From positions 1-64,000 of the forward strand of contig LSIG01000110.1 in the NCBI GenBank assembly GCA_001556125.1: 64,000 bases of DNA, given 5' to 3'. Positions within the stretch are counted from its first letter, which is position 1. The number at the start of each line of letters is the position of its first letter. The stretch is from Rhizobiales bacterium CCH10-E5 (lineage in GTDB: Bacteria > Pseudomonadota > Alphaproteobacteria > Rhizobiales > Beijerinckiaceae). Positions 1-64,000 of this stretch are shown one piece after another. The notes under the pieces are model-generated. The model was given only the letters and a program-made list of their open reading frames with translations, did not search any database and was not told where the DNA came from. The position numbers and the translations under genes were made by a program.

Positions 1-132
1 CCGGATCGGCACCATAGCGCCGCCGTTGGGCGGGGGCGTCCACATCATCAAGCCGTACGGCACCGGCCACACCCGCCGATGGACCCAAGCCGACGCCTCG
101 CGACGGCCATCACTCTTCCCGTCGCGGAACGA

Positions 133-163
133 GTGCATGCCTATGATCCGCAAAGTGCATGCA
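133..163. promoter_or_regulatory. Putative operator pair for the GntR/FCD regulator
   Basis: Two copies of GTGCATGC start at 133 and 155, exactly 22 bp apart, about two helical turns. The second is embedded in AAAGTGCATGCAAT and contains the perfect palindrome TGCATGCA at 156-163. A closely related box, AAAGTGCATACAG, lies at 1092-1104 just before the amidohydrolase gene. FadR/FCD-type GntR regulators commonly bind short palindromes of this size, so the boxes probably mediate autoregulation of the gene at 295 and control of the gene at 1145. The repeats are seen directly; the link to the regulator is inferred. Confidence 0.5.
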
Positions 164-294
164 ATAGCGATGCCATGCTGCAGAACCCTTCTCGCCCCCT
201 ACCTCCTTCCCGCGCCGCCGGACGGGCGTGCAGCCGTGGATTGCGGCGATGCCGGCCTCGGGGCTAAGACGAGACCTCACGCATTCGGATTTCG

Positions 295-1035
295 GTGATG
301 ACGCGCGAGGACAACCGCAGCCGCCCTGCGACCGATCGGGTCGGGACGATCTGCCGTGCGCTGCGCCGCGCGATCATTGAGCAGGCGCTGGAGCCCGGCG
401 CCAAGCTGCCGGAGGATGCACTGGGCGAGCGCTTCGGCGTCAGCCGCACGATCGCGCGCCATGCGCTCGGCCAGCTCGCGGCCGAGGGGCTGGTCGAGTT
501 GCGGCGCAATCGCATCGCCGTGGTGGCGACCCCGAGCTGGCAGGAGGCACGCGACGCCTTCGACATCCGCATCGAGCTTGAGCGATTGGTGGTGCGGCAG
601 CTGGCGGGGCGGCTCACCAAGGCGCAGATCGCCGAGCTCCACGCCCATGTCGATGCCGAGGACGAGGCCCGCAACGGCCCCGACGCGATCTCGATCCGGC
701 TCGCGACCGAATTCCACATCCTGCTCGCCAGCATGACGGAGAGCCCGATCCTGATCCGCTATGTCAGCGAGATCGCCTATCGCTGCTGCCTGACGCTGTC
801 GCTGTTCAGCCGGCCGCATTCCTCCGAATGCGCCATCAACGAGCACCGGCTGCTGATCGACGCGCTCGCCAAGGGCGATGCGGAGGCGGTGATGGCGCTG
901 ATGCACCACCATCTCGATTCGGTCGCAAGCCGCGCCCTGGTAGCCCAGACGCGGCCGCGCGGGCGCGACATCATGGATATCCTGGCGCCCTATGCCGAGC
1001 CGGCGCGCCCGGCGCGGGCCAAGGCCGCAGGCTGA
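295..1035 (+). CDS. GntR family transcriptional regulator, FCD domain
   Basis: 246-residue DNA-binding regulator. The N-terminal winged helix-turn-helix spans about residues 10-75 and includes the recognition-helix region GERFGVSRTIARHALGQL. The C-terminal all-helical FCD ligand-binding domain spans about 85-225. Histidines placed like the metal-binding residues of FCD domains are visible in EFHILLA, NEHRLL and HHHLDSV. Translation can start at GTG 295 or ATG 298, and neither has a strong Shine-Dalgarno sequence. The amidohydrolase gene follows on the same strand, and similar palindromic boxes precede both genes, so this regulator probably controls a small catabolic unit. Its effector is unknown; FCD regulators usually sense organic acids or related small metabolites. 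Confidence 0.9.
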   Translation: MMTREDNRSRPATDRVGTICRALRRAIIEQALEPGAKLPEDALGERFGVSRTIARHALGQLAAEGLVELRRNRIAVVATPSWQEARDAFDIRIELERLVVRQLAGRLTKAQIAELHAHVDAEDEARNGPDAISIRLATEFHILLASMTESPILIRYVSEIAYRCCLTLSLFSRPHSSECAINEHRLLIDALAKGDAEAVMALMHHHLDSVASRALVAQTRPRGRDIMDILAPYAEPARPARAKAAG

Positions 1036-1091
1036 CAATCTCCGCCCTCTCCTGAGCAAGCCACCGCCTTCACGGGTGGCAGCCGGCATGT

Positions 1092-1104
1092 AAAGTGCAT
1101 ACAG
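1092..1104. promoter_or_regulatory. Putative GntR/FCD operator upstream of amidohydrolase
   Basis: AAAGTGCATACAG at 1092-1104 matches the box at 152-164 (AAAGTGCATGCAA) in the first nine positions and keeps the near-palindromic core TGCATACA. It lies about 40 bp before the likely start codon of the amidohydrolase, where a repressor would block transcription. Function is inferred from the repeat and its placement. Confidence 0.45.
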
Positions 1105-1144
1105 TTTGATTGCCGATTTCCCTTCTCCCGACAGTTCCGTGCCG

Positions 1145-2416
1145 ATGCCCGACGACAGCGCCTTCGATCTCATCTTCCGGCAGGCGGCCCTTCCCGGGCA
1201 GGCGCACCCCGTCGATATCGGCGTCCGACGGGGGCGCTTCGCCGCCATCGCGCCGGTCATCGCGGCGGATGCCCCCGAGGTGGTGCTGGGCGGGCGCGCC
1301 GTGCTGCCGGGTTTCGTCGACAGTCATGTTCATCTCGACAAGGCCTGCCTGCTCGGGCGATGCGGCCATCTCCAGGGCGGCCTGAAGGCGGCGATCGCCG
1401 CCGTCTCGGCGATGAAGCGGGATTTCACCGTCGCGGATGTCTATGAGCGCGGCGCGCAGGTTCTGGAGCGGGCGATCGCCAAGGGCACGACGCGCATGCG
1501 CAGTCATGTCGAGGTCGACCCGCGCGTGGGCCTGCGCAGCTTCGAGGCGCTGAAGGCGCTGAAGCGCGACTATGCCTGGGCGATCGACCTCACGCTCTGC
1601 GTCTTTCCGCAGGAGGGGCTGACCAACGACCCCGGCACCGAGGAGCTGCTGGTCCGGGCCCTGCAGGACGGGGCGGAGGCGCTCGGCGGCTGCCCCTATA
1701 CCGATACTGACCCGCACGCGCAGATCGCCCGGCTGTTTGCGCTGGCGACGCGCTTCGATGTCGATCTCGACTTCCATCTGGATTTCGATCTCGATGCCAG
1801 CTGGATGCATCTCGACGAGGTCTGCCGCCAGACGACCGTCCATGGCTATGGCGGGCGCGTCGCGATCGGCCATGTAACGAAGCTGTCCTCGCTGCCGCCC
1901 GAGGCCTTCGTTCGAGCCGCCGGGCGGCTGGCGCAAGCGGGCGTCGCGGTGACGGTTCTGCCTGCGACCGACGTCTACCTGCTCGGCCGGGAGGCGACCC
2001 ATGACGTGCCGCGCGGGCTGACGCCGGCGCACCGGCTGCTGGCGCAGGGCGTGACCTGCTCGGTGGCGACTAACAACGTCCTCAACCCGTTCACGCCCTT
2101 CGGCGATGCCTCGCTGCTGCGGATGGCGAATTTCTACGCCAATGTCGCGCAGGTCGGCACCGAAGGCTTCGATGCCTGCATCGAGCTCGTGACGGCGCTG
2201 CCGGCGCGGCTGATGAACCTCAGGGATTACGGCATCGCCATCGGCAACCCGGCCGATCTGGTCGTGCTCGACGCCCCCACGCAGGCCGAGGCGCTGGCGG
2301 GGCTGGCCGAGCCGATCATGGGGTTCAAGAACGGGCGGCAGAGCTTTTCGCGGCCGGCGGCGCAGCTGCACGCGCCGAGCCAGCCGCGCGCCGCGTTGCG
2401 CGCCGTCGCGGGCTGA
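1145..2416 (+). CDS. Cytosine deaminase-like amidohydrolase
   Basis: About 423-residue metal-dependent hydrolase of the amidohydrolase superfamily, cytosine deaminase/ATZ branch. Visible landmarks are the first metal motif DSHVHLDKA, then RSHVEVDP, the histidine-rich DFHLDFDLDASWMHLDE, and IGHVTKLSSL. Where CodA-type enzymes have the metal- and water-binding Asp (SDN or DDV), this protein reads ATNNVLNPFTPFGD, that is Asn. It may therefore belong to a variant subfamily with a different substrate. Possible starts are TTG 1106, GTG 1139 and ATG 1145; none has a clear ribosome site, and 1145 was chosen because 1106 directly abuts the operator-like box. It lies downstream of the GntR regulator, which suggests substrate-controlled expression. 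The substrate is unknown. Confidence 0.8.
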   Translation: MPDDSAFDLIFRQAALPGQAHPVDIGVRRGRFAAIAPVIAADAPEVVLGGRAVLPGFVDSHVHLDKACLLGRCGHLQGGLKAAIAAVSAMKRDFTVADVYERGAQVLERAIAKGTTRMRSHVEVDPRVGLRSFEALKALKRDYAWAIDLTLCVFPQEGLTNDPGTEELLVRALQDGAEALGGCPYTDTDPHAQIARLFALATRFDVDLDFHLDFDLDASWMHLDEVCRQTTVHGYGGRVAIGHVTKLSSLPPEAFVRAAGRLAQAGVAVTVLPATDVYLLGREATHDVPRGLTPAHRLLAQGVTCSVATNNVLNPFTPFGDASLLRMANFYANVAQVGTEGFDACIELVTALPARLMNLRDYGIAIGNPADLVVLDAPTQAEALAGLAEPIMGFKNGRQSFSRPAAQLHAPSQPRAALRAVAG

Positions 2417-2428
2417 GGCGGCGGGCGG

Positions 2429-2818
2429 TCAGCGGACGACGAGGCCCCGACCTCTGCCCCGGCAGGAACAGGGCTGGCCGAGCAGGGCCGTTCGCCCGAG
2501 CCGGCAGGTCGTGCGCGGGGTTTCGCAGAACCGTCCGACGGTCTGGACGCGCGGGCGACTTCCGAGACCATAGCCGCTCACGCCCGAAGACGGGGGCCTG
2601 CCATAATCGATCGGTGGGCCGGCGCCGGGAATCCCGCCGCCATCCGAGCGCAGGCGCAGATCCGGGACCGAATCCGAGAGCGAAGGCGGGCCCAGCCCCT
2701 GGCGCGGACCGCCCGGCACGAGCGGCCCGGTGCCGGGCGTGCCGACGCCCTGGCCCCAGGCGAGGCTCGGCCCCAACAGGGCAAACAGCGCCAGGGCGGC
2801 GGTTCCGGCACGCAGCAT
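2429..2818 (-). CDS. Small secreted Gly/Pro-rich protein, unknown function
   Basis: 129-residue protein that I do not recognise. It begins MLRAGTAALALFALLGPSLA followed by WGQG, a typical Sec signal peptide with likely cleavage after AWG. The start at 2818 is supported by CGGGAG about 9 bases upstream; an upstream in-frame ATG at 2878 is less likely. The mature part is low-complexity, rich in Gly, Pro and Arg. It ends with a short region holding several cysteines (RFCETPRTTCRLG and GQPCSCRG), compatible with periplasmic disulfides. It is convergent with the amidohydrolase, with only 12 bp between the stop codons. Confidence 0.6.
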   Translation of the reverse strand: MLRAGTAALALFALLGPSLAWGQGVGTPGTGPLVPGGPRQGLGPPSLSDSVPDLRLRSDGGGIPGAGPPIDYGRPPSSGVSGYGLGSRPRVQTVGRFCETPRTTCRLGRTALLGQPCSCRGRGRGLVVR

Positions 2819-2935
2819 GTCGATGGTCTCCCGAGCCTGGCTGGCCATTTCGGCCGCTCCGTCCTGGCTCAACCTCACCTTGCCAGACAGGTTCCGTCCA
2901 CAGGCGCCGAGCCGGCCATCCCGACAGGCTGCCGC

Positions 2936-4681
<1,746 letters not shown>

Positions 4682-4762
4682 GACGCGCTCATAGCAGCTG
4701 GGCGGGCCGATGCGTCACCCCTCCAGCGCGACGCCGCCATGTCGCGGGCTATCGCCCGGCGA

Positions 4763-5422
4763 TTACCGCACGGCCAGCGTCCCGAGCGCCATCGTCACCG
4801 CCGCCTGGGTCGGGTCGATCACGGGGATGCCGAGTTCCTCTTCGAGCGGGCGGCGGTGACGCGCCATGCCGGCGCAGCCCATGACGATGGCGCCGGCGCC
4901 GTCGATCTCCTTCAGCTCGCGGCCGATCGCGATCATGCGCTCCAGCGTGCGGTCGCCCGAGGCGGTGTCGGCGACCGACATCTCCAACGGGCGCTCGCCC
5001 GCGAGGCGGTCCATCAGCCCCATCTGGCGAAGATAGCGGATGTGGCGCGGGATCGAGCGCGACTTGATCGCGATCACACCGAACCGGTCGGCCCGGGCGA
5101 GCGCGGTGAGCACGCCGCTCTCGGCGATGCCGAAGACCGGGCTCGCCGTGCCCTCGCGGGCGACATGCAGGCCCGGATCGGAATAACAGGCGATCACGAA
5201 GGCATCGACGCCATTGGCGGCCTCGACCTTGCGGCGCAGCGGGATCGCGACCCCGTCGACATGCTCCTGCGTCTCGATACCGAAGGGACCTTCGGCCAAC
5301 GTCTCGCAGATGATCTCGGGACCCTCGGCATAGCTCAGCGGCAGCACGGCCTGGCGCAGCCCCTCCGTCACGGCCTCGTTGGAGTTGGGGTTGATCACGA
5401 GGATGCGGGCGCGGCGGGTCAT
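4763..5422 (-). CDS. Asp/Glu/hydantoin racemase family protein
   Basis: 219-residue cofactor-independent racemase of the Asp/Glu/hydantoin family. It starts MTRRARILVINPNSNEAV, the typical opening of hydantoin and allantoin racemases. Both catalytic cysteines are present: VIACYSDPGL near residue 85 and IVMGCAGMA near 185, followed by GIPVIDPTQAAV. The ATG at 5422 was preferred over an upstream in-frame start at 5500 because the family begins at this motif. The likely substrates are 5-substituted hydantoins or allantoin. An amidohydrolase lies 2.4 kb away, but no hydantoinase or carbamoylase is visible in the window. Confidence 0.85.
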   Translation of the reverse strand: MTRRARILVINPNSNEAVTEGLRQAVLPLSYAEGPEIICETLAEGPFGIETQEHVDGVAIPLRRKVEAANGVDAFVIACYSDPGLHVAREGTASPVFGIAESGVLTALARADRFGVIAIKSRSIPRHIRYLRQMGLMDRLAGERPLEMSVADTASGDRTLERMIAIGRELKEIDGAGAIVMGCAGMARHRRPLEEELGIPVIDPTQAAVTMALGTLAVR

Positions 5423-5608
5423 GCGTGAGAATCCATGAGCGGGGGTGAGCGGTGCCGGCTGCGATGATCGGCCGCTGCTGCGGCGGCGTCCAGCCATCAC
5501 GGGAGATGGGTCCCGTGCCGCCGACGCGAGGCTGGCCGCAGGCCGGCGCTTGCCGCGGGCCGTGGCCTCGCGCAGATTGCAGCCCCCCGCCGACCCAGGA
5601 GACTCGCG

Positions 5609-5893
5609 ATGCGGCGCCCCCTTGCCACCCTCCTCGCCGGATCAGGCCTCCTGCTTGCGATCGTCGCGTTGCCCGCGCCGGTGCGGGCCGAGAGCTGCGA
5701 CGATCTCTGGTACGCGCGCAACGAGATCTACAAGGCGCAGGGCTACTGCTTCCGCACGCGTCGCGGCATCGAGGCCTTCGGCAATGCCGGCTGCCAGTAC
5801 GACAACGCCGACGAGGTGCCGCTCTCGGCCGCGCAGCGCCGCACCATCGCCGACATCCAGCGCGAGGAACGCGCGCGACGCTGCCCGCGCTGA
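5609..5893 (+). CDS. Secreted YARHG-domain protein
   Basis: 94-residue exported protein. Residues 1-27 are a Sec signal peptide ending PAPVRAES. The mature domain matches the small YARHG pattern: CDDLWYARNEIYKAQGYCF, then a Gly-containing stretch with NAGCQYDN. Conserved cysteines at about residues 29, 47 and 63 suggest a disulfide-stabilised periplasmic or extracellular fold. CAGGAG lies 7-8 bases before the ATG. The YARHG domain is common in bacteria, but its molecular role is not established. A GC-rich imperfect inverted repeat follows the stop at 5896-5945 and could act as a terminator, although it lacks a T-tract. Confidence 0.8.
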   Translation: MRRPLATLLAGSGLLLAIVALPAPVRAESCDDLWYARNEIYKAQGYCFRTRRGIEAFGNAGCQYDNADEVPLSAAQRRTIADIQREERARRCPR

Positions 5894-6028
5894 AACGCCG
5901 CCCCGCTTTGCTGTGGACGCCGGGCCCGGGCGGGGCGCGGCGGCGATTCCCCATGCTAGAAGCGCCGGTCGCGAGCCTCCCGATCCGACCGGGCGGGCGG
6001 CCTGCGCCAAGAGGAGCGGTTTGACGGC

Positions 6029-7540
6029 GTGACCACGGCGATCGACATGGGGCTGACCCAGGGCGGCCAACCCGCCCTGCTGGACCTCGCCGAGCTGCTG
6101 GCGACGCGGCTTCTCGTCCAGGGCAATTCCGGCTCGGGCAAATCGCATCTGCTGCGGCGCCTGCTCGAACAGAGCGCGCCGCTGGTGCAGCAGGCGGTGA
6201 TCGACCCGGAGGGCGACTTCGTCTCACTGGCGGAGCAGTTCGGCCATGTCGTCGTCGATGCCGAGTGCGGCGAGGCCGAGCTTCAGCGCGTGGCGCTGCG
6301 GGTGCGCCAGCACCGCGTCTCGGTCGTGCTCAATCTCGAGAACCTCGAGGCCGACGAGCAGCTGCGCGCCACGGCCGCCTTCCTCGGCGGGCTCTTCGAC
6401 GTCGACCGCTCGCTCTGGTTCCCGATGCTGATCGTCGTCGACGAGGCGCAGCTCTTCGCGCCGGTGATGGCGGGCGAGGCCTCCGACGAGGCGCGACGGC
6501 TCTCGCTCGGTGCCATGACCAATCTGATGTGCCGCGGTCGCAAGCGCGGGCTCGCCGGCGTCATCGCGACGCAGCGCCTCGCCAAGCTCGCCAAGAACGT
6601 CGCGGCGGAAGCGTCGAACTTCCTGATGGGCCGCACCTTCCTCGACATCGACATGGCGCGAGCCGCCGATCTGCTCGGCATGGACCGCCGCCAAGCCGAG
6701 ATGTTCCGCGACCTCGAGCGTGGGCAGTTCGTCGCGCTCGGCCCCGCCCTTTCGAAGCGGCCGCTGCCGCTGCGGATCGGCTCCGTGACCTCGGTCGATC
6801 GCGGCGGCGCACCGGGGCTGATGCCGCTGCCCGAGCAGGCGCCCGAGGAGGCCGGCAAGCTGATCTTCACCGCCGGGGCCGACGAGCCCGCACCGGTGAG
6901 CCGCCTGCCGCGCCCCGCACCGCGGCCGCGCCCGGCCGTCCACGACACGCTGCGCCAGATCGAGAGCTACCGCCCGGCGCCCGCTCCCGAGCCCGAACCG
7001 GAGATCGAGATCGAGCCGGCCGAGCGCGAGGCGATCATGGTCGAGATCCTGCGCGAGCTGATGGCCGATCCCGAGGCGCGCTCGCGCCAGGTCGCCGTGC
7101 TCTATCAGGACTTCACCGTGCGCTGCCGAATGCGCCGGCTCGGCCGCACCCAGCTCAGCCTCGACGAGTTTCGCCGGCGGCTCGCCGTCGCCAAGGCGGG
7201 CGCGAGCGACGAGATCACCGGCTCGGAGACCTGGCAGGCGGCGGTGGAGGCTTCGCTTTCCCTGCCGGACGATCTGCACGGGCTCTTCCTGTTCATCGCG
7301 CGGGCCGCGATGGAGGGTGCGCCCTGCCCCAGCGACGCCGAGCTGGCGCAGGTCTATGGCAGCCATTCGCCGAGCCGCGCGCGCCGGCTGATCGCCTATA
7401 TCGAGGAGCGCGGGCTGATCGTCTGCCATGTCGATTTCCGCGGGCAGCGAACGCTCGCTTTGCCGACGCTCGGCATCGAGACGGCGCCCGGACAGGGCTC
7501 GGTCCGCGCCGCCGGGATGCCGCGGGGCGCGCGCGTCTGA
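6029..7540 (+). CDS. HerA/DUF87-like P-loop ATPase
   Basis: 503-residue soluble ATPase of the HerA/FtsK-like DUF87 group. Walker A is GNSGSGKSHLLRRLLEQ at residues 32-48, and Walker B is LIVVDEAQLFAP near 135. An Arg/Gln-rich segment MCRGRKRGLAGVIATQRLAKL resembles the sensor region of HerA-type DNA translocases. Residues 290-325 form a Pro/Glu-rich linker. The C-terminal 160 residues carry a helical domain that I cannot name. GTG 6029 is preceded by AGGAG. No nuclease such as NurA is adjacent, so a DNA-pumping role is only inferred. It lies 69 bp upstream of trpG on the same strand. Confidence 0.8.
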   Translation: MTTAIDMGLTQGGQPALLDLAELLATRLLVQGNSGSGKSHLLRRLLEQSAPLVQQAVIDPEGDFVSLAEQFGHVVVDAECGEAELQRVALRVRQHRVSVVLNLENLEADEQLRATAAFLGGLFDVDRSLWFPMLIVVDEAQLFAPVMAGEASDEARRLSLGAMTNLMCRGRKRGLAGVIATQRLAKLAKNVAAEASNFLMGRTFLDIDMARAADLLGMDRRQAEMFRDLERGQFVALGPALSKRPLPLRIGSVTSVDRGGAPGLMPLPEQAPEEAGKLIFTAGADEPAPVSRLPRPAPRPRPAVHDTLRQIESYRPAPAPEPEPEIEIEPAEREAIMVEILRELMADPEARSRQVAVLYQDFTVRCRMRRLGRTQLSLDEFRRRLAVAKAGASDEITGSETWQAAVEASLSLPDDLHGLFLFIARAAMEGAPCPSDAELAQVYGSHSPSRARRLIAYIEERGLIVCHVDFRGQRTLALPTLGIETAPGQGSVRAAGMPRGARV

Positions 7541-7609
7541 GGCGCGCAACCTTGACCAGCCCGCCCCCGACCGTGCATGACCGGAGCCCGAAATCCGTGG
7601 CTCGAGCCG

Positions 7610-8227
7610 ATGCGCATCCTGCTGATCGACAATTACGACAGCTTCACCTGGAACCTGGTTCACCTGATCGGCGGGCTCGGGGCCGAGGTCGAGGTGCGTC
7701 GCAACGATGCGCTCACCGTCGAAGAGGCGCTCGGGGGCGATCACGACGCGATCGTGCTGTCGCCCGGCCCCTGCACGCCCAACGAGGCCGGCATCTGCCT
7801 CGATCTCGTCCGCGAGGGCGCGACACGCAAGCCGATCTTCGGCGTCTGCCTCGGGCTGCAGACGATCGGCCAGGTCTTCGGCGGCGACGTGGTGCGCGCG
7901 CCGCTGCCGATGCACGGCAAGATCTCAGCCGTCCAGCACCGGGCGCGCGGCCTGTTCCGCGGCATCAACGGCCCGCTCCAGGCGACGCGCTATCATTCGC
8001 TGGTGGTCGCCCGCGAGACCTGCCCGGCCGATCTGACGATCGAGGCGGAGACGGAGGACGGGCTGATCATGGCGCTGTCGCATCGCAGCCTGCCGGTCCA
8101 TGGCGTGCAGTTCCATCCCGAGAGCATCGCCTCCGAGCACGGCGCCACGATCCTGCGCAATTTTCTCGACCTCGCGGAGCGATGGCAGCGCGACCATGCC
8201 CCCGCCGCGCTCGTCGAGGCCGACTGA
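7610..8227 (+). CDS. trpG: Anthranilate synthase component II (glutamine amidotransferase)
   Basis: 205-residue class I glutamine amidotransferase that feeds ammonia to TrpE for anthranilate synthesis, the first step of tryptophan biosynthesis. The protein opens MRILLIDNYDSFTWNL. The nucleophile Cys lies in GVCLGLQTIGQ near residue 79, and the catalytic His and Glu in GVQFHPESIAS near 168. ATG 7610 is preferred over an in-frame ATG at 7577 because family members start here. trpD and trpC follow on the same strand; trpE is not in the window. TrpG proteins can also serve as PabA with PabB, which sequence alone does not exclude. Confidence 0.95.
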   Translation: MRILLIDNYDSFTWNLVHLIGGLGAEVEVRRNDALTVEEALGGDHDAIVLSPGPCTPNEAGICLDLVREGATRKPIFGVCLGLQTIGQVFGGDVVRAPLPMHGKISAVQHRARGLFRGINGPLQATRYHSLVVARETCPADLTIEAETEDGLIMALSHRSLPVHGVQFHPESIASEHGATILRNFLDLAERWQRDHAPAALVEAD

Positions 8228-8281
8228 GCGCCGGCCCGCACAAGCCGCCTTTCCCGATCGCCCGTTTTCCGCAGAGTCATC

Positions 8282-9295
8282 ATGGACGATTTCAAGCCCT
8301 TCATCGCCAAGGTCGCGACCGGAGCCTCGCTGTCGCGGGACGAGGCGCGCGACGCCTTCGACACCATCCTCTCCGGCGGCGTCACCAATGCGCAGGCGGC
8401 CGCCTTCCTGATGGCGCTGCGGGTGCGCGGTGAGACCACCGAGGAGATCACCGGCGCGGTCGGCGCGATGCGCGGCAAAATGCTGACGGTCGAGGCACCC
8501 GCCGACGCCATCGACATCGTCGGCACGGGCGGGGATTCCTCGGGCTCCTACAACGTCTCGACGCTGGCCTCGATCATCACCGCCGCCTGCGGCGTCCCGG
8601 TCGCCAAGCATGGCAACCGCGCCGCCTCCTCCAAGACCGGCACCGCCGACGTGCTGATGGCGCTCGGCGTCAAGGTCGGGCTCGACCCGGCGGCGACGGC
8701 GCGCTGCATCGCGCAGGCCGGCGTCGGCTTCATGTTCGCGCCGACGCATCACGCCTCGATGCGCCATGTCGCGCCGGTGCGGGTCGAACTCGGCACGCGC
8801 ACGATCTTCAACCTGCTCGGCCCGCTCTCCAACCCGGCCGGCGTCAGGAAGCAGTTGATCGGCGCCTTCTCGGAGACCTGGCTCGAGCCGATGGTGAAGG
8901 TGCTGGCGAGCCTCGGCTCGACGCGGGTCTGGGCCGTTCATGGGTCCGACGGGCTCGACGAGATCACCACGACGGGTCCGACCCGCGTGGTCTCGCTGGA
9001 CAATGGCCGGATCGAGAGCTTCCAGATCTCGCCCGAGGATGTCGGGCTGGTCCGCGCCAGGCCGGAGGATCTGCGCGGCGGCGAGCCGGCGCAGAACGCC
9101 GCCGCGCTGCGCGCGGTGCTCGACGGGCAGAAGACCGCCTTCCGCGACATCGCCGCCTTCAACGCCGCCGCGGCACTGCTGGTCGCCGGCCGGGCGGGCG
9201 ATCTGCGCGACGGCTTCGCGCAGGCGAATGCGGCGCTCGACAGCGGCAAGGCCAAGGCGACGCTCGCTGCCCTCGTCGCCAGCTCCAACGCGTGA
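8282..9295 (+). CDS. trpD: Anthranilate phosphoribosyltransferase
   Basis: 337 residues. Transfers phosphoribose from PRPP to anthranilate, the second committed step of tryptophan synthesis. The PRPP-binding loop [14 protein letters not shown] is present near residue 80, followed by [17 protein letters not shown] and the anthranilate-site region [16 protein letters not shown]. Length and motifs are normal for the family. It lies 54 bp after trpG and 7 bp before trpC, consistent with one operon. Confidence 0.96.
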
Positions 9296-9302
9296 GGCTG
9301 CG

Positions 9303-10115
9303 ATGAGCGACATTCTCGCGAAGATCGAGGCCTATAAGCGCCAGGAGATCGCGGCCGCCAAACTGGCGATCCCGCAGGACCGGATCGAGGTGCTGGCGCG
9401 TGACGCCGGGCCGACGCGCGGCTTCGCCGATGCGCTGGCCGCAAAGCACACCGCCGGCCAGCCGGCGCTGATCGCCGAGATCAAGAAGGCCTCGCCCTCC
9501 AAGGGGCTGATCCGCGCCGATTTCGACCCGCCCGTGCTGGCGCGCGCCTACGCCGCCGGCGGGGCCGCCTGCCTCTCCGTCCTGACCGATGGCCCCTCCT
9601 TCCAGGGCCGGCCGGAATTCCTGCTGCAGGCGCGCGCGGCCTCCGGGCTGCCGGTGCTGCGCAAGGATTTCCTCTACGATCCCTATCAGGTCTATGAGGC
9701 GCGGGCCTGGGGGGCGGACTGCATCCTGATCATCATGGCGGGCGTCGACGACGCCACGGCGCGCGCGCTGGAGACCACCGCCTTCGATCTCGGCATGGAT
9801 GTGCTCGTCGAGGTCCATGACGACGCCGAACTCGACCGGGCGCTGGCGCTGAAGAGTCGCCTGCTCGGCATCAACAACCGCGACCTGCGCGATTTCACCG
9901 TCGATCTCGCGGTGACCGAGCGGCTGGCGCCGCGCGTGCCCACCGACCGGATCGTCATCAGCGAGAGCGGCATCTTCAGCCATGGCGACATCGGCCGGCT
10001 GAACGGCGCCGGCGTCCGCACCTTCCTGGTCGGCGAGAGCCTGATGCGGCAGGCCGATGTCACGGGCGCGACGCGCGAACTCCTCACGGGCCACGCCCAA
10101 GAGAGCGCCGCGTGA
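9303..10115 (+). CDS. trpC: Indole-3-glycerol phosphate synthase
   Basis: 270-residue TIM-barrel enzyme that converts CdRP to indole-3-glycerol phosphate. Typical motifs are [18 protein letters not shown] near the N-terminus with the catalytic Lys, [20 protein letters not shown] in the middle, [15 protein letters not shown], and the phosphate-binding ISESGIF and FLVGESLM at the end. The enzyme is monofunctional, with no TrpF fusion. ATG 9303 follows trpD by 7 bp, and the stop overlaps the moaC start by 4 bp, giving translational coupling. Confidence 0.96.
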
Positions 10116-10603
10116 GCGGGCTCAGCCATCTCGACGCGCAGGGCCAGGCGCATATGGTCGATGTCGGCGACAAGGCCGAGACCTCGCGCGTCGCGATCGC
10201 GGAAGGCTGCGTGGTGATGCAGCGCGAGACGCTGGCGATCGTGCGCGCCGGCGACGCCAAGAAGGGCGATGTGCTCGGCACGGCGCGGCTCGCCGGCATC
10301 ATGGCCGCCAAGCGCAGCCATGAGCTGATCCCGCTCTGCCACCCGCTGCTGATCACCAAGATCGCGGTCGATCTCGCGATCGACGAGGCTCTGCCCGGTA
10401 TCCGGGTGCGGGCCGAGGTCAAGGTGAAGGGCCAGACCGGCGTCGAGATGGAAGCGCTGACCGCCGTCAGCGTCGCCTGCCTGACGGTCTACGACATGGT
10501 CAAGGCGGCCGACCGCGGCATGCGGATCGAGGGCATCAAGCTGCTGCATAAATCCGGCGGCAAATCCGGCAGCTTCGACGCCTCCCCAGGGGGACCGGTC
10601 TGA
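10112..10603 (+). CDS. moaC: Cyclic pyranopterin monophosphate synthase
   Basis: 163-residue MoaC. Together with MoaA it forms cyclic pyranopterin monophosphate in molybdenum cofactor synthesis. Conserved segments include [17 protein letters not shown], the active-site [12 protein letters not shown], and [20 protein letters not shown]. The start is GTG, overlapping the trpC stop by 4 bp (GTGA), and the stop overlaps the moeA ATG by 1 bp. This trpC-moaC-moeA arrangement is common in Hyphomicrobiales. Confidence 0.96.
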
Positions 10604-11814
10604 TGGCGCTGACGCCGGTCCCGGTCGCGCTGCGCGCGCTGCTCGACAGCGTGCCCGGCCGCACGCTCATCGAGACCCTGCCGCTGGCGCAGTGTGCCTG
10701 GCGCGTGCTCGGGGCCGATCTCGCGGCGCTCAGGACACAGCCGTCCTTCGCCAATTCGGCCATGGACGGCTATGCGGTGCGGGCCGACGACCTCACGCCC
10801 GGCACCGAACTGCGCGTTCTCGGCGAATCCGCGGCCGGGCGCTCCTTCGGCGGCAGCATCGCGGCCGGCGAGGCGGTTCGGATCTTCACGGGTGCGCCGA
10901 TCCCCGAGGGCGCCGACACCATCCTGATCCAGGAGAACGCCGACGGTGTCGGCTCGGCCGCGATCACCGTTCGCGAGGGCGCGCCCAAGGGCAAATTCAT
11001 TCGCAAGGCCGGGCTCGACTTCAGCGAGGGCGACCAGCTGCTCGCGGCCGGCACCCGGCTCGACAGCGCCGCGCTCGGGCTCGCCGCCGCCGCTGGCCAC
11101 CCCGCGCTTGCGGTGCGCCGCAAGCCGCTGGTGGCGATCCTCGCCACCGGCGACGAGCTCGTGCTGCCGGGCGAGCCGGTCGGGCCCGACCAGATCGTCG
11201 CCTCCAACTCGTTTGCGCTGGCCGCGCTGGTCGAGCAGGCGGGCGGGAGCGTGCTCGATCTCGGCATCGCCCGCGACGACCATGCCGATCTCGCCGCGCG
11301 GATCGGGCAGGCGCGGGACGCTGGCGCGGATGTGCTGGTGACGCTGGGCGGCGCCTCCGTCGGTGCCCATGACCTCGTCCAGGAGGCGCTGAAGCGCGCC
11401 GGCATGGATCTCGGCTTCTGGAAGATCGCGATGCGGCCGGGCAAGCCGATGATGACCGGCCGGCTCGGCGCGATGGTGGCGATCGGCCTGCCGGGCAACC
11501 CAGTGTCCTCGATCGTCTGCGGGCATCTCTTCGTGGTGCCGGTGATCGAGGCGCTGCTGGGCGTGCCGTCACCCGAGCGCGACCGCAGCGAGCCCGGGGT
11601 TCTGGGCCGCGACATGGCTGCCAATGACGAGCGCGAGGACTATCTGCGCTCCAGCCTCGTCCTGACCGAGGCCGGCTGGGAGGCGACGCCGTTCGAGCGG
11701 CAGGATTCCTCGATGCTCGGCCTGCTCGCGAGGGCGCAGGCGCTGGCGATCCGCCCGGTTTTCGCGCCGGCGGCCCGCAAGGGCGATCCCTGCCGCTTCA
11801 TTCGTCTGCGATAG
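10603..11814 (+). CDS. moeA: Molybdopterin molybdenumtransferase
   Basis: 403-residue MoeA, which inserts molybdate into adenylated molybdopterin (made by MogA/MoaB) to give Mo-molybdopterin. Seen in the sequence are NSAMDGYAVRADD near residue 50, the MoCF-binding GGASVGAHDL near 250, and MRPGKPMMTGRLG with GLPGNPVSS. Four-domain architecture and length are standard. Translation is coupled to moaC by a TGATG overlap. Confidence 0.95.
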   Translation: MALTPVPVALRALLDSVPGRTLIETLPLAQCAWRVLGADLAALRTQPSFANSAMDGYAVRADDLTPGTELRVLGESAAGRSFGGSIAAGEAVRIFTGAPIPEGADTILIQENADGVGSAAITVREGAPKGKFIRKAGLDFSEGDQLLAAGTRLDSAALGLAAAAGHPALAVRRKPLVAILATGDELVLPGEPVGPDQIVASNSFALAALVEQAGGSVLDLGIARDDHADLAARIGQARDAGADVLVTLGGASVGAHDLVQEALKRAGMDLGFWKIAMRPGKPMMTGRLGAMVAIGLPGNPVSSIVCGHLFVVPVIEALLGVPSPERDRSEPGVLGRDMAANDEREDYLRSSLVLTEAGWEATPFERQDSSMLGLLARAQALAIRPVFAPAARKGDPCRFIRLR

Positions 11815-11840
11815 GTCGCGGGCTGGCGCATCGGCTTGCG

Positions 11841-11855
11841 GAACACAACGCGAAC
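11841..11855. promoter_or_regulatory. SOS box 1 of the lexA promoter
   Basis: GAACACAACGCGAAC is a perfect GAAC-N7-GAAC direct repeat (GTTC-N7-GTTC on the other strand), the known LexA operator type of alphaproteobacteria. It lies 69 bp before the lexA ATG and fits autoregulation of lexA. Confidence 0.85.
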
Positions 11856-11864
11856 GGGTATGGT

Positions 11865-11879
11865 GTTCGTGATTTGTTT
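11865..11879. promoter_or_regulatory. SOS box 2 (imperfect) of the lexA promoter
   Basis: GTTCGTGATTTGTTT is GTTC-N7-GTTT, one mismatch from the alphaproteobacterial SOS consensus. It lies 10 bp downstream of the perfect box in the same intergenic region, so LexA could bind both sites. Confidence 0.55.
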
Positions 11880-11923
11880 CGAATCTGCGATGATCGGCAG
11901 ATTTCAGAGCGCCGGCGGGGATC

Positions 11924-12664
11924 ATGCTGACACGCAAACAGTTCGAACTGCTTCGCTTCATCCATGAGCGCCTGCGCGAGAGCGGCGTCCCTCCCTCCTT
12001 CGACGAAATGAAGGACGCGCTCGACCTCAAGTCGAAATCCGGCATCCACCGCCTGATCATGGCCCTCGAGGAACGCGGCTTCATCCGCCGCCTGCCGAAC
12101 CGGGCACGGGCGCTCGAAGTGATCAAGCTGCCGGATGGCGCGGGTGGTGGCCTCCAGGGCGGCGCGCGCCGCTTCAATCCCTCCATCGTCCAGGGCGGGC
12201 TCGGCAAGGAGACACCCTCGGCCAAGGATGGGCTGCCCGGCCGGGCACGCCCGGTCGAGGCGGTGCCAGAAGACGCCCGCAACACGATCGCGATCCCCGT
12301 CATGGGCCGCATCGCGGCGGGCACGCCGATCTCGGCGATCCAGAGCCGCAGCCACAGCGTCGCCCTCCCAGCCGACATGCTCGGCTCGGGCGAGCATTTC
12401 GCGCTGGAGGTCCGCGGCGACTCGATGGTCGAGGCCGGCATTCTCGACGGCGACACGGTGGTGATCCGGCGCCAGGACACCGCCAATACCGGCGATATCA
12501 TCGTCGCCCTGATCGACGACGAGGAGGCGACGCTGAAGCGGCTGCGCAAGCGGGGCTCCTCGATCGCGCTGGAGGCAGCCAATCCGGCTTACGAGACGCG
12601 GGTGCTGGGACCGGACCGGGTCAAGATCCAGGGTCGGCTTGTCAATCTGATGCGGCGCTACTGA
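11924..12664 (+). CDS. lexA: SOS response repressor LexA
   Basis: 246-residue transcriptional repressor and self-cleaving serine protease. The N-terminal winged HTH (residues 1-70) begins [21 protein letters not shown] linker of about 50 residues makes it longer than the 202-residue E. coli protein, as is usual in alphaproteobacteria. The Ala-Gly cleavage site lies in [10 protein letters not shown] near residue 131. The catalytic Ser lies in [13 protein letters not shown] near 166 and the Lys in EATLKRL near 204. RecA-stimulated autocleavage would derepress SOS genes. Two GTTC-N7-GTTC-type boxes precede it, and another perfect box at 39618 marks a second likely target. Confidence 0.97.
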
Positions 12665-12674
12665 CGGGCCGGCG

Positions 12675-14933
12675 CTAGGGCAGGCGCTCGGTATCGGGCG
12701 CCTCCTCGGCCGGTGGCGGCCCAGCCGGGCCCGCAGTTGTCGGCGCGGGCTGGGGACGCCGGCGGCTCCAGGGCCGGTCGCCCGCATCCTGCGCCGCGTG
12801 ATTTTGCCAGCCGGAGCGCGTCCGAACCAGGGCTGTCGCGCCATCGCGCTGCAGCGTCATCCGGTCGATCAGCCGCGCGCGGCAGGCCGCCGTCCAGGGA
12901 ATCGGCGTCACCACCACATCGGCACGGCGGCAATCCTCGATGATGGCGAGCCGGTCCTGCGCATAGGCGATGCTGTGGCCCTCTTTCGTGGTCAGGACGC
13001 AGCCGCGCGCATCGCAGGCTGCGCCCTTGCGCAGCGAGGGGTCGTCGGGTTGGCGGCCGTCACCATCCGCCGTCAGCCATTGCTGCAGGGCGAAGCGGCT
13101 CGGCTTGCCGGCGATCACCAGCAGGCCGTCCTTGCCGCGCACCGCGAGGCCCGAGCCGTCGCGCTCGATCAGGATCGCCGGCTTCTCCGGTTTGGCCGCG
13201 ACGGCCACGCCCCCGACCAGCGGCAGGATCGCCAGCAGGCGCAGCTTCGTCGTCCACAGCGTCGCCCAGAGCAGAGCGGCGGAAAAGCAGCCGAGCGCGG
13301 CCGGGCCAAAGGCGGCGAGCACCAGGGTCGAGTGATCGATGGTCGCGACCCAATGCGCCAGCTTGAGCACCACCTCCGAGGCCAGGCCCATCAGCCACCA
13401 GGCCGGCGCGTCCAGGCCGAGGGGATAGGCGAGCACTCCGAAGACGGCGGCCGGCATGACGAAGAGCGAGACGAAGGGCAGAGCCAGCGCGTTGCCGAGC
13501 AGGCCGAACGGGTTGAAGGTCTGGAAATGATAGGCGCCGAAGGGCGCCGTCGCCGCCGTGGCGAGGAGCGTCGTGACGACGATGCCGGATGCGGCGATCC
13601 AGAGCGGACGCAGCGGCCAGGGCAGTGCGGGCGGCGGCTGCGTCCGGCCGCGCTCCTCCCAGCGCTCGGCAAAGGCGATCAGCGCCGCCACGGCACCGAA
13701 GGACATCTGGAAGCTCGGCCCCAGCAGCGCCTCGGGTTCGCGCAGCAGCACGATCATCGCCGCCAGCGCGAGGTTGCGCATGCTCAGCGCCGGGCGGTCG
13801 ACGAGGATCGCGCCCAGCATCACCAGCGTCATGATCAGCGAGCGTACGGTGGCGACCTCCGCTCCCGAGAAGACGCAATAGGCGACCGAGCCCGCCATCG
13901 CCGCCAGCGCGGCGAGCTTCTTGACCGGCAGGCGCAGCGCCACCGTCTGTGACAGGGCGAGCAGCGCCCGCACCAGCCAGAAGATCGTCCCGGCGGCGAG
14001 GACCATGTGCAGGCCGGAGATCGAGACGATGTGGTAGATCCCGGCCGCGCGCAGATCGGCATTGGTGGTTTCGGTGATCAGCCCGCGCTTGCCGGTGACG
14101 AGGGCGGCCGCCATCGCGCCCGCCTGCCCGCCGGCGACCGAGGCAATGCGCTGGGTCAGGGCGTTGCGGGCGCCGTCGATCGCCGCCGCCAGGCGCAGAT
14201 CCCAGTCGGGCGGATGCGGCGGCGGGCTGAGCGCGATCTTGCCCGCGATGCTGCCCACGGCGCCGATGCCACGGAAGAAAGCGTCGCGCCCGAAATCATA
14301 GCCGCCCGGCCGGGCCGGCCCCGGCGGCGGCAGCAGCCGCGCCACGGCCGCGACATGGTCTCCGGGCGCCACGCTCCCCGAGCGGATGTTGACGCGCACG
14401 CGCTTCGGCCAGAGCGGCCGGTCGAGCCCGGCGATCCCCGTCACGCGGATGACGAGCCGGGCGCCGGCATCGCGCGCCTCGACCGATTCCACGAAGCCTG
14501 AGACCTGGCCGACGCGCGGCCGCTCCAGCATCGGCGCGGCGATCGTCGCCGTGCGCCAGGCCGCCGCGGCGAAGCCGGCAAAGCCCGCGGTGATGCCGAG
14601 ACAGATCCAGGCCAGCCGCGGGCGCCCCCGCAGCAGGACCGCGCCAGCCGCGGACAGCGCGAGCCCCGTCAGCGGCGCCCACAGCGCCGGTTCGGCATCC
14701 GCGGCGAAATAGAGCAGGATGCCGATGCCCATCGCGACCGGCAGCCAGAGGAAGAGCCGGCGCCGCTCGGCCTCGCGCGACAAGGCGGCGAGCCCTGCGT
14801 CGCGCCATTCGCCCAGTGCCAGTCCGAACCTGATACCGCCGAACCGACCGTCCGGGCGGTGCCATGCGAGGGCGGCCGCCAGCGCCCCGCGCCGCGGCAT
14901 CCGCTCCCCTTGCCCTGGCGGCGTCGGCGTCAT
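12675..14933 (-). CDS. comEC: ComEC/Rec2 family DNA-uptake membrane protein
   Basis: 752-residue polytopic inner-membrane protein. After a cytoplasmic N-terminus there are transmembrane helices around residues 50-120, a DUF4131/OB-like periplasmic region (130-230), and the competence core (about 260-540) with the hallmark [17 protein letters not shown]. The C-terminal part, about 560-700, corresponds in position to the metallo-beta-lactamase-like nuclease domain of full ComEC proteins, but no HxHxDH motif is visible. It reads instead [17 protein letters not shown]. The tail is Pro/Ala-rich. No comEA or type IV pilus genes are nearby. It is convergent with lexA, 10 bp apart, and divergent from gltX. 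Confidence 0.9.
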
Positions 14934-15125
14934 GGCCTGCCCCCGTCCTGCGCCGGCGCGCCGGGCTTCGAACTGGCCCTTAACGGCGGCGGCTCAGGCA
15001 TGTTACAGGGGCCGCGCCGGATGTCATGTCCGCTTCGGTACGCGCTGCGACAGGGTGTGCCGCTCGATCTTTTCCCGCCCCTTTCAGGGTCCTTCTCCCG
15101 AGGTCCCGCCGGAGCCCTGCCATCC

Positions 15126-16544
15126 ATGAGCGACGCCGTCGTCACGCGCTTTGCGCCCTCGCCCACCGGCTTCCTGCATATCGGCGGCGGACGCACGGCG
15201 CTGTTCAACTGGCTCTATGCCCGCCGCCATGGCGGCAAGATGCTGCTGCGCATCGAGGACACCGATCGCGAGCGCTCGACCGAGGCCGCGATCGGCGCCA
15301 TCCTCGACGGGCTGAAATGGCTCGGCCTCGATTGGGACGGCGAGACCGTCTACCAGTTCGCCCGCGCCGAGCGGCACCGCGAGGTGGCGCATCAGATGCT
15401 GGCCAGTGGCCATGCCTATCGCTGCTACGCCACGCCGGCCGAACTGGACGAGATGCGCGAACAGGCCAAGGCTGCCGGCAAGCCGATGCGTTATGACGGG
15501 CGCTGGCGCGACCGCGATCCCGCGACGGCTCCCGAAGGCGTCAAGCCGGTGATCCGGCTGCGCGCACCGCAGACCGGCGAGACCGTGGTGGAGGACGAGG
15601 TCCAGGGCCGCGTCGTCTGGCAGAACGAGAATCTCGACGACCTCGTGCTGCTGCGCTCCGACGGCAACCCGACCTATATGCTCGCCGTGGTGGTCGACGA
15701 CCACGACATGGGCGTGACCCATGTCATCCGCGGCGACGATCACCTGACCAACGCCGCGCGCCAGACCCAGATCTACCAGGCGCTGGGCTGGAAGGTCCCG
15801 AGCATGTCGCATATCCCGCTGATCCATGGCCCGGACGGCGCCAAGCTCTCGAAGCGCCACGGCGCGCTCGGTGTCGATGCCTATCGCGAGATGGGGTACC
15901 TGCCGGTGGCACTGCGCAATTATCTGCTGCGCCTCGGCTGGAGCCATGGCGACCAGGAGATCTTCTCGACGCAGGAGATGATCGAGCTGTTCGACCTCGG
16001 CTCGATCGGCCGCTCGGCCGCGCGCTTCGACTTCGCCAAGCTCGAGAGCCTGAACGGGCTCTATATGCGCCAGTCCTCCGATCACGACCTGCTCGACGCG
16101 CTGAAGGTGATCCTGCCTGAGATCGGGCCGGCGCGCGGCCTCGGCCCGACCCTGTCGCCCGAGCTGGAGCAGCGCTTCCTTGCCGCGATGCCGGGGCTGA
16201 AGGAGCGCGCCAAGACGCTCGTCGAGCTGCTCGACAGCGCCTACTATCTTTATGCGGCCCGGCCGCTTCAGCTCGACGCCAAGGCAGCGGCCCTGCTGGA
16301 CGAGGCCGGTCGCCAGCGTCTGCCCGGGCTCGCCCAGGCGCTCGCCGCCATCAACGACTGGTCGCTCGAGGCGCTGGAAGCCGCCGTGCGCGGCTATGCC
16401 GAGGCGCAGGGGCTCAAGCTCGGCCAGGCGGCGCAGCCCCTGCGCGCTGCACTGACGGGCCGCGCCATGTCGCCTGGCCTGTTCGATGTGATGGCGGTTC
16501 TGGGGCGCGAGGAAACCCTTGCTCGCCTGGCCGATCAGAGCTGA
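15126..16544 (+). CDS. gltX: Glutamyl-tRNA synthetase
   Basis: 472-residue class I aminoacyl-tRNA synthetase that charges tRNA-Glu, and in many alphaproteobacteria also tRNA-Gln for later amidation. The HIGH-type motif is [18 protein letters not shown] at the N-terminus, and the KMSKS-type motif is [10 protein letters not shown] near residue 240. ATG 15126 opens [20 protein letters not shown], the standard start; an in-frame upstream extension to 14859 is not supported. It is divergent from comEC and followed by gltA. Alphaproteobacteria often carry two gltX copies, so the other may lie elsewhere. Confidence 0.96.
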
Positions 16545-16820
16545 GCAAGACGCGGTGCGGACCGTCTTTCGGCTCGGTTGAACCGGGTCTGCAAATGGTC
16601 TAGTGACGCCGGACATGGCCGCTGCGGCGAGAGCCGGAGCGGGCATAAATATTGCTTGAAAATCAGTCGGATGAACCGCTCTGCCCACCTGCCCGCGCCC
16701 GCGCCGACACGACAGCGTCATGTCGGTCCGCTTTGACGACGGACAGGTTTCATGGACGACCGTGAACGGACAGAGCGCGACCCCGCCTGAAAAGCAGCGA
16801 GCCTGAAAGGATCGGTATCG

Positions 16821-18110
16821 ATGAGCGGAACCACCAGCCAGCTTCAGGTCGACGGCAAGACCGTCGATATGGCGATCAAGACGGGTTCGATCGGCCCGTC
16901 CGTCATCGACATCGGCAAGCTCTACGCCCAGACGGGCATGTTCACCTACGACCCTGGCTTCACCTCGACGGCGAGCTGCGAGTCGCAGATCACCTATATC
17001 GACGGTGACGAGGGCGTTCTGCTCTATCGCGGCTACCCGATCGAGCAGCTCGCCGAGCATGGCGACTTCCTCGAGACCTGCTATCTGCTGCTGGAAGGCG
17101 AACTGCCGACCGCCGCGCAGAAGGCCGATTTCGATTATCGCGTGACGCGCCACACCATGGTGCACGAGCAGATGGCCCGCTTCTTCCAGGGCTTCCGCCG
17201 CGACGCGCATCCGATGGCGGTCATGGTCGGCTCGATCGGCGCGATGTCGGCCTTCTACCACGACTCGACCGACATCTCGGATCCGCATCAGCGCATGGTC
17301 GCCTCGATGCGGATGATCGCGAAGATCCCGACGCTGGCGGCCATGGCCTACAAGTACACCGTCGGCCAGCCCTTCGTGTATCCGCTGAACTCGCTCGACT
17401 ACACCTCGAACTTCCTGCGCATGTGCTTTGCCGTGCCCGCGGAGGAGTACAAGGTCAATCCGGTGCTGTCGCGCGCGCTCGACCGCATCTTCATCCTCCA
17501 CGCCGACCACGAGCAGAACGCCTCGACCTCGACGGTCCGGCTCGCCGGCTCTTCGGGCGCCAATCCCTTCGCCTGCATCGCGGCCGGCACGGCATGCCTC
17601 TGGGGCCCTGCCCATGGCGGCGCCAATGAGGCAGCGCTGAAGATGCTGGAGGAGATCGGTTCGGTCGAGAACATCCCGAAATACATTGCCAAGGCGAAGG
17701 ACAAGAATGACCCCTTCCGCCTGATGGGCTTCGGCCACCGGGTCTACAAGAACTACGACCCGCGCGCGAAGATCATGCAGAAGACCACGCATGAGGTCCT
17801 CAACGAGCTTGGCATCAAGGACGATCCGCTGCTCGACGTCGCGATCGAGCTCGAGCGGATCGCGCTGTCGGACAGCTACTTCATCGAGAAGAAGCTCTAC
17901 CCGAATATCGACTTCTATTCGGGCATCACGCTGAAGGCGATGGGCTTCCCGACCTCGATGTTCACGGCGCTGTTTGCCCTCGCCCGCACGGTCGGCTGGA
18001 TCGCGCAGTGGAAGGAGATGATCGAGGATCCGTCCCAGCGCATCGGCCGTCCGCGCCAGCTCTATACCGGCTCGCCGCAGCGCGAATACACGCCGATCGG
18101 CCGACGCTGA
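16821..18110 (+). CDS. gltA: Citrate synthase
   Basis: 429-residue type II (hexameric, NADH-sensitive type) citrate synthase that condenses oxaloacetate and acetyl-CoA to open the TCA cycle. Conserved regions are [32 protein letters not shown], the catalytic [16 protein letters not shown], and [16 protein letters not shown]. The ATG at 16821 has GAAAGGA upstream. The 276 bp leader after gltX contains a TTGAAAA hexamer at 16656 and weak inverted repeats but no promoter I can call firmly. A strong hairpin terminator follows at 18137. Confidence 0.97.
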
Positions 18111-18136
18111 GCCGCAACCCGTCGACGACAATTTCC

Positions 18137-18170
18137 GAAGGGGCGCCACGGCTTGCCGTCGCGCCCCTTC
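18137..18170 (+). terminator. Intrinsic terminator after gltA
   Basis: A near-perfect inverted repeat, GAAGGGGCGC against GCGCCCCTTC, with additional inner pairing ACGGC/GCCGT, is followed by ATTGTTT. It lies 26 bp after the citrate synthase stop codon and should end gltA transcription. Confidence 0.85.
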
Positions 18171-18256
18171 ATTGTTTCAGATGATTGATCGCACGGCTGC
18201 AGGTGACGAAGCGCAGCCTCGCGCTAAAGTTCTCCAAACCCTCGGAGAACCGTCTC

Positions 18257-19246
18257 TTGTCCCATCCGCATGATCTCTCCCGGCGCGGCTTCCTCGCCGG
18301 CGCCTCGGCCCTGACCCTCGCCGGCGGGCAGGCACAGGCCCAGGCGGCCTTCCCCGCTCGCCCGATCAACCTGATCGTTCCTTTCGCCGCCGGCGGCTCC
18401 ACCGACATCGTCGCGCGTCTCGTCGGCCAGAAGATGGGCGAGCTGCTCGGCCAGTCGGTCGTGATCGAGAATCGCGCCGGCGCCGGCGGCAATGTCGGCT
18501 CGACCGCGGTCGCCCGCGCGACGCCGGATGGCTACACGATACTGATGGGGACGATCTCGACCCATGCCCTCAACCCGGCGATCCTGAAGACCGTCACCTT
18601 CGATCCGGTCAAGGACTTCACTCCGATCTCGCTGCTCGCGGTGGTGCCGAACGTCATGGTCGTGCATCCGAGCTTCCCGGCCAAGACCGTCCAGGAGGTC
18701 ATCGCGGTGCTGAAGGCCAATCCGGGCAAGTACTCCTACGCCTCCTCCGGCGTCGGCACGCCGCTGCACCTCTCCGGTGAGCTGTTCAAGTCGATCGGCG
18801 GCGTGCTGATGAATCACGTCCCCTATCGTGGCGCGGGCCCCGCCCTGAACGACGTCGTCGCGGGCGCGGTTCCGATCATGTTCGACAACCTGCCCTCCTC
18901 CGCCCAGTTCATCCGCAACGGCCAACTGCGCGCGATCGGCGTCACGACCAAGAACCGCGTTGCGTCCTTCCCGGATCTGCCGACGATCGCCGAGGGCGGT
19001 CTCGCCGGCTACGAGACCTATACTTGGAACGCGTTGTTCGGACCGGCGAAGATGCCGGCCGACATCGTGGCGAAGCTCAACAAGGCCGCGAACGACGCGC
19101 TGAAGGACGCCACGGTCAAGCAGCGCCTCAACGACGTCAGCGCCGAGATCGTCGGCTCGACGCCGGAGGCGCTGGGCGAGCACGTCAAGGTCGAGGTCGC
19201 CAAGTGGTTCCCGATCGCCAAGGCGTCGGGCGCCGCGCTCGAGTGA
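18257..19246 (+). CDS. Tripartite tricarboxylate transporter substrate-binding protein (Bug/TctC family)
   Basis: 329-residue periplasmic binding protein of the Bug family. The mature part has the classic pattern YPxRPI-like FPARPINLIVPFAAGGSTDI, then VVIENRAGAGGNVGS, DGYTILMG and VPYRGAGPALNDVVAG. The start is probably TTG 18257, with GGAGA 9 bases upstream, giving MSHPHDLSRRGFLAGASAL, a signal peptide with a twin-arginine-like SRRGFLAG motif and an AQAQA cleavage region. No TctA or TctB membrane subunits are nearby, so it is an orphan. Such orphans usually bind small organic acids. It sits between gltA and lpxB, interrupting an otherwise conserved gene order. Confidence 0.88.
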   Translation: MSHPHDLSRRGFLAGASALTLAGGQAQAQAAFPARPINLIVPFAAGGSTDIVARLVGQKMGELLGQSVVIENRAGAGGNVGSTAVARATPDGYTILMGTISTHALNPAILKTVTFDPVKDFTPISLLAVVPNVMVVHPSFPAKTVQEVIAVLKANPGKYSYASSGVGTPLHLSGELFKSIGGVLMNHVPYRGAGPALNDVVAGAVPIMFDNLPSSAQFIRNGQLRAIGVTTKNRVASFPDLPTIAEGGLAGYETYTWNALFGPAKMPADIVAKLNKAANDALKDATVKQRLNDVSAEIVGSTPEALGEHVKVEVAKWFPIAKASGAALE

Positions 19247-19249
19247 GGC

Positions 19250-20446
19250 TCAGCTGCCGCGCGGGGCGGAAAGCCCACCGGTCCGGCTCTCGACCAGCGC
19301 CAGCGCGGCCTCGACCGCGTTGGCGGACGGGCTCTCGCCGGCGGAGCGCATGATCGTCTCGACCTCGGCGAAGCCGGCGAGCTGGCGCTCACGGTCCTCG
19401 CCGTCGGCCAGGGCGGCTTCGAGGCGATCGGCCAGCGTCTGCGCCGTCGCATCCTCCTGAATGAACTCCGGCACGACGCTGCGGCCGAGGATCAGATTGG
19501 GCAGGATCACGCTGGGCAATTTGATCAGACGCCGCGCGATCGCGGCCTCCCAACCTGCGCCGCGATAGGCGGCCACGGTCGGTACCTGCGCCAGTGCCAG
19601 TTCCAGGGTCACGGTGCCGGAAGCCGCCAGCGCCGCGCGCGCGCTGCGGAACGCCGTGAGCTTTGCCGCCTCGCCGGTGACGATCTCGGGCCGATGGGCC
19701 CAGCCCGACGCCGCCTGTGCGATCTCGTCATGCAGATGCGCCACGGCCGGCAGCACGAAATGCGCAGCCGGCAGCCGGGCGGCCACGCGGGCAACGGCGT
19801 CGCCGAAGACCGGCATCAGATGCCGGATCTCGGAGCGACGGCTGCCGGGCAACACCAGCACGACCGGCGATGCGGCGTCAGCCCGCCTCGCGCTCTCTGC
19901 CGCATCAGGCCGCAGCTCGTCCAGCCGCTCGATCAGCGGGTGGCCGACGTAGATTGTCGGCGGGCCCTGCAGCCGCTCCAGCGCCGCCGGCTCGAAGGGC
20001 AGCAGGGCCAGGATGCGGTCGACATGCGGCTTCATGCGCCGCGCCCGGCCGGAGCGCCAAGCCCAGACGCTGGGGCAGACCCAATGGGCGATGGCGATGT
20101 CCGGCGCGCGGGCGCGCACCTTCTTGGCCACGCGCAGGCCGAAATCGGGGGCGTCGATCGTCAGCAGGAGATCCGGCGCGAAGCGGGTGATGCCGCGTGC
20201 GGCATCCTCCATGCGGCGCAGCAGCAGGGGCAGGCGCGCAACGACCGGTCCGAAGCCCATCACGGCGATATCGGCCTGCGGGAAGATCGGCGTCAGCCCG
20301 GCCGCGATGAGGGCTTCGCCGCCGACGCCGGTCACGATCACCTCCCGCGGCGCCAGACGGCGACGCAGGGCCTCGAGGAACCGCAGAGCCAGCGCATCGC
20401 CCGAAGCCTCGCCCGCCACGATGGCGAGGCGGAAGGGGGTCGTCAT
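19250..20446 (-). CDS. lpxB: Lipid-A-disaccharide synthase
   Basis: 398-residue membrane-associated GT-B glycosyltransferase that joins lipid X and UDP-diacylglucosamine into lipid A disaccharide phosphate. The N-terminus FRLAIVAGEASGDALALRFL is the family signature, and PGSRRSEIRHLMPVF marks the nucleotide-binding half. LpxB-type conserved regions continue with ASGTVTLELAL and PNLILGRSVVPEFIQED. Its ATG overlaps the lpxI stop by 4 bp. It is the last gene of the minus-strand lipid A cluster and is convergent with the Bug protein, 3 bp apart. Confidence 0.96.
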   Translation of the reverse strand: MTTPFRLAIVAGEASGDALALRFLEALRRRLAPREVIVTGVGGEALIAAGLTPIFPQADIAVMGFGPVVARLPLLLRRMEDAARGITRFAPDLLLTIDAPDFGLRVAKKVRARAPDIAIAHWVCPSVWAWRSGRARRMKPHVDRILALLPFEPAALERLQGPPTIYVGHPLIERLDELRPDAAESARRADAASPVVLVLPGSRRSEIRHLMPVFGDAVARVAARLPAAHFVLPAVAHLHDEIAQAASGWAHRPEIVTGEAAKLTAFRSARAALAASGTVTLELALAQVPTVAAYRGAGWEAAIARRLIKLPSVILPNLILGRSVVPEFIQEDATAQTLADRLEAALADGEDRERQLAGFAEVETIMRSAGESPSANAVEAALALVESRTGGLSAPRGS

Positions 20447-21306
20447 GGCACGCCCTCGACGAAGAGCCCGGCCTGGTCGGCCAGCTTGCCCAGAGCCGCA
20501 CCATCGCCGATGAGAACACGCCCGGCGCGCAGGCCGATGCCCGAGAGCCCGGCTTCCAAGACGAGGCGCAGCGTCTGCGAGCCGATCGCCGGCATGTCGA
20601 CGCGCAGATCCTGACCGTCCTTGGGCGCCTTCACCAGCACGCCGTCGCCCTTGGCGATGCGCAGCCGGCCCGAGGCGACCATCTCCGCGACGCGGCGGAT
20701 CATGGCATCCGTCCCCTCCGCCGCCTCGATGGCGATGACGCGATGGTCGGCGAGGATGGCGGCCTGGCCGACATCGAAGGGTGAAAGCGCGGCCAAAAGC
20801 TCGAAGCCGCGCGCGATCAGCGCCTTCTGGTCCGGCGACGCCGCCCGGCGGCCAAGCGCGCCGGCCGGCGCGGTCATGGCCGGGGCGATGTCGGCCGGGC
20901 CTTGGACGGTGAAGCCCTGCCCCTCGAAGAAGCTCACGACGCCGCGCAGAAGATGATCGTCGCCGCCCCGAAACGCCTTCGCGAAATGCGGCAGGTATTT
21001 CAGCGTGGAGGCTTCGGGACGCAGCGCGGCGAAACTCGGCCGCGGCAGGCTCCCGATCAGGACGAGCTCGGCCACTTCGCGGCGCCGGAGCTCATCGAGA
21101 AGGCGACCGAGCTGCCCGAGCCGATAGATGTTCAGTTCGGCCGCTCCGAAGGCCGTCGGATCGGCCGCGCCGTCGAGAGCGGCTACATAGACCGACCGCC
21201 CCTGCCCGGCCGCGATCGAGGCCAGACGCGGCGGAAAATCGCCCGCCCCGGCGATGATGGCGAGCGGGCCGCGCGTCGACGGCGTGACGGCCTGAGTCTC
21301 GCTCAC
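20443..21306 (-). CDS. lpxI: UDP-2,3-diacylglucosamine pyrophosphatase LpxI
   Basis: 287 residues, matching the LpxI (formerly DUF1009) family that replaces LpxH in alphaproteobacteria and cleaves UDP-2,3-diacylglucosamine to lipid X and UMP. Seen are GPLAIIAGAGDFPPRLA at the N-terminus, LGRRAASPDQKALIARG in the middle, and the C-terminal AIEAAEGTDAMIRRVAEM. The start is GTG 21306, overlapping the lpxA stop by 4 bp; the stop overlaps lpxB. This tight coupling supports membership of the lipid A operon. Confidence 0.95.
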   Translation of the reverse strand: MSETQAVTPSTRGPLAIIAGAGDFPPRLASIAAGQGRSVYVAALDGAADPTAFGAAELNIYRLGQLGRLLDELRRREVAELVLIGSLPRPSFAALRPEASTLKYLPHFAKAFRGGDDHLLRGVVSFFEGQGFTVQGPADIAPAMTAPAGALGRRAASPDQKALIARGFELLAALSPFDVGQAAILADHRVIAIEAAEGTDAMIRRVAEMVASGRLRIAKGDGVLVKAPKDGQDLRVDMPAIGSQTLRLVLEAGLSGIGLRAGRVLIGDGAALGKLADQAGLFVEGVP

Positions 21307-22112
21307 CGATCGGGCGCGTTGACGTCGTGCGGCACGCAGATGGCGCGCTCGCCGCCGCTGCGGATGAAGTCGAGGATCTCGTGGATCAGCGGGTGGGCCG
21401 CAAATTCATTGGCAACGTCCTCGACCCGCTCTGAGAGCGTGCCCTCGTCCGCGAAGAGCAGACGGTAGGCCCGGCGCAACTCGTGGATCTGCTCGCGGGT
21501 GAAACCACGGCGGCGCAATCCGACGAGGTTGAGCCCGGCGAGATGAGCCGGGTTATCGCGCACCAGCCCGAAGGGAATGACGTCGTGCATCACGCCCGCG
21601 CCGCCGCCGATGAAGGCATGGTCGCCGACCCGGATGAACTGGTGCAGGCCGGTGCCGCCGCCGACGATGACGAAATTACCGACCTTCACATGGCCGGCGC
21701 ACATGACATTGTTCGAGAAGATGACGTTGTCGCCGATCGATGTGTCGTGCGCGACATGCGAGTTCGCCAGGAAGAAGCAGCGGTCACCGACCGTCGTCTT
21801 CATGCCGCCGCCTTCTGTCCCGGGGTTCATCGTCACGCCTTCGCGGATCAGGCAGTCGACGCCGATCGTCAGCGTCGATGGCTCGCCCTTGTACTTAACA
21901 TCCTGCGGCGGGTGGCCGATCGAGGCGAAGGGATAGATCTTGGTGCGCGCACCGACCGTGGTGCGGCCGGCCACGGCGACATGGCTGATCAACTCGACGC
22001 CCTCTTCGAGGACGACATCGGGACCGACGGAGCAGAAGGGACCGATGGTGACGCCGGCTGCGATCTTCGCGGCCGGGTCGACGACCGACATGGGATGGAT
22101 CGTTGCACTCAT
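21303..22112 (-). CDS. lpxA: UDP-N-acetylglucosamine acyltransferase
   Basis: 269-residue left-handed beta-helix acyltransferase that starts lipid A synthesis by transferring a 3-hydroxyacyl chain from ACP to UDP-GlcNAc. It begins MSATIHPMSVVDPAAKIAAGV and shows hexapeptide repeats such as VTIGPFCSVGPDVVLEEGV. The catalytic His region FFLANSHVAHDTSIGD and the helical C-terminus RREQIHELRRAYRLLF-like segment (RGFTREQIHELRRAYRLLF) are present. ATG 22112 is chosen over upstream frames because LpxA proteins start at this motif. It lies between fabZ and lpxI. Confidence 0.95.
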   Translation of the reverse strand: MSATIHPMSVVDPAAKIAAGVTIGPFCSVGPDVVLEEGVELISHVAVAGRTTVGARTKIYPFASIGHPPQDVKYKGEPSTLTIGVDCLIREGVTMNPGTEGGGMKTTVGDRCFFLANSHVAHDTSIGDNVIFSNNVMCAGHVKVGNFVIVGGGTGLHQFIRVGDHAFIGGGAGVMHDVIPFGLVRDNPAHLAGLNLVGLRRRGFTREQIHELRRAYRLLFADEGTLSERVEDVANEFAAHPLIHEILDFIRSGGERAICVPHDVNAPDR

Positions 22113-22158
22113 GACCTGACACTCACGGCCGCGGCCGTCCTGCTCTCGCGGACCTTCA

Positions 22159-22617
22159 TCAGACGACCATCGCCGAAAGATCGGCCTCGGCCACGAGCGC
22201 ATCATCGACCCGCGCCTCGCCGCGGTAGAAATAAATGTTGCGCTTGCGGGCGACCTTGGTGAGGTGGAAGCGCAGCGTATCGCCAGGCCCGACCGGCTTG
22301 CGGAACTTGGCGTTGTCGATGGTGGTGAAGAGCACGCTGCGGACGGCGGTGTCCTCGCTGCCGCGGGCGTTGACCACGAGGACGCCGGCGGTCTGGGCCA
22401 TCGCCTCGATCATCAGCACGCCGGGAAACACCGGCCGCTCCGGGAAATGCCCGGTGAACTGCGGCTCGTTGATCGTCACGTTCTTGATGCCGACGCCCGA
22501 TTCGTCGCCGTTGATCTCCACGACGCGGTCGACCAGCAGGAAGGGGTAGCGATGCGGAATGCAGGCCATGATCCTCTGGATGTCGGCCACACCCAGCGTC
22601 GTCGTCGCCTCGGTCAT
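22159..22617 (-). CDS. fabZ: 3-hydroxyacyl-ACP dehydratase FabZ
   Basis: 152-residue hot-dog fold dehydratase of type II fatty acid synthesis. The active-site His is in IPHRYPFLLVDRVVEI and the Glu in PVFPGVLMIEAMAQTAGVL, both normal for FabZ. The conserved FTGHFPERPVFPG is present. It lies between lpxD and lpxA; the same gene order occurs in many Gram-negative bacteria, where fatty acid and lipid A synthesis share 3-hydroxyacyl-ACP. Confidence 0.96.
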   Translation of the reverse strand: MTEATTTLGVADIQRIMACIPHRYPFLLVDRVVEINGDESGVGIKNVTINEPQFTGHFPERPVFPGVLMIEAMAQTAGVLVVNARGSEDTAVRSVLFTTIDNAKFRKPVGPGDTLRFHLTKVARKRNIYFYRGEARVDDALVAEADLSAMVV

Positions 22618-22716
22618 CGTCTCGTCTCTCCCGCGCGGAGCCTGCTCCGCATCACCGGTTGCTTCTAGCCGCCAGAGGCGGCGAGGCCAACTGCCAGGCC
22701 ATGCCGTCTCGCCGGC

Positions 22717-23772
22717 TCAGCCCTGGGACTTGCCCTTGCCGCGGTTGGCGAGCAGGGATTTCAGCATCGCGCTCTCGCGAGCCCAGTTCAGCGCCGGCTG
22801 GGCCGGGTAGCCGCCATATTTCGCGCCCCGCGGCACGTCGCCGGCGACGCCGCTCTGGGCCGCGACCTGCGCGCCCATGCCGATCGTCAGGTGACCTGCG
22901 AGACCGACCTGGCCCCCGAGCACGACGAAGTCCTCCAGCGTCGACGAGCCGGCGATACCGACCTGGGAGACGATGACGCAGTGACGCCCGACGACGACAT
23001 TGTGGCCGATCTGGACGAGGTTATCGATCTTGGTCCCCTCGCCGATGACCGTGTCTCGGCTGGCGCCGCGGTCGATGCAGCTGTTGGCGCCGATCTCGAC
23101 ATCGTCCTGGATGATGACGCGGCCGATCTGCGGCACCTTCATATGGCCCTGCGGGCTCATGGCAAAGCCGAACCCGTCCTGCCCGATGCGGACGCCGGGA
23201 TGGATGATGACGCGGTTTCCGATCAGCGCCGCCTGAAGGGTGCAGCCGGCCCCGATCGAGCAGTTGCGGCCGATGCGGACCTGCGGCCCGACCACCGCAT
23301 GCGAGGCGACGACCGTGCCCGCGCCGATCTCCGCGCCGGGCCCGATCACCGCGCCGGGATCGACCGTCACGCCGGCCTCAAGGACCGCCGTGGCGTGAAC
23401 GAAGGCGCCGGGCGCGACGCCCTGCGAACCGAACACCGAGCCGGGCTTGAGCGCGGCCGGAAAGAAGCGCGCCAGGACCTTCGCAAAGGCATGGTAGGGC
23501 GCCGGCGAAATCAGCGCCGTGGTGCCGGCCGGAACCCGCTCCGCGAAGCGCGGCGACACCAGGCAGAGCCCGGCGGCGGTGGACGCCAGCGCCTCGGTGT
23601 ATTTGGGATTGTCCATATAGGCGATGTCGGACGGGCCGGCATGTTCGAGCGCGGCGGCACCGGTCACGCGACGCGAAGCGTCGACGCCTTCGGGAAGGGT
23701 GAGCCCTGAAATGGAAGCGACCTCGCCGAAGTCGAGCGAGGTCGCGGCCGGAAAGAATTGGGGTTCTGACAT
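22717..23772 (-). CDS. lpxD: UDP-3-O-acylglucosamine N-acyltransferase
   Basis: 351-residue trimeric acyltransferase, third step of lipid A synthesis. The N-terminal uridine-binding domain includes [17 protein letters not shown]. The central beta-helix has repeated hexapeptides such as [20 protein letters not shown], and the catalytic His lies in [21 protein letters not shown] 23772 ([18 protein letters not shown]) is the usual start; an upstream in-frame ATG at 23802 is less likely. It follows bamA by 39 bp, so the two are probably cotranscribed. Confidence 0.95.
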
Positions 23773-23811
23773 CGTTGGGTCCGGAGCGGGGTGCGGTGGC
23801 ACCCCGCCTCG

Positions 23812-26340
23812 TCAGAAGCGGGTGCCGCCCGAGAAGCGGAAGGCCTGGGTGCGGTCGCCGCCGTATTTCGCGGTGACAGCCTGGCCGTTGATGATCGCCG
23901 TGCCGAACTGGCCGTCATCCTTCGACAGCGCATAGGCATAGTCGAAGCGGATCGGGCCGAGCGGCGACTGCCAGAGGAGGCTGACGCCGACCGAGGAGCG
24001 GATGACGTTCTTGTCGCGCACGCAGGCCACGTTGTTCTGGTAGGCCGAGGTGGTCGCCACGTTGAACTGACGGGCCACGGAGCCCGCCGGACAGCCGGTG
24101 AAGGCCCCATTGGTGATCACGCTCGAACCGCCGTCGTAGTTGAACAGCGTACCCGCATCCGCGAAGACCGCGCCGCGCAGGCCAAGATCGCGCGGCAGAC
24201 CCCAGATCGGGAACTGCACTTCCAGCGTGCCACCGAAATAGGTGGTGCCGCCGAGCGCGTTGGCCGTCGGATCGTTCAGCACGTCGCGCGGGCCGATGCC
24301 GGAGGCGGCAAAGCCGCGCACCAGGGTCGGTCCGAGGAAGTAGTGATCGATCATGCGGAGATTGCCGCTGGTCGCCTGGACATGGCCGCCCTGGACGCGG
24401 ACGAAGCCGACCACGTCATCGAAGATCTCGCGGTAGTAGCGCGCATCCGCGGAGATGCGCAGGAACTTCGAGTCGCCGCCGAGGCCGGCGATCTCGGGCT
24501 TGATCTCGGCGACGAAGCCGTTGCGCGGGTTCTGGATGCTGTCGAGCGAGTTGTAGTTGAAGCCGAGGCCGACGAGCGAGGTCAGCGTCGTGCCCTGCGC
24601 TTCCTTCACCGCGATCGTCGCCTCGCCATTGGTGAGGCAGTTGATCGTGCTGCTGGCGCCGATCGCACCCGCCGTACCGGGCGTGATGCCCGCGATCGGG
24701 AAGGTACAATCGTTGTACGGCCGTGTGGTGGTGTTCGGGATCTCGATCTCGGTCGAATAGATCGAGTAGCGCGGCGTGATCGAGAACTCTTCCGTGATAG
24801 GGAAGGTCAGGCGGACGGTGCCGCCGGTGACGCGGCTCTCGAAGCGGCCGGTGTTGTAGTTGTCGCTGAACTTCGAGAACAGATCGAAGCCGGCTGCGAT
24901 GCGGCGACCGAGGAAATAGGGCTCGGTGAAGGAGAAATCGACGCCCTGTGTGCGCTGGCCGAGCGTGCCCGCGATGCGGACGAACTGGCCGCGGCCGAGG
25001 AAGTTCGACTCCGACAGCGCGACTTCGCCGATGATGCCGTCCGAGGTCGAGTAGCCGCCGGAGATCGAGAACGAGCCGGTGGCCTTGTCCTCGACATCGA
25101 TGTTCACGACCACACGATCGGGCGCGGAGCCGGGCTCGTTGGTGATGCGCACCTTGTTGAAGAAGCCGAGATTGTTCAGGCGACGCTCGGCGCGGTCGAC
25201 CATGACCTTGTTGTAGGCATCGCCCTCGCCGAGATCGAGTTCGCGGCGCACGACGTAATCGCGCGTGCGGGTGTTTCCGCGCACATTGATGCGCTCGACA
25301 TAGACCCGCGGGCCCTCGTCGACGACATAGGTGATGCCGATGAGCCGGCCGTTCGCATCGCGGTCGCCACGCGGGCGGACCTGGGCGAAGGGATGGCCGC
25401 GACGGGACACCTCGGTGGTGAGGTTGACCAGCGACTTCTCGACCGCCTCGGCATTGTAGGTGTCGCCGACCGAGGTGACGACATAGCCCTGCAGCGCGCC
25501 GGGATCGATATCACGCAGGCTCGAATCGACCGCGACGTTACCGACCTTGTACTGGGCGCCCTCGGAAACGGTGACGTCGATCACCCAGCCGCCGGCCGTC
25601 TCGTCGAAGCGGGCGGTGTTGCTCAGGATCTGGAAGTCGGCATAGCCGTTCTTCAGATAGAAGCGGCGCACGAGTTCGAGGTCCGAGGCGATGCGCTCGG
25701 GATCGTAGACGTCCGAGGTCTTGATCCAGCTCAGAAAGTTCGACTCGGTCGTCGTCATCAGACCGCGCAGGCGGCCATCCGAATAGACCTGGTTGCCTTC
25801 GAAATTGATCGACTTGACGCCGGTCTTGCCGCTCTCGTTGATCGTGAAGACCACGTCCGACCGGCCGTTCGGCAGCGGCGCGATGCGCCCGCTGACCGAG
25901 GACAGGCCGTAGCCGGCGCGACGATAGACTTCGCGCAGACGGGCGACGTCGGCATCGATGAGCTGCTGGCTCATCGGCCCGCCAGCCTTCGACTGCACCT
26001 GCTGGAGCAGCACTTCGCTCTTCAGGCGACGGTTGCCTTCGAAGGCGACGCGGTTGATCGAATCGCCCTCGCGAACCGAGATCACGGTCTGCGAGCCGCG
26101 ACGGCTCACCTGGACGCTGGTGAAGAGGCCGGTGGCCAGCAGGCTCTCCCGGATCGATTCCGGCGCGGTCTGACCGGCGGCATAGGAGCGGATGGTCTCC
26201 GCATCCACGCGCCGGTTGCCCTGGACAATCACGGCCTGCGCGAACACCACGCCACCGCTCACGGCCACCATGAAGGCCGAAAGTCCGACTGATCGAGAGA
26301 GCCGCGTTCTGATGGACCGGCTCTTTTGGGTCGACGTCAT
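23812..26340 (-). CDS. bamA: Outer membrane protein assembly factor BamA
   Basis: 842-residue Omp85 protein, the central insertase of outer-membrane beta-barrel proteins. A long signal peptide, MTSTQKSRSIRTRLSRSV then SAFMVAVSGGVVFAQA, precedes five POTRA domains (about residues 35-430); the first begins VIVQGNRRVDAETIRSYAAG. The C-terminal half is a 16-strand barrel containing the conserved loop-6 VRGF motif (LVRGFAASGIGPRD) and ending in the aromatic residue of FSGGTRF. ATG 26340 is preceded by AGGCGA. An upstream in-frame extension to 26418 is not supported. It follows rseP, as usual in alphaproteobacteria. Confidence 0.97.
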   Translation of the reverse strand: MTSTQKSRSIRTRLSRSVGLSAFMVAVSGGVVFAQAVIVQGNRRVDAETIRSYAAGQTAPESIRESLLATGLFTSVQVSRRGSQTVISVREGDSINRVAFEGNRRLKSEVLLQQVQSKAGGPMSQQLIDADVARLREVYRRAGYGLSSVSGRIAPLPNGRSDVVFTINESGKTGVKSINFEGNQVYSDGRLRGLMTTTESNFLSWIKTSDVYDPERIASDLELVRRFYLKNGYADFQILSNTARFDETAGGWVIDVTVSEGAQYKVGNVAVDSSLRDIDPGALQGYVVTSVGDTYNAEAVEKSLVNLTTEVSRRGHPFAQVRPRGDRDANGRLIGITYVVDEGPRVYVERINVRGNTRTRDYVVRRELDLGEGDAYNKVMVDRAERRLNNLGFFNKVRITNEPGSAPDRVVVNIDVEDKATGSFSISGGYSTSDGIIGEVALSESNFLGRGQFVRIAGTLGQRTQGVDFSFTEPYFLGRRIAAGFDLFSKFSDNYNTGRFESRVTGGTVRLTFPITEEFSITPRYSIYSTEIEIPNTTTRPYNDCTFPIAGITPGTAGAIGASSTINCLTNGEATIAVKEAQGTTLTSLVGLGFNYNSLDSIQNPRNGFVAEIKPEIAGLGGDSKFLRISADARYYREIFDDVVGFVRVQGGHVQATSGNLRMIDHYFLGPTLVRGFAASGIGPRDVLNDPTANALGGTTYFGGTLEVQFPIWGLPRDLGLRGAVFADAGTLFNYDGGSSVITNGAFTGCPAGSVARQFNVATTSAYQNNVACVRDKNVIRSSVGVSLLWQSPLGPIRFDYAYALSKDDGQFGTAIINGQAVTAKYGGDRTQAFRFSGGTRF

Positions 26341-26716
26341 CGGGTCGCCTATTCCATTTCTCAGGTCACCACCCCGCTCGCGGGGGCACCCACCCGACAG
26401 GGAGGCGCATGGCGACATTGCAGTCCATTCGCTTCTACAAAGTTTCCTGCAGGGTGCAAACGGGCATTGTCGTTAACAAAATATTTTCGAAGCGCTCGTT
26501 GCTCGGAGGTCACGCGCTTTGCCGTGATTCTGCCGCAAAGCGACCAGGAAAGCCGCGCACAAGCGGACCGGCAATCCCTTGGCGAAGAACGCCCTCGCCC
26601 CGGATCGGCCGTGGCGACGGCTCGAAAACTCCGCAATTCGTTAAGGCCCGAGCAAGACTCCGCCCCGGCCCAACAGCCCTCGCCCGATGGCTGGGAACGA
26701 CCCGGGACGCCTGCCT
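26341..26716 (-). other. rseP-bamA intergenic region
   Basis: 376 bp without a gene that I can support. It includes an AT-rich patch at about 26470-26500 (GTTAACAAAATATTTTCG on the plus strand) that could hold a bamA promoter for minus-strand transcription. A small GC hairpin CCCCGCTCGCGGGG lies at 26372-26385, within the bamA leader. No small open frame with a ribosome site was found. Confidence 0.5.
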
Positions 26717-27868
26717 TCAGAGCAACGAGCGGACATGCAGCAGATCGTTCCAGGTGACGAAAAGCATCAGCATCAGCACGAGGCCGAGACCCAGCCTGAA
26801 CCCGATCTCCTGCGCACGGTCGCTGAGCGGCCGGCCGCGGACCGCCTCGATCGCGTAGAAGACGAGATGGCCGCCGTCGAGCATGGGGATCGGGAACAGG
26901 TTCATGAGCCCGATCGAGACCGACAGGATGGCGGCGAGGTTGATCAGACCCATCAGGCCCGAATTATGGGCGACGACACCCGAGACCTGCGCGATCCGAA
27001 TCGGGCCGGAGAGCTGGTCGACCGATTCCCGTCCGCTCACCAGCTTGGAAAGATAATCGTAGGTTCGCTCGACCACATACCAGGTCTCGCTGACGCCGAC
27101 CTGCGCCGATTCGAGCAGACCGTAGCGTTGCGTGGTCCAGTCACTCGGCTGGCGCGAGGCCTGGATGCCGACCACACCCAGGCGCTGCTTGCCGAGCGGC
27201 GTGTTCTGTTCGACGAGCGCCGGCGTGACCGGCACGGTCAGCAGGCTGCCGGCGCGGTCGACGACGATCGAGAGGGTCTCGTCGGGCCGGGCCGAGATGA
27301 CGCGCTGCATCTCGGCGAAGCTCTTGACCGGACGCCCTTCGATCGAGACGACGAGGTCTCCCGATTGCAGCCCGGCGCGCTCGGCCGCGCTGCCGGCGAC
27401 GACCCGATCGACGCGCGGGGCCAGGACGGGCTTGCCGAAGGCGTAGACGGTGGCGCCGAAGATCAGGATCGCGAGCAGGAAATTGGCGATCGGCCCGGCG
27501 GCGACGATCGCCGCGCGTTCGCCGATCGATTGGGCGGGGAAGGAGCGCGCGCGCTCCTCCGGCGTCATCGCGCGCAGCTCGGCGGCATCGGTCCCTGCGG
27601 ACGCGGCGTCGGCGTCACCGGAAAACTTCACATAGCCGCCGAGCGGGATCAGCGCGAAGCGCCAGCGCGTACCGCGCCGGTCGTTGAAGCCGAAGAGCTC
27701 GCGTCCAAAGCCGATGGAGAACACCTTGACGTCGACGCCGCACCAGCGCGCGACGAGGAAATGGCCGAGCTCATGGACGAAGACGACAATGGTGAGCACG
27801 AACAGGAACGGCACGACATAGCTCAGCAGCGAGCCGCCGCCGTTCCAGAGGGTCGTCACGAAGTCCAT
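26717..27868 (-). CDS. rseP: Site-2 intramembrane metalloprotease RseP
   Basis: 383-residue inner-membrane protease that cleaves anti-sigma factors and leftover signal peptides; the Caulobacter homologue is MmpA. The zinc motif HELGHFLVARW is in the first transmembrane helix, and the third zinc ligand lies in FPIPMLDGGHLV near the C-terminus. A single PDZ domain spans about residues 130-210 (AGLQSGDLVVSIEGRPVKSF). E. coli RseP has two PDZ domains, so this is the shorter type. ATG 27868 has CAGGAG upstream. The gene lies between dxr and bamA in the envelope operon. Confidence 0.95.
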   Translation of the reverse strand: MDFVTTLWNGGGSLLSYVVPFLFVLTIVVFVHELGHFLVARWCGVDVKVFSIGFGRELFGFNDRRGTRWRFALIPLGGYVKFSGDADAASAGTDAAELRAMTPEERARSFPAQSIGERAAIVAAGPIANFLLAILIFGATVYAFGKPVLAPRVDRVVAGSAAERAGLQSGDLVVSIEGRPVKSFAEMQRVISARPDETLSIVVDRAGSLLTVPVTPALVEQNTPLGKQRLGVVGIQASRQPSDWTTQRYGLLESAQVGVSETWYVVERTYDYLSKLVSGRESVDQLSGPIRIAQVSGVVAHNSGLMGLINLAAILSVSIGLMNLFPIPMLDGGHLVFYAIEAVRGRPLSDRAQEIGFRLGLGLVLMLMLFVTWNDLLHVRSLL

Positions 27869-27890
27869 CTCAAGCTCCTGCTGCTCGCCC

Positions 27891-29069
27891 CTAGGTGACA
27901 GCGAAGGGCGGCCGCGACAAGAGCGCCCGCGCGCGGTTTCTCGCCTCATGGTCAATGGCGAGAGCCTCCGCCACATCGGCCGGCGCCGCGCGTGCTGCTT
28001 CGGATTCGGCGCAGACCGCCTCGACCAGAGCGGCAATGCCGGGGAACGCGATGCGCCGCTCCAGATAGGCGGCGACAGCGATCTCGTTGGCGGCGTTCAG
28101 CACGGCCGGCATCGCTCCGCCCGCGGCGAGCGCGGCGATGGCGTGGGCCAGCGCCGGAAAGCGCACGAGATCCGGCCGCTCGAAGGTCAGCGGCGCCGAG
28201 AGCGCGAGGTCGAGGAAGCGGGCGGGCGGAGCGTCGAGCCGACCGTCGATGCCCAGGCAGTGGGCGGCAGCGACGCGCATGTCAGGCAGCGCCATGCCGG
28301 CGCTGACCGAGCCGTCGCGGAAGGTGACAAGCCCGTGGACGAGCTGCTGCGGGTGGACCAGGACCTCGAGCTGGTCGGGCCTCAGCCCGAAGAGGAAGCA
28401 GGCCTCGATCAGTTCGAGCCCCTTGTTCATCATGCTGGCCGAGTCGATCGTGATCTTGGCGCCCATCGCGTAGTTGGGATGCGCCAGCGCCTCTTCCGGC
28501 CGTGCGGCGGCGATCCTCTCGGCGCTCCAGGTCCGGAACGGGCCGCCCGAGGCGGTCAGCGTCATGCTGCGGATCGCCGAGATCGGCTCGGCGCCCAGCA
28601 CCTGATGCAAGGCGTTATGCTCAGAATCGAGCGGGAGGATGCGCGCACCGACAGCGGCAGCCCGCGCCATCACGGCGGCCCCGGCACAGACGAGGCTCTC
28701 CTTGTTGGCCAGCGCGACGACGCGGCTAGGCGTGAGCGCCGCGAAGGTCGCCTGAAGCCCCGCCGCCCCCGAGATCGCGCTGACGACGATGTCGGCGTCG
28801 CGCGCGACGGCGTCCAGCACGGCCTGAAGGCCAGCACCGGAAGCAATGCCGGTTCCGGCCAGCGCTTCGGCGAGCGCCGGCCCAGCGGCCGCATCGGCGA
28901 GGGCCGCGAAAGAGGCGCCGGTCTCGATCGCGACCCGCGCCAGCGCCTCGACATCGCGGCCGGCCACCACGACCCCGATCCGCAGCCGCTCCGGATTCTC
29001 CGCCACGACGGCGCGCGTCGACTTGCCGATGGATCCGGTCGCTCCGAGAAGCGTGACGGTGCGAAGCAT
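27891..29069 (-). CDS. dxr: 1-deoxy-D-xylulose 5-phosphate reductoisomerase
   Basis: 392-residue NADPH-dependent enzyme of the MEP isoprenoid pathway. The NADPH-binding motif is LLGATGSIGKSTRAVV. The substrate and metal region is LANKESLVCAGAAVM and LPLDSEHNALHQVLG, followed by SGGPFRTW and MGAKITIDSASMMNKGLELIEA. ATG 29069 (MLRTVTLLGATGSIG) is preferred to an upstream frame start. It is 13 bp downstream of cdsA, providing precursors for the undecaprenyl carrier made by uppS in the same cluster. Confidence 0.96.
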   Translation of the reverse strand: MLRTVTLLGATGSIGKSTRAVVAENPERLRIGVVVAGRDVEALARVAIETGASFAALADAAAGPALAEALAGTGIASGAGLQAVLDAVARDADIVVSAISGAAGLQATFAALTPSRVVALANKESLVCAGAAVMARAAAVGARILPLDSEHNALHQVLGAEPISAIRSMTLTASGGPFRTWSAERIAAARPEEALAHPNYAMGAKITIDSASMMNKGLELIEACFLFGLRPDQLEVLVHPQQLVHGLVTFRDGSVSAGMALPDMRVAAAHCLGIDGRLDAPPARFLDLALSAPLTFERPDLVRFPALAHAIAALAAGGAMPAVLNAANEIAVAAYLERRIAFPGIAALVEAVCAESEAARAAPADVAEALAIDHEARNRARALLSRPPFAVT

Positions 29070-29082
29070 GCGCGGTTCCGCG

Positions 29083-29906
29083 TCAGAGATGGGCGAGGAA
29101 GAGGACGAAGCCGGCGAAGACCAATACCGCCCAGTAGCCGTCGAGACGGTCGAGGAAACCGCCATGGCCGGGAATGAGCCGGCTCGAATCCTTGGCGCCG
29201 AAGCGGCGCTTGAGCGCGGATTCGAACAGATCGCCCATCTGGCTGAAGACGGAGGCCGCGAGCGAACCGGCGATGACCGGCCAAAGCCCGACGAGCTGCT
29301 GGGCCGCGGGCGTCAGCGCCCAGACGACATAGCCGCAGAGCGTTCCGGCCAGGGCCCCGCCGATCGCGCCCGACCAGGTCTTGCCGGGGCTGACGCTTGG
29401 CATCAGCTTGGGACCGCCGAGGCGCCGACCGGTGAAATAGGCTGCGATGTCCGTGAACCAGACGACGGCGAAGCTCCAGATGACAAGAGACAGGCCGATG
29501 CCGGGCTGAGCCCGTAGCGCCGGGGCAATCAGGGAAAAGGCCAGCGCATAGGCAACGCCGCAAAGCTCCAGCGGCAGCCGCCCGCGCGTCCGCGGCGTGA
29601 GCACCGCGCCGGCCAGAGCGGCGAGTGCCGCGACGCCGGCCAGCGCCGGCTGACTGAACGGCGCGAAGCCGAGCAGCAGACCGGCGATCACGACCCCGAC
29701 CGCGGCTGCGATCGCATGGTCGCGGGTGGCGGCGATCGAGAGCCATTCGAAGGCGACCAGTCCGGCAACCAGCGTCCAGACCACCCGGAAGGGCCAGCCG
29801 CCCCAGGCTGTGACGAGCAGCACCACCGCCGCCAGCACCAGCGCGGAGATGACCCTGAGCCGCAGCTCGCCCTGGCCGGTTCGAGGCTGCCCGGCGGCAG
29901 GCCCTG

Positions 29907-29910
<4 letters not shown>
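29083..29910 (-). CDS. cdsA: Phosphatidate cytidylyltransferase
   Basis: 275-residue polytopic inner-membrane enzyme that makes CDP-diacylglycerol from phosphatidate and CTP. The family signature is visible near the C-terminus as [19 protein letters not shown] followed by [13 protein letters not shown]. An [12 protein letters not shown] segment lies before it. At least seven hydrophobic segments are present. Its ATG overlaps the uppS stop by 4 bp. Confidence 0.94.
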
Positions 29911-30665
<755 letters not shown>

Positions 30666-30724
30666 TCTGGATATGCCTCGTTCGGCCTCGCGCCGGGTGA
30701 GATGGCGCCGCGGCGCCGGCAGCG

Positions 30725-31288
30725 TCAGACGCTGAGGATTTCCTTCTCCTTGGCCGCCAGGGCCTGATCGATCTCGGCGATGTGCTGGTCGGTCGCCTTC
30801 TGCACCAGGTCGGACTGGCGGGTCACGTCGTCCTTGGTGAAGGCACCTTCCTTCTCGACCTTCTTGATGGTGTCGATGGCGTCGCGGCGGACATGGCGGA
30901 CCGCGATCTTCGATTCCTCGGCGTATTTATGCGCGACCTTGACCATTTCCTTGCGGCGCTGCTCGTTCAGCTCCGGGATGCGGATGCGCAGGACCTGGCC
31001 CTCGGTCTGCGGGTTGAGGCCGAGATCGGATTCGCGGATCGCCTTCTCGACGGGGCCGACCATGCTGCGATCCCAGACCTGCACGCTGAGCAGCCGGGCC
31101 TCGGGAACGCTGACGGTGGCGAGCTGGGACAGCGGCTGGCGCGCGCCATAGGCCTCGACCTGGATCGGGTCGAGCATGTTGGCCGAGGCGCGGCCCGAGC
31201 GCAGCGAGGCGAGGTCGCCCTTGAAGGACTGCAGAGCGCCCTGCATGCGGCGCTTCACGTCGGCGAGATCGAACGTCGTCTGGGGCAT
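30725..31288 (-). CDS. frr: Ribosome recycling factor
   Basis: 187-residue translation factor that, with EF-G, splits post-termination ribosomes. Conserved stretches are [40 protein letters not shown], and the C-terminal [21 protein letters not shown] 31288 ([15 protein letters not shown]) gives the usual length, while an in-frame ATG 27 bases upstream would add nine residues. Neither has a strong ribosome site. It follows pyrH by about 158 bp, the usual order pyrH-frr-uppS. Confidence 0.95.
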
Positions 31289-31446
31289 CGTCTTCTGGAC
31301 CTTGAACTGGTGCATCGCCGGGCAAGGGGCGGGCCGGCCGCCGGCGGCGATGCGGGATCGATTATGCGTTGCCGGGCATTTCTGAAACCCGGCGCGACCA
31401 TGGCGGCGAGGCCGTCCAGGGTCAAGAACATCGTGACGCGAGGCGG

Positions 31447-32154
31447 TTACGGCGTGACATAGGTCGCGCGGCCCTCGCCGCGCAGCACCGCGGCCAGCAT
31501 GCCGGACTCCGCGATCGAGAACACGACGATGGTGAGGCCGGCATCCCGCGCCAAAGCGAAGGCGGCCGTGTCCATCACCTTGAGGTCGCGGGCGATGGCG
31601 TCCGCATGGGTCAGCGTGTCATAGCGGGTCGCGGCCGGATCCTTCTTCGGATCGGCCGAATAGACGCCATCGACCTGCGTCGCCTTGAGCAGATGGCTGC
31701 AACCGAGCTCCGCCGCGCGCAGGGCAGCCCCGGTGTCGGTGGTGAAATAGGGGTTGCCCGTGCCGCCGCCGAGCACCACGACCTTGCCGTTGGTGAGGTG
31801 ATCGAGCGCGCGCTTGCGGGCATAGCTCTCGCAGAGCGAGGGCATCGGCACCGCGGACATGGCGCGGGCCGGCGCGCCGGCGCTCTCGATCGCATGTTCG
31901 AGCGCGAGCGCGTTCATCACCGTCCCCAGCATGCCGATCGAGTCGGCGCTGGTGCGGTCGAGGCCCTTGGTCAGACCCTGGACGCCGCGGAAAAAGTTGC
32001 CGCCGCCGACGACGATGGCGATCTCGACGCCTTCGCGTGACGCATGGGCGATGTCGGCGGCGAGCGCCGTAAGGGTCGCCCCGTCGAGGCCTGACCCGGC
32101 CTGCCCGGCCAGGGCTTCTCCGGAGAGCTTTACGAGAACGCGCTGGGGCCGCAT
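31447..32154 (-). CDS. pyrH: UMP kinase
   Basis: 235-residue hexameric bacterial UMP kinase of the amino-acid-kinase fold, distinct from eukaryotic UMP/CMP kinases. It begins MRPQRVLVKLSGEALAG. The GGGNFFRG loop is near residue 50, the GTGNPYFTTDTGAALRAAE region near 135, and LKATQVDGVYSADPKKDP follows. It phosphorylates UMP for RNA, DNA and UDP-sugar precursors. A hairpin terminator separates it from tsf upstream, so it probably has its own promoter. Confidence 0.96.
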   Translation of the reverse strand: MRPQRVLVKLSGEALAGQAGSGLDGATLTALAADIAHASREGVEIAIVVGGGNFFRGVQGLTKGLDRTSADSIGMLGTVMNALALEHAIESAGAPARAMSAVPMPSLCESYARKRALDHLTNGKVVVLGGGTGNPYFTTDTGAALRAAELGCSHLLKATQVDGVYSADPKKDPAATRYDTLTHADAIARDLKVMDTAAFALARDAGLTIVVFSIAESGMLAAVLRGEGRATYVTP

Positions 32155-32268
32155 CGGATCGTCTCCGTTCTAGTCGTTGCCGGCGGTGTCGTCGCGCCGG
32201 ACGCGAGGTGCCGCTCCGCGCCGCTGCGCGGGAGGGCCCGCGATTCGCGGGCCGCACCCCTTCCTACA

Positions 32269-32297
32269 GAAAAGGCCGCGCGATGCGCGGCCTTTTC
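32269..32297 (-). terminator. Terminator between tsf and pyrH
   Basis: GAAAAGGCCGCGC pairs perfectly with GCGCGGCCTTTTC around a three-base loop. It lies 23 bp after the tsf stop on the minus strand, with the T-run of the minus transcript included in the stem. It probably ends the rpsB-tsf transcript. Confidence 0.8.
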
Positions 32298-32319
32298 ATC
32301 ATTCTTCGGAGCGGAGCGC

Positions 32320-33243
32320 TCAGCCCGTGGTGCCGCCGGCGGCAGCGACCTCGGCCGCGAAGTCCTGCTCTTCCTTCTCGATGCCCTCACCCAAAGCATA
32401 GCGGGCGAAGCCCGTCAGCTTCACCGGCGCGCCGACCTTGCCCTCGATCTCCTTGAGCACCTGAGCGACCGACTTGGAGCCGTCGTGGATATAGGTCTGC
32501 TCGAGCAGGCAATATTCCTTGGCGTAGCTCTTCAGGCCGCTCTCGGTGATCTTCTCGAGCACATGGGCCGGCTTGCCGGCGTTCTTCTCGGCCAGGATCG
32601 CCTTCTCGCGCGCCAGCACCTCGGGGTCGACCGAGGCGAGGTCGAGCGCGACCGGGTTGGTCGCCGCGACATGCATGGCGAGCTGGCGCCCGAGGGCCGC
32701 GAGTTCCTCGGCCTTGCCGGTCGATTCCAGCGCGACGATGACGCCGATCTTGCCGAGACCGTCGGCGATCGCGCCATGGACATAGGAGCCGATCACGCCG
32801 GCCGAGACCTGGAGCGGCGCGGCACGGCGCAGCGTCATGTTCTCGCCGATGGTGGCGATGGCGTTGGCGATCGCCTCCTCGACGGTGCCGCCGGTCGGAT
32901 AGGCCGCAGCCTTCAGCGTCTCGACGTCGCCGCCCTTCTCGAGCGCGACCTTGGCGATGGTGCTGGCGAGCGCCTGGAAGTCGGTGTTGCGCGCGACGAA
33001 GTCGGTCTCGGAGTTGACCTCGACGACCACGCCCTTGGTGCCCTGCACCGCAACGGCGACCAGACCTTCGGCCGCGACGCGACCGGCCTTCTTCGCGGCC
33101 TTGGACAGGCCCTTGGCACGCAGCCAGTCGATGGCGGCTTCGAGGTTGCCGTCATTGGCCGAGAGCGCGGCCTTGCAGTCCATCATGCCCGCGCCGGTCT
33201 TGTCGCGGAGTTCCTTCACCAGAGCGGCGGTGATCGCGGCCAT
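32320..33243 (-). CDS. tsf: Translation elongation factor Ts
   Basis: 307-residue nucleotide exchange factor for EF-Tu. The N-terminal UBA-like module reads [20 protein letters not shown], followed by [19 protein letters not shown], the EF-Tu contact region. The rest is the usual core with a C-terminal [19 protein letters not shown] 33243 has AAGGAAAA upstream and is preferred to an in-frame codon 72 bases earlier. It follows rpsB by 185 bp, as in most bacteria, and ends just before a hairpin terminator. Confidence 0.96.
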
Positions 33244-33428
33244 TGTCGTTTTCCTTGTCTGTCGTGCGGCACCGGAGAGCGGCGGCCGCGGTGTCTGCCC
33301 GGCCGGCCCCCTCATGGGGCAACGCCGACGCCCCGTTTCCGGTCGTCGGCGCTGGCCGGCATTCGTCTCGTCTCATCAGCAGCCGGTTTGCGACGCGCCG
33401 ATGACGCGCCGCATCCGGATGGTTGGTC

Positions 33429-34439
33429 TCAGGCGTCGGCGAGTTCGCGCGCCTGGGCGACCCAGCCCTCGCGCTCGATCTTGCCACCGAGCTTCAGGTC
33501 GTGGTCGAGCTTGGTCACCTCGGCCGGCGAGGCGGCGGCGAGCTGCCAGAAGTGGAAAATGCCACCGTCGTTGAGCTTCTGCACGGCGTCCGGACCGGCG
33601 CCCGAGAGCTTGGTCAGGTCGTCCGGCGCGCCACGCGGCGCGGTCAGCAGCTCGAAGGCGACGCCCGCATCGGCGGCGGCCGGCTCGGCCAGCGCCTCCT
33701 CGACGAGCACCGGGGCCTCGGCGGCGCCGAGATCCACGCCCTGATCGCCCGAAGCGCGGGAGATGCCGTCGATCGCCGAGCGCGCGACGAGGTCGCAATA
33801 GAGCTGGATGGCGCGGCCGGCGTCGTCATTCGCCGGGACCGGGAAGGTGATGCCGTCCGGATCCGAGTTCGAGTCGATGATCGCGGCGACCGGGATGCCG
33901 AGGCGCTGGGCCTCCTTGATCGCGAGCGCTTCCTTGTTGGTGTCGATCACGAAGATCATGTCGGGCGTGCCGCCCATGTCCTTGATGCCGCCGAGCGCCT
34001 TCTCGAGCTTGTCGCGCTCGCGGGCGAGCATCAGGCGCTCCTTCTTGGTCAGGCCGCTGCCGCCGCCGGCGAGCAGCTCGTCGACCTTGCGCAGGCGCTG
34101 GATCGAGGCCGAAATCGTCTTCCAGTTGGTCAGCATGCCGCCGAGCCAGCGGGAGTTGACATAGTACTGGGCCGAGCGCTTCGCCGCATCGGCGATGGCA
34201 TCCTGCGCCTGGCGCTTCGTGCCGACGAAGAGCACGCGGCCGCCGCGGGCGACGGTGTCAGAGACCGCCTGCAGCGCGCGGGCCAGCATCGGCACCGACT
34301 GCGACAGGTCGAGAATGTGGATGTTGTTGCGCGTGCCGAAGATGTAGGGCGACATCTTCGGGTTCCAGCGATGAGCTTGGTGGCCGAAATGGGCACCGGC
34401 CTCGAGGAGCTGGCGCATGGAAAAATCAGGCAGAGCCAT
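33429..34439 (-). CDS. rpsB: 30S ribosomal protein S2 with C-terminal HhH-like extension
   Basis: 336-residue ribosomal protein S2. Residues 1 to about 235 are the normal S2 fold, with [36 protein letters not shown], and [19 protein letters not shown]. The protein is some 90 residues longer than E. coli S2 (241). An acidic Ala/Glu linker (about 240-262) leads into a C-terminal domain: [19 protein letters not shown], then GIFHFWQLA and [11 protein letters not shown]. This resembles the helix-hairpin-helix modules found in other extended alphaproteobacterial proteins. Such extended S2 proteins appear to be typical of this group. It heads the rpsB-tsf unit. Confidence 0.95.
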
Positions 34440-34600
34440 GGTGTCGATCGTCCTTCCGGTTGAGCCTCTGGGGTGCGAATGAACAGGGCATGAGCTGCCG
34501 CGTCACCGGAACGCCTCGAGAACGAGGCGATGCTCCCCATGTGGGATGGGCTGCGCCATACAGGGGAAGCGCCGCGAATGCAAGGCGCCCGCGCCGGCAA
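34440..34600 (-). promoter_or_regulatory. rpsB 5' leader with stem-loops
   Basis: Leader of rpsB, read on the minus strand. It contains a perfect 7-bp stem with a four-base loop at 34512-34529 (CGCCTCG/CGAGGCG) and a longer imperfect pairing between CTCCCCAT near 34531 and AGGGGAAGC near 34562. Bacterial S2 commonly represses its own mRNA through the leader, so these structures could be the target; that is inference. GGAAGGA lies before the rpsB ATG. Confidence 0.35.
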
Positions 34601-34699
34601 ATGCGGTCGCCTTCTGCGAGAGGTCGGCAGCGACGAAAGACGCAAGACCATTCGCAAGCCTTCCGCTAGAGAAGGCGAAGCCCGACCGGACAGCCGCCT

Positions 34700-35866
34700 G
34701 TGCCTCTCGACCTGCGAACGATCTATGCGGTGGCCGCCGCCACCTCGATCATCCTCGGCCTGCTCCAGCTCGGTGCCTTCGCGACCGGGCGTTTCGGCCG
34801 CTGGCCGCTCTGGTGGGGGCTCAGCAGCCTTCTGATCGGCACGGGCGTCGTGCTCGTCGTTCTGCGCGGGACGCTGCCGGACGAGGTCACGATGGCGCTG
34901 GCGAACACGCTGGCCTGGGCGGGCTATCTGCTCGTCCTCGTCAGCGTGCGCAGTTTCGCAGGCCTGCATACCAGGCTCTCGCATTATCTCATCGGCGTGA
35001 TCGCGCCGATGATCCTGCTGGTGGCGTGGATGGAGCCGGGCGGCTTCCCCAAGCGTGCGGCGCTGGTGGCTCTGCTCTGGGCCTGCTGCGATGGTGCCGT
35101 CGCCCGCGAGGGCTACCGCCTCGCGACCCGTAGTGGGCTGCGCTCGGCCTGGATCCTGGTCGCGCTTTACCTGCCGACGAGCCTGCTCTTCCTCACCCGC
35201 GCCCTGCTGGCCTGGCACGGCCATTTCGGCGAGGAACTCTTCCCGCCCGATCCGGTGCCGCTGCACTGGACGGCCGTGGCCGGATCCGCGATCGTCCTGG
35301 CCCGCGGCAACGCATTGTTGCTGCTGTCGGCCGAACGCAGCGAGAGACAGCTTGCGGCGCTCGCCCAGCACGACCCGCTGACGGGAGCCAAGAACCGCAG
35401 CGGGCTCGAACAGGCCGTCACCGCCCTCGCCCGCGATGGCGACCACCCGCGGCGTGCAGCACTGCTGCTGGTCGACATCGATCACTTCAAGACGCTGAAC
35501 GACACTCATGGCCACGCGGCCGGCGATGAGATCCTGAGACTGTTCGCCGATGTCGCCCGGAGCCAGCTGCGCGAGGGCGACGTGGTGGCGCGCCATGGCG
35601 GCGATGAGTTCGTGGTGATGCTGCCGGGGCTGGGACTGGATGAGGGCATGCGCGTCGCAGAAAGACTGCGGCTGGCCTTTGCCACCGCTCTCACCGCGCG
35701 TCCCGGCCTGCCATGCACATCGACACTCAGCATCGGCGTCACGGAAGGTGACACAGCCTCGCTGCCATTCGACCGGATGCTCGCAGACGCCGACAGCGCG
35801 CTCTACCGCTCCAAGCGCCTCGGCCGAGACCGCGTGCAGGGGCGGCAGGAGGAGCGCGCGAGCTGA
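34700..35866 (+). CDS. Membrane-bound diguanylate cyclase (GGDEF)
   Basis: 388-residue protein. Residues 1 to about 205 hold six or so hydrophobic segments with no recognisable ligand domain. The C-terminal GGDEF domain (about 220-380) is complete: DPLTGAKNRSGLEQAV, LLLVDIDHFKTLNDTHGHAAG with the metal Asp, then RHGGDEFVVMLPG. An intact inhibitory site RxxD (REGD) sits five residues before GGDEF, so it should be an active, product-inhibited cyclase that makes c-di-GMP. No EAL domain is present. The start is GTG 34700. It is divergent from rpsB and convergent with dnaE, 21 bp apart. Confidence 0.92.
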   Translation: MPLDLRTIYAVAAATSIILGLLQLGAFATGRFGRWPLWWGLSSLLIGTGVVLVVLRGTLPDEVTMALANTLAWAGYLLVLVSVRSFAGLHTRLSHYLIGVIAPMILLVAWMEPGGFPKRAALVALLWACCDGAVAREGYRLATRSGLRSAWILVALYLPTSLLFLTRALLAWHGHFGEELFPPDPVPLHWTAVAGSAIVLARGNALLLLSAERSERQLAALAQHDPLTGAKNRSGLEQAVTALARDGDHPRRAALLLVDIDHFKTLNDTHGHAAGDEILRLFADVARSQLREGDVVARHGGDEFVVMLPGLGLDEGMRVAERLRLAFATALTARPGLPCTSTLSIGVTEGDTASLPFDRMLADADSALYRSKRLGRDRVQGRQEERAS

Positions 35867-35887
35867 GCCGGCGCCGCCCTCGCCCTT

Positions 35888-38800
35888 TCACCGGAGCTCG
35901 ACGCTGACCACACCCGGCGCCGCCCTCACCGCGTTGGCGATCTGCTGGTTGACCGGGTAGCGGCCGGGCAGCTCGATCTCGACCTCCTGGGCGCCGTCAT
36001 TCAGGATCATCACCAGCGCGATCTTGCCGTCGGCCTTGATGCCGTCGCTGCGCGGGCGGACGCGTTCGGCGATCGAGGCGAGCGCCTTGTCGTCGCGCAG
36101 ATAGACCAGCAGGTCCTGCTTCTGCCGGGCGGCGAGTTCGTCGAGCACCTCGACATCCTCGATGCGCGGGCGGACATCCTCGCCGTCGAGCACGGCCGAG
36201 AGGCGCAGGACCAGCGCCCGGCCCGGCTCCAGCAGGTCGCGGTAGCGCTGCAGTGCTTCCGAGAACAGGATCGCCTCGAACTGGCCGCTTGGATCGGACA
36301 GGTTGACGATGCCCATCTTGGAGCCGGATTTGGTGCGACGCTCGGAGCGGTCGATCACCGAGACCGCGACCTTGGCGACGCCGGTGCCGTTGGCGCGCAC
36401 GGTCTGGGCAAAATCGGCGAAGCGCTGGACGCGCAGCCGCTTCAAGACATGCTCATAGTCGTCCAGCGGGTGACCCGACAGGAAGAAGCCGACCGCATCG
36501 TGCTCGCGCTTCAGACGCTCGGCCGGCGCCCAGGGCTCGACCGGCGGAATCCGGAAGGCTTCCTGGACCGTGCCACCGCCAAAGAGCTCGGACTGGCCGC
36601 CGAGCGCAGCCTCCCGCGTGCGGTTCGAGAGCGCCAGCATGCCGTCGATCGCCGCCATGGCGCGGGCGCGCTCGGGCTCGAGCGCGTCGAGCGCGCCGGC
36701 CGCGATCAGCGCCTCGATGGTGCGGCGGTTGACGAGCTTGGTGTCGATGCGACGGGCAAAATCCGCGAGGTCGCGGAAGGGGCCGCCCGCGGCGCGCGCG
36801 GCGACGACCGACTCGACCGCGGCCCGGCCGACGCCCTTGATGGCGCCGAGCGCGTAGTGGATCGCGCCCTCATGCACGTCGAACTCGACGCCGGAGCGGT
36901 TGATCGCCGGCGGCAGCACCTTGATCCCAAGCCGTTCGGCATCGCGCCGGAATTCGGAGAGCTTGTCTGTATTGCCCATGTCGAGCGTCATGGACGCGGC
37001 GAGGAACTCGACCGGGTAATTCGCCTTGAGATAGGCGGTCTGGAAGGCAACGACCGCATAGGCCGCCGCATGGCTCTTGTTGAAGCCGTAGTCGGCGAAT
37101 TTCGCCAACAGATCGAAGATTTCGGAGGCCGTATCCTTGCTGATGCCGTTGGCGATCGCGCCCTTCACGAAGCGGTCGCGCTGGGCGTCCATCTCCGCCT
37201 TGATCTTCTTGCCCATGGCGCGGCGCAGCAGGTCGGCTTCGCCGAGCGAATAGCCCGAGAGCGCCTGCGCGACCTGCATCACCTGCTCCTGATAGACGAT
37301 GATGCCATGCGTCTCGGAGAGATAGGGAGCCATGCCGGGATGCAGATAGGTCGGCTCCTCCAGACCGAGCTTGCGGCGGCAATAGGTCGGGATGTTGTCC
37401 ATCGGGCCCGGTCGGTAGAGCGCGACCAGCGCGATGAGATCCTCGATGCGGTCCGCCTTCATCTCGACGAGGGCCTTGCGCATGCCCGCCGATTCCACCT
37501 GGAACACGCCGACCGTCTCGCCGCGCGCCAGCATGGCGTAGGTCGGCGGATCGTTAAAGGGCAGGCTCGCGAGGTCGATCTCGATACCTCGCTGGGCAAT
37601 GAGCTTCACGGCGGTCGTCAGGGTCGTCAGCGTCTTGAGGCCGAGAAAGTCGAACTTCACCAGCCCGGCCTGCTCGACCCATTTCATGTTGAACTGGGTG
37701 ACGCGCATGCCCGTGCGCGGATCGACCGAAAGCGCCACGAGCTGTTCGAGCGGGCGGTCGCCGATGACGACACCGGCGGCGTGGGTGGAAGCGTGGCGGT
37801 GCAGCCCCTCGAGCTTCTGGCCGATCTCGAGCAGGCGGGCGACGATCGGCTCCTCCTGCGCCGCCTGCTGGAGCTTGGGCTCGCCCTCGATGGCGTCCTT
37901 CAGCGAGATCGGCTTGGCCGGGTTCTGCGGGACGAGCTTGGTCAGCCGATCGACCTGGCCATAGGGCATTTCCAGCACGCGGCCGACGTCGCGCAGCACG
38001 CCACGGGCGAGCAGCGTGCCGAAGGTGATGATCTGGGCGACGCGCTCCTCGCCATAGCGATGCTTGACGTAGTCGATCACCTCTTCGCGCCGGTTCTGGC
38101 AGAAGTCGATGTCGAAGTCCGGCATCGAGACGCGGTCGGGGTTGAGGAAGCGCTCGAACAGCAGGCCGAAGCGCAGCGGATCGACGTCGGTGATCGTCAG
38201 CGCATAGGCGACGAGCGAACCCGCGCCGGAGCCGCGGCCGGGTCCGACGGGGATGTCGTGATCCTTGGCCCATTTGATGAAGTCCGAGACGATCAGGAAG
38301 TAGCCCGGGAATTTCATCCGGGTGATGATCGACAGCTCGAAATCGAGCCGCTTCTCGTAATCCTCGACGCTGTAGCCCTCGGCCGGACCGTGCTTGGCGA
38401 GGCGGGCGGCCAGACCCGCCTTGGCCTGGAGTTCCAGCTCCTCCGCTTCGTCGCGCCCCTCTTCGCCGAAGCGCGGCAGGATGGGTTTGCGCAGGCCGAC
38501 GCGCCAGGTGCAGCGCATCGCAATCTCGACGGTGGCGGCGAGCGCCTCCGGCAGATCGGCGAAGCGGCGCTTCATCTCGGCGCGGCTGGTGAAATAGTGC
38601 TCGGGCGTGACGCGGCGGCGCTCGCCATCCGAGACCAGGCGCCCGGCGGCCACCGCCAGCAGCGCGTCATGGGCGTCGTAATCGGCGGGCTTCGCGAAGA
38701 AGGGTTCGTTGGTCGCGACGATCGGCAGGTCAGAATCATAGGCGAGCTGGAGCAGATGCGCCTCGATCGCCGCATCGCCCTCGCCCCCGTGCCGCTGGAT

Positions 38801-39367
38801 CTCGACATACAGCCGGTCGCCGAAGATGCGCGCCAGCGTCGCGAGCCGCGTCCGGGCCTGAGGCAGCTGGTTGTTGCGCAGCGCGAGGTCGATCGGCCCC
38901 CCGCGTCCGCCGGTCAGAGCGATCAGCCCCTCGTGATGGGCGGCGAGCGCGTCGAAATTGGAGACCGGCTGGCCGCTGCCGCCGCTGGCGAGCGCGGCCT
39001 GGGTCACCAGCTTCATCAGATTGCCGTAGCCGGCCTCGTTCATCGCCAGCAGCACGATGTGGGGCGGGACCTGCGGCAGCGCCCTGCCCCGGCCGGATTC
39101 GGTCTCGTCGCCGCAATCGAGCGAGAGCTGGACGCCCGCGATCGGCTGCACGCCAACGCCGGTCATCTTCTCGGCGAATTCGAGCGCGCCGAACAGGTTG
39201 TTGGTGTCGGTCAGTGCCAGAGCCGGCTGGCCGTCCGCCGCCGCCATCTTGGCCAGCGTCCCGACCATCAGGGCGCCTTCGAGCAGCGAATAGCTCGAAT
39301 GGACATGGAGATGGACGAAGCCGACCTCGGAGAGAACGCGGCTGTCGTCGGGTTCGCGTGCCATCAT
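35888..39367 (-). CDS. dnaE: DNA polymerase III alpha subunit
   Basis: 1159-residue replicative C-family polymerase. The N-terminal PHP domain starts FVHLHVHSSYSLLEGAL. The polymerase active site includes PGRGSGAGSLVAYAL and the metal-binding MPDFDIDFCQNRREEV near residue 415. HhH/OB regions follow, with FADYGFNKSHAAAYAVVAFQ. Length matches DnaE1 rather than the error-prone DnaE2/ImuC, which is shorter and usually clustered with imuA and imuB. GCAGGCGG lies before the ATG. The gene is 104 bp downstream of a tiny SOS-box-controlled gene, with no strong terminator between. Confidence 0.97.
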   Translation of the reverse strand: MMAREPDDSRVLSEVGFVHLHVHSSYSLLEGALMVGTLAKMAAADGQPALALTDTNNLFGALEFAEKMTGVGVQPIAGVQLSLDCGDETESGRGRALPQVPPHIVLLAMNEAGYGNLMKLVTQAALASGGSGQPVSNFDALAAHHEGLIALTGGRGGPIDLALRNNQLPQARTRLATLARIFGDRLYVEIQRHGGEGDAAIEAHLLQLAYDSDLPIVATNEPFFAKPADYDAHDALLAVAAGRLVSDGERRRVTPEHYFTSRAEMKRRFADLPEALAATVEIAMRCTWRVGLRKPILPRFGEEGRDEAEELELQAKAGLAARLAKHGPAEGYSVEDYEKRLDFELSIITRMKFPGYFLIVSDFIKWAKDHDIPVGPGRGSGAGSLVAYALTITDVDPLRFGLLFERFLNPDRVSMPDFDIDFCQNRREEVIDYVKHRYGEERVAQIITFGTLLARGVLRDVGRVLEMPYGQVDRLTKLVPQNPAKPISLKDAIEGEPKLQQAAQEEPIVARLLEIGQKLEGLHRHASTHAAGVVIGDRPLEQLVALSVDPRTGMRVTQFNMKWVEQAGLVKFDFLGLKTLTTLTTAVKLIAQRGIEIDLASLPFNDPPTYAMLARGETVGVFQVESAGMRKALVEMKADRIEDLIALVALYRPGPMDNIPTYCRRKLGLEEPTYLHPGMAPYLSETHGIIVYQEQVMQVAQALSGYSLGEADLLRRAMGKKIKAEMDAQRDRFVKGAIANGISKDTASEIFDLLAKFADYGFNKSHAAAYAVVAFQTAYLKANYPVEFLAASMTLDMGNTDKLSEFRRDAERLGIKVLPPAINRSGVEFDVHEGAIHYALGAIKGVGRAAVESVVAARAAGGPFRDLADFARRIDTKLVNRRTIEALIAAGALDALEPERARAMAAIDGMLALSNRTREAALGGQSELFGGGTVQEAFRIPPVEPWAPAERLKREHDAVGFFLSGHPLDDYEHVLKRLRVQRFADFAQTVRANGTGVAKVAVSVIDRSERRTKSGSKMGIVNLSDPSGQFEAILFSEALQRYRDLLEPGRALVLRLSAVLDGEDVRPRIEDVEVLDELAARQKQDLLVYLRDDKALASIAERVRPRSDGIKADGKIALVMILNDGAQEVEIELPGRYPVNQQIANAVRAAPGVVSVELR

Positions 39368-39471
39368 CCGCCTGCAGGGTTGCCGCGGGCGACTCGCGGG
39401 CCGCCCTCTGCGCCTTTATGCGGCCCCGCCCGGAGCGGCGCCATGGCGCCGATGGTCGCCCTTGTGGATCG

Positions 39472-39582
39472 TCAGATGCCGGGGGCGCAGAACAGCGCCG
39501 CCCAGACCCAGACCATGCCGAGGAACAGCCCGAGCGATGCGATCTCGGCGATACCGGCGACGACTTTCCGCGCGACGATCAT
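39472..39582 (-). CDS. 36-residue single-span membrane peptide, predicted LexA-regulated
   Basis: Small gene encoding MIVARKVVAGIAEIASLG followed by the hydrophobic stretch LFLGMVWVWAALF and ending CAPGI: a short basic N-terminus and one transmembrane helix. GAGGG lies seven bases before the ATG. A perfect SOS box (39618-39632) sits exactly between a -35 TTGACG and a -10 TAAAAC on the minus strand, giving a predicted leader of about 22 nt. Caulobacter SidA shows that SOS-induced small membrane proteins can block division in alphaproteobacteria; a comparable role here is inference from size, topology and control, not homology. It lies between lolD and dnaE. An in-frame upstream ATG at 39675 precedes the promoter and is rejected. 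Confidence 0.7.
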   Translation of the reverse strand: MIVARKVVAGIAEIASLGLFLGMVWVWAALFCAPGI

Positions 39583-39611
39583 GGTCCAGCCCTCATGTTT
39601 ACGATATGTCC

Positions 39612-39639
39612 GTTTTAGTTCCTTATTTGTTCTCGTCAA
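39612..39639 (-). promoter_or_regulatory. LexA-controlled promoter (SOS box within -35/-10 spacer)
   Basis: On the minus strand TTGACG (39639-39634) and TAAAAC (39617-39612) are 16 bp apart. The spacer contains GAACAAATAAGGAAC (39632-39618), a perfect GAAC-N7-GAAC SOS box of the alphaproteobacterial type, like the one before lexA. LexA bound here would cover the promoter completely. Confidence 0.8.
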
Positions 39640-39720
39640 TATCCATGCGTCATCTGCAGAACGGACACGCTTCAAACGGTTAACGAAACCTGAATCGTCG
39701 CTACGGTGAAGCGTTTGCCG

Positions 39721-40419
<699 letters not shown>

Positions 40420-40425
40420 GCGCCT

Positions 40426-41724
40426 TCAGCCCATCCTGAGCGCCTGGACAGGGTCGAGCCGCGCCGCCTTCCAGGCCGGATAGAGGGTCGCCAGCAGCGA
40501 CAGCACGAGCGCCATCACGACGACGCTGGTGACCTCGCCCCAGTCGATCACGGATGGAATGTCGCTCAGGAAGCGCACCGTCGGGTCCCAGAGATTGGCC
40601 CCGGTGACCCAGTTCAGCGCGGCCATGATCGACTTGATGTTCTTGGCGAAGACGATCCCGAGGGCGAGGCCCGCTATCGTACCGATGACGCCGATCGCCG
40701 CCCCCGTGATCAGGAAGACGCGCATCACCGTGCCGCTGGTGGCGCCCATGGTGCGCATGATGGCGATGTCGGCGGTCTTGTCCTTCACCAGCATGATCAG
40801 GCCGGAGACGATGTTCAGTGCCGCGACCAGCACGATCAGCGTGAGGATGATGAACATCACGTTCCGCTCGACCTCGAGCGCGTTGAAGAAGCTGCGGTTG
40901 CGCTGGCGCCAGTCGGAGAGGACGAGCGGGCGCGGCGCATCCGCCTCGATGGCGTCGCGCACCACCTGGGTGCGGTCCGGATTGTCGACGAAGATCTCTA
41001 TGACGTTCACGTCGCCGTCGCGATTGAAATAGGCCTGCGCCTCGCCGAGCGGCATGAAAACGAAGGAGGCGTCGAACTCGGTCATGCCGATCTCGAAGAC
41101 CGCCTGGATCGGATAGGCCTTGATGCGCGGCGCGGTGCCGAAGGGCGTCGAAGCCCCCTTCGGGGAGATGATGTTGATGGAATCGCCGACCTGCAGCCCG
41201 AGCGAATCCGCCAGCCGCTTGCCGACGGCAACGCCGCCGGCGGTGTCGAAGCCGTCGAGCGTACCGCGCCGGACATTGCCCCCGATGAAGGGAATGGCCT
41301 TGATGTCGGCCTCGCGGATGCCGCGAACGAGCACGCCGCCATTGCCCGTCTGTGACGAGGCGAGCGCCTGCCCCTCCACCAGCGGGATCGCCATCTTGAT
41401 GCCGGGAATCGAGCGCAGCCGCTGCGACACGACGTCGTAATCGTCGAGCGGGCGATCGATCGGCGTCGCGAAGATGTGGCCGTTCACGCCGACGATCTTC
41501 TCGAGCAGTTCTTTCCGGAAGCCGTTCATCACCGACATCACGATGATCAGCGTCGCGACGCCGAGCAGGATCCCAAGGAAGGAAAAACCGGCGATGACGG
41601 AGACGAAGCCCTCACGCCGCCGCGTGCGCAGATAGCGCCCGGCGAGGAGCCATTCGAAGCCGGCGAAGGGTCGTGTGCCGCTCGGTGCCTCGCCCTGACG
41701 GTCGGTTTCTGTGGCGACGCTCAC
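40426..41724 (-). CDS. lolC: Lipoprotein-releasing system transmembrane protein LolC/LolE
   Basis: 432-residue inner-membrane permease with one N-terminal helix (around residue 45-70, [20 protein letters not shown]), a large periplasmic domain (about 75-270), and three C-terminal helices with the FtsX-type fold. It begins with the conserved [21 protein letters not shown] single LolC/E-type gene is present, which suggests a homodimer of the LolF kind, in contrast to E. coli LolC plus LolE; a second copy outside the window is possible. The start is GTG, overlapping the proS stop by 4 bp. Confidence 0.93.
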
Positions 41725-43052
41725 GCCGCCTTGCCCTTGAACCGGTCGAGCGCAGCCTCCAGCGAGACCATCTCGCGCTCGCCCCCGGCGCGGCGCTTGA
41801 TCTCGACCTTGCCCTCGGCCAGCCCCTTGGGGCCGACGATGATCTGCCAGGGCACGCCGATCAGATCGGCCGTCGCGAACTTGCCGCCCGGCCGCTCCTG
41901 CGTGTCGTCGTAGAGCGCGTCATAGCCCTTCGCCAGCAAGTGCTTGTAAAGCTGCTCGCTGGCAGCGTCCGTGGCGGCGTCCCCGACCTTCAGATTGATC
42001 ACCTCGACATCGAAGGGGGCGATCTCCTCCGGCCAGACGATGCCGGCCTCGTCATGACCGGCCTCGATCAGCGCGGCGACCAAGCGGCTCGGGCCGATGC
42101 CGTAGGAGCCGCCGTGGAGCAGCACCTGCTGGCCGTCCGGCCCGGTGACGCTCGCCCCCATGGGCTCGGAATACTTCGTGCCGAAATAGAAGATATGGCC
42201 GACCTCAATGCCGCGCGCCGAAACCTGCTTCTCCGCCGGCAGCGCGTCGAAGGCCGCCTTGTCGTGCATCTCCTCGGTCGCGGCGTAAAGGCTCGTCCAC
42301 TTGTCAACGATGCCCTTCAGCCCCTCGACGCTGTCGAAATCGGTGTCGGCGGGCGGCGTCTCGAAGTCGAGATAGTCCTTGTGGCAGAAAACCTCGCTCT
42401 CGCCGGTGGAGGCGAGCACGATGAATTCGTGGCTGAGATCGCCGCCGATCGGCCCGGTGTCGGCGCGCATCGGGATCGCCTTCAGGCCCAGCCGCGCGAA
42501 GGTGCGCAGATAGGCCGTGAACATGCGGTTATAGGCGTGGCGCGCCGATTCCTTGTCGAGATCGAAGGAATAGGCGTCCTTCATCAGGAACTCGCGGCCG
42601 CGCATCACGCCGAAGCGAGGGCGGACCTCGTCGCGGAACTTCCACTGGATGTGATAGAGATTGAGCGGCAAGTCCTTGTAGGACTTCACGTAAGCCCGCA
42701 CGATCTCGGTGACCATCTCCTCATTGGTCGGGCCGTAGAGCATGTCCCGCTCATGGCGGTCCTTGATGCGCAGCATCTCCTTGCCATAGGCGTCGTAGCG
42801 GCCGCTTTCGCGCCAGAGATCGGCCGACTGGATCGTCGGCATCAGGACCTCGACGGCGCCCGAGCGGTTCTGCTCCTCGCGCACCACGGCGCTGATCTTG
42901 TTCAGGACGCGCAGGCCGAGCGGCAGCCAGGAGTAGATGCCGGCCGACTGCTGGCGGATCATGCCGGCGCGCAGCATCAGCCGGTGCGAGACGATCTCGG
43001 CCTCCTTGGGCGTGTCGCGCAGGATCGGCAGGAAGTAGCGGGAGAGACGCAT
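41721..43052 (-). CDS. proS: Prolyl-tRNA synthetase (short form)
   Basis: 443-residue class II synthetase. Motif 2 and 3 regions are visible as [26 protein letters not shown] ([16 protein letters not shown]) and [16 protein letters not shown]. The anticodon-binding domain covers the C-terminal 100 residues. At about 440 residues it lacks the roughly 180-residue editing insertion of E. coli-type ProS, the normal state in alphaproteobacteria, where misacylated Ala-tRNA-Pro is usually cleared by a separate ProXp/YbaK protein. ATG 43052 opens [19 protein letters not shown]. Confidence 0.96.
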
Positions 43053-43173
43053 CGGGGGCACTCGATCGGGGGGATGGCGGGCGCGCGGGCCCGCCGAGTC
43101 ACTTCGCCCAGACACCATCGCTTTGCACAAAATGCAAACCAAATTCGCCCGGCCGCAGGCAGCGCTCGGGCGG

Positions 43174-43686
43174 TCAGCGCCTCGCGAAGCGTTCCGCGAG
43201 CACCGGCAGCACCGCCGCCGGGACGAAGGGCGAGACATCGCCGCCCATCGCCGCGATCTGCCGCACCAGCGTGGCCGTGATGTGACGCACGGCGCCCGAG
43301 GCGGGCAGGAACACCGTCTGGATCTCCGGCGCCATGACGGTGTTCATGCCGGCCATCTGCATCTCGTAGTCGAGATCGGTGCCGTCCCGCAGGCCGCGAA
43401 CGATGATCGTCGCCCTGGCCCGCCGCGCCGCATCGACCGCGAGATCGTCGAAGGTGACCACGTCGAGGGTCGCGCCGGAGGCCGCCAGCAGCGGTGTCGC
43501 GATCTCGCGCAGCAGCGCGGCCCGCTGTTCGGCCGGAAGCAGCGGCGTCTTGCCGGGATGCACGCCGATGGCGAGGACGAGCCGGTCGCAGAGCCGGGCG
43601 GCCCCGGCGATGACATCGGCATGGCCATTGGTCACGGGGTCGAAGGAGCCGGTGTAGAAGGCGGTGCGAGGCGCGGAGCTGGTCAT
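43174..43686 (-). CDS. coaD: Phosphopantetheine adenylyltransferase
   Basis: 170-residue nucleotidyltransferase, penultimate step of coenzyme A synthesis: 4'-phosphopantetheine plus ATP gives dephospho-CoA. The N-terminal [17 protein letters not shown] contains the HxGH-type nucleotide motif (NGHA), and [20 protein letters not shown] and [18 protein letters not shown] follow. A TTG two codons upstream could also start translation. It lies 121 bp upstream of proS and 57 bp downstream of the chemoreceptor on the same strand, without obvious coupling. Confidence 0.95.
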
Positions 43687-43743
43687 GTTCAAGGGTTAGT
43701 CGCTGCCTCGCGTGGCGACAAGCGCCGCCCCAGCCAGGATGCC

Positions 43744-45861
43744 TCAGGCGGCCCTCACCTGCACGATGAACCCGGCGACGCGGGATTTGAGCTGATGGGC
43801 GAGATCGGTCAGCTCGACCGAGGCACGCGACACCGCAGCGGCGGCCTCCGACGTCTGCTGAGAGGCGGCGGAAACGAGGCTGGTCGCCTCGCCGATGCGG
43901 GAGAACTCGTTGGTCGCGAGGCCGACATCTTCGGCGATGGCATGGGTGACGCCATGCTGGTGGCGCATGGTTTCGGCGGTACGCCGCACGACCTCGCTCA
44001 GGCCGCCGATCATCTCCCGAATGCCACCGATGGCCTCCACGGTCGCGCTGGTGGCCTCGTTCATCGTGCTGATCTGGCGCGAAATGTCGTCGATCGCGCG
44101 AGCGGTCTGGCCCGACAGCCCCTTCACCTCATTGGCGACGACGGCGAAGCCGCGCCCCGCCTCGCCCGCGCGGGCGGCCTCGATCGTCGCATTGAGCGCG
44201 AGCAGGTTGGTCTGGTCCGCGATATCCGAGATAAGGCCGATGACGTCGGAGACGCGGGCGGCGCCAGCAGCCAGCCCCGCGACGACGCTGCCCATCGCAT
44301 CGGCGTGATCCTTGGCCGTGCGGGCCGACCGGTCCGAGGACTGCACGTCTGCGTCGAGCCGGTCGATCGCCTGGCGCAGTTGCTGGGCGGCGCCCTCGAT
44401 CGAGCGGATGCTGTCCACCGCGCGCGATGCCGCGCCATGGACGGTGATAGCGTTCTCCTGCGTCCGGTTCGCGCCGCCCGACAGTTCCTGGGCGGTGACG
44501 CTCAGCTGCTCGGCCGCCGCCGAGACGGCCGCGGTGACGCCGAGCACGGACCGCTCCAGATCGCTGGCGAGATCGGCGAGCAGGGTCGAACGCTGGGCCG
44601 AGGCCTCGTGCTCCCGCTCCTCCCGTTCGCGCAGCCGCTCGCGTTCGTCGCGGAGCAGGTTCTCGCGGATTCTCGCCACCGAAGCCGCGATGGCGCCGAT
44701 CTCATCGCGCCGGCGGGAACCCGGAATGGCGAGATCGGTCCGCCCGGCGGCGATGCCCGCTAGGGCCTCGGCGAGGCCAGCGATAGGCCGGGTGACCGAG
44801 AGCCCCATCAGCAGGGCAAGGATGAGCAGTGGCCCGATCACGGTCAACGCACTGACGAGGATCGCCCGATCCAACTTCCTCATCACGGCAAAGGCCTTGC
44901 CATGCGGCTTGGCGAGCCAGAGCAGCCAGGTGTTGTCTCCGATGCGAACCTCACGGCCGACCGCCACGAGCGGCTCGCCGTCTCGACTGGTCAGATGCAG
45001 CAGGCCGGTGCCGGTCAGACGGCTGCGATCGAGGCTTTCGCGTGGACCGCGACCCGAGAGCCGCGTCGCCTGGTCCGAGCGCAGGAAGCCGTCCGAGCCC
45101 ACCACATAAGTCTGGATGTCGAGGTAGCTTCCAGCCACGGTCGCCAAAGCGGCATCGACGAAACTGGCGCCGATGGCGACAACGACGGTACCAACGGGTT
45201 GACCCGAAGCCGGGTTGTGGAAGCGCTGTGCAACGAAGGCGCGCGGCGCCCCGCCGGCGACATCGTAAGGGGCGAAATCCACCGAGACCGGACGGTCGCG
45301 CGCCTCCGCCGCCTCCGACACGGCCCGCCCGAGACCGGTGCCGGCCAGATCATTCTCCGTGACCTGGCGGCCGAATTCCGCCCCTTTGGTCACGCTGTAG
45401 ACGACACGTCCATTGGGGGCGACGAGGAAGATGTCGGCATAGTCGAACTGCCGCAGCGCCGCGAGATAGATGTCGTGGAACTCGAGGTGGCGCTTGAGGT
45501 AGCCATGGCTTTGGCCGCGCCCGGCGCGGAGCATCCGTTCGTCGGCATCGAGGGCCCCGCCCTGCTGAAAATAATCCAGGATCAGCGCGCGATGCTCGGA
45601 GAGTTCCATCCAGCCGCGAATCTCGTCCAGACTGGACACCTGATGAGCGCTATGCGCCTGTACTGCCAGCTCCGCCAGCAGCCGATCCCAGCGCCGTTCG
45701 AGCGCCTTGGCCCGCCCATCGGCCAGGACGCCAAGTCTCTCGTTGACCGCTTCCTGAGCCCAGAGAGATACGGCCCTATAGCCGGAGAGCCCCACCGCGA
45801 GCACGGCCAGGCACGCCAGCAGCAGCATGGCCGCAGGAAGTCTGACTCGGAGACTCGCCAA
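43744..45861 (-). CDS. Methyl-accepting chemotaxis protein with large periplasmic sensor
   Basis: About 705-residue transmembrane chemoreceptor. A first transmembrane helix near residues 8-28 precedes a periplasmic region of roughly 290 residues with the layout of a double-Cache sensor ([20 protein letters not shown] and [16 protein letters not shown]). A second helix ([19 protein letters not shown]), a HAMP domain and a cytoplasmic signalling domain follow. The hairpin tip is [24 protein letters not shown] ([20 protein letters not shown]) and [17 protein letters not shown]. No CheR-binding pentapeptide ends the protein. The start is uncertain: TTG 45861 has a GGGGGG ribosome site, TTG 45885 does not. 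No che genes are adjacent. Confidence 0.92.
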
Positions 45862-45944
45862 GTTATTCGCCCCCCAGTTCCGCAACGGAATGGATGGCGG
45901 CGATTAACGACCGATTCAGGTTAAGGATGACTGAAAGGCCCCGC

Positions 45945-46067
45945 TCACGAATGCGGAACGATAACGAGCAGCGCCATCGCGCTGCCTACCGCGGCCGAGA
46001 TCAGCACCAGCATCGTGGCAGCAACGGAGCGGCGGCGGCGGCCGGAAGCACTCAGGTCGAAATGCAT
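45945..46067 (-). CDS. 40-residue membrane peptide, unknown function
   Basis: Small gene with an ideal ribosome site, GGAGGAGG, five bases before the ATG. The product starts MHFDLSASGRRRRSVAATML, continues with a hydrophobic segment VLISAAVGSAMALLVIVPHS and stops. The RRRR patch before a single transmembrane span predicts a cytoplasmic N-terminus. It lies between the chemoreceptor and the divergent ABC-F gene. I do not recognise a family. The strong Shine-Dalgarno and clean topology make it more likely than chance, but coding needs support from conservation. Confidence 0.55.
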   Translation of the reverse strand: MHFDLSASGRRRRSVAATMLVLISAAVGSAMALLVIVPHS

Positions 46068-46219
46068 GAAACCTCCTCCGCGAATCGACAGACTTCGCTT
46101 TACCTTTCGTGACTCCATCACCCTGCGGACTCGTGGCGGGAAGATGGCGGAACCGTGGTTGCCGCAGCCCCAACGTTTTCGTGATTGCCTTCGCCTGACC
46201 TTCGCGCCACAAGCCGGGC

Positions 46220-48094
46220 ATGCTCACGATCAACGACATCACCTATCGTCTCGGCGAGCGACTGCTGCTCGACCATGCCAGCGCCTCGCTGCCGGACGGA
46301 TCGCGCGTCGGGCTCGTCGGTCGCAACGGCACCGGCAAGACCACCCTGTTCCGGATGATCACCGGCGATCTCTCGCCCGAGGGCGGCAGCATCAGCCTGC
46401 CCAAGGGCCGCCGCATCGGCGGGGTCGCGCAGGAGGCGCCGGGCGGGCCGGAGTCGCTGATCGAGGTGGTGCTCGCCGCCGATACGGAGCGGGCCGCCCT
46501 GCTGGCCGAATCCGAGACCGCCACCGATCCGCACCGCATCGCCGAGATCGGCACGCGCCTGGCTGATATCGACGCGCATTCGGCCCCGGCGCGGGCCGCG
46601 ACCGTGCTCTATGGCCTCGGCTTCGACGAAGCGGCGCAGCAGCGCCCCTGCTCCGACTTCTCCGGCGGGTGGCGGATGCGGGTGGCGCTCGCCGCCGTGC
46701 TGTTCTCGCAGCCCGACCTGCTGCTGCTCGACGAGCCGACCAACTATCTCGACCTCGAGGGCACGCTCTGGCTCTACGACTATCTCGAGCGCTATCCGCA
46801 CACCGTGCTGGTCGTCAGCCATGACCGCGAGTTGCTCGACACCTGCGTCGACCACATCCTGCATCTCGACCAGGGCAAGCTGACGATCTATCGCGGCGGC
46901 TATACCTCGTTCGCCAAGCAGCGCGCCGAAAAGCAGATGCAGCTCGCCAAGGCGAAGGAGAAGCAGGACGCCGAGCGCAAGCATCTCCAGGCCTTCGTCG
47001 ACCGCTTCAAGGCGAAGGCGACCAAGGCGCGCCAGGCCCAGTCCCGCGTCAAGCGGCTGGAGAAGATGGAGACGATCGCGACGATCGTCGACCGCGACGT
47101 CCAGCCCTTCAGCCTACCCGGCCCGGAGCGGCCGCTGGCGCCGCCGATGATCGTGCTCGACGACGCCAGCGCCGGCTATGGTGAGCGCAAGGTGCTCTCG
47201 AAGCTGAACCTGACGCTGCTGCCGGACGACCGCATCGCCCTGCTTGGCTCGAACGGCAATGGCAAATCGACCTTCTGCAAGCTGATCGGCGGGCGGCTCG
47301 CACCGCTGTCGGGGACGATGCGCAAGTCGGCCAAGCTGGAGACGGCCTATTTCGCCCAGCACCAGCTCGACGAACTGCGCATGGAGGACACGCCGGTCGG
47401 GCATCTGCGCGAGCTGATGCCGGACGCGCCGGAGGCGAAGGTCCGCTCCAAGGCGGCGCAGATCGGCTTTCCCGCCTCCAAGGCCGACACGCCCGTGAAG
47501 AACCTGTCGGGCGGCGAGAAGGCGCGGCTGATGCTGGGGCTCGCGGCCTTCGCGGGGCCGCATCTGCTGATCCTCGACGAGCCGACCAACCATCTCGACA
47601 TCGACAGCCGCACGGCGCTCGTCAACGCCATCAACGACTATCCCGGCGCCGTGATGCTGGTCAGCCATGACCGCTTCCTGATCGAATCCTGCGCCGACCG
47701 GCTCTGGATCGTCGGCGACGGCACGGTGAAGAATTTCGATGGCGACATGGAGGATTACCGCACGCTGGTGCTCGGTGCCGGCAAGGCGGCTCGGCGCGAA
47801 AAGGCGGCCGAGGCGTCGGGCGCCAAGCCCAAGACCGAGGAGCGCAAGGAGGCGGCGACGAAGCGCATGGCGCAGGGGCCGCTGCGCCAGAAGCTCAATC
47901 TGACAGAGGCCAAGATCGCCAAGCTCACCGGGCTGATCGAGAAGGTCGACGGCGTGCTCGGCAATGGCGCGGCCTTCGCCCGCGATCCGGAGAAGGCGCT
48001 GACGCTGTCACGCCAGCGCGCCGACCTCGCCGCGGCGTTGGAGGCCGCGGAGGAAGAGTGGCTGGAGCTGAGCGCGGAGTTGGAGAGCGCGTAG
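46220..48094 (+). CDS. ABC-F family ATPase
   Basis: 624-residue soluble protein with two ABC ATPase domains and no membrane segment. Domain 1 (about residues 1-245) has Walker A GRNGTGKTTLF, signature FSGGWRMRVALAAVLF and LLLLDEPTNYLDLEG. The P-site tRNA-interaction linker follows, rich in Lys and Gln (KQRAEKQMQLAKAKEKQDAE). Domain 2 has GSNGNGKSTFCKL and NLSGGEKARLMLGLA. A C-terminal coiled coil (about 535-624) is present. ABC-F proteins act on ribosomes (EttA, Uup, YheS types); the coiled coil points to the Uup/YheS side. It is divergent from the chemoreceptor region. Confidence 0.93.
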   Translation: MLTINDITYRLGERLLLDHASASLPDGSRVGLVGRNGTGKTTLFRMITGDLSPEGGSISLPKGRRIGGVAQEAPGGPESLIEVVLAADTERAALLAESETATDPHRIAEIGTRLADIDAHSAPARAATVLYGLGFDEAAQQRPCSDFSGGWRMRVALAAVLFSQPDLLLLDEPTNYLDLEGTLWLYDYLERYPHTVLVVSHDRELLDTCVDHILHLDQGKLTIYRGGYTSFAKQRAEKQMQLAKAKEKQDAERKHLQAFVDRFKAKATKARQAQSRVKRLEKMETIATIVDRDVQPFSLPGPERPLAPPMIVLDDASAGYGERKVLSKLNLTLLPDDRIALLGSNGNGKSTFCKLIGGRLAPLSGTMRKSAKLETAYFAQHQLDELRMEDTPVGHLRELMPDAPEAKVRSKAAQIGFPASKADTPVKNLSGGEKARLMLGLAAFAGPHLLILDEPTNHLDIDSRTALVNAINDYPGAVMLVSHDRFLIESCADRLWIVGDGTVKNFDGDMEDYRTLVLGAGKAARREKAAEASGAKPKTEERKEAATKRMAQGPLRQKLNLTEAKIAKLTGLIEKVDGVLGNGAAFARDPEKALTLSRQRADLAAALEAAEEEWLELSAELESA

Positions 48095-48129
48095 CCAGTC
48101 GCCGATTTATCCCCGCGTGGTGCAAGCTG

Positions 48130-48573
48130 ATGTATTCCGAGGTCGGGTTCCTTTCGGAGTCAGACCATGCAGAAAATAAGAGCGGCCTCGAATCGTGGCT
48201 GATCGGTTGTGGGCGCGATCTCGGACTGGCCTCACGACTTGCGGGCGACCGCATGATGGCGGCATTCGATCGTCTCTGCGGACTCATCGCCAAAGACGGC
48301 TTCAACCCGGATCAGCCGCGCGTTCCAGCAGGAGGTCCCGATGCGGGACAATGGACGTCGGGAGAACCTTCTGTTGGCCCTGGATCAGACGGCAACCCGC
48401 TGCAATCGCTCATTGCCGCGACAAACCGTGGCTTGCGTGCCGTTTGTGAAGCTCAGCTCGATCGAGACATCTTCCAATGCCGGATGGTGGGGCTCCGATC
48501 GTGCTATGAGCAGGCCTATCAGCGCTACGCGTCTTGTCTGGCTCGCCAGCCGATTCCGCCGTTCAACTATTGA
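48130..48573 (+). CDS. Cys-rich protein with RVPAGxPDxGQW motif, possible effector
   Basis: 147 residues from ATG 48130; a shorter form from ATG 48253 is possible, and neither start has a strong ribosome site. The middle holds GFNPDQPRVPAGGPDAGQWT, a short motif frequently seen just before toxin or phage-structural C-terminal domains in alphaproteobacteria. The C-terminal 45 residues have four spaced cysteines (VCEAQLDRDIFQC, then RSCYEQAYQRYASC) and end RQPIPPFNY. Local GC is visibly lower than in the neighbours, suggesting recent acquisition. The next gene starts 8 bp later and encodes a DUF6968-like protein, so the two may form an effector/immunity or related pair. Function is not established. 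Confidence 0.6.
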   Translation: MYSEVGFLSESDHAENKSGLESWLIGCGRDLGLASRLAGDRMMAAFDRLCGLIAKDGFNPDQPRVPAGGPDAGQWTSGEPSVGPGSDGNPLQSLIAATNRGLRAVCEAQLDRDIFQCRMVGLRSCYEQAYQRYASCLARQPIPPFNY

Positions 48574-48581
48574 GTGGCCAT

Positions 48582-48926
48582 ATGAAAATCCTCGAGAGGA
48601 TCCTTCATTATTCGTCGGCCCGGGGCAATATCGAGATCCCGATCTCTATCGATCTCCCCGTACAAGGTGACCGCGATTGGTCCTGCCTCTATCGGATCGA
48701 TTGGCCGGACGGGCCCTATACGGGGGCCGGTTACGGAGTCGACGCCACGCAGGCACTGTTGCTGGCGATGCAGGCGATCGGCACCGACATCTACACGAGC
48801 GACTACCACCGATCAGGCCGATTGCGGTGGCTGGACCCCGGCGATGGCTATGGCTTTCCCGTGCCGGCGACCATCAGCCACCTTCTGGTCGGAGGCGACG
48901 CAGCGAATGCCGGTTTGCGGAGGTGA
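48582..48926 (+). CDS. DUF6968-like small protein, possible partner of the preceding gene
   Basis: 114-residue soluble protein. Its pattern, an N-terminal beta-strand pair with PISIDLPVQGDRDWSCLYRI, then GAGYGVDATQALLLAMQAIG and a GFPVP near the end, resembles the DUF6968 family. I recognise this by pattern and did not check it against a database. The gene starts 8 bp after the preceding stop and is probably translationally coupled. The tail DAANAGLRR is polar. In similar loci such proteins accompany toxins or stand alone, and no function is known. Confidence 0.6.
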   Translation: MKILERILHYSSARGNIEIPISIDLPVQGDRDWSCLYRIDWPDGPYTGAGYGVDATQALLLAMQAIGTDIYTSDYHRSGRLRWLDPGDGYGFPVPATISHLLVGGDAANAGLRR

Positions 48927-49021
48927 TCGGCCTCGCGACGTTGCGGCTGCAACCGACGGCTTTGACCGATGCGCTTCGCGTTCGGCGCTCGTCCTGAAAC
49001 TCGAGTGCGCGCTAGGCGCTC

Positions 49022-49201
49022 CTATCGCAACTTCGCGATCCCGATTCCGTCGAGCTTGGCGCGGTCCTTGATCGATTCCTCGCTGCGGGTCAGCGCTTTC
49101 GAGATCGCCTTCAGCGCCATGCCCTTTTTGGCGAGCGTCTTCAGCTTGTCGAGTTCTTCGCCCGTCCAGGGCTGGCGATGACGTTCGAAACGCTCGGCCA
49201 T
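49022..49201 (-). CDS. 59-residue SANT/Myb-like helix-turn-helix protein
   Basis: Small gene with CAGGAG six bases before the ATG. The product reads MAERFERHRQPWTGEELDKL, then KTLAKKGMALKAISKALTRS, then EESIKDRAKLDGIGIAKLR. The PWTxEEL opening followed by two helices and KAISKALTRSEESIKDRA is the pattern of small Myb/SANT-like or GcrA-type HTH proteins, which suggests nucleic-acid binding. It stands alone on the minus strand, downstream of the lipoprotein, holC and pepA genes and facing the effector-like pair. Confidence 0.7.
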   Translation of the reverse strand: MAERFERHRQPWTGEELDKLKTLAKKGMALKAISKALTRSEESIKDRAKLDGIGIAKLR

Positions 49202-49275
49202 GACCGGCTCCTGGCTGTTCGAGGGACGACGAATCGGCGGGCAGGCTCAGGAGACGTTCCGGCCTTCGCCCCGTC

Positions 49276-49698
49276 TCACCCCTGCCCCGGCCTGACGATC
49301 CGGCTGAGGCGGTTGTCGGTGAAGAGGTAGATCTCGCGGCCGCCGGGCTCGGAATAGAGCACCTGGACCTCACGCTGGCCCTTGCCGCTGTCGCCGATCA
49401 GCACGTCGGTCGGCTTGGTGCCCTTGATCTTCACCAGCTCGCATTCCGTGATGCCCTCGGCGATCGCGGGCGGCAGCGGGCGGGTCGAGGGGTCGAGCGA
49501 GACGCCGGCGCTGCACTCGCCCTCGGGCGTCAGCATCGCCTCCTGCGTCGAGGCGCGGGCCCCGATGCTGCTGGTCGTCGTGGTCGTCACCGGGCCGGAG
49601 CGGCCCTCGCGGGTCTCCGAGGTGAAGGCGAAGCCGCCCATGTCGACGGAGCAGCCGCCCAGCGTGGCGGCACAGAGCAGCAATACGGACAGTCTCAC
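49276..49698 (-). CDS. Predicted lipoprotein, unknown function
   Basis: 140 residues from GTG 49698. The signal peptide MRLSVLLLCAATLGGCS ends in a lipobox with the modified Cys at residue 16. The mature part is about 125 residues, with a Thr-rich linker (PVTTTTTSSIG) and a C-terminal domain including AITECELVKIKG-like (EGITECELVKIKGTKPTDVL) and REVQVLYSEPGGREIYLFTDN. This recalls small outer-membrane lipoproteins of the SmpA/OmlA kind in size only. The start overlaps the holC stop by 4 bp, so it is cotranscribed with holC and pepA; GGAGAA precedes the start. Confidence 0.75.
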   Translation of the reverse strand: MRLSVLLLCAATLGGCSVDMGGFAFTSETREGRSGPVTTTTTSSIGARASTQEAMLTPEGECSAGVSLDPSTRPLPPAIAEGITECELVKIKGTKPTDVLIGDSGKGQREVQVLYSEPGGREIYLFTDNRLSRIVRPGQG

Positions 49699-50147
49699 GC
49701 TTTCTTCTCCCAGCGGCCGGTCTCGTCCTGCTGCCAGTAGCTGGCGGCATGGCCTGAGGCCTTGGCCTTTCTCCAATCCTCGCGCGCCGCGGTCAGCGCG
49801 TCGGGATCGTCACCATCGAATACCAGAACGATACGCTCATAATCGCCCATTGCGTCGGGAATGCGGACCCCTTCGGCGCAGATGCGGACCTGAGCCGCAT
49901 TGGGATTATGGTCGAGCGTTGTCAGCACGACCGGATTGGCGGCGGCATCGGCTTCCATCGCCGTGACATGTGGCAGGAAGCTGTCATCGGCATAGGTCCA
50001 GAGATGATCGTCGACGACGCCCAGCCGCTCCTGGCTGGAGAGCTGGACGACGACGTTCTGTCCCCGCGCTAGAGCGCGCTCCAGCACCGTCGGCAGCACC
50101 TGTTCGAGTGGCCGCGACTGGAGATGGAAGAATAGGATTTCGGCCAT
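49695..50147 (-). CDS. holC: DNA polymerase III chi subunit
   Basis: 150-residue clamp-loader accessory subunit that links polymerase III to SSB. It begins MAEILFFHLQSRPLEQVLPT and has ERALARGQNVVVQLSSQERL, HLWTYADDSFLPHVTA, and a C-terminal ERIVLVFDGDDPDALTAAR region, all typical of HolC. ATG 50147 is preferred to the in-frame start at 50261, inside the pepA-holC gap. It follows pepA by 50 bp; pepA-holC is a conserved pair in proteobacteria. Confidence 0.93.
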   Translation of the reverse strand: MAEILFFHLQSRPLEQVLPTVLERALARGQNVVVQLSSQERLGVVDDHLWTYADDSFLPHVTAMEADAAANPVVLTTLDHNPNAAQVRICAEGVRIPDAMGDYERIVLVFDGDDPDALTAAREDWRKAKASGHAASYWQQDETGRWEKKA

Positions 50148-50197
50148 CAAGAGCCTTTGCGCGACAAGGGGTTGAGCGGTGAGGCTGCCAAACCGAT

Positions 50198-51691
<1,494 letters not shown>

Positions 51692-51850
51692 GAGGAGACT
51701 CACGATCTTGCGATGGGGCGTGGAACGGGCGAAACGCGGCTGCCGCAAACGATTCCTGTTTGCGCCTTGATTGCGCCTATACCATAGGGTTGTTCGGCGC
51801 GAACACCGACGCGGATTTTCGTCCCGCGCCGCCCCACCGGAACGACAAGC

Positions 51851-53044
51851 GTGCTGCTGCAGCGTCTCGACCGCTACATCCTGAAGATGGCGACGATCGC
51901 GGCCATCGTGCTGCTGATCGGCCTGACCAGCGTGATCTGGGTCACCCAGGCGCTGCGGGAGGTCGATCTCATCACCGGCAAGGGCCAGACCGTTCTGATC
52001 TTCTTCACGGTCACGCTGCTATCGCTCCCGGCGCTGATCGCCGGCATCGCGCCTGTCGCCCTGTTCATGGCGACGCTCTACACGCTGAACCGGCTGAACA
52101 GCGATTCTGAACTCATCGTGATGAACGCGGCCGGCGTCGCGCCGCAGCGCCTGACGCGGCCGTTCATTGTGCTGACCATCGCGACCTCGCTGCTGGTCGG
52201 GTGGATGACACTGTCGGTCATGCCCGCCGGCTTTCGCATGCTTCGCGACCTGATCACGCTGATCCGCGCCGATTTCGTCGCCAATGTCGTCAAGGAGGGC
52301 CAGTTCGTCGCGCTCGATTCTGGCGTGACGTTCCACTACCGCGAACGCTCAGGCGACGCGCTGGTCGGCATCTTCATGCAGGACCGGCGCGACCCGAACC
52401 AGCCCTCGATCTACATCGCCGAGCGCGGGCGCACCGTCGAGGTCGATGGCAACAGCTTCCTGATGCTGGAGAAGGGCACGATCCAGCGCGAGACGAAACG
52501 GACGGATACGAGTTCGATCATCTCCTTCGAGCGCTATGCGCTCAATCTCTCGGCACTATCCGGCGATCCGACCGGAGGGGCCGGCGAAGGCGACGGCGAC
52601 AAGGCGATCTACAAGCCGCGCGAGCGTACGACCTGGCAGCTGCTGAACCAGGATCCGAACGAGCCCTATTACAAGCTGCAAGCGGGCCGCTTCCGGGCCG
52701 AATTGCATAACCGGCTGTCGGCGCCGCTCTATCCGCTGGCCTTCATGCTGATCGCATTCGCCTGTATCGGAGAAGCGAGAACCACGCGCCAGGGCCGCGC
52801 CTTCGCGATCCAGTCGGCCATCCTGATCGTCGCGGCGACGCGCATCGGGGCCTATATGGCCTGGACCGCCAGTGTGCGCTCGCCGCTGGCCGCTGCCATG
52901 CTCTACATTCTGCCGATCGGGGCGATCGCGCTCGCATCTGCGGTCATTCTGCACGGCCAGACGGTCCGGCCGCTGCTGGCGCGGGCGACGGCCCCGCTGA
53001 TGCTGCTCCTTGCCGGGCTGACGGCACGGTTCAGGCGCGCCTGA
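51851..53044 (+). CDS. lptF: LPS export ABC transporter permease LptF
   Basis: 397-residue inner-membrane permease of the LptB2FGC complex, which extracts LPS from the inner membrane. It begins with [20 protein letters not shown] and has six transmembrane segments flanking a periplasmic beta-jellyroll (about residues 140-300). The segment [21 protein letters not shown] ([20 protein letters not shown]) is the typical coupling region. The start is GTG 51851. The stop overlaps the lptG ATG by 1 bp. The ATPase lptB is not in this window, as usual. Confidence 0.93.
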
Positions 53045-54132
53045 TGCTGCTCGTCACCACTTTCGGCCGCTATCTCACGAAGCAGTTCACGCGCTCCATC
53101 CTGGGCGTGTTCGGGACGTTCTTCTTCCTGATCGGCACACTCGATTTCGTCGAACTGATGCGTCGCGCCGGCGATTCTCCGGCCGCGACCACGCCCCTCA
53201 TCGTGCAGTTGGCCCTGTTCCGCGTGCCGAGCGTAGCCGAACAGATCTTCCCCTTCGCCGTGCTCTTCGGCGGCATGTTCGCGCTGCTGACGCTGAGCCG
53301 GAAGCTCGAACTCGTCGTCGCCCGCTCGGTCGGCGTCTCGGCTTGGCAGTTCCTGCAGCCGGCGGCCGTGGTCGCAGGAACAATCGGGCTGGTTTCGATC
53401 CTGATCTACAACCCCGTCGCGGCGGAGCTGAAGCGCAAGGCGACGGCGCTCGAGACGCGACTCTTCGTGCGTGGTGCCGCGACCAGCAACTCGCCCGAGA
53501 TCTGGCTGCGGCAACGCAGCATCGACGGCCAGGCGATCATCCGGGCCGCCGGCTCCCTTCCCGAGGGCAACGGCCTCGCCAATGTGGCGATCTTCAGCTT
53601 TTCGCCGGGTGGCGGGTTCAGCGAACGCGTCGATGCCCGCCAGGCCGTGCTGCGTCCGGGCTACTGGGAGCTCACCGACGCACGCGTCGTTTCCGCCATG
53701 GAAGAGCCACAGAGCTACAAGACCTATCTGTTCGCCACCACGCTGGAACCGGAGCAGATGCGGCAAAGCTTCACACCGCCCGAGGCCGTCGGCTTCTGGT
53801 CCATGCCCAGCGTGATTGAGCGAACGCAGCGCGCCGGGCTCGACACAACGCGTTACGAGCTACGCTACCAGTCGCTTCTGGCGCGTCCGCTCCTGCTCGT
53901 CGCGATGGTGCTTGTGGCAGCATCCGTTTCCTTAAGATTTTTCCGGTTTGGTGGTGTGACCAAACTGGTGATAGCTGGCGTCGCAGCTGGCTTCGTGCTG
54001 TATGTTGCGACGCAGCTGTCGGAGGAGCTTGGCTCGTCCGGCATCGTCAATCCTGTGGTCGCAGCCTGGCTGCCCGCAGCGATCGGGGCGATGCTGGGCG
54101 CTCTGGCCCTCCTCCATCAGGAAGACGGGTGA
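53044..54132 (+). CDS. lptG: LPS export ABC transporter permease LptG
   Basis: 362-residue partner of LptF with the same topology: an N-terminal helix ending FGTFFFLIGTLDFVELMRRA, five further transmembrane segments, and a periplasmic jellyroll around residues 130-280. Conserved LptG features include FRVPSVAEQIFPFAVLFGGM and the C-terminal LSEELGSSGIVNPVVAAWLP. The ATG overlaps the lptF stop (TGATG). lptD follows 37 bp later, so the three LPS transport genes form one unit. Confidence 0.93.
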   Translation: MLLVTTFGRYLTKQFTRSILGVFGTFFFLIGTLDFVELMRRAGDSPAATTPLIVQLALFRVPSVAEQIFPFAVLFGGMFALLTLSRKLELVVARSVGVSAWQFLQPAAVVAGTIGLVSILIYNPVAAELKRKATALETRLFVRGAATSNSPEIWLRQRSIDGQAIIRAAGSLPEGNGLANVAIFSFSPGGGFSERVDARQAVLRPGYWELTDARVVSAMEEPQSYKTYLFATTLEPEQMRQSFTPPEAVGFWSMPSVIERTQRAGLDTTRYELRYQSLLARPLLLVAMVLVAASVSLRFFRFGGVTKLVIAGVAAGFVLYVATQLSEELGSSGIVNPVVAAWLPAAIGAMLGALALLHQEDG

Positions 54133-54169
54133 ATCGTACTGTGCCTATGGTTAATTTAGGATTGAGCGT

Positions 54170-56725
54170 ATGGTTCCCGGCGTGAAACGCATGGCTCGAT
54201 TTGCCGCGGCGACCGCCCTGGTTTCGAGCCTTGCCTCAGTCTTCGCCATGGCGGGGACGGCCTTCGCCCAGGCTCCGGCGGCCGCCAAGCCGCAGGACCG
54301 GATGGTCGTCGACGCGCGCGAGCTCGTCTACGACAACGACAAGAAGACCGTCTCGGCGGTCGGCGACGTGCAGATCCTGTATCAGGGCCGCACGATCGAG
54401 GCCGACAAGGTGACTTACGACCAGGCATCGAAGCGCGTCATCGCGGTCGGTAATGCCAGGATCACCGAGGCCAACGGCACCGTCATCACCGGCGAGCGTT
54501 TCAACCTCACCGACGATTTCCGCGACGGCTTCATCGACTCGCTGCGGGTGGTGAATCCGGACCGGACGCGCTTTACGGCGCCGCGCGCCGAGCGCACCGA
54601 CGGCGAAACCTTCATCTTTGAGAAGGGCATCTACACCGCCTGCGAGCCCTGCAAGGACAATCCGGAGAGGCCGCCGCTGTGGCAGGTCCGCTCGGCGCGG
54701 ATCATCCACAAGAAGGCCGAGCAGACCATCTATTACGAGCAGGCCCGGCTCGAGTTTGCCGGCGTACCGCTCGCATACATCCCGTACATGTCGGGCCCCG
54801 ATTCGACGGTGAAGCGGAAGTCCGGCTTCCTGTCGCCGAAGTTCCTGAACACCGGGCCGCTCGGCTACGGCGTCGGCCTGCCCTATTTCCTCAACCTGGC
54901 ACCGAACTACGACCTGACCGTCACGCCGACCTATCTGAGCCGGCAGGGCCTGCTGGGCCAGGTCGAGTGGCGCCATCGCCTGATGAACGGCTCCTACACG
55001 ATCCGGGCTTCCGGCATCTTCCAGCAGGACAAGGACGCGTTCCTCGCCACACCGCTGGGCGCCGGTGACGACGAGTTCCGCGGCTCGATCCAGACCAACG
55101 GCAAGTTCTTCATCAACCCGCGCTGGACCTTCGGCTGGAACGCGGCGATGTCGACCGATCGCTGGTTCTACAAGAACTACCGGATCCTGAACGAAGCTGT
55201 CAGCTCGACGACCTATCTGCAGGAATCGATCTCTACCGCCTATCTCAACGGCCAGACCGCCACGGGCTGGTTTGACATGCGCGGCTATTATTTCCAGCCG
55301 CTGACCTCGACCGACTGGCAAAAGCAGCAGCCCGTCGTGCTGCCGGTGATCGACTACAACAAGCGCATCCACAAGCCGAGCTTCCTCGGCGGCGAGATCA
55401 CGCTCAACGCTAATGTCACGCATCTGACCCGGGAGGCGGCGGCGTTCTCGCAGCTGCCGCGCCAGACGAACTATCTGATCAGCGGCACGACCACCACCGG
55501 CGTCGGCTATTCGCTGTATGACGGCTGCGCCGTCTACCAGAAGAACACCTGTCTCGTCCGCGGGCTGGCGGGCAATGTCGCCCGCGCCACCGCCGAACTG
55601 TCCTGGCGCCGCAACGTCATCGATTCCATCGGCCAGGTCTGGACCCCCTATGCCTCAGTCAGGGCCGATATCTTCTCGGTCAATCCGAACACGACGAGCT
55701 ATGCGAACGCCAATGTGCGCACCATCGTCGACACGTCCGACGAGGTGTTCGGGCGCGCCATGCCGGCAATCGGCCTGATGTATCGCTACCCCTTCGTCGC
55801 CAAGACGTCCTGGGGCACGCACATTATCGAGCCCGTGGCACAGATCGTGGCGCGGCCGAACGAGACCAGCAGCCTGCGCGTCGCCAACGAGGATGCCCAG
55901 AGCCTCGTGTTCGATGCCAACAATCTGTTCGAGTGGAGTGGCAAGTTCTCCGGCTACGACCGCGTCGAAGGCGGCACGCGCGCCAATGTCGGTGCCCTCT
56001 ACACCGGGCGCTTCGGCAAGGACGCCTTCGCCAATCTGCTGCTCGGCCAGTCGTATCACCTCGCGGGGCGCAACTCATTCGCGACCGGCGACCTTGTCAG
56101 TACGGGGCTGAATTCGGGACTGGAGACCAATACCTCCGATATCGTCGCGCGGGCTCAGGTCTCGCCGATGACCGGTCTTTTCTTCACCGGCGCGGCGCGG
56201 CTGAATGCCACCACCTATGAGGCGCAGCGCATCGATGCGGCGGCGACTTATGCCACCAGCGTCGTGACCACCTCGGTGGGCTATGGCCGCTACGAGCCTC
56301 AGCCGGATCTCGGTATCTTCCGCCGCCGCGAGGGCCTCTCACTCAACGGCTCGGTTCTGGTGACGCCGAACTGGCGCCTGCGTGCGGGCGTGCTGTTCGA
56401 CCTCGACAAGTATAAGTACGATCGCGAAATCCGGATCGCCCAGTACACCTCCTGGATGGCCTCGCCATCGACAGTGGCGCAACCGCGCTATGTCGATTCG
56501 CGGTTGTTCCAGACGGCCTCGACCTCGTTCGGCATCAACTACACCGACGAGTGCACCGTCTTCGACGTCAGCTATTCGCAGAGCTATGCAGACCGCCAGA
56601 GCGGCGCGACCAAGGACACGCGCACCGTGATGTTCCGCCTCGAGCTGCGCACGCTGGGCGAACTCAGCTATTCGCAGAATCTCGACGGCTCCACGGTCGG
56701 CGACGGCGTCACCTCGAGCCGCTGA
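54170..56725 (+). CDS. lptD: LPS assembly protein LptD
   Basis: 851-residue outer-membrane LPS translocon that works with the lipoprotein LptE. A signal peptide (about residues 1-34, ending AGTAFAQA) is followed by an N-terminal OstA/LptA-like jellyroll ([20 protein letters not shown]) and a 26-strand beta-barrel. Cysteines visible at CEPC near residue 165, CAVYQKNTC near 460, and TDECTVFD near 790 could form the interdomain disulfides known for LptD. It ends [15 protein letters not shown], without a terminal Phe. AGGA precedes the ATG at 54170; later in-frame starts at 54182 and 54191 are possible. Confidence 0.93.
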
Positions 56726-56766
56726 GCGACCCGGGGCCCAGCGCCGCGCAGGCGGGAGACACGCCC

Positions 56767-57789
56767 ATGCCCCTCGCGCCTGCCGCGCCCCTCGCCCTCA
56801 CCCAAGGTGATCCGGCTGGCATCGGGCCGGAGCTCGCGCTGCTCGCCTGGCTCCGCCGGAGCGAGCTGGCGCTGCCCGCTTTCGTCTGCCTCGCCGACAT
56901 CGACCACCTCGCCAAGCTCGCCCGGCGCCTCGGCCTCGACGTCCCGCTCGTCGCCTGCGCCTGGGAGGAGGTCTCCACCGTCTTCGCCGAGGCATTTCCG
57001 GTGGTCCCCCTCGCGCCCGGACCGGCCGTCGAACCGGGGCGGCCCGACCCGGCCAGTGCTCCCGGTACGATCGCGGCGATCACCGGCGCGGTGGCGGCAG
57101 TGCGCGAAGGGCGGGCGAGCGCCGTCGTCACCAACCCGATCGCCAAGTCGGTTCTCTACGCGGCCGGGTTCGCCTATCCGGGTCACACCGAGTTCCTAGC
57201 GCATCTGGCCAGCGATGGCGGCGAGACGCCGCTCGCGGTGATGATGCTGTGGTGCGAGGAGCTGGCCGTCGTGCCGGTCACCATCCATGTGCCGCTGCGG
57301 CGGGTGCCGGAGCTGCTGACGACGGAGCTGATCGTCCGCACCGGACGCATCGTCGCTGCGGGCCTGCGGCGCAGCTTCGGCGTCGCACGACCGCGCCTGG
57401 CCCTCAGCGGGCTCAACCCCCATGCGGGAGAAGGCGGCGCACTCGGCCTTGAGGATGACGCGGTGGTGCGGCCCGCGATCGAGGCCCTACGCGCCGAGGG
57501 CATCGACGCCAGCGGCCCCTACCCTGCCGACACGATGTTCCATGCCCGAGCGCGGGCCAGCTATGACTGCGCTCTGGCGATGTATCACGATCAGGCGCTG
57601 ATCCCGATCAAGACCTTCGCCTTCGACGAGGGCGTCAATGTCACCCTCGGCCTGCCCTTCATCCGCACCTCGCCCGACCACGGCACGGCCTTCGACATCG
57701 CCGGCAAAGGCGTTGCACGACCCGACAGCCTGATCGCGGCGCTGCGGCTGGCAGCGCGCATGGCCGCACAAGAGCAGGTCGTCGGATGA
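56767..57789 (+). CDS. pdxA: 4-hydroxythreonine-4-phosphate dehydrogenase
   Basis: 340-residue NAD-dependent dehydrogenase of pyridoxal 5'-phosphate synthesis (DXP-dependent route). It begins [20 protein letters not shown]. The metal-binding His residues lie in [29 protein letters not shown], and [23 protein letters not shown] precedes the ATG. It lies only 41 bp after lptD, where many relatives carry the chaperone gene surA, and its stop overlaps the rsmA ATG by 4 bp. Confidence 0.95.
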
Positions 57790-58634
57790 GCCAGATCGAC
57801 ACCCTGCCGCCGCTGCGTGACGTCGTCGAGCGCCACGGCCTGATGGCGCGGAAGTCGCTCGGCCAAAATTTTCTGTACGACCTCAATCTCACCTTGCGGA
57901 TCGCGCGCTCCGCCGGACCGCTGGAGGGCGAGACCGTCGTCGAGATCGGCCCCGGCCCAGGCGGGCTGACGCGGGCCCTGCTGGCGGCGGGTGCGGGCCG
58001 CGTCATCGCGATCGAGCGCGACCGGCGCTGCCTGCCCGCGCTGGAGGAGATCGGCGCGCATTATCCGAGCCGGCTCGAGGTGGTGGATGGCGATGCGCTC
58101 GCCGTCGATCTGTCGGAGCGGCTCGGCGGCGGCCCGGCACGGATCGTCGCCAACCTGCCCTACAACATCGGCACGCCGCTGCTCGTCGGCTGGCTCAGCA
58201 CCGAGGCCTGGCCGCCCTGGTGGACCTCGCTGACGCTGATGTTCCAGCGCGAGGTCGCCGAACGGATCGTCGCCACACCGGAGCAGCGCGCCGACTATGG
58301 CCGCCTGGCCGTGCTCTGCAACTGGCGCTGCGAGACGAAGATTCTGTTCGATGTGCCGCGGAGCGCCTTCGTGCCACCGCCCAAGATCACCTCAGCCATC
58401 GTGCAGCTGGTGCCGCGGGCGAGGCCCGAGCCCTGCGACCGCCGGCTGCTCGAGCGGATCACGCTCGCGGCCTTTGGCCAACGTCGCAAGATGCTGCGCC
58501 AGAGCCTGAAAGCGGTGCTGCCGGACCCTGGGGACTGGATCGAGGAGGCCGGGCTCGTGCCGACGGCCCGGGCCGAAGAGGTGCCGGTCAGCGGCTTCGT
58601 GCGTCTGGCGCAAACCCTGGGACCACGTCTCTGA
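57786..58634 (+). CDS. rsmA: 16S rRNA dimethyladenosine transferase RsmA
   Basis: 282-residue SAM-dependent methyltransferase that dimethylates A1518 and A1519 (E. coli numbering) of 16S rRNA, linked to kasugamycin sensitivity and late 30S assembly. Visible are [18 protein letters not shown], the SAM motif [19 protein letters not shown], and the catalytic [14 protein letters not shown]. It overlaps pdxA by 4 bp (ATGA) and is convergent with gmk, 9 bp apart. Confidence 0.96.
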
Positions 58635-58643
58635 CGTCGAGGC

Positions 58644-59288
58644 TCAGGGCAGCTTTTCCGACAGCAGGCCGTTGACGAACTCCGACAGGCCGGTGGCGCG
58701 CTCGCGCTTGAGCCGCTCGGCGGTGAGGATCGCCTTCACCGATTCATAGGCTGCCTGCAGATCGTCGTTGATGATCACGTAGTCGTATTTGTTCCAGCGG
58801 GCGATCTCGTCGCGGGCGTTGCCGAGGCGCTTGGCGATGACATCGGGCGCATCCTCGGCCCGGCGCACCAGCCGCGAGCGCAGCTCGGCCATGGAAGGCG
58901 GCAGGATGAAGATCGTCACGACGTCGGCCCGCGCCTTGGCCACGATCTGCTGCGTGCCCTGCCAGTCGATATCGAAGAGCACGTCCCGGCCGGCCGCCAG
59001 CGAGGCCTCGACCTCCTTCCGGGGGGTTCCGTAGCCATTGCCGTGCACCTCGGCCCATTCGAGCAGGTCGTTGTGCTGCTTCATCTGGTCGAAGGTCGGC
59101 CGGTCGATGAAGCGGTAATGCACGCCGTCGATCTCGGAGGGGCGCTTGGCGCGGGTCGTCACCGAGACCGAGAGATCGAGGTTGTTCTCGGTCTTGAGAT
59201 TGCGCGTGAGGGTCGACTTGCCCGCACCCGAAGGCGAGGACAGGATCAGCATCAGCCCGCGACGGGCCGGGCGCGCCACTTCGGCCAT
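58644..59288 (-). CDS. gmk: Guanylate kinase
   Basis: 214-residue nucleotide kinase, GMP to GDP, needed for GTP and (p)ppGpp pools. The P-loop is [17 protein letters not shown]. The GMP-binding segment [18 protein letters not shown] and [19 protein letters not shown] follow, then [17 protein letters not shown]. Starts possible are ATG 59288 (GGAG nine bases upstream) and two in-frame GTGs just before it. It follows yicC by 6 bp. Confidence 0.95.
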
Positions 59289-59294
59289 CACCAC

Positions 59295-60176
59295 TCACTC
59301 CACATTCTGAACCTGCTCGCGCATCTGGTCGACGACCGTGCGCAGTTCGAGGCCGATGCGCGAGAGACCGGCATCGCCCGCCTTGGCGCAGAGCGTCGAG
59401 GCCTCGCGGCCGAACTCCTGCGACAGGAAATCGAGCTTGCGGCCGATCGGCCCGCCCTGGTCGAGCAGCAGGCGCAGCGCCGCGACATGGGCGTGGAGCC
59501 GGTCGATCTCCTCGCGGATGTCGGCCTTGACCGCGAGCAGAGCCGCCTCCTGATGAAGGCGCTGCGGATCGAGCGCCTGGCTCGCCTCCAGCAGCAGCGC
59601 GACCTGAGTCTTGATGCGCTCGCGGATGGCGTCGACGCCGCGCGCGGGATGGCTCTCGGCGTCCTTGGTCAGACGCTCGATGGCGTCGAGATGGCCGCGC
59701 AGCACGGCCTCGAGCGCCCGCCCCTCGGCGGCTCGCGCGTCCTTGAGACCGGCCACGACCTCTTCGAGCCCGGCGAGAACCGGCTTTTCGAGGGCGGTGA
59801 GCGTATCCCCGCCCTCCTCGGCGAATTCGACGACTCCGCGGATGCCGAGCAGCCCGTCATAGGAAGGGGGTGTCACCGTCGCGGAGGGCGGCAGCCGCTC
59901 GACCGATTGGAGCAGCGCCGCCAGCGCCGCCTCGTTGATGCGCGGACGTGGGGGGCCGGCATCGCTGGTGACCTGCAGGTTGACGTGGAGGGTGCCGCGC
60001 GCGAAGGCGCCGGTCAGGCGCTTGCGCGCCGCCTCGGCCAGCACTTCTAACCCTGGCGGGACACGGACACGAATATCGAGGCCGCGTCCATTGACGCTGC
60101 GGATCTCCCAGGCCCAGGCATGGATGCCCACCGTCCCCGCCGCCCGGGCGAAGCCCGTCATGCTCTCGATCGCCAA
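59295..60176 (-). CDS. yicC: YicC family endoribonuclease-like protein
   Basis: 293-residue YicC family protein. The family opening is SMTGFARAAGTVGIHAWAWE and RSVNGRGLDIRVRVP. The C-terminal DUF1732 region is PIGRKLDFLSQEFGREASTL followed by a stretch ending MREQVQNVE. E. coli YicC has been linked to RNase activity on small RNAs, and the exact role in alphaproteobacteria is not settled. The start is probably TTG 60176, giving MAIESMTGF with GGAGG about 10 bases upstream; ATG 60161 would cut the conserved start. It lies between mltG and gmk, the usual order. Confidence 0.93.
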   Translation of the reverse strand: MAIESMTGFARAAGTVGIHAWAWEIRSVNGRGLDIRVRVPPGLEVLAEAARKRLTGAFARGTLHVNLQVTSDAGPPRPRINEAALAALLQSVERLPPSATVTPPSYDGLLGIRGVVEFAEEGGDTLTALEKPVLAGLEEVVAGLKDARAAEGRALEAVLRGHLDAIERLTKDAESHPARGVDAIRERIKTQVALLLEASQALDPQRLHQEAALLAVKADIREEIDRLHAHVAALRLLLDQGGPIGRKLDFLSQEFGREASTLCAKAGDAGLSRIGLELRTVVDQMREQVQNVE

Positions 60177-60298
60177 CTTCGTCCGCCTCCGCCCCTTTTG
60201 ACGCGGCGGGACCGTAGTGGCGGCCCGGGCAAGGGGCAAGCGCGCCGTCGCGCGGCTGTCAGGAAACTGGGGACGGACCGGCCGGGCGGCCTGCGCCG

Positions 60299-61675
60299 TC
60301 AGGGGCGCAGCGCAGGGATCTGCTTCGGCGAGTTCAGATCGAAGGTCTTGTTCAGCAACGGATCGCGCGGCGTGCCCTCGGACGCGTCGAAGGCGCGCAC
60401 CCGGCCACCGGCCAGCGCGGTGCCCTGCTGCGGTTGACCCGCCGCCGCACGACGGTTGCCCGGCACGGGCCAGGTCTCGATCGCCTCCCCCTCGCTCGGC
60501 TGCGTGGCTGGCGCCTCGGAGCGCGTGTCGGGCGATGGCGGCGGTTCGACCTTGTCGACGGAGGCTTCCGCCGGCGGCTTGCCGGGATCGCGGCGCGCCG
60601 CCTCGATCTGGCGCCAGCGCCCGACATTGCGGTTGTGCTGTTCGAGCGTCTCGGCGAAGGCATGACCGCCGCTGCCATCGGCGACGAAGTAGAGTTCCTT
60701 GGTGCGGGAGTGGTTGACCACGGCCTCCATGGCGGCGCGACCGGGATTGGCGATCGGCCCCGGCGGCAATCCGTCGATGACATAGGTGTTGTAGGGCGTC
60801 GGCTGGGTGATCTCGCTGCGCAGGATCGAGCGGCCGAGCGTCCCCTTCCCGCCCACGAGGCCGTAGACGATGGTCGGGTCCGATTGCAGCTTCATGCGCC
60901 GGTTCAGCCGGTTGATGAAGACGCCTGCGACACGCGGGCGCTCGTCTGCGCGCCCGGTTTCCTTCTCGACGATCGAGGCGAGGACGACGAGTTCCTGCGG
61001 CGTCTTGATCGGCAGATCGGCGGGCTTGCGCTCCCAGATCCGCTGGAGAACGGCACGCTGATCGCGGGCCATGCGGTCGATGATCGCCTGCCGCCCGAAG
61101 CCTCGCGGGATCCGGTAGGTGTCGGGCAGGATGGAGCCTTCGCGCGGCACCTGGATGATGTCGCCGCTGAGCAGGTCGTTCTCGCGCAGGCGGGCGACGA
61201 TCTGCTCGCTGGTCAGCCCCTCGGGGATGGTGATCGAATGCTCGACCACCTTGCCCTCGGCGATGATGTCGAGAATGTCCGCCTGGCTGGCGCGCGCCTT
61301 GAAGAGGTATTCGCCGGCCTTGAGCTTGGTCCAGTTGCCGCTGATCAGCGCCGAGACGCGGAACACCCAGGGGTGCTCGATCATGCCCTCGCGCTGCAGG
61401 AGATCGGCGATCTCGGCCAGACCGCTATCCTTGGGGATGATGAGCACGCGGTCGCTGGCGAAGGGACCGGGCGAACGGCTCTGGCTCGACACGACGGCGA
61501 TGCCCGCCCCGACCACTCCGCCCAGCACGAGCAGCGCCGTAAACAGGCCGCTCATCATCGCCACGAACGGACTGCTGCGCCGCCGACGACGCGCCTTGGG
61601 CGGCGGCGCCGGCGGCGCAACCGGCTTCAGCGCCTCGCTGGGGCTCTTCGGGGCGACGCGGGGCGAATCGTTCAC
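60299..61675 (-). CDS. mltG: Endolytic transglycosylase MltG
   Basis: About 458-residue inner-membrane endolytic murein transglycosylase that sets glycan strand length. A cytoplasmic N-terminus (RVAPKSPSEALKPVAPPAP, then KARRRRRS) precedes one transmembrane helix near residue 45-68. A LysM-like subdomain and the YceG catalytic domain follow, with the catalytic Glu in VEKETGRADERPRVAGVF and then LQSDPTIVYGLVGGKG. The C-terminal 90 residues are Pro-rich, ending TFDLNSPKQIPALRP. GTG 61675 is chosen because related proteins start just before the PKSPSEAL motif; ATG 61816 is an alternative. Confidence 0.92.
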   Translation of the reverse strand: MNDSPRVAPKSPSEALKPVAPPAPPPKARRRRRSSPFVAMMSGLFTALLVLGGVVGAGIAVVSSQSRSPGPFASDRVLIIPKDSGLAEIADLLQREGMIEHPWVFRVSALISGNWTKLKAGEYLFKARASQADILDIIAEGKVVEHSITIPEGLTSEQIVARLRENDLLSGDIIQVPREGSILPDTYRIPRGFGRQAIIDRMARDQRAVLQRIWERKPADLPIKTPQELVVLASIVEKETGRADERPRVAGVFINRLNRRMKLQSDPTIVYGLVGGKGTLGRSILRSEITQPTPYNTYVIDGLPPGPIANPGRAAMEAVVNHSRTKELYFVADGSGGHAFAETLEQHNRNVGRWRQIEAARRDPGKPPAEASVDKVEPPPSPDTRSEAPATQPSEGEAIETWPVPGNRRAAAGQPQQGTALAGGRVRAFDASEGTPRDPLLNKTFDLNSPKQIPALRP

Positions 61676-61868
61676 GGTCTCAGAACTCGCACTTGGGACT
61701 TCGTCACGGCAACGCCCGGCCCATCTTCCAGGAGACGGACCCGAGACGACGGCTATTCGGCCGGTCGCGATTGAACCGGATTCACTGCGCCTGCGAAAGC
61801 GAATTCGCGCTTCCATCGGAAGCGTGCACTCTAGCGCAGATTATGGCGAAAGCGCGCTTCGGCAGCGA

Positions 61869-63140
<1,272 letters not shown>

Positions 63141-63194
63141 CGGAAGACTACGTGAAACCATGGCTCTTTCTGCAGCGACCGACCTTGAAGTCGA

Positions 63195-63428
63195 TCAGGC
63201 CGACTTCGACAGGAACTTCACGGCATCGCCGACGGTGACGATCGTCTCGGCCGCATCGTCCGGGATCTCGACGCCGAACTCTTCCTCGAAGGCCATGACG
63301 AGCTCGACCGTGTCGAGGCTGTCCGCCCCGAGGTCCTCGATGAAGTTCGCGCCATCCACGACCTTCTCAGGCTCGACGCCGAGATGCTCGACCACGATCT
63401 TCTTCACGCGCTCGGCGACATCGCTCAT
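63195..63428 (-). CDS. acpP: Acyl carrier protein
   Basis: 77-residue acidic ACP that carries acyl chains on 4'-phosphopantetheine for fatty acid and lipid A synthesis. The modified Ser is in the helix-2 motif [20 protein letters not shown]. It begins [25 protein letters not shown] lies before ATG 63428, ruling out longer upstream frames. It sits between fabG and fabF with a 257 bp leader of its own. Confidence 0.97.
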
Positions 63429-63504
63429 GGGATTTATCCTTAAAGATTGAACATGCAGCACCGAACCGCGCCGCAGAGAGGGACCGTCACTCCTGACCCC
63501 CGAC

Positions 63505-63574
63505 GCACCGGAACTCGGTGCGGCCGGGCCGGAACTCGAAGCCTGCACAAACGCAACAACCGGGTTCCCGTCAA
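63505..63574 (-). promoter_or_regulatory. Possible acpP promoter and leader hairpin
   Basis: In the 257 bp before acpP, read on the minus strand, TTGACG at 63574-63569 is a good -35 hexamer, but the matching -10 (TTTGTG, 17 bp later) is weak. A 6-bp stem GCACCG/CGGTGC lies at 63505-63521, within the predicted leader. This suggests that acpP is transcribed separately from fabG as well as with it. Confidence 0.35.
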
Positions 63575-63685
63575 GTCCCCCGGATCGTGCGCAGCGGCCC
63601 GACGGCGCTAGTTAACACAGCCGATCTTGGCTGGCGAGAGCGCGAAACCACGGATCGAACTCTTCCAGAAAACCCGACAAGTCTT

Positions 63686-64000
63686 TCAGATCATTGTCAT
63701 TCCGCCGTTGACATGAAGCGTCTGCCCCGTCACGTAGCCGGCTTCCGCACTGGCGAGATAGGCCACGGCCGCCGCCACATCGGCGCCCGTCCCCAGGCGA
63801 CCCATTGGCACGTCGGAGAGGATGCCCTCGCGCTGCTTGTCGTTCAGAGCCTGGGTCATCGGTGACTCGATGAAGCCCGGCGCGACGACGTTGACGGTGA
63901 TGTTGCGGCTGGCGACCTCGGCGGCGAGCGCCTTGGACATGCCGATCAGCCCGGCCTTCGAGGCGGCGTAGTTGCCCTGCCCCGGATTGCCGGTGGTGCC
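63686..64000 (-). CDS. fabG: 3-oxoacyl-ACP reductase FabG (5' part outside window)
   Basis: C-terminal 104 residues of a short-chain dehydrogenase; the start lies beyond the window end. The catalytic YxxxK motif is in NYAASKAGLIGMSKALA. The NVVAPGFIESPMTQALNDKQ and the C-terminal VTGQTLHVNGGMTMI are characteristic of FabG, which reduces 3-oxoacyl-ACP with NADPH. Position before acpP and fabF supports this over other SDR functions. Confidence 0.93.
   Translation of the reverse strand, partial: GTTGNPGQGNYAASKAGLIGMSKALAAEVASRNITVNVVAPGFIESPMTQALNDKQREGILSDVPMGRLGTGADVAAAVAYLASAEAGYVTGQTLHVNGGMTMI

Follow-up and report, generated by a model that had tools for sequence, protein, structure and literature searches.

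A putative LexA-repressed one-helix membrane peptide gene directly before dnaE in a Rhizobiales bacterium, probably a Bosea-lineage counterpart of Caulobacter sidA

What is the function of a gene of only 36 codons that is placed between a LexA-type operator and the gene for the replicative DNA polymerase? The question is raised by contig LSIG01000110.1 of Rhizobiales bacterium CCH10-E5, of which positions 1 to 64,000, hereafter the window, were analysed. On the minus strand, an ATG at 39582 opens a frame that extends to 39472 (stop codon 39474-39472 included) and encodes the peptide MIVARKVVAGIAEIASLGLFLGMVWVWAALFCAPGI with one hydrophobic helix. Upstream lie the ribosome-binding site GAGGG (39590..39594), the -10 hexamer TAAAAC (39612..39617) and the -35 hexamer TTGACG (39634..39639), all on the minus strand, and the 16 nt between the two hexamers hold the perfect GAAC-N7-GAAC box GAACAAATAAGGAAC (39618..39632, minus strand), which is kept in relatives. 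This arrangement of box, promoter, ribosome site and frame had been described in a first-pass annotation and is confirmed on the minus strand, as is the gap of 104 nt that separates the stop codon from the start, at 39367, of dnaE for the DNA polymerase III alpha subunit (35888..39367, minus strand; Pfam), the next gene downstream in the same direction. The upstream neighbour is an ABC transporter ATPase gene (39721..40419, minus strand; Pfam ABC_tran), which we take, also from gene order, to be LolD-like, and likewise the adjoining ORF 40426-41724 presumably encodes LolC.

The same box type was said to precede lexA, and a perfect box indeed occupies 11841-11855 and ends 68 nt before a gene on the plus strand (11924..12664) that is identified as lexA by the Pfam families LexA_DNA_bind and Peptidase_S24. 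The window contains four perfect boxes against 1.17 expected from shuffles, the earlier estimate having been about two chance occurrences per 64 kb; when sites with one mismatch are counted, 36 against 34.8 expected, there is no excess. The two other perfect boxes, one at 34509-34523 with a GC-rich spacer about 70 nt before an ORF on the minus strand (33429-34439) that we take to encode ribosomal protein S2, the other at 18869-18883 inside a coding frame on the plus strand (18185-19246) that is presumably TctC-like, are probably due to chance. A scan for sigma-70-type promoters reported none above its own cut-off at the peptide promoter, and the promoter call therefore rests on conservation.

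In order to follow the unit through relatives, GTDB contigs were scanned with the DnaE N-terminus, which gave 80 loci, mostly from Bosea and Methylobacterium, with Xanthobacteraceae, Chelatococcus, Maritalea, Marinicauda and others also represented. A box with no or one mismatch and a hydrophobic membrane frame of 30-36 aa precede dnaE in 72 of the 80, the eight loci without them being L031, L032, L037, L039, L040, L041, L046 and L058. Among 24 aligned Bosea-type sequences, ATTGAC at the -35 position and the first TA of the -10 hexamer, for which the relatives' consensus is TAAAnT, are invariant (24/24). Substitution patterns distinguish the reading frames as well: for 29 distinct Bosea-type sequences, the true frame has a pN/pS of 0.306 and the two shifted frames reach 1.41 and 2.10, with corresponding values of 0.370, 1.25 and 1.79 for 19 distinct sequences of the Methylobacterium type. 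By this measure the 36-codon frame is a real gene, under purifying selection in the true frame only.

The unit was also sought across the class, where DnaE was matched in 177 of 190 genomes and 110 loci were examined, namely the best 30 of the 177 and 80 hand-picked from the other 147, most small genomes being omitted. Box and peptide stand together at dnaE in 19 of these 110 loci, and the same rule applied to the other strand and further upstream returned 0/110 in each case; the unit is widespread, yet absent at dnaE or missed by the search rule in most of the sampled class loci. A box-like site and an open frame might have met by mere coincidence, as perfect boxes arise about once per 64 kb, but a perfect box lies at most 90 nt upstream of the frame in 59 of the 72 loci against 0.45 expected (an expectation based on how often the box occurs in these loci, with the boxes in question counted), the selection is frame-specific and both controls are empty. 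Chance is refuted by this conservation and retains practically no probability.

Independent of gene context, a profile built from 22 Hyphomicrobiales peptides, that of the window included, was searched against 199 genomes of the order, of which 42 matched at E 0.01 or better. For 30 genomes, some of them near kin of profile members (L287 is the genome of L001), the best match was inspected, and a perfect box is found no more than 260 nt upstream in 28 of the 30 and dnaE downstream in the same direction likewise in 28. The 157 genomes without a profile match may lack the unit or hold copies too divergent to score. Box and frame conservation, selection, the promoter alignment and this blind search strongly support the proposal that the locus encodes a small membrane peptide under LexA control, as predicted from its sequence.

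The operator itself is in part duplicated. In 10 of the 80 loci (L009, L010, L016, L019, L021-L023, L026, L029 and L033), the perfect box occurs twice at a distance of 21 bp, or roughly two turns of the helix, and 21 bp is also the commonest spacing among relaxed box sites. Such a row of four GAAC half-sites, spaced by about one turn, points to binding by paired LexA dimers. The window has a second box-like site, GGACATATCGTAAAC (39597..39611, minus strand), which was overlooked in the first-pass annotation; it lies 21 bp downstream of the perfect box, differs from the consensus at two positions and appears to be a decayed second copy.

The proximity to dnaE invites another explanation, that box and promoter mainly serve the polymerase gene, with the frame as a leader and the transcript raising the level of replicative polymerase during the SOS response. 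Such readthrough had been proposed on the basis of the 104 bp without a clear terminator; indeed no terminator was found between the peptide gene and dnaE, and the RNA fold of the 104-nt gap is no better than that of shuffles (z -0.11), with nothing terminator-like standing out. Against this, the distance from peptide to dnaE ranges from 43 to 485 nt across relatives, the frame is under selection at the protein level, and the unit is not bound to dnaE. Four Methylobacterium genomes without the unit at dnaE carry it intact and with a perfect box at a site beyond the 13-kb dnaE locus; in two further genomes, used as controls because they have the unit at dnaE, the search recovered it there. Of the four, the one looked at in detail (L275) has it next to an OmpA-family gene. 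In Salinarimonas (L281), a weaker match (E 3e-4) consists of a 45-codon frame with a perfect box beside a lolD-like gene, about 90 kb from dnaE. No convincing copy was obtained from two of the seven genomes searched, those of L046 and L058. On the relocated units in five genomes, readthrough into dnaE was rejected as the conserved purpose, and service to dnaE as the main role is very improbable; readthrough may occur as a side effect in the window. In L275-L278 and L281, box and peptide thus lie apart from dnaE as a single piece.

Which protein does the gene then encode? The AlphaFold model is a single helix of residues 2-32 with a mean pLDDT of 92.4, which, judging from hydropathy, would span the membrane. 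The peptide matched no family in Pfam or NCBIfam, and ten database relatives are without names or labelled hypothetical. Caulobacter SidA, an SOS-induced membrane inhibitor of division, had been cited as a functional precedent with no homology claimed, and the slot before dnaE brings the two closer than this. At a Caulobacter locus, one of 50 dnaE loci examined in the order of Marinicauda, a box-preceded 29-aa frame (P0011) stands directly before dnaE in the same direction and is SidA according to the curated NCBIfam model NF033228 (72.4 bits, cut-off 35); a match to this SidA is found in 72 of 75 genomes of its genus. Across nine chosen genomes the model exceeds its cut-off in 3/3 of Caulobacter type and in 0/6 others, Bosea included, and across 14 control genomes it does so in one, with any match in seven, Caulobacter vibrioides among them. 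On the other side of sidA lies a divergent gene for an inosine-uridine nucleoside hydrolase. Excerpts of published work list sidA as CCNA_02004 (PMC11034885), the nucleoside hydrolase as CCNA_02005 (PMC3667746) and dnaE as CC1926 (PMC1839093); the order in the DNA and the locus numbers agree, and sidA is thus directly before dnaE in Caulobacter.

Common descent was examined at the level of the peptides. The window peptide has no match above 35 bits to NF033228, and neither has the model any match among the 31 members of set A1; in set A6 it matched one of 25 members, another Hyphomicrobiales peptide, at 13.2 bits (E 0.067). A Caulobacter-only profile gives the window peptide -2.2 bits, a score that 82% of controls equal or surpass, and direct similarity between SidA and the window peptide is rejected on this ground. 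The same profile places 7 of 54 Hyphomicrobiales peptides above 99% of controls; for this test the peptide sets were hand-picked without near-duplicates: the 19 positive class loci contributed 17, the duplicates L165 and L176 being set aside, L167 is represented by one of its two frames, and 14 peptides represent the Marinicauda-order loci other than the Caulobacter type.

A bridge is provided by peptides of the Xanthobacteraceae type. A profile of nine of them scores the window peptide at 21.5 bits, the best of 821 membrane controls reaching 6.2 bits, and separates Caulobacter SidA from controls with an AUC of 0.993, 9 of 13 SidAs lying above 99% of controls. With the Bosea-type profile this holds for 1/13, with the Methylobacterium-type profile for 0/13 and with a joint Bosea and Xanthobacteraceae-type profile for 5/13. 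The 821 controls are hydrophobic segments of stop-to-stop stretches of at least 250 aa in six frames and so are not only real genes; some contain the peptide's own frame, and one reaches 65 bits in the Methylobacterium test. Of a further 17 Hyphomicrobiales peptides, a SidA profile ranks five above 99% of the shuffled as well as of the membrane controls, but not the other 12; in the reverse test, 99% of shuffles are outscored by 4 of 13 SidAs and 99% of membrane controls by 5 of 13. Profile-profile comparison by hhalign yields P values of 0.003, 0.0013 and 0.00096 at low probabilities of 10, 18 and 22%, and a BLASTP comparison of SidA with the best of the bridging peptides returned nothing. 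SidA and several Hyphomicrobiales peptides have in common an E-x-x-A-L-x-S-x-x-x-F core with equal spacing, of which the window peptide retains only S and F. The Xanthobacteraceae-type peptides may thus link the window peptide with SidA, as moderate evidence of descent given so few residues, and the remainder of the case is made by the slot, the shared direction, the box type and the peptide size.

Single hydrophobic helices converge easily, and an SOS-induced peptide might act on another membrane target, by depolarising or protecting the membrane or by reducing growth in the manner of small type I toxins, in which case a shared sidA slot would not imply a shared target. The short, fast-changing single helices fit such a role, as do the missing SidA-model match, the weak direct similarity and a C-terminal tail that in Bosea-type peptides is longer than that of SidA and usually contains proline. 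A slot and box type identical to those of sidA, the bridging sequences and the recurring, equally spaced core in other Hyphomicrobiales peptides speak against it, and we regard a different target as rather unlikely.

The reading best matched by the evidence is that the small membrane peptide encoded here is under LexA repression, is the Bosea-lineage counterpart of SidA and serves as an SOS-induced division inhibitor probably acting via FtsW; by analogy, this reading as a whole appears quite probable. Of the functions suggested earlier, a delay of division is thereby the best supported, on the analogy with SidA, while an SOS readthrough into dnaE as a conserved function did not hold. Both peptides belong to genes placed directly before dnaE under GAAC-N7-GAAC LexA boxes and consist of about 30 residues with one helix; they differ in size, 36 residues against 29 for SidA, and in the neighbour on the other side, a lolD-like gene in the window and the nucleoside hydrolase gene at sidA. 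SidA is described, in the part of PMC4211646 consulted here, as a 29-aa inner-membrane protein acting through FtsW, an action that changes in FtsW or FtsI overcome, and an excerpt of a 2026 paper models it with low confidence at transmembrane helix 7 of FtsW (PMC13396833). The division-inhibitor function would be carried over from this one studied species.

In the undamaged cell, transcription would be blocked by LexA on one or both boxes, which extend over the -35/-10 region and the likely start site. Upon DNA damage, RecA-driven self-cleavage of LexA would free the promoter, and the induced 36-residue single-helix peptide would insert into the inner membrane and arrest division by holding the late divisome inactive, most likely at the FtsW member of the FtsW/FtsI/FtsN complex, until LexA has re-accumulated. 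Similar brakes have been described. Caulobacter DidA is, as proposed for the window peptide, a damage-induced single-helix inhibitor of the late divisome, but with 71 aa it is twice as long, binds FtsN, is encoded by a different gene (CCNA03212) and, unlike a gene with a LexA box, is induced independently of SOS through DriD (PMC4211646, in part). Among Gram-positive bacteria, YneA, SosA and ChiZ are damage-induced small membrane inhibitors that act late in division, YneA on FtsW, and SosA and ChiZ according to low-confidence models (excerpts of PMC13396833); YneA and ChiZ carry a LysM domain and belong to other lineages, and the likeness is drawn without a claim of relationship.

Among the open-licence papers listed, there is no earlier description of SidA relatives outside Caulobacter or of a LexA-controlled peptide before dnaE. 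It seems fairly likely that SidA belongs, as one branch, to an old and rapidly evolving family of one-helix division brakes that are under LexA control, are for the most part unannotated and precede dnaE in a large part of the Alphaproteobacteria, with a range, as part of that reading, of Hyphomicrobiales, Caulobacterales with Maricaulales and scattered others. If so, these lineages would have in common an ancestral division checkpoint of the SOS response that is separate from SulA. The peptides are short enough for annotation to miss and could be found by the simple rule of conserved slot and box. The natural set of variants would allow mapping of how a helix of about 30 residues could inhibit FtsW, and one-gene tests are possible in many laboratory species.

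The order of Marinicauda illustrates the diversity at this slot. DnaE was matched in 149 of its 150 genomes, and 50 dnaE loci were examined, the 30 with the highest DnaE similarity, among which L081 duplicates L075, and 20 that we selected, mostly from large genomes; 33 hold a box and a membrane frame, nine have perfect boxes without such a frame under the rule (L084, L085, L086, L089, L091, L093, L094, L095 and L099) and eight have neither. At the nine boxed loci, the product may be another one or may have diverged further. Six loci (L103-L106, L108 and L110) carry MAQLQDAAAFAAILAFTLMAWGWGAVIG, a variant of 28 aa, or close copies of it; one box was found in L108, and in the five others the frame follows two boxes 16 bp apart, one with a single mismatch and one perfect, a spacing unlike that of the Bosea type.
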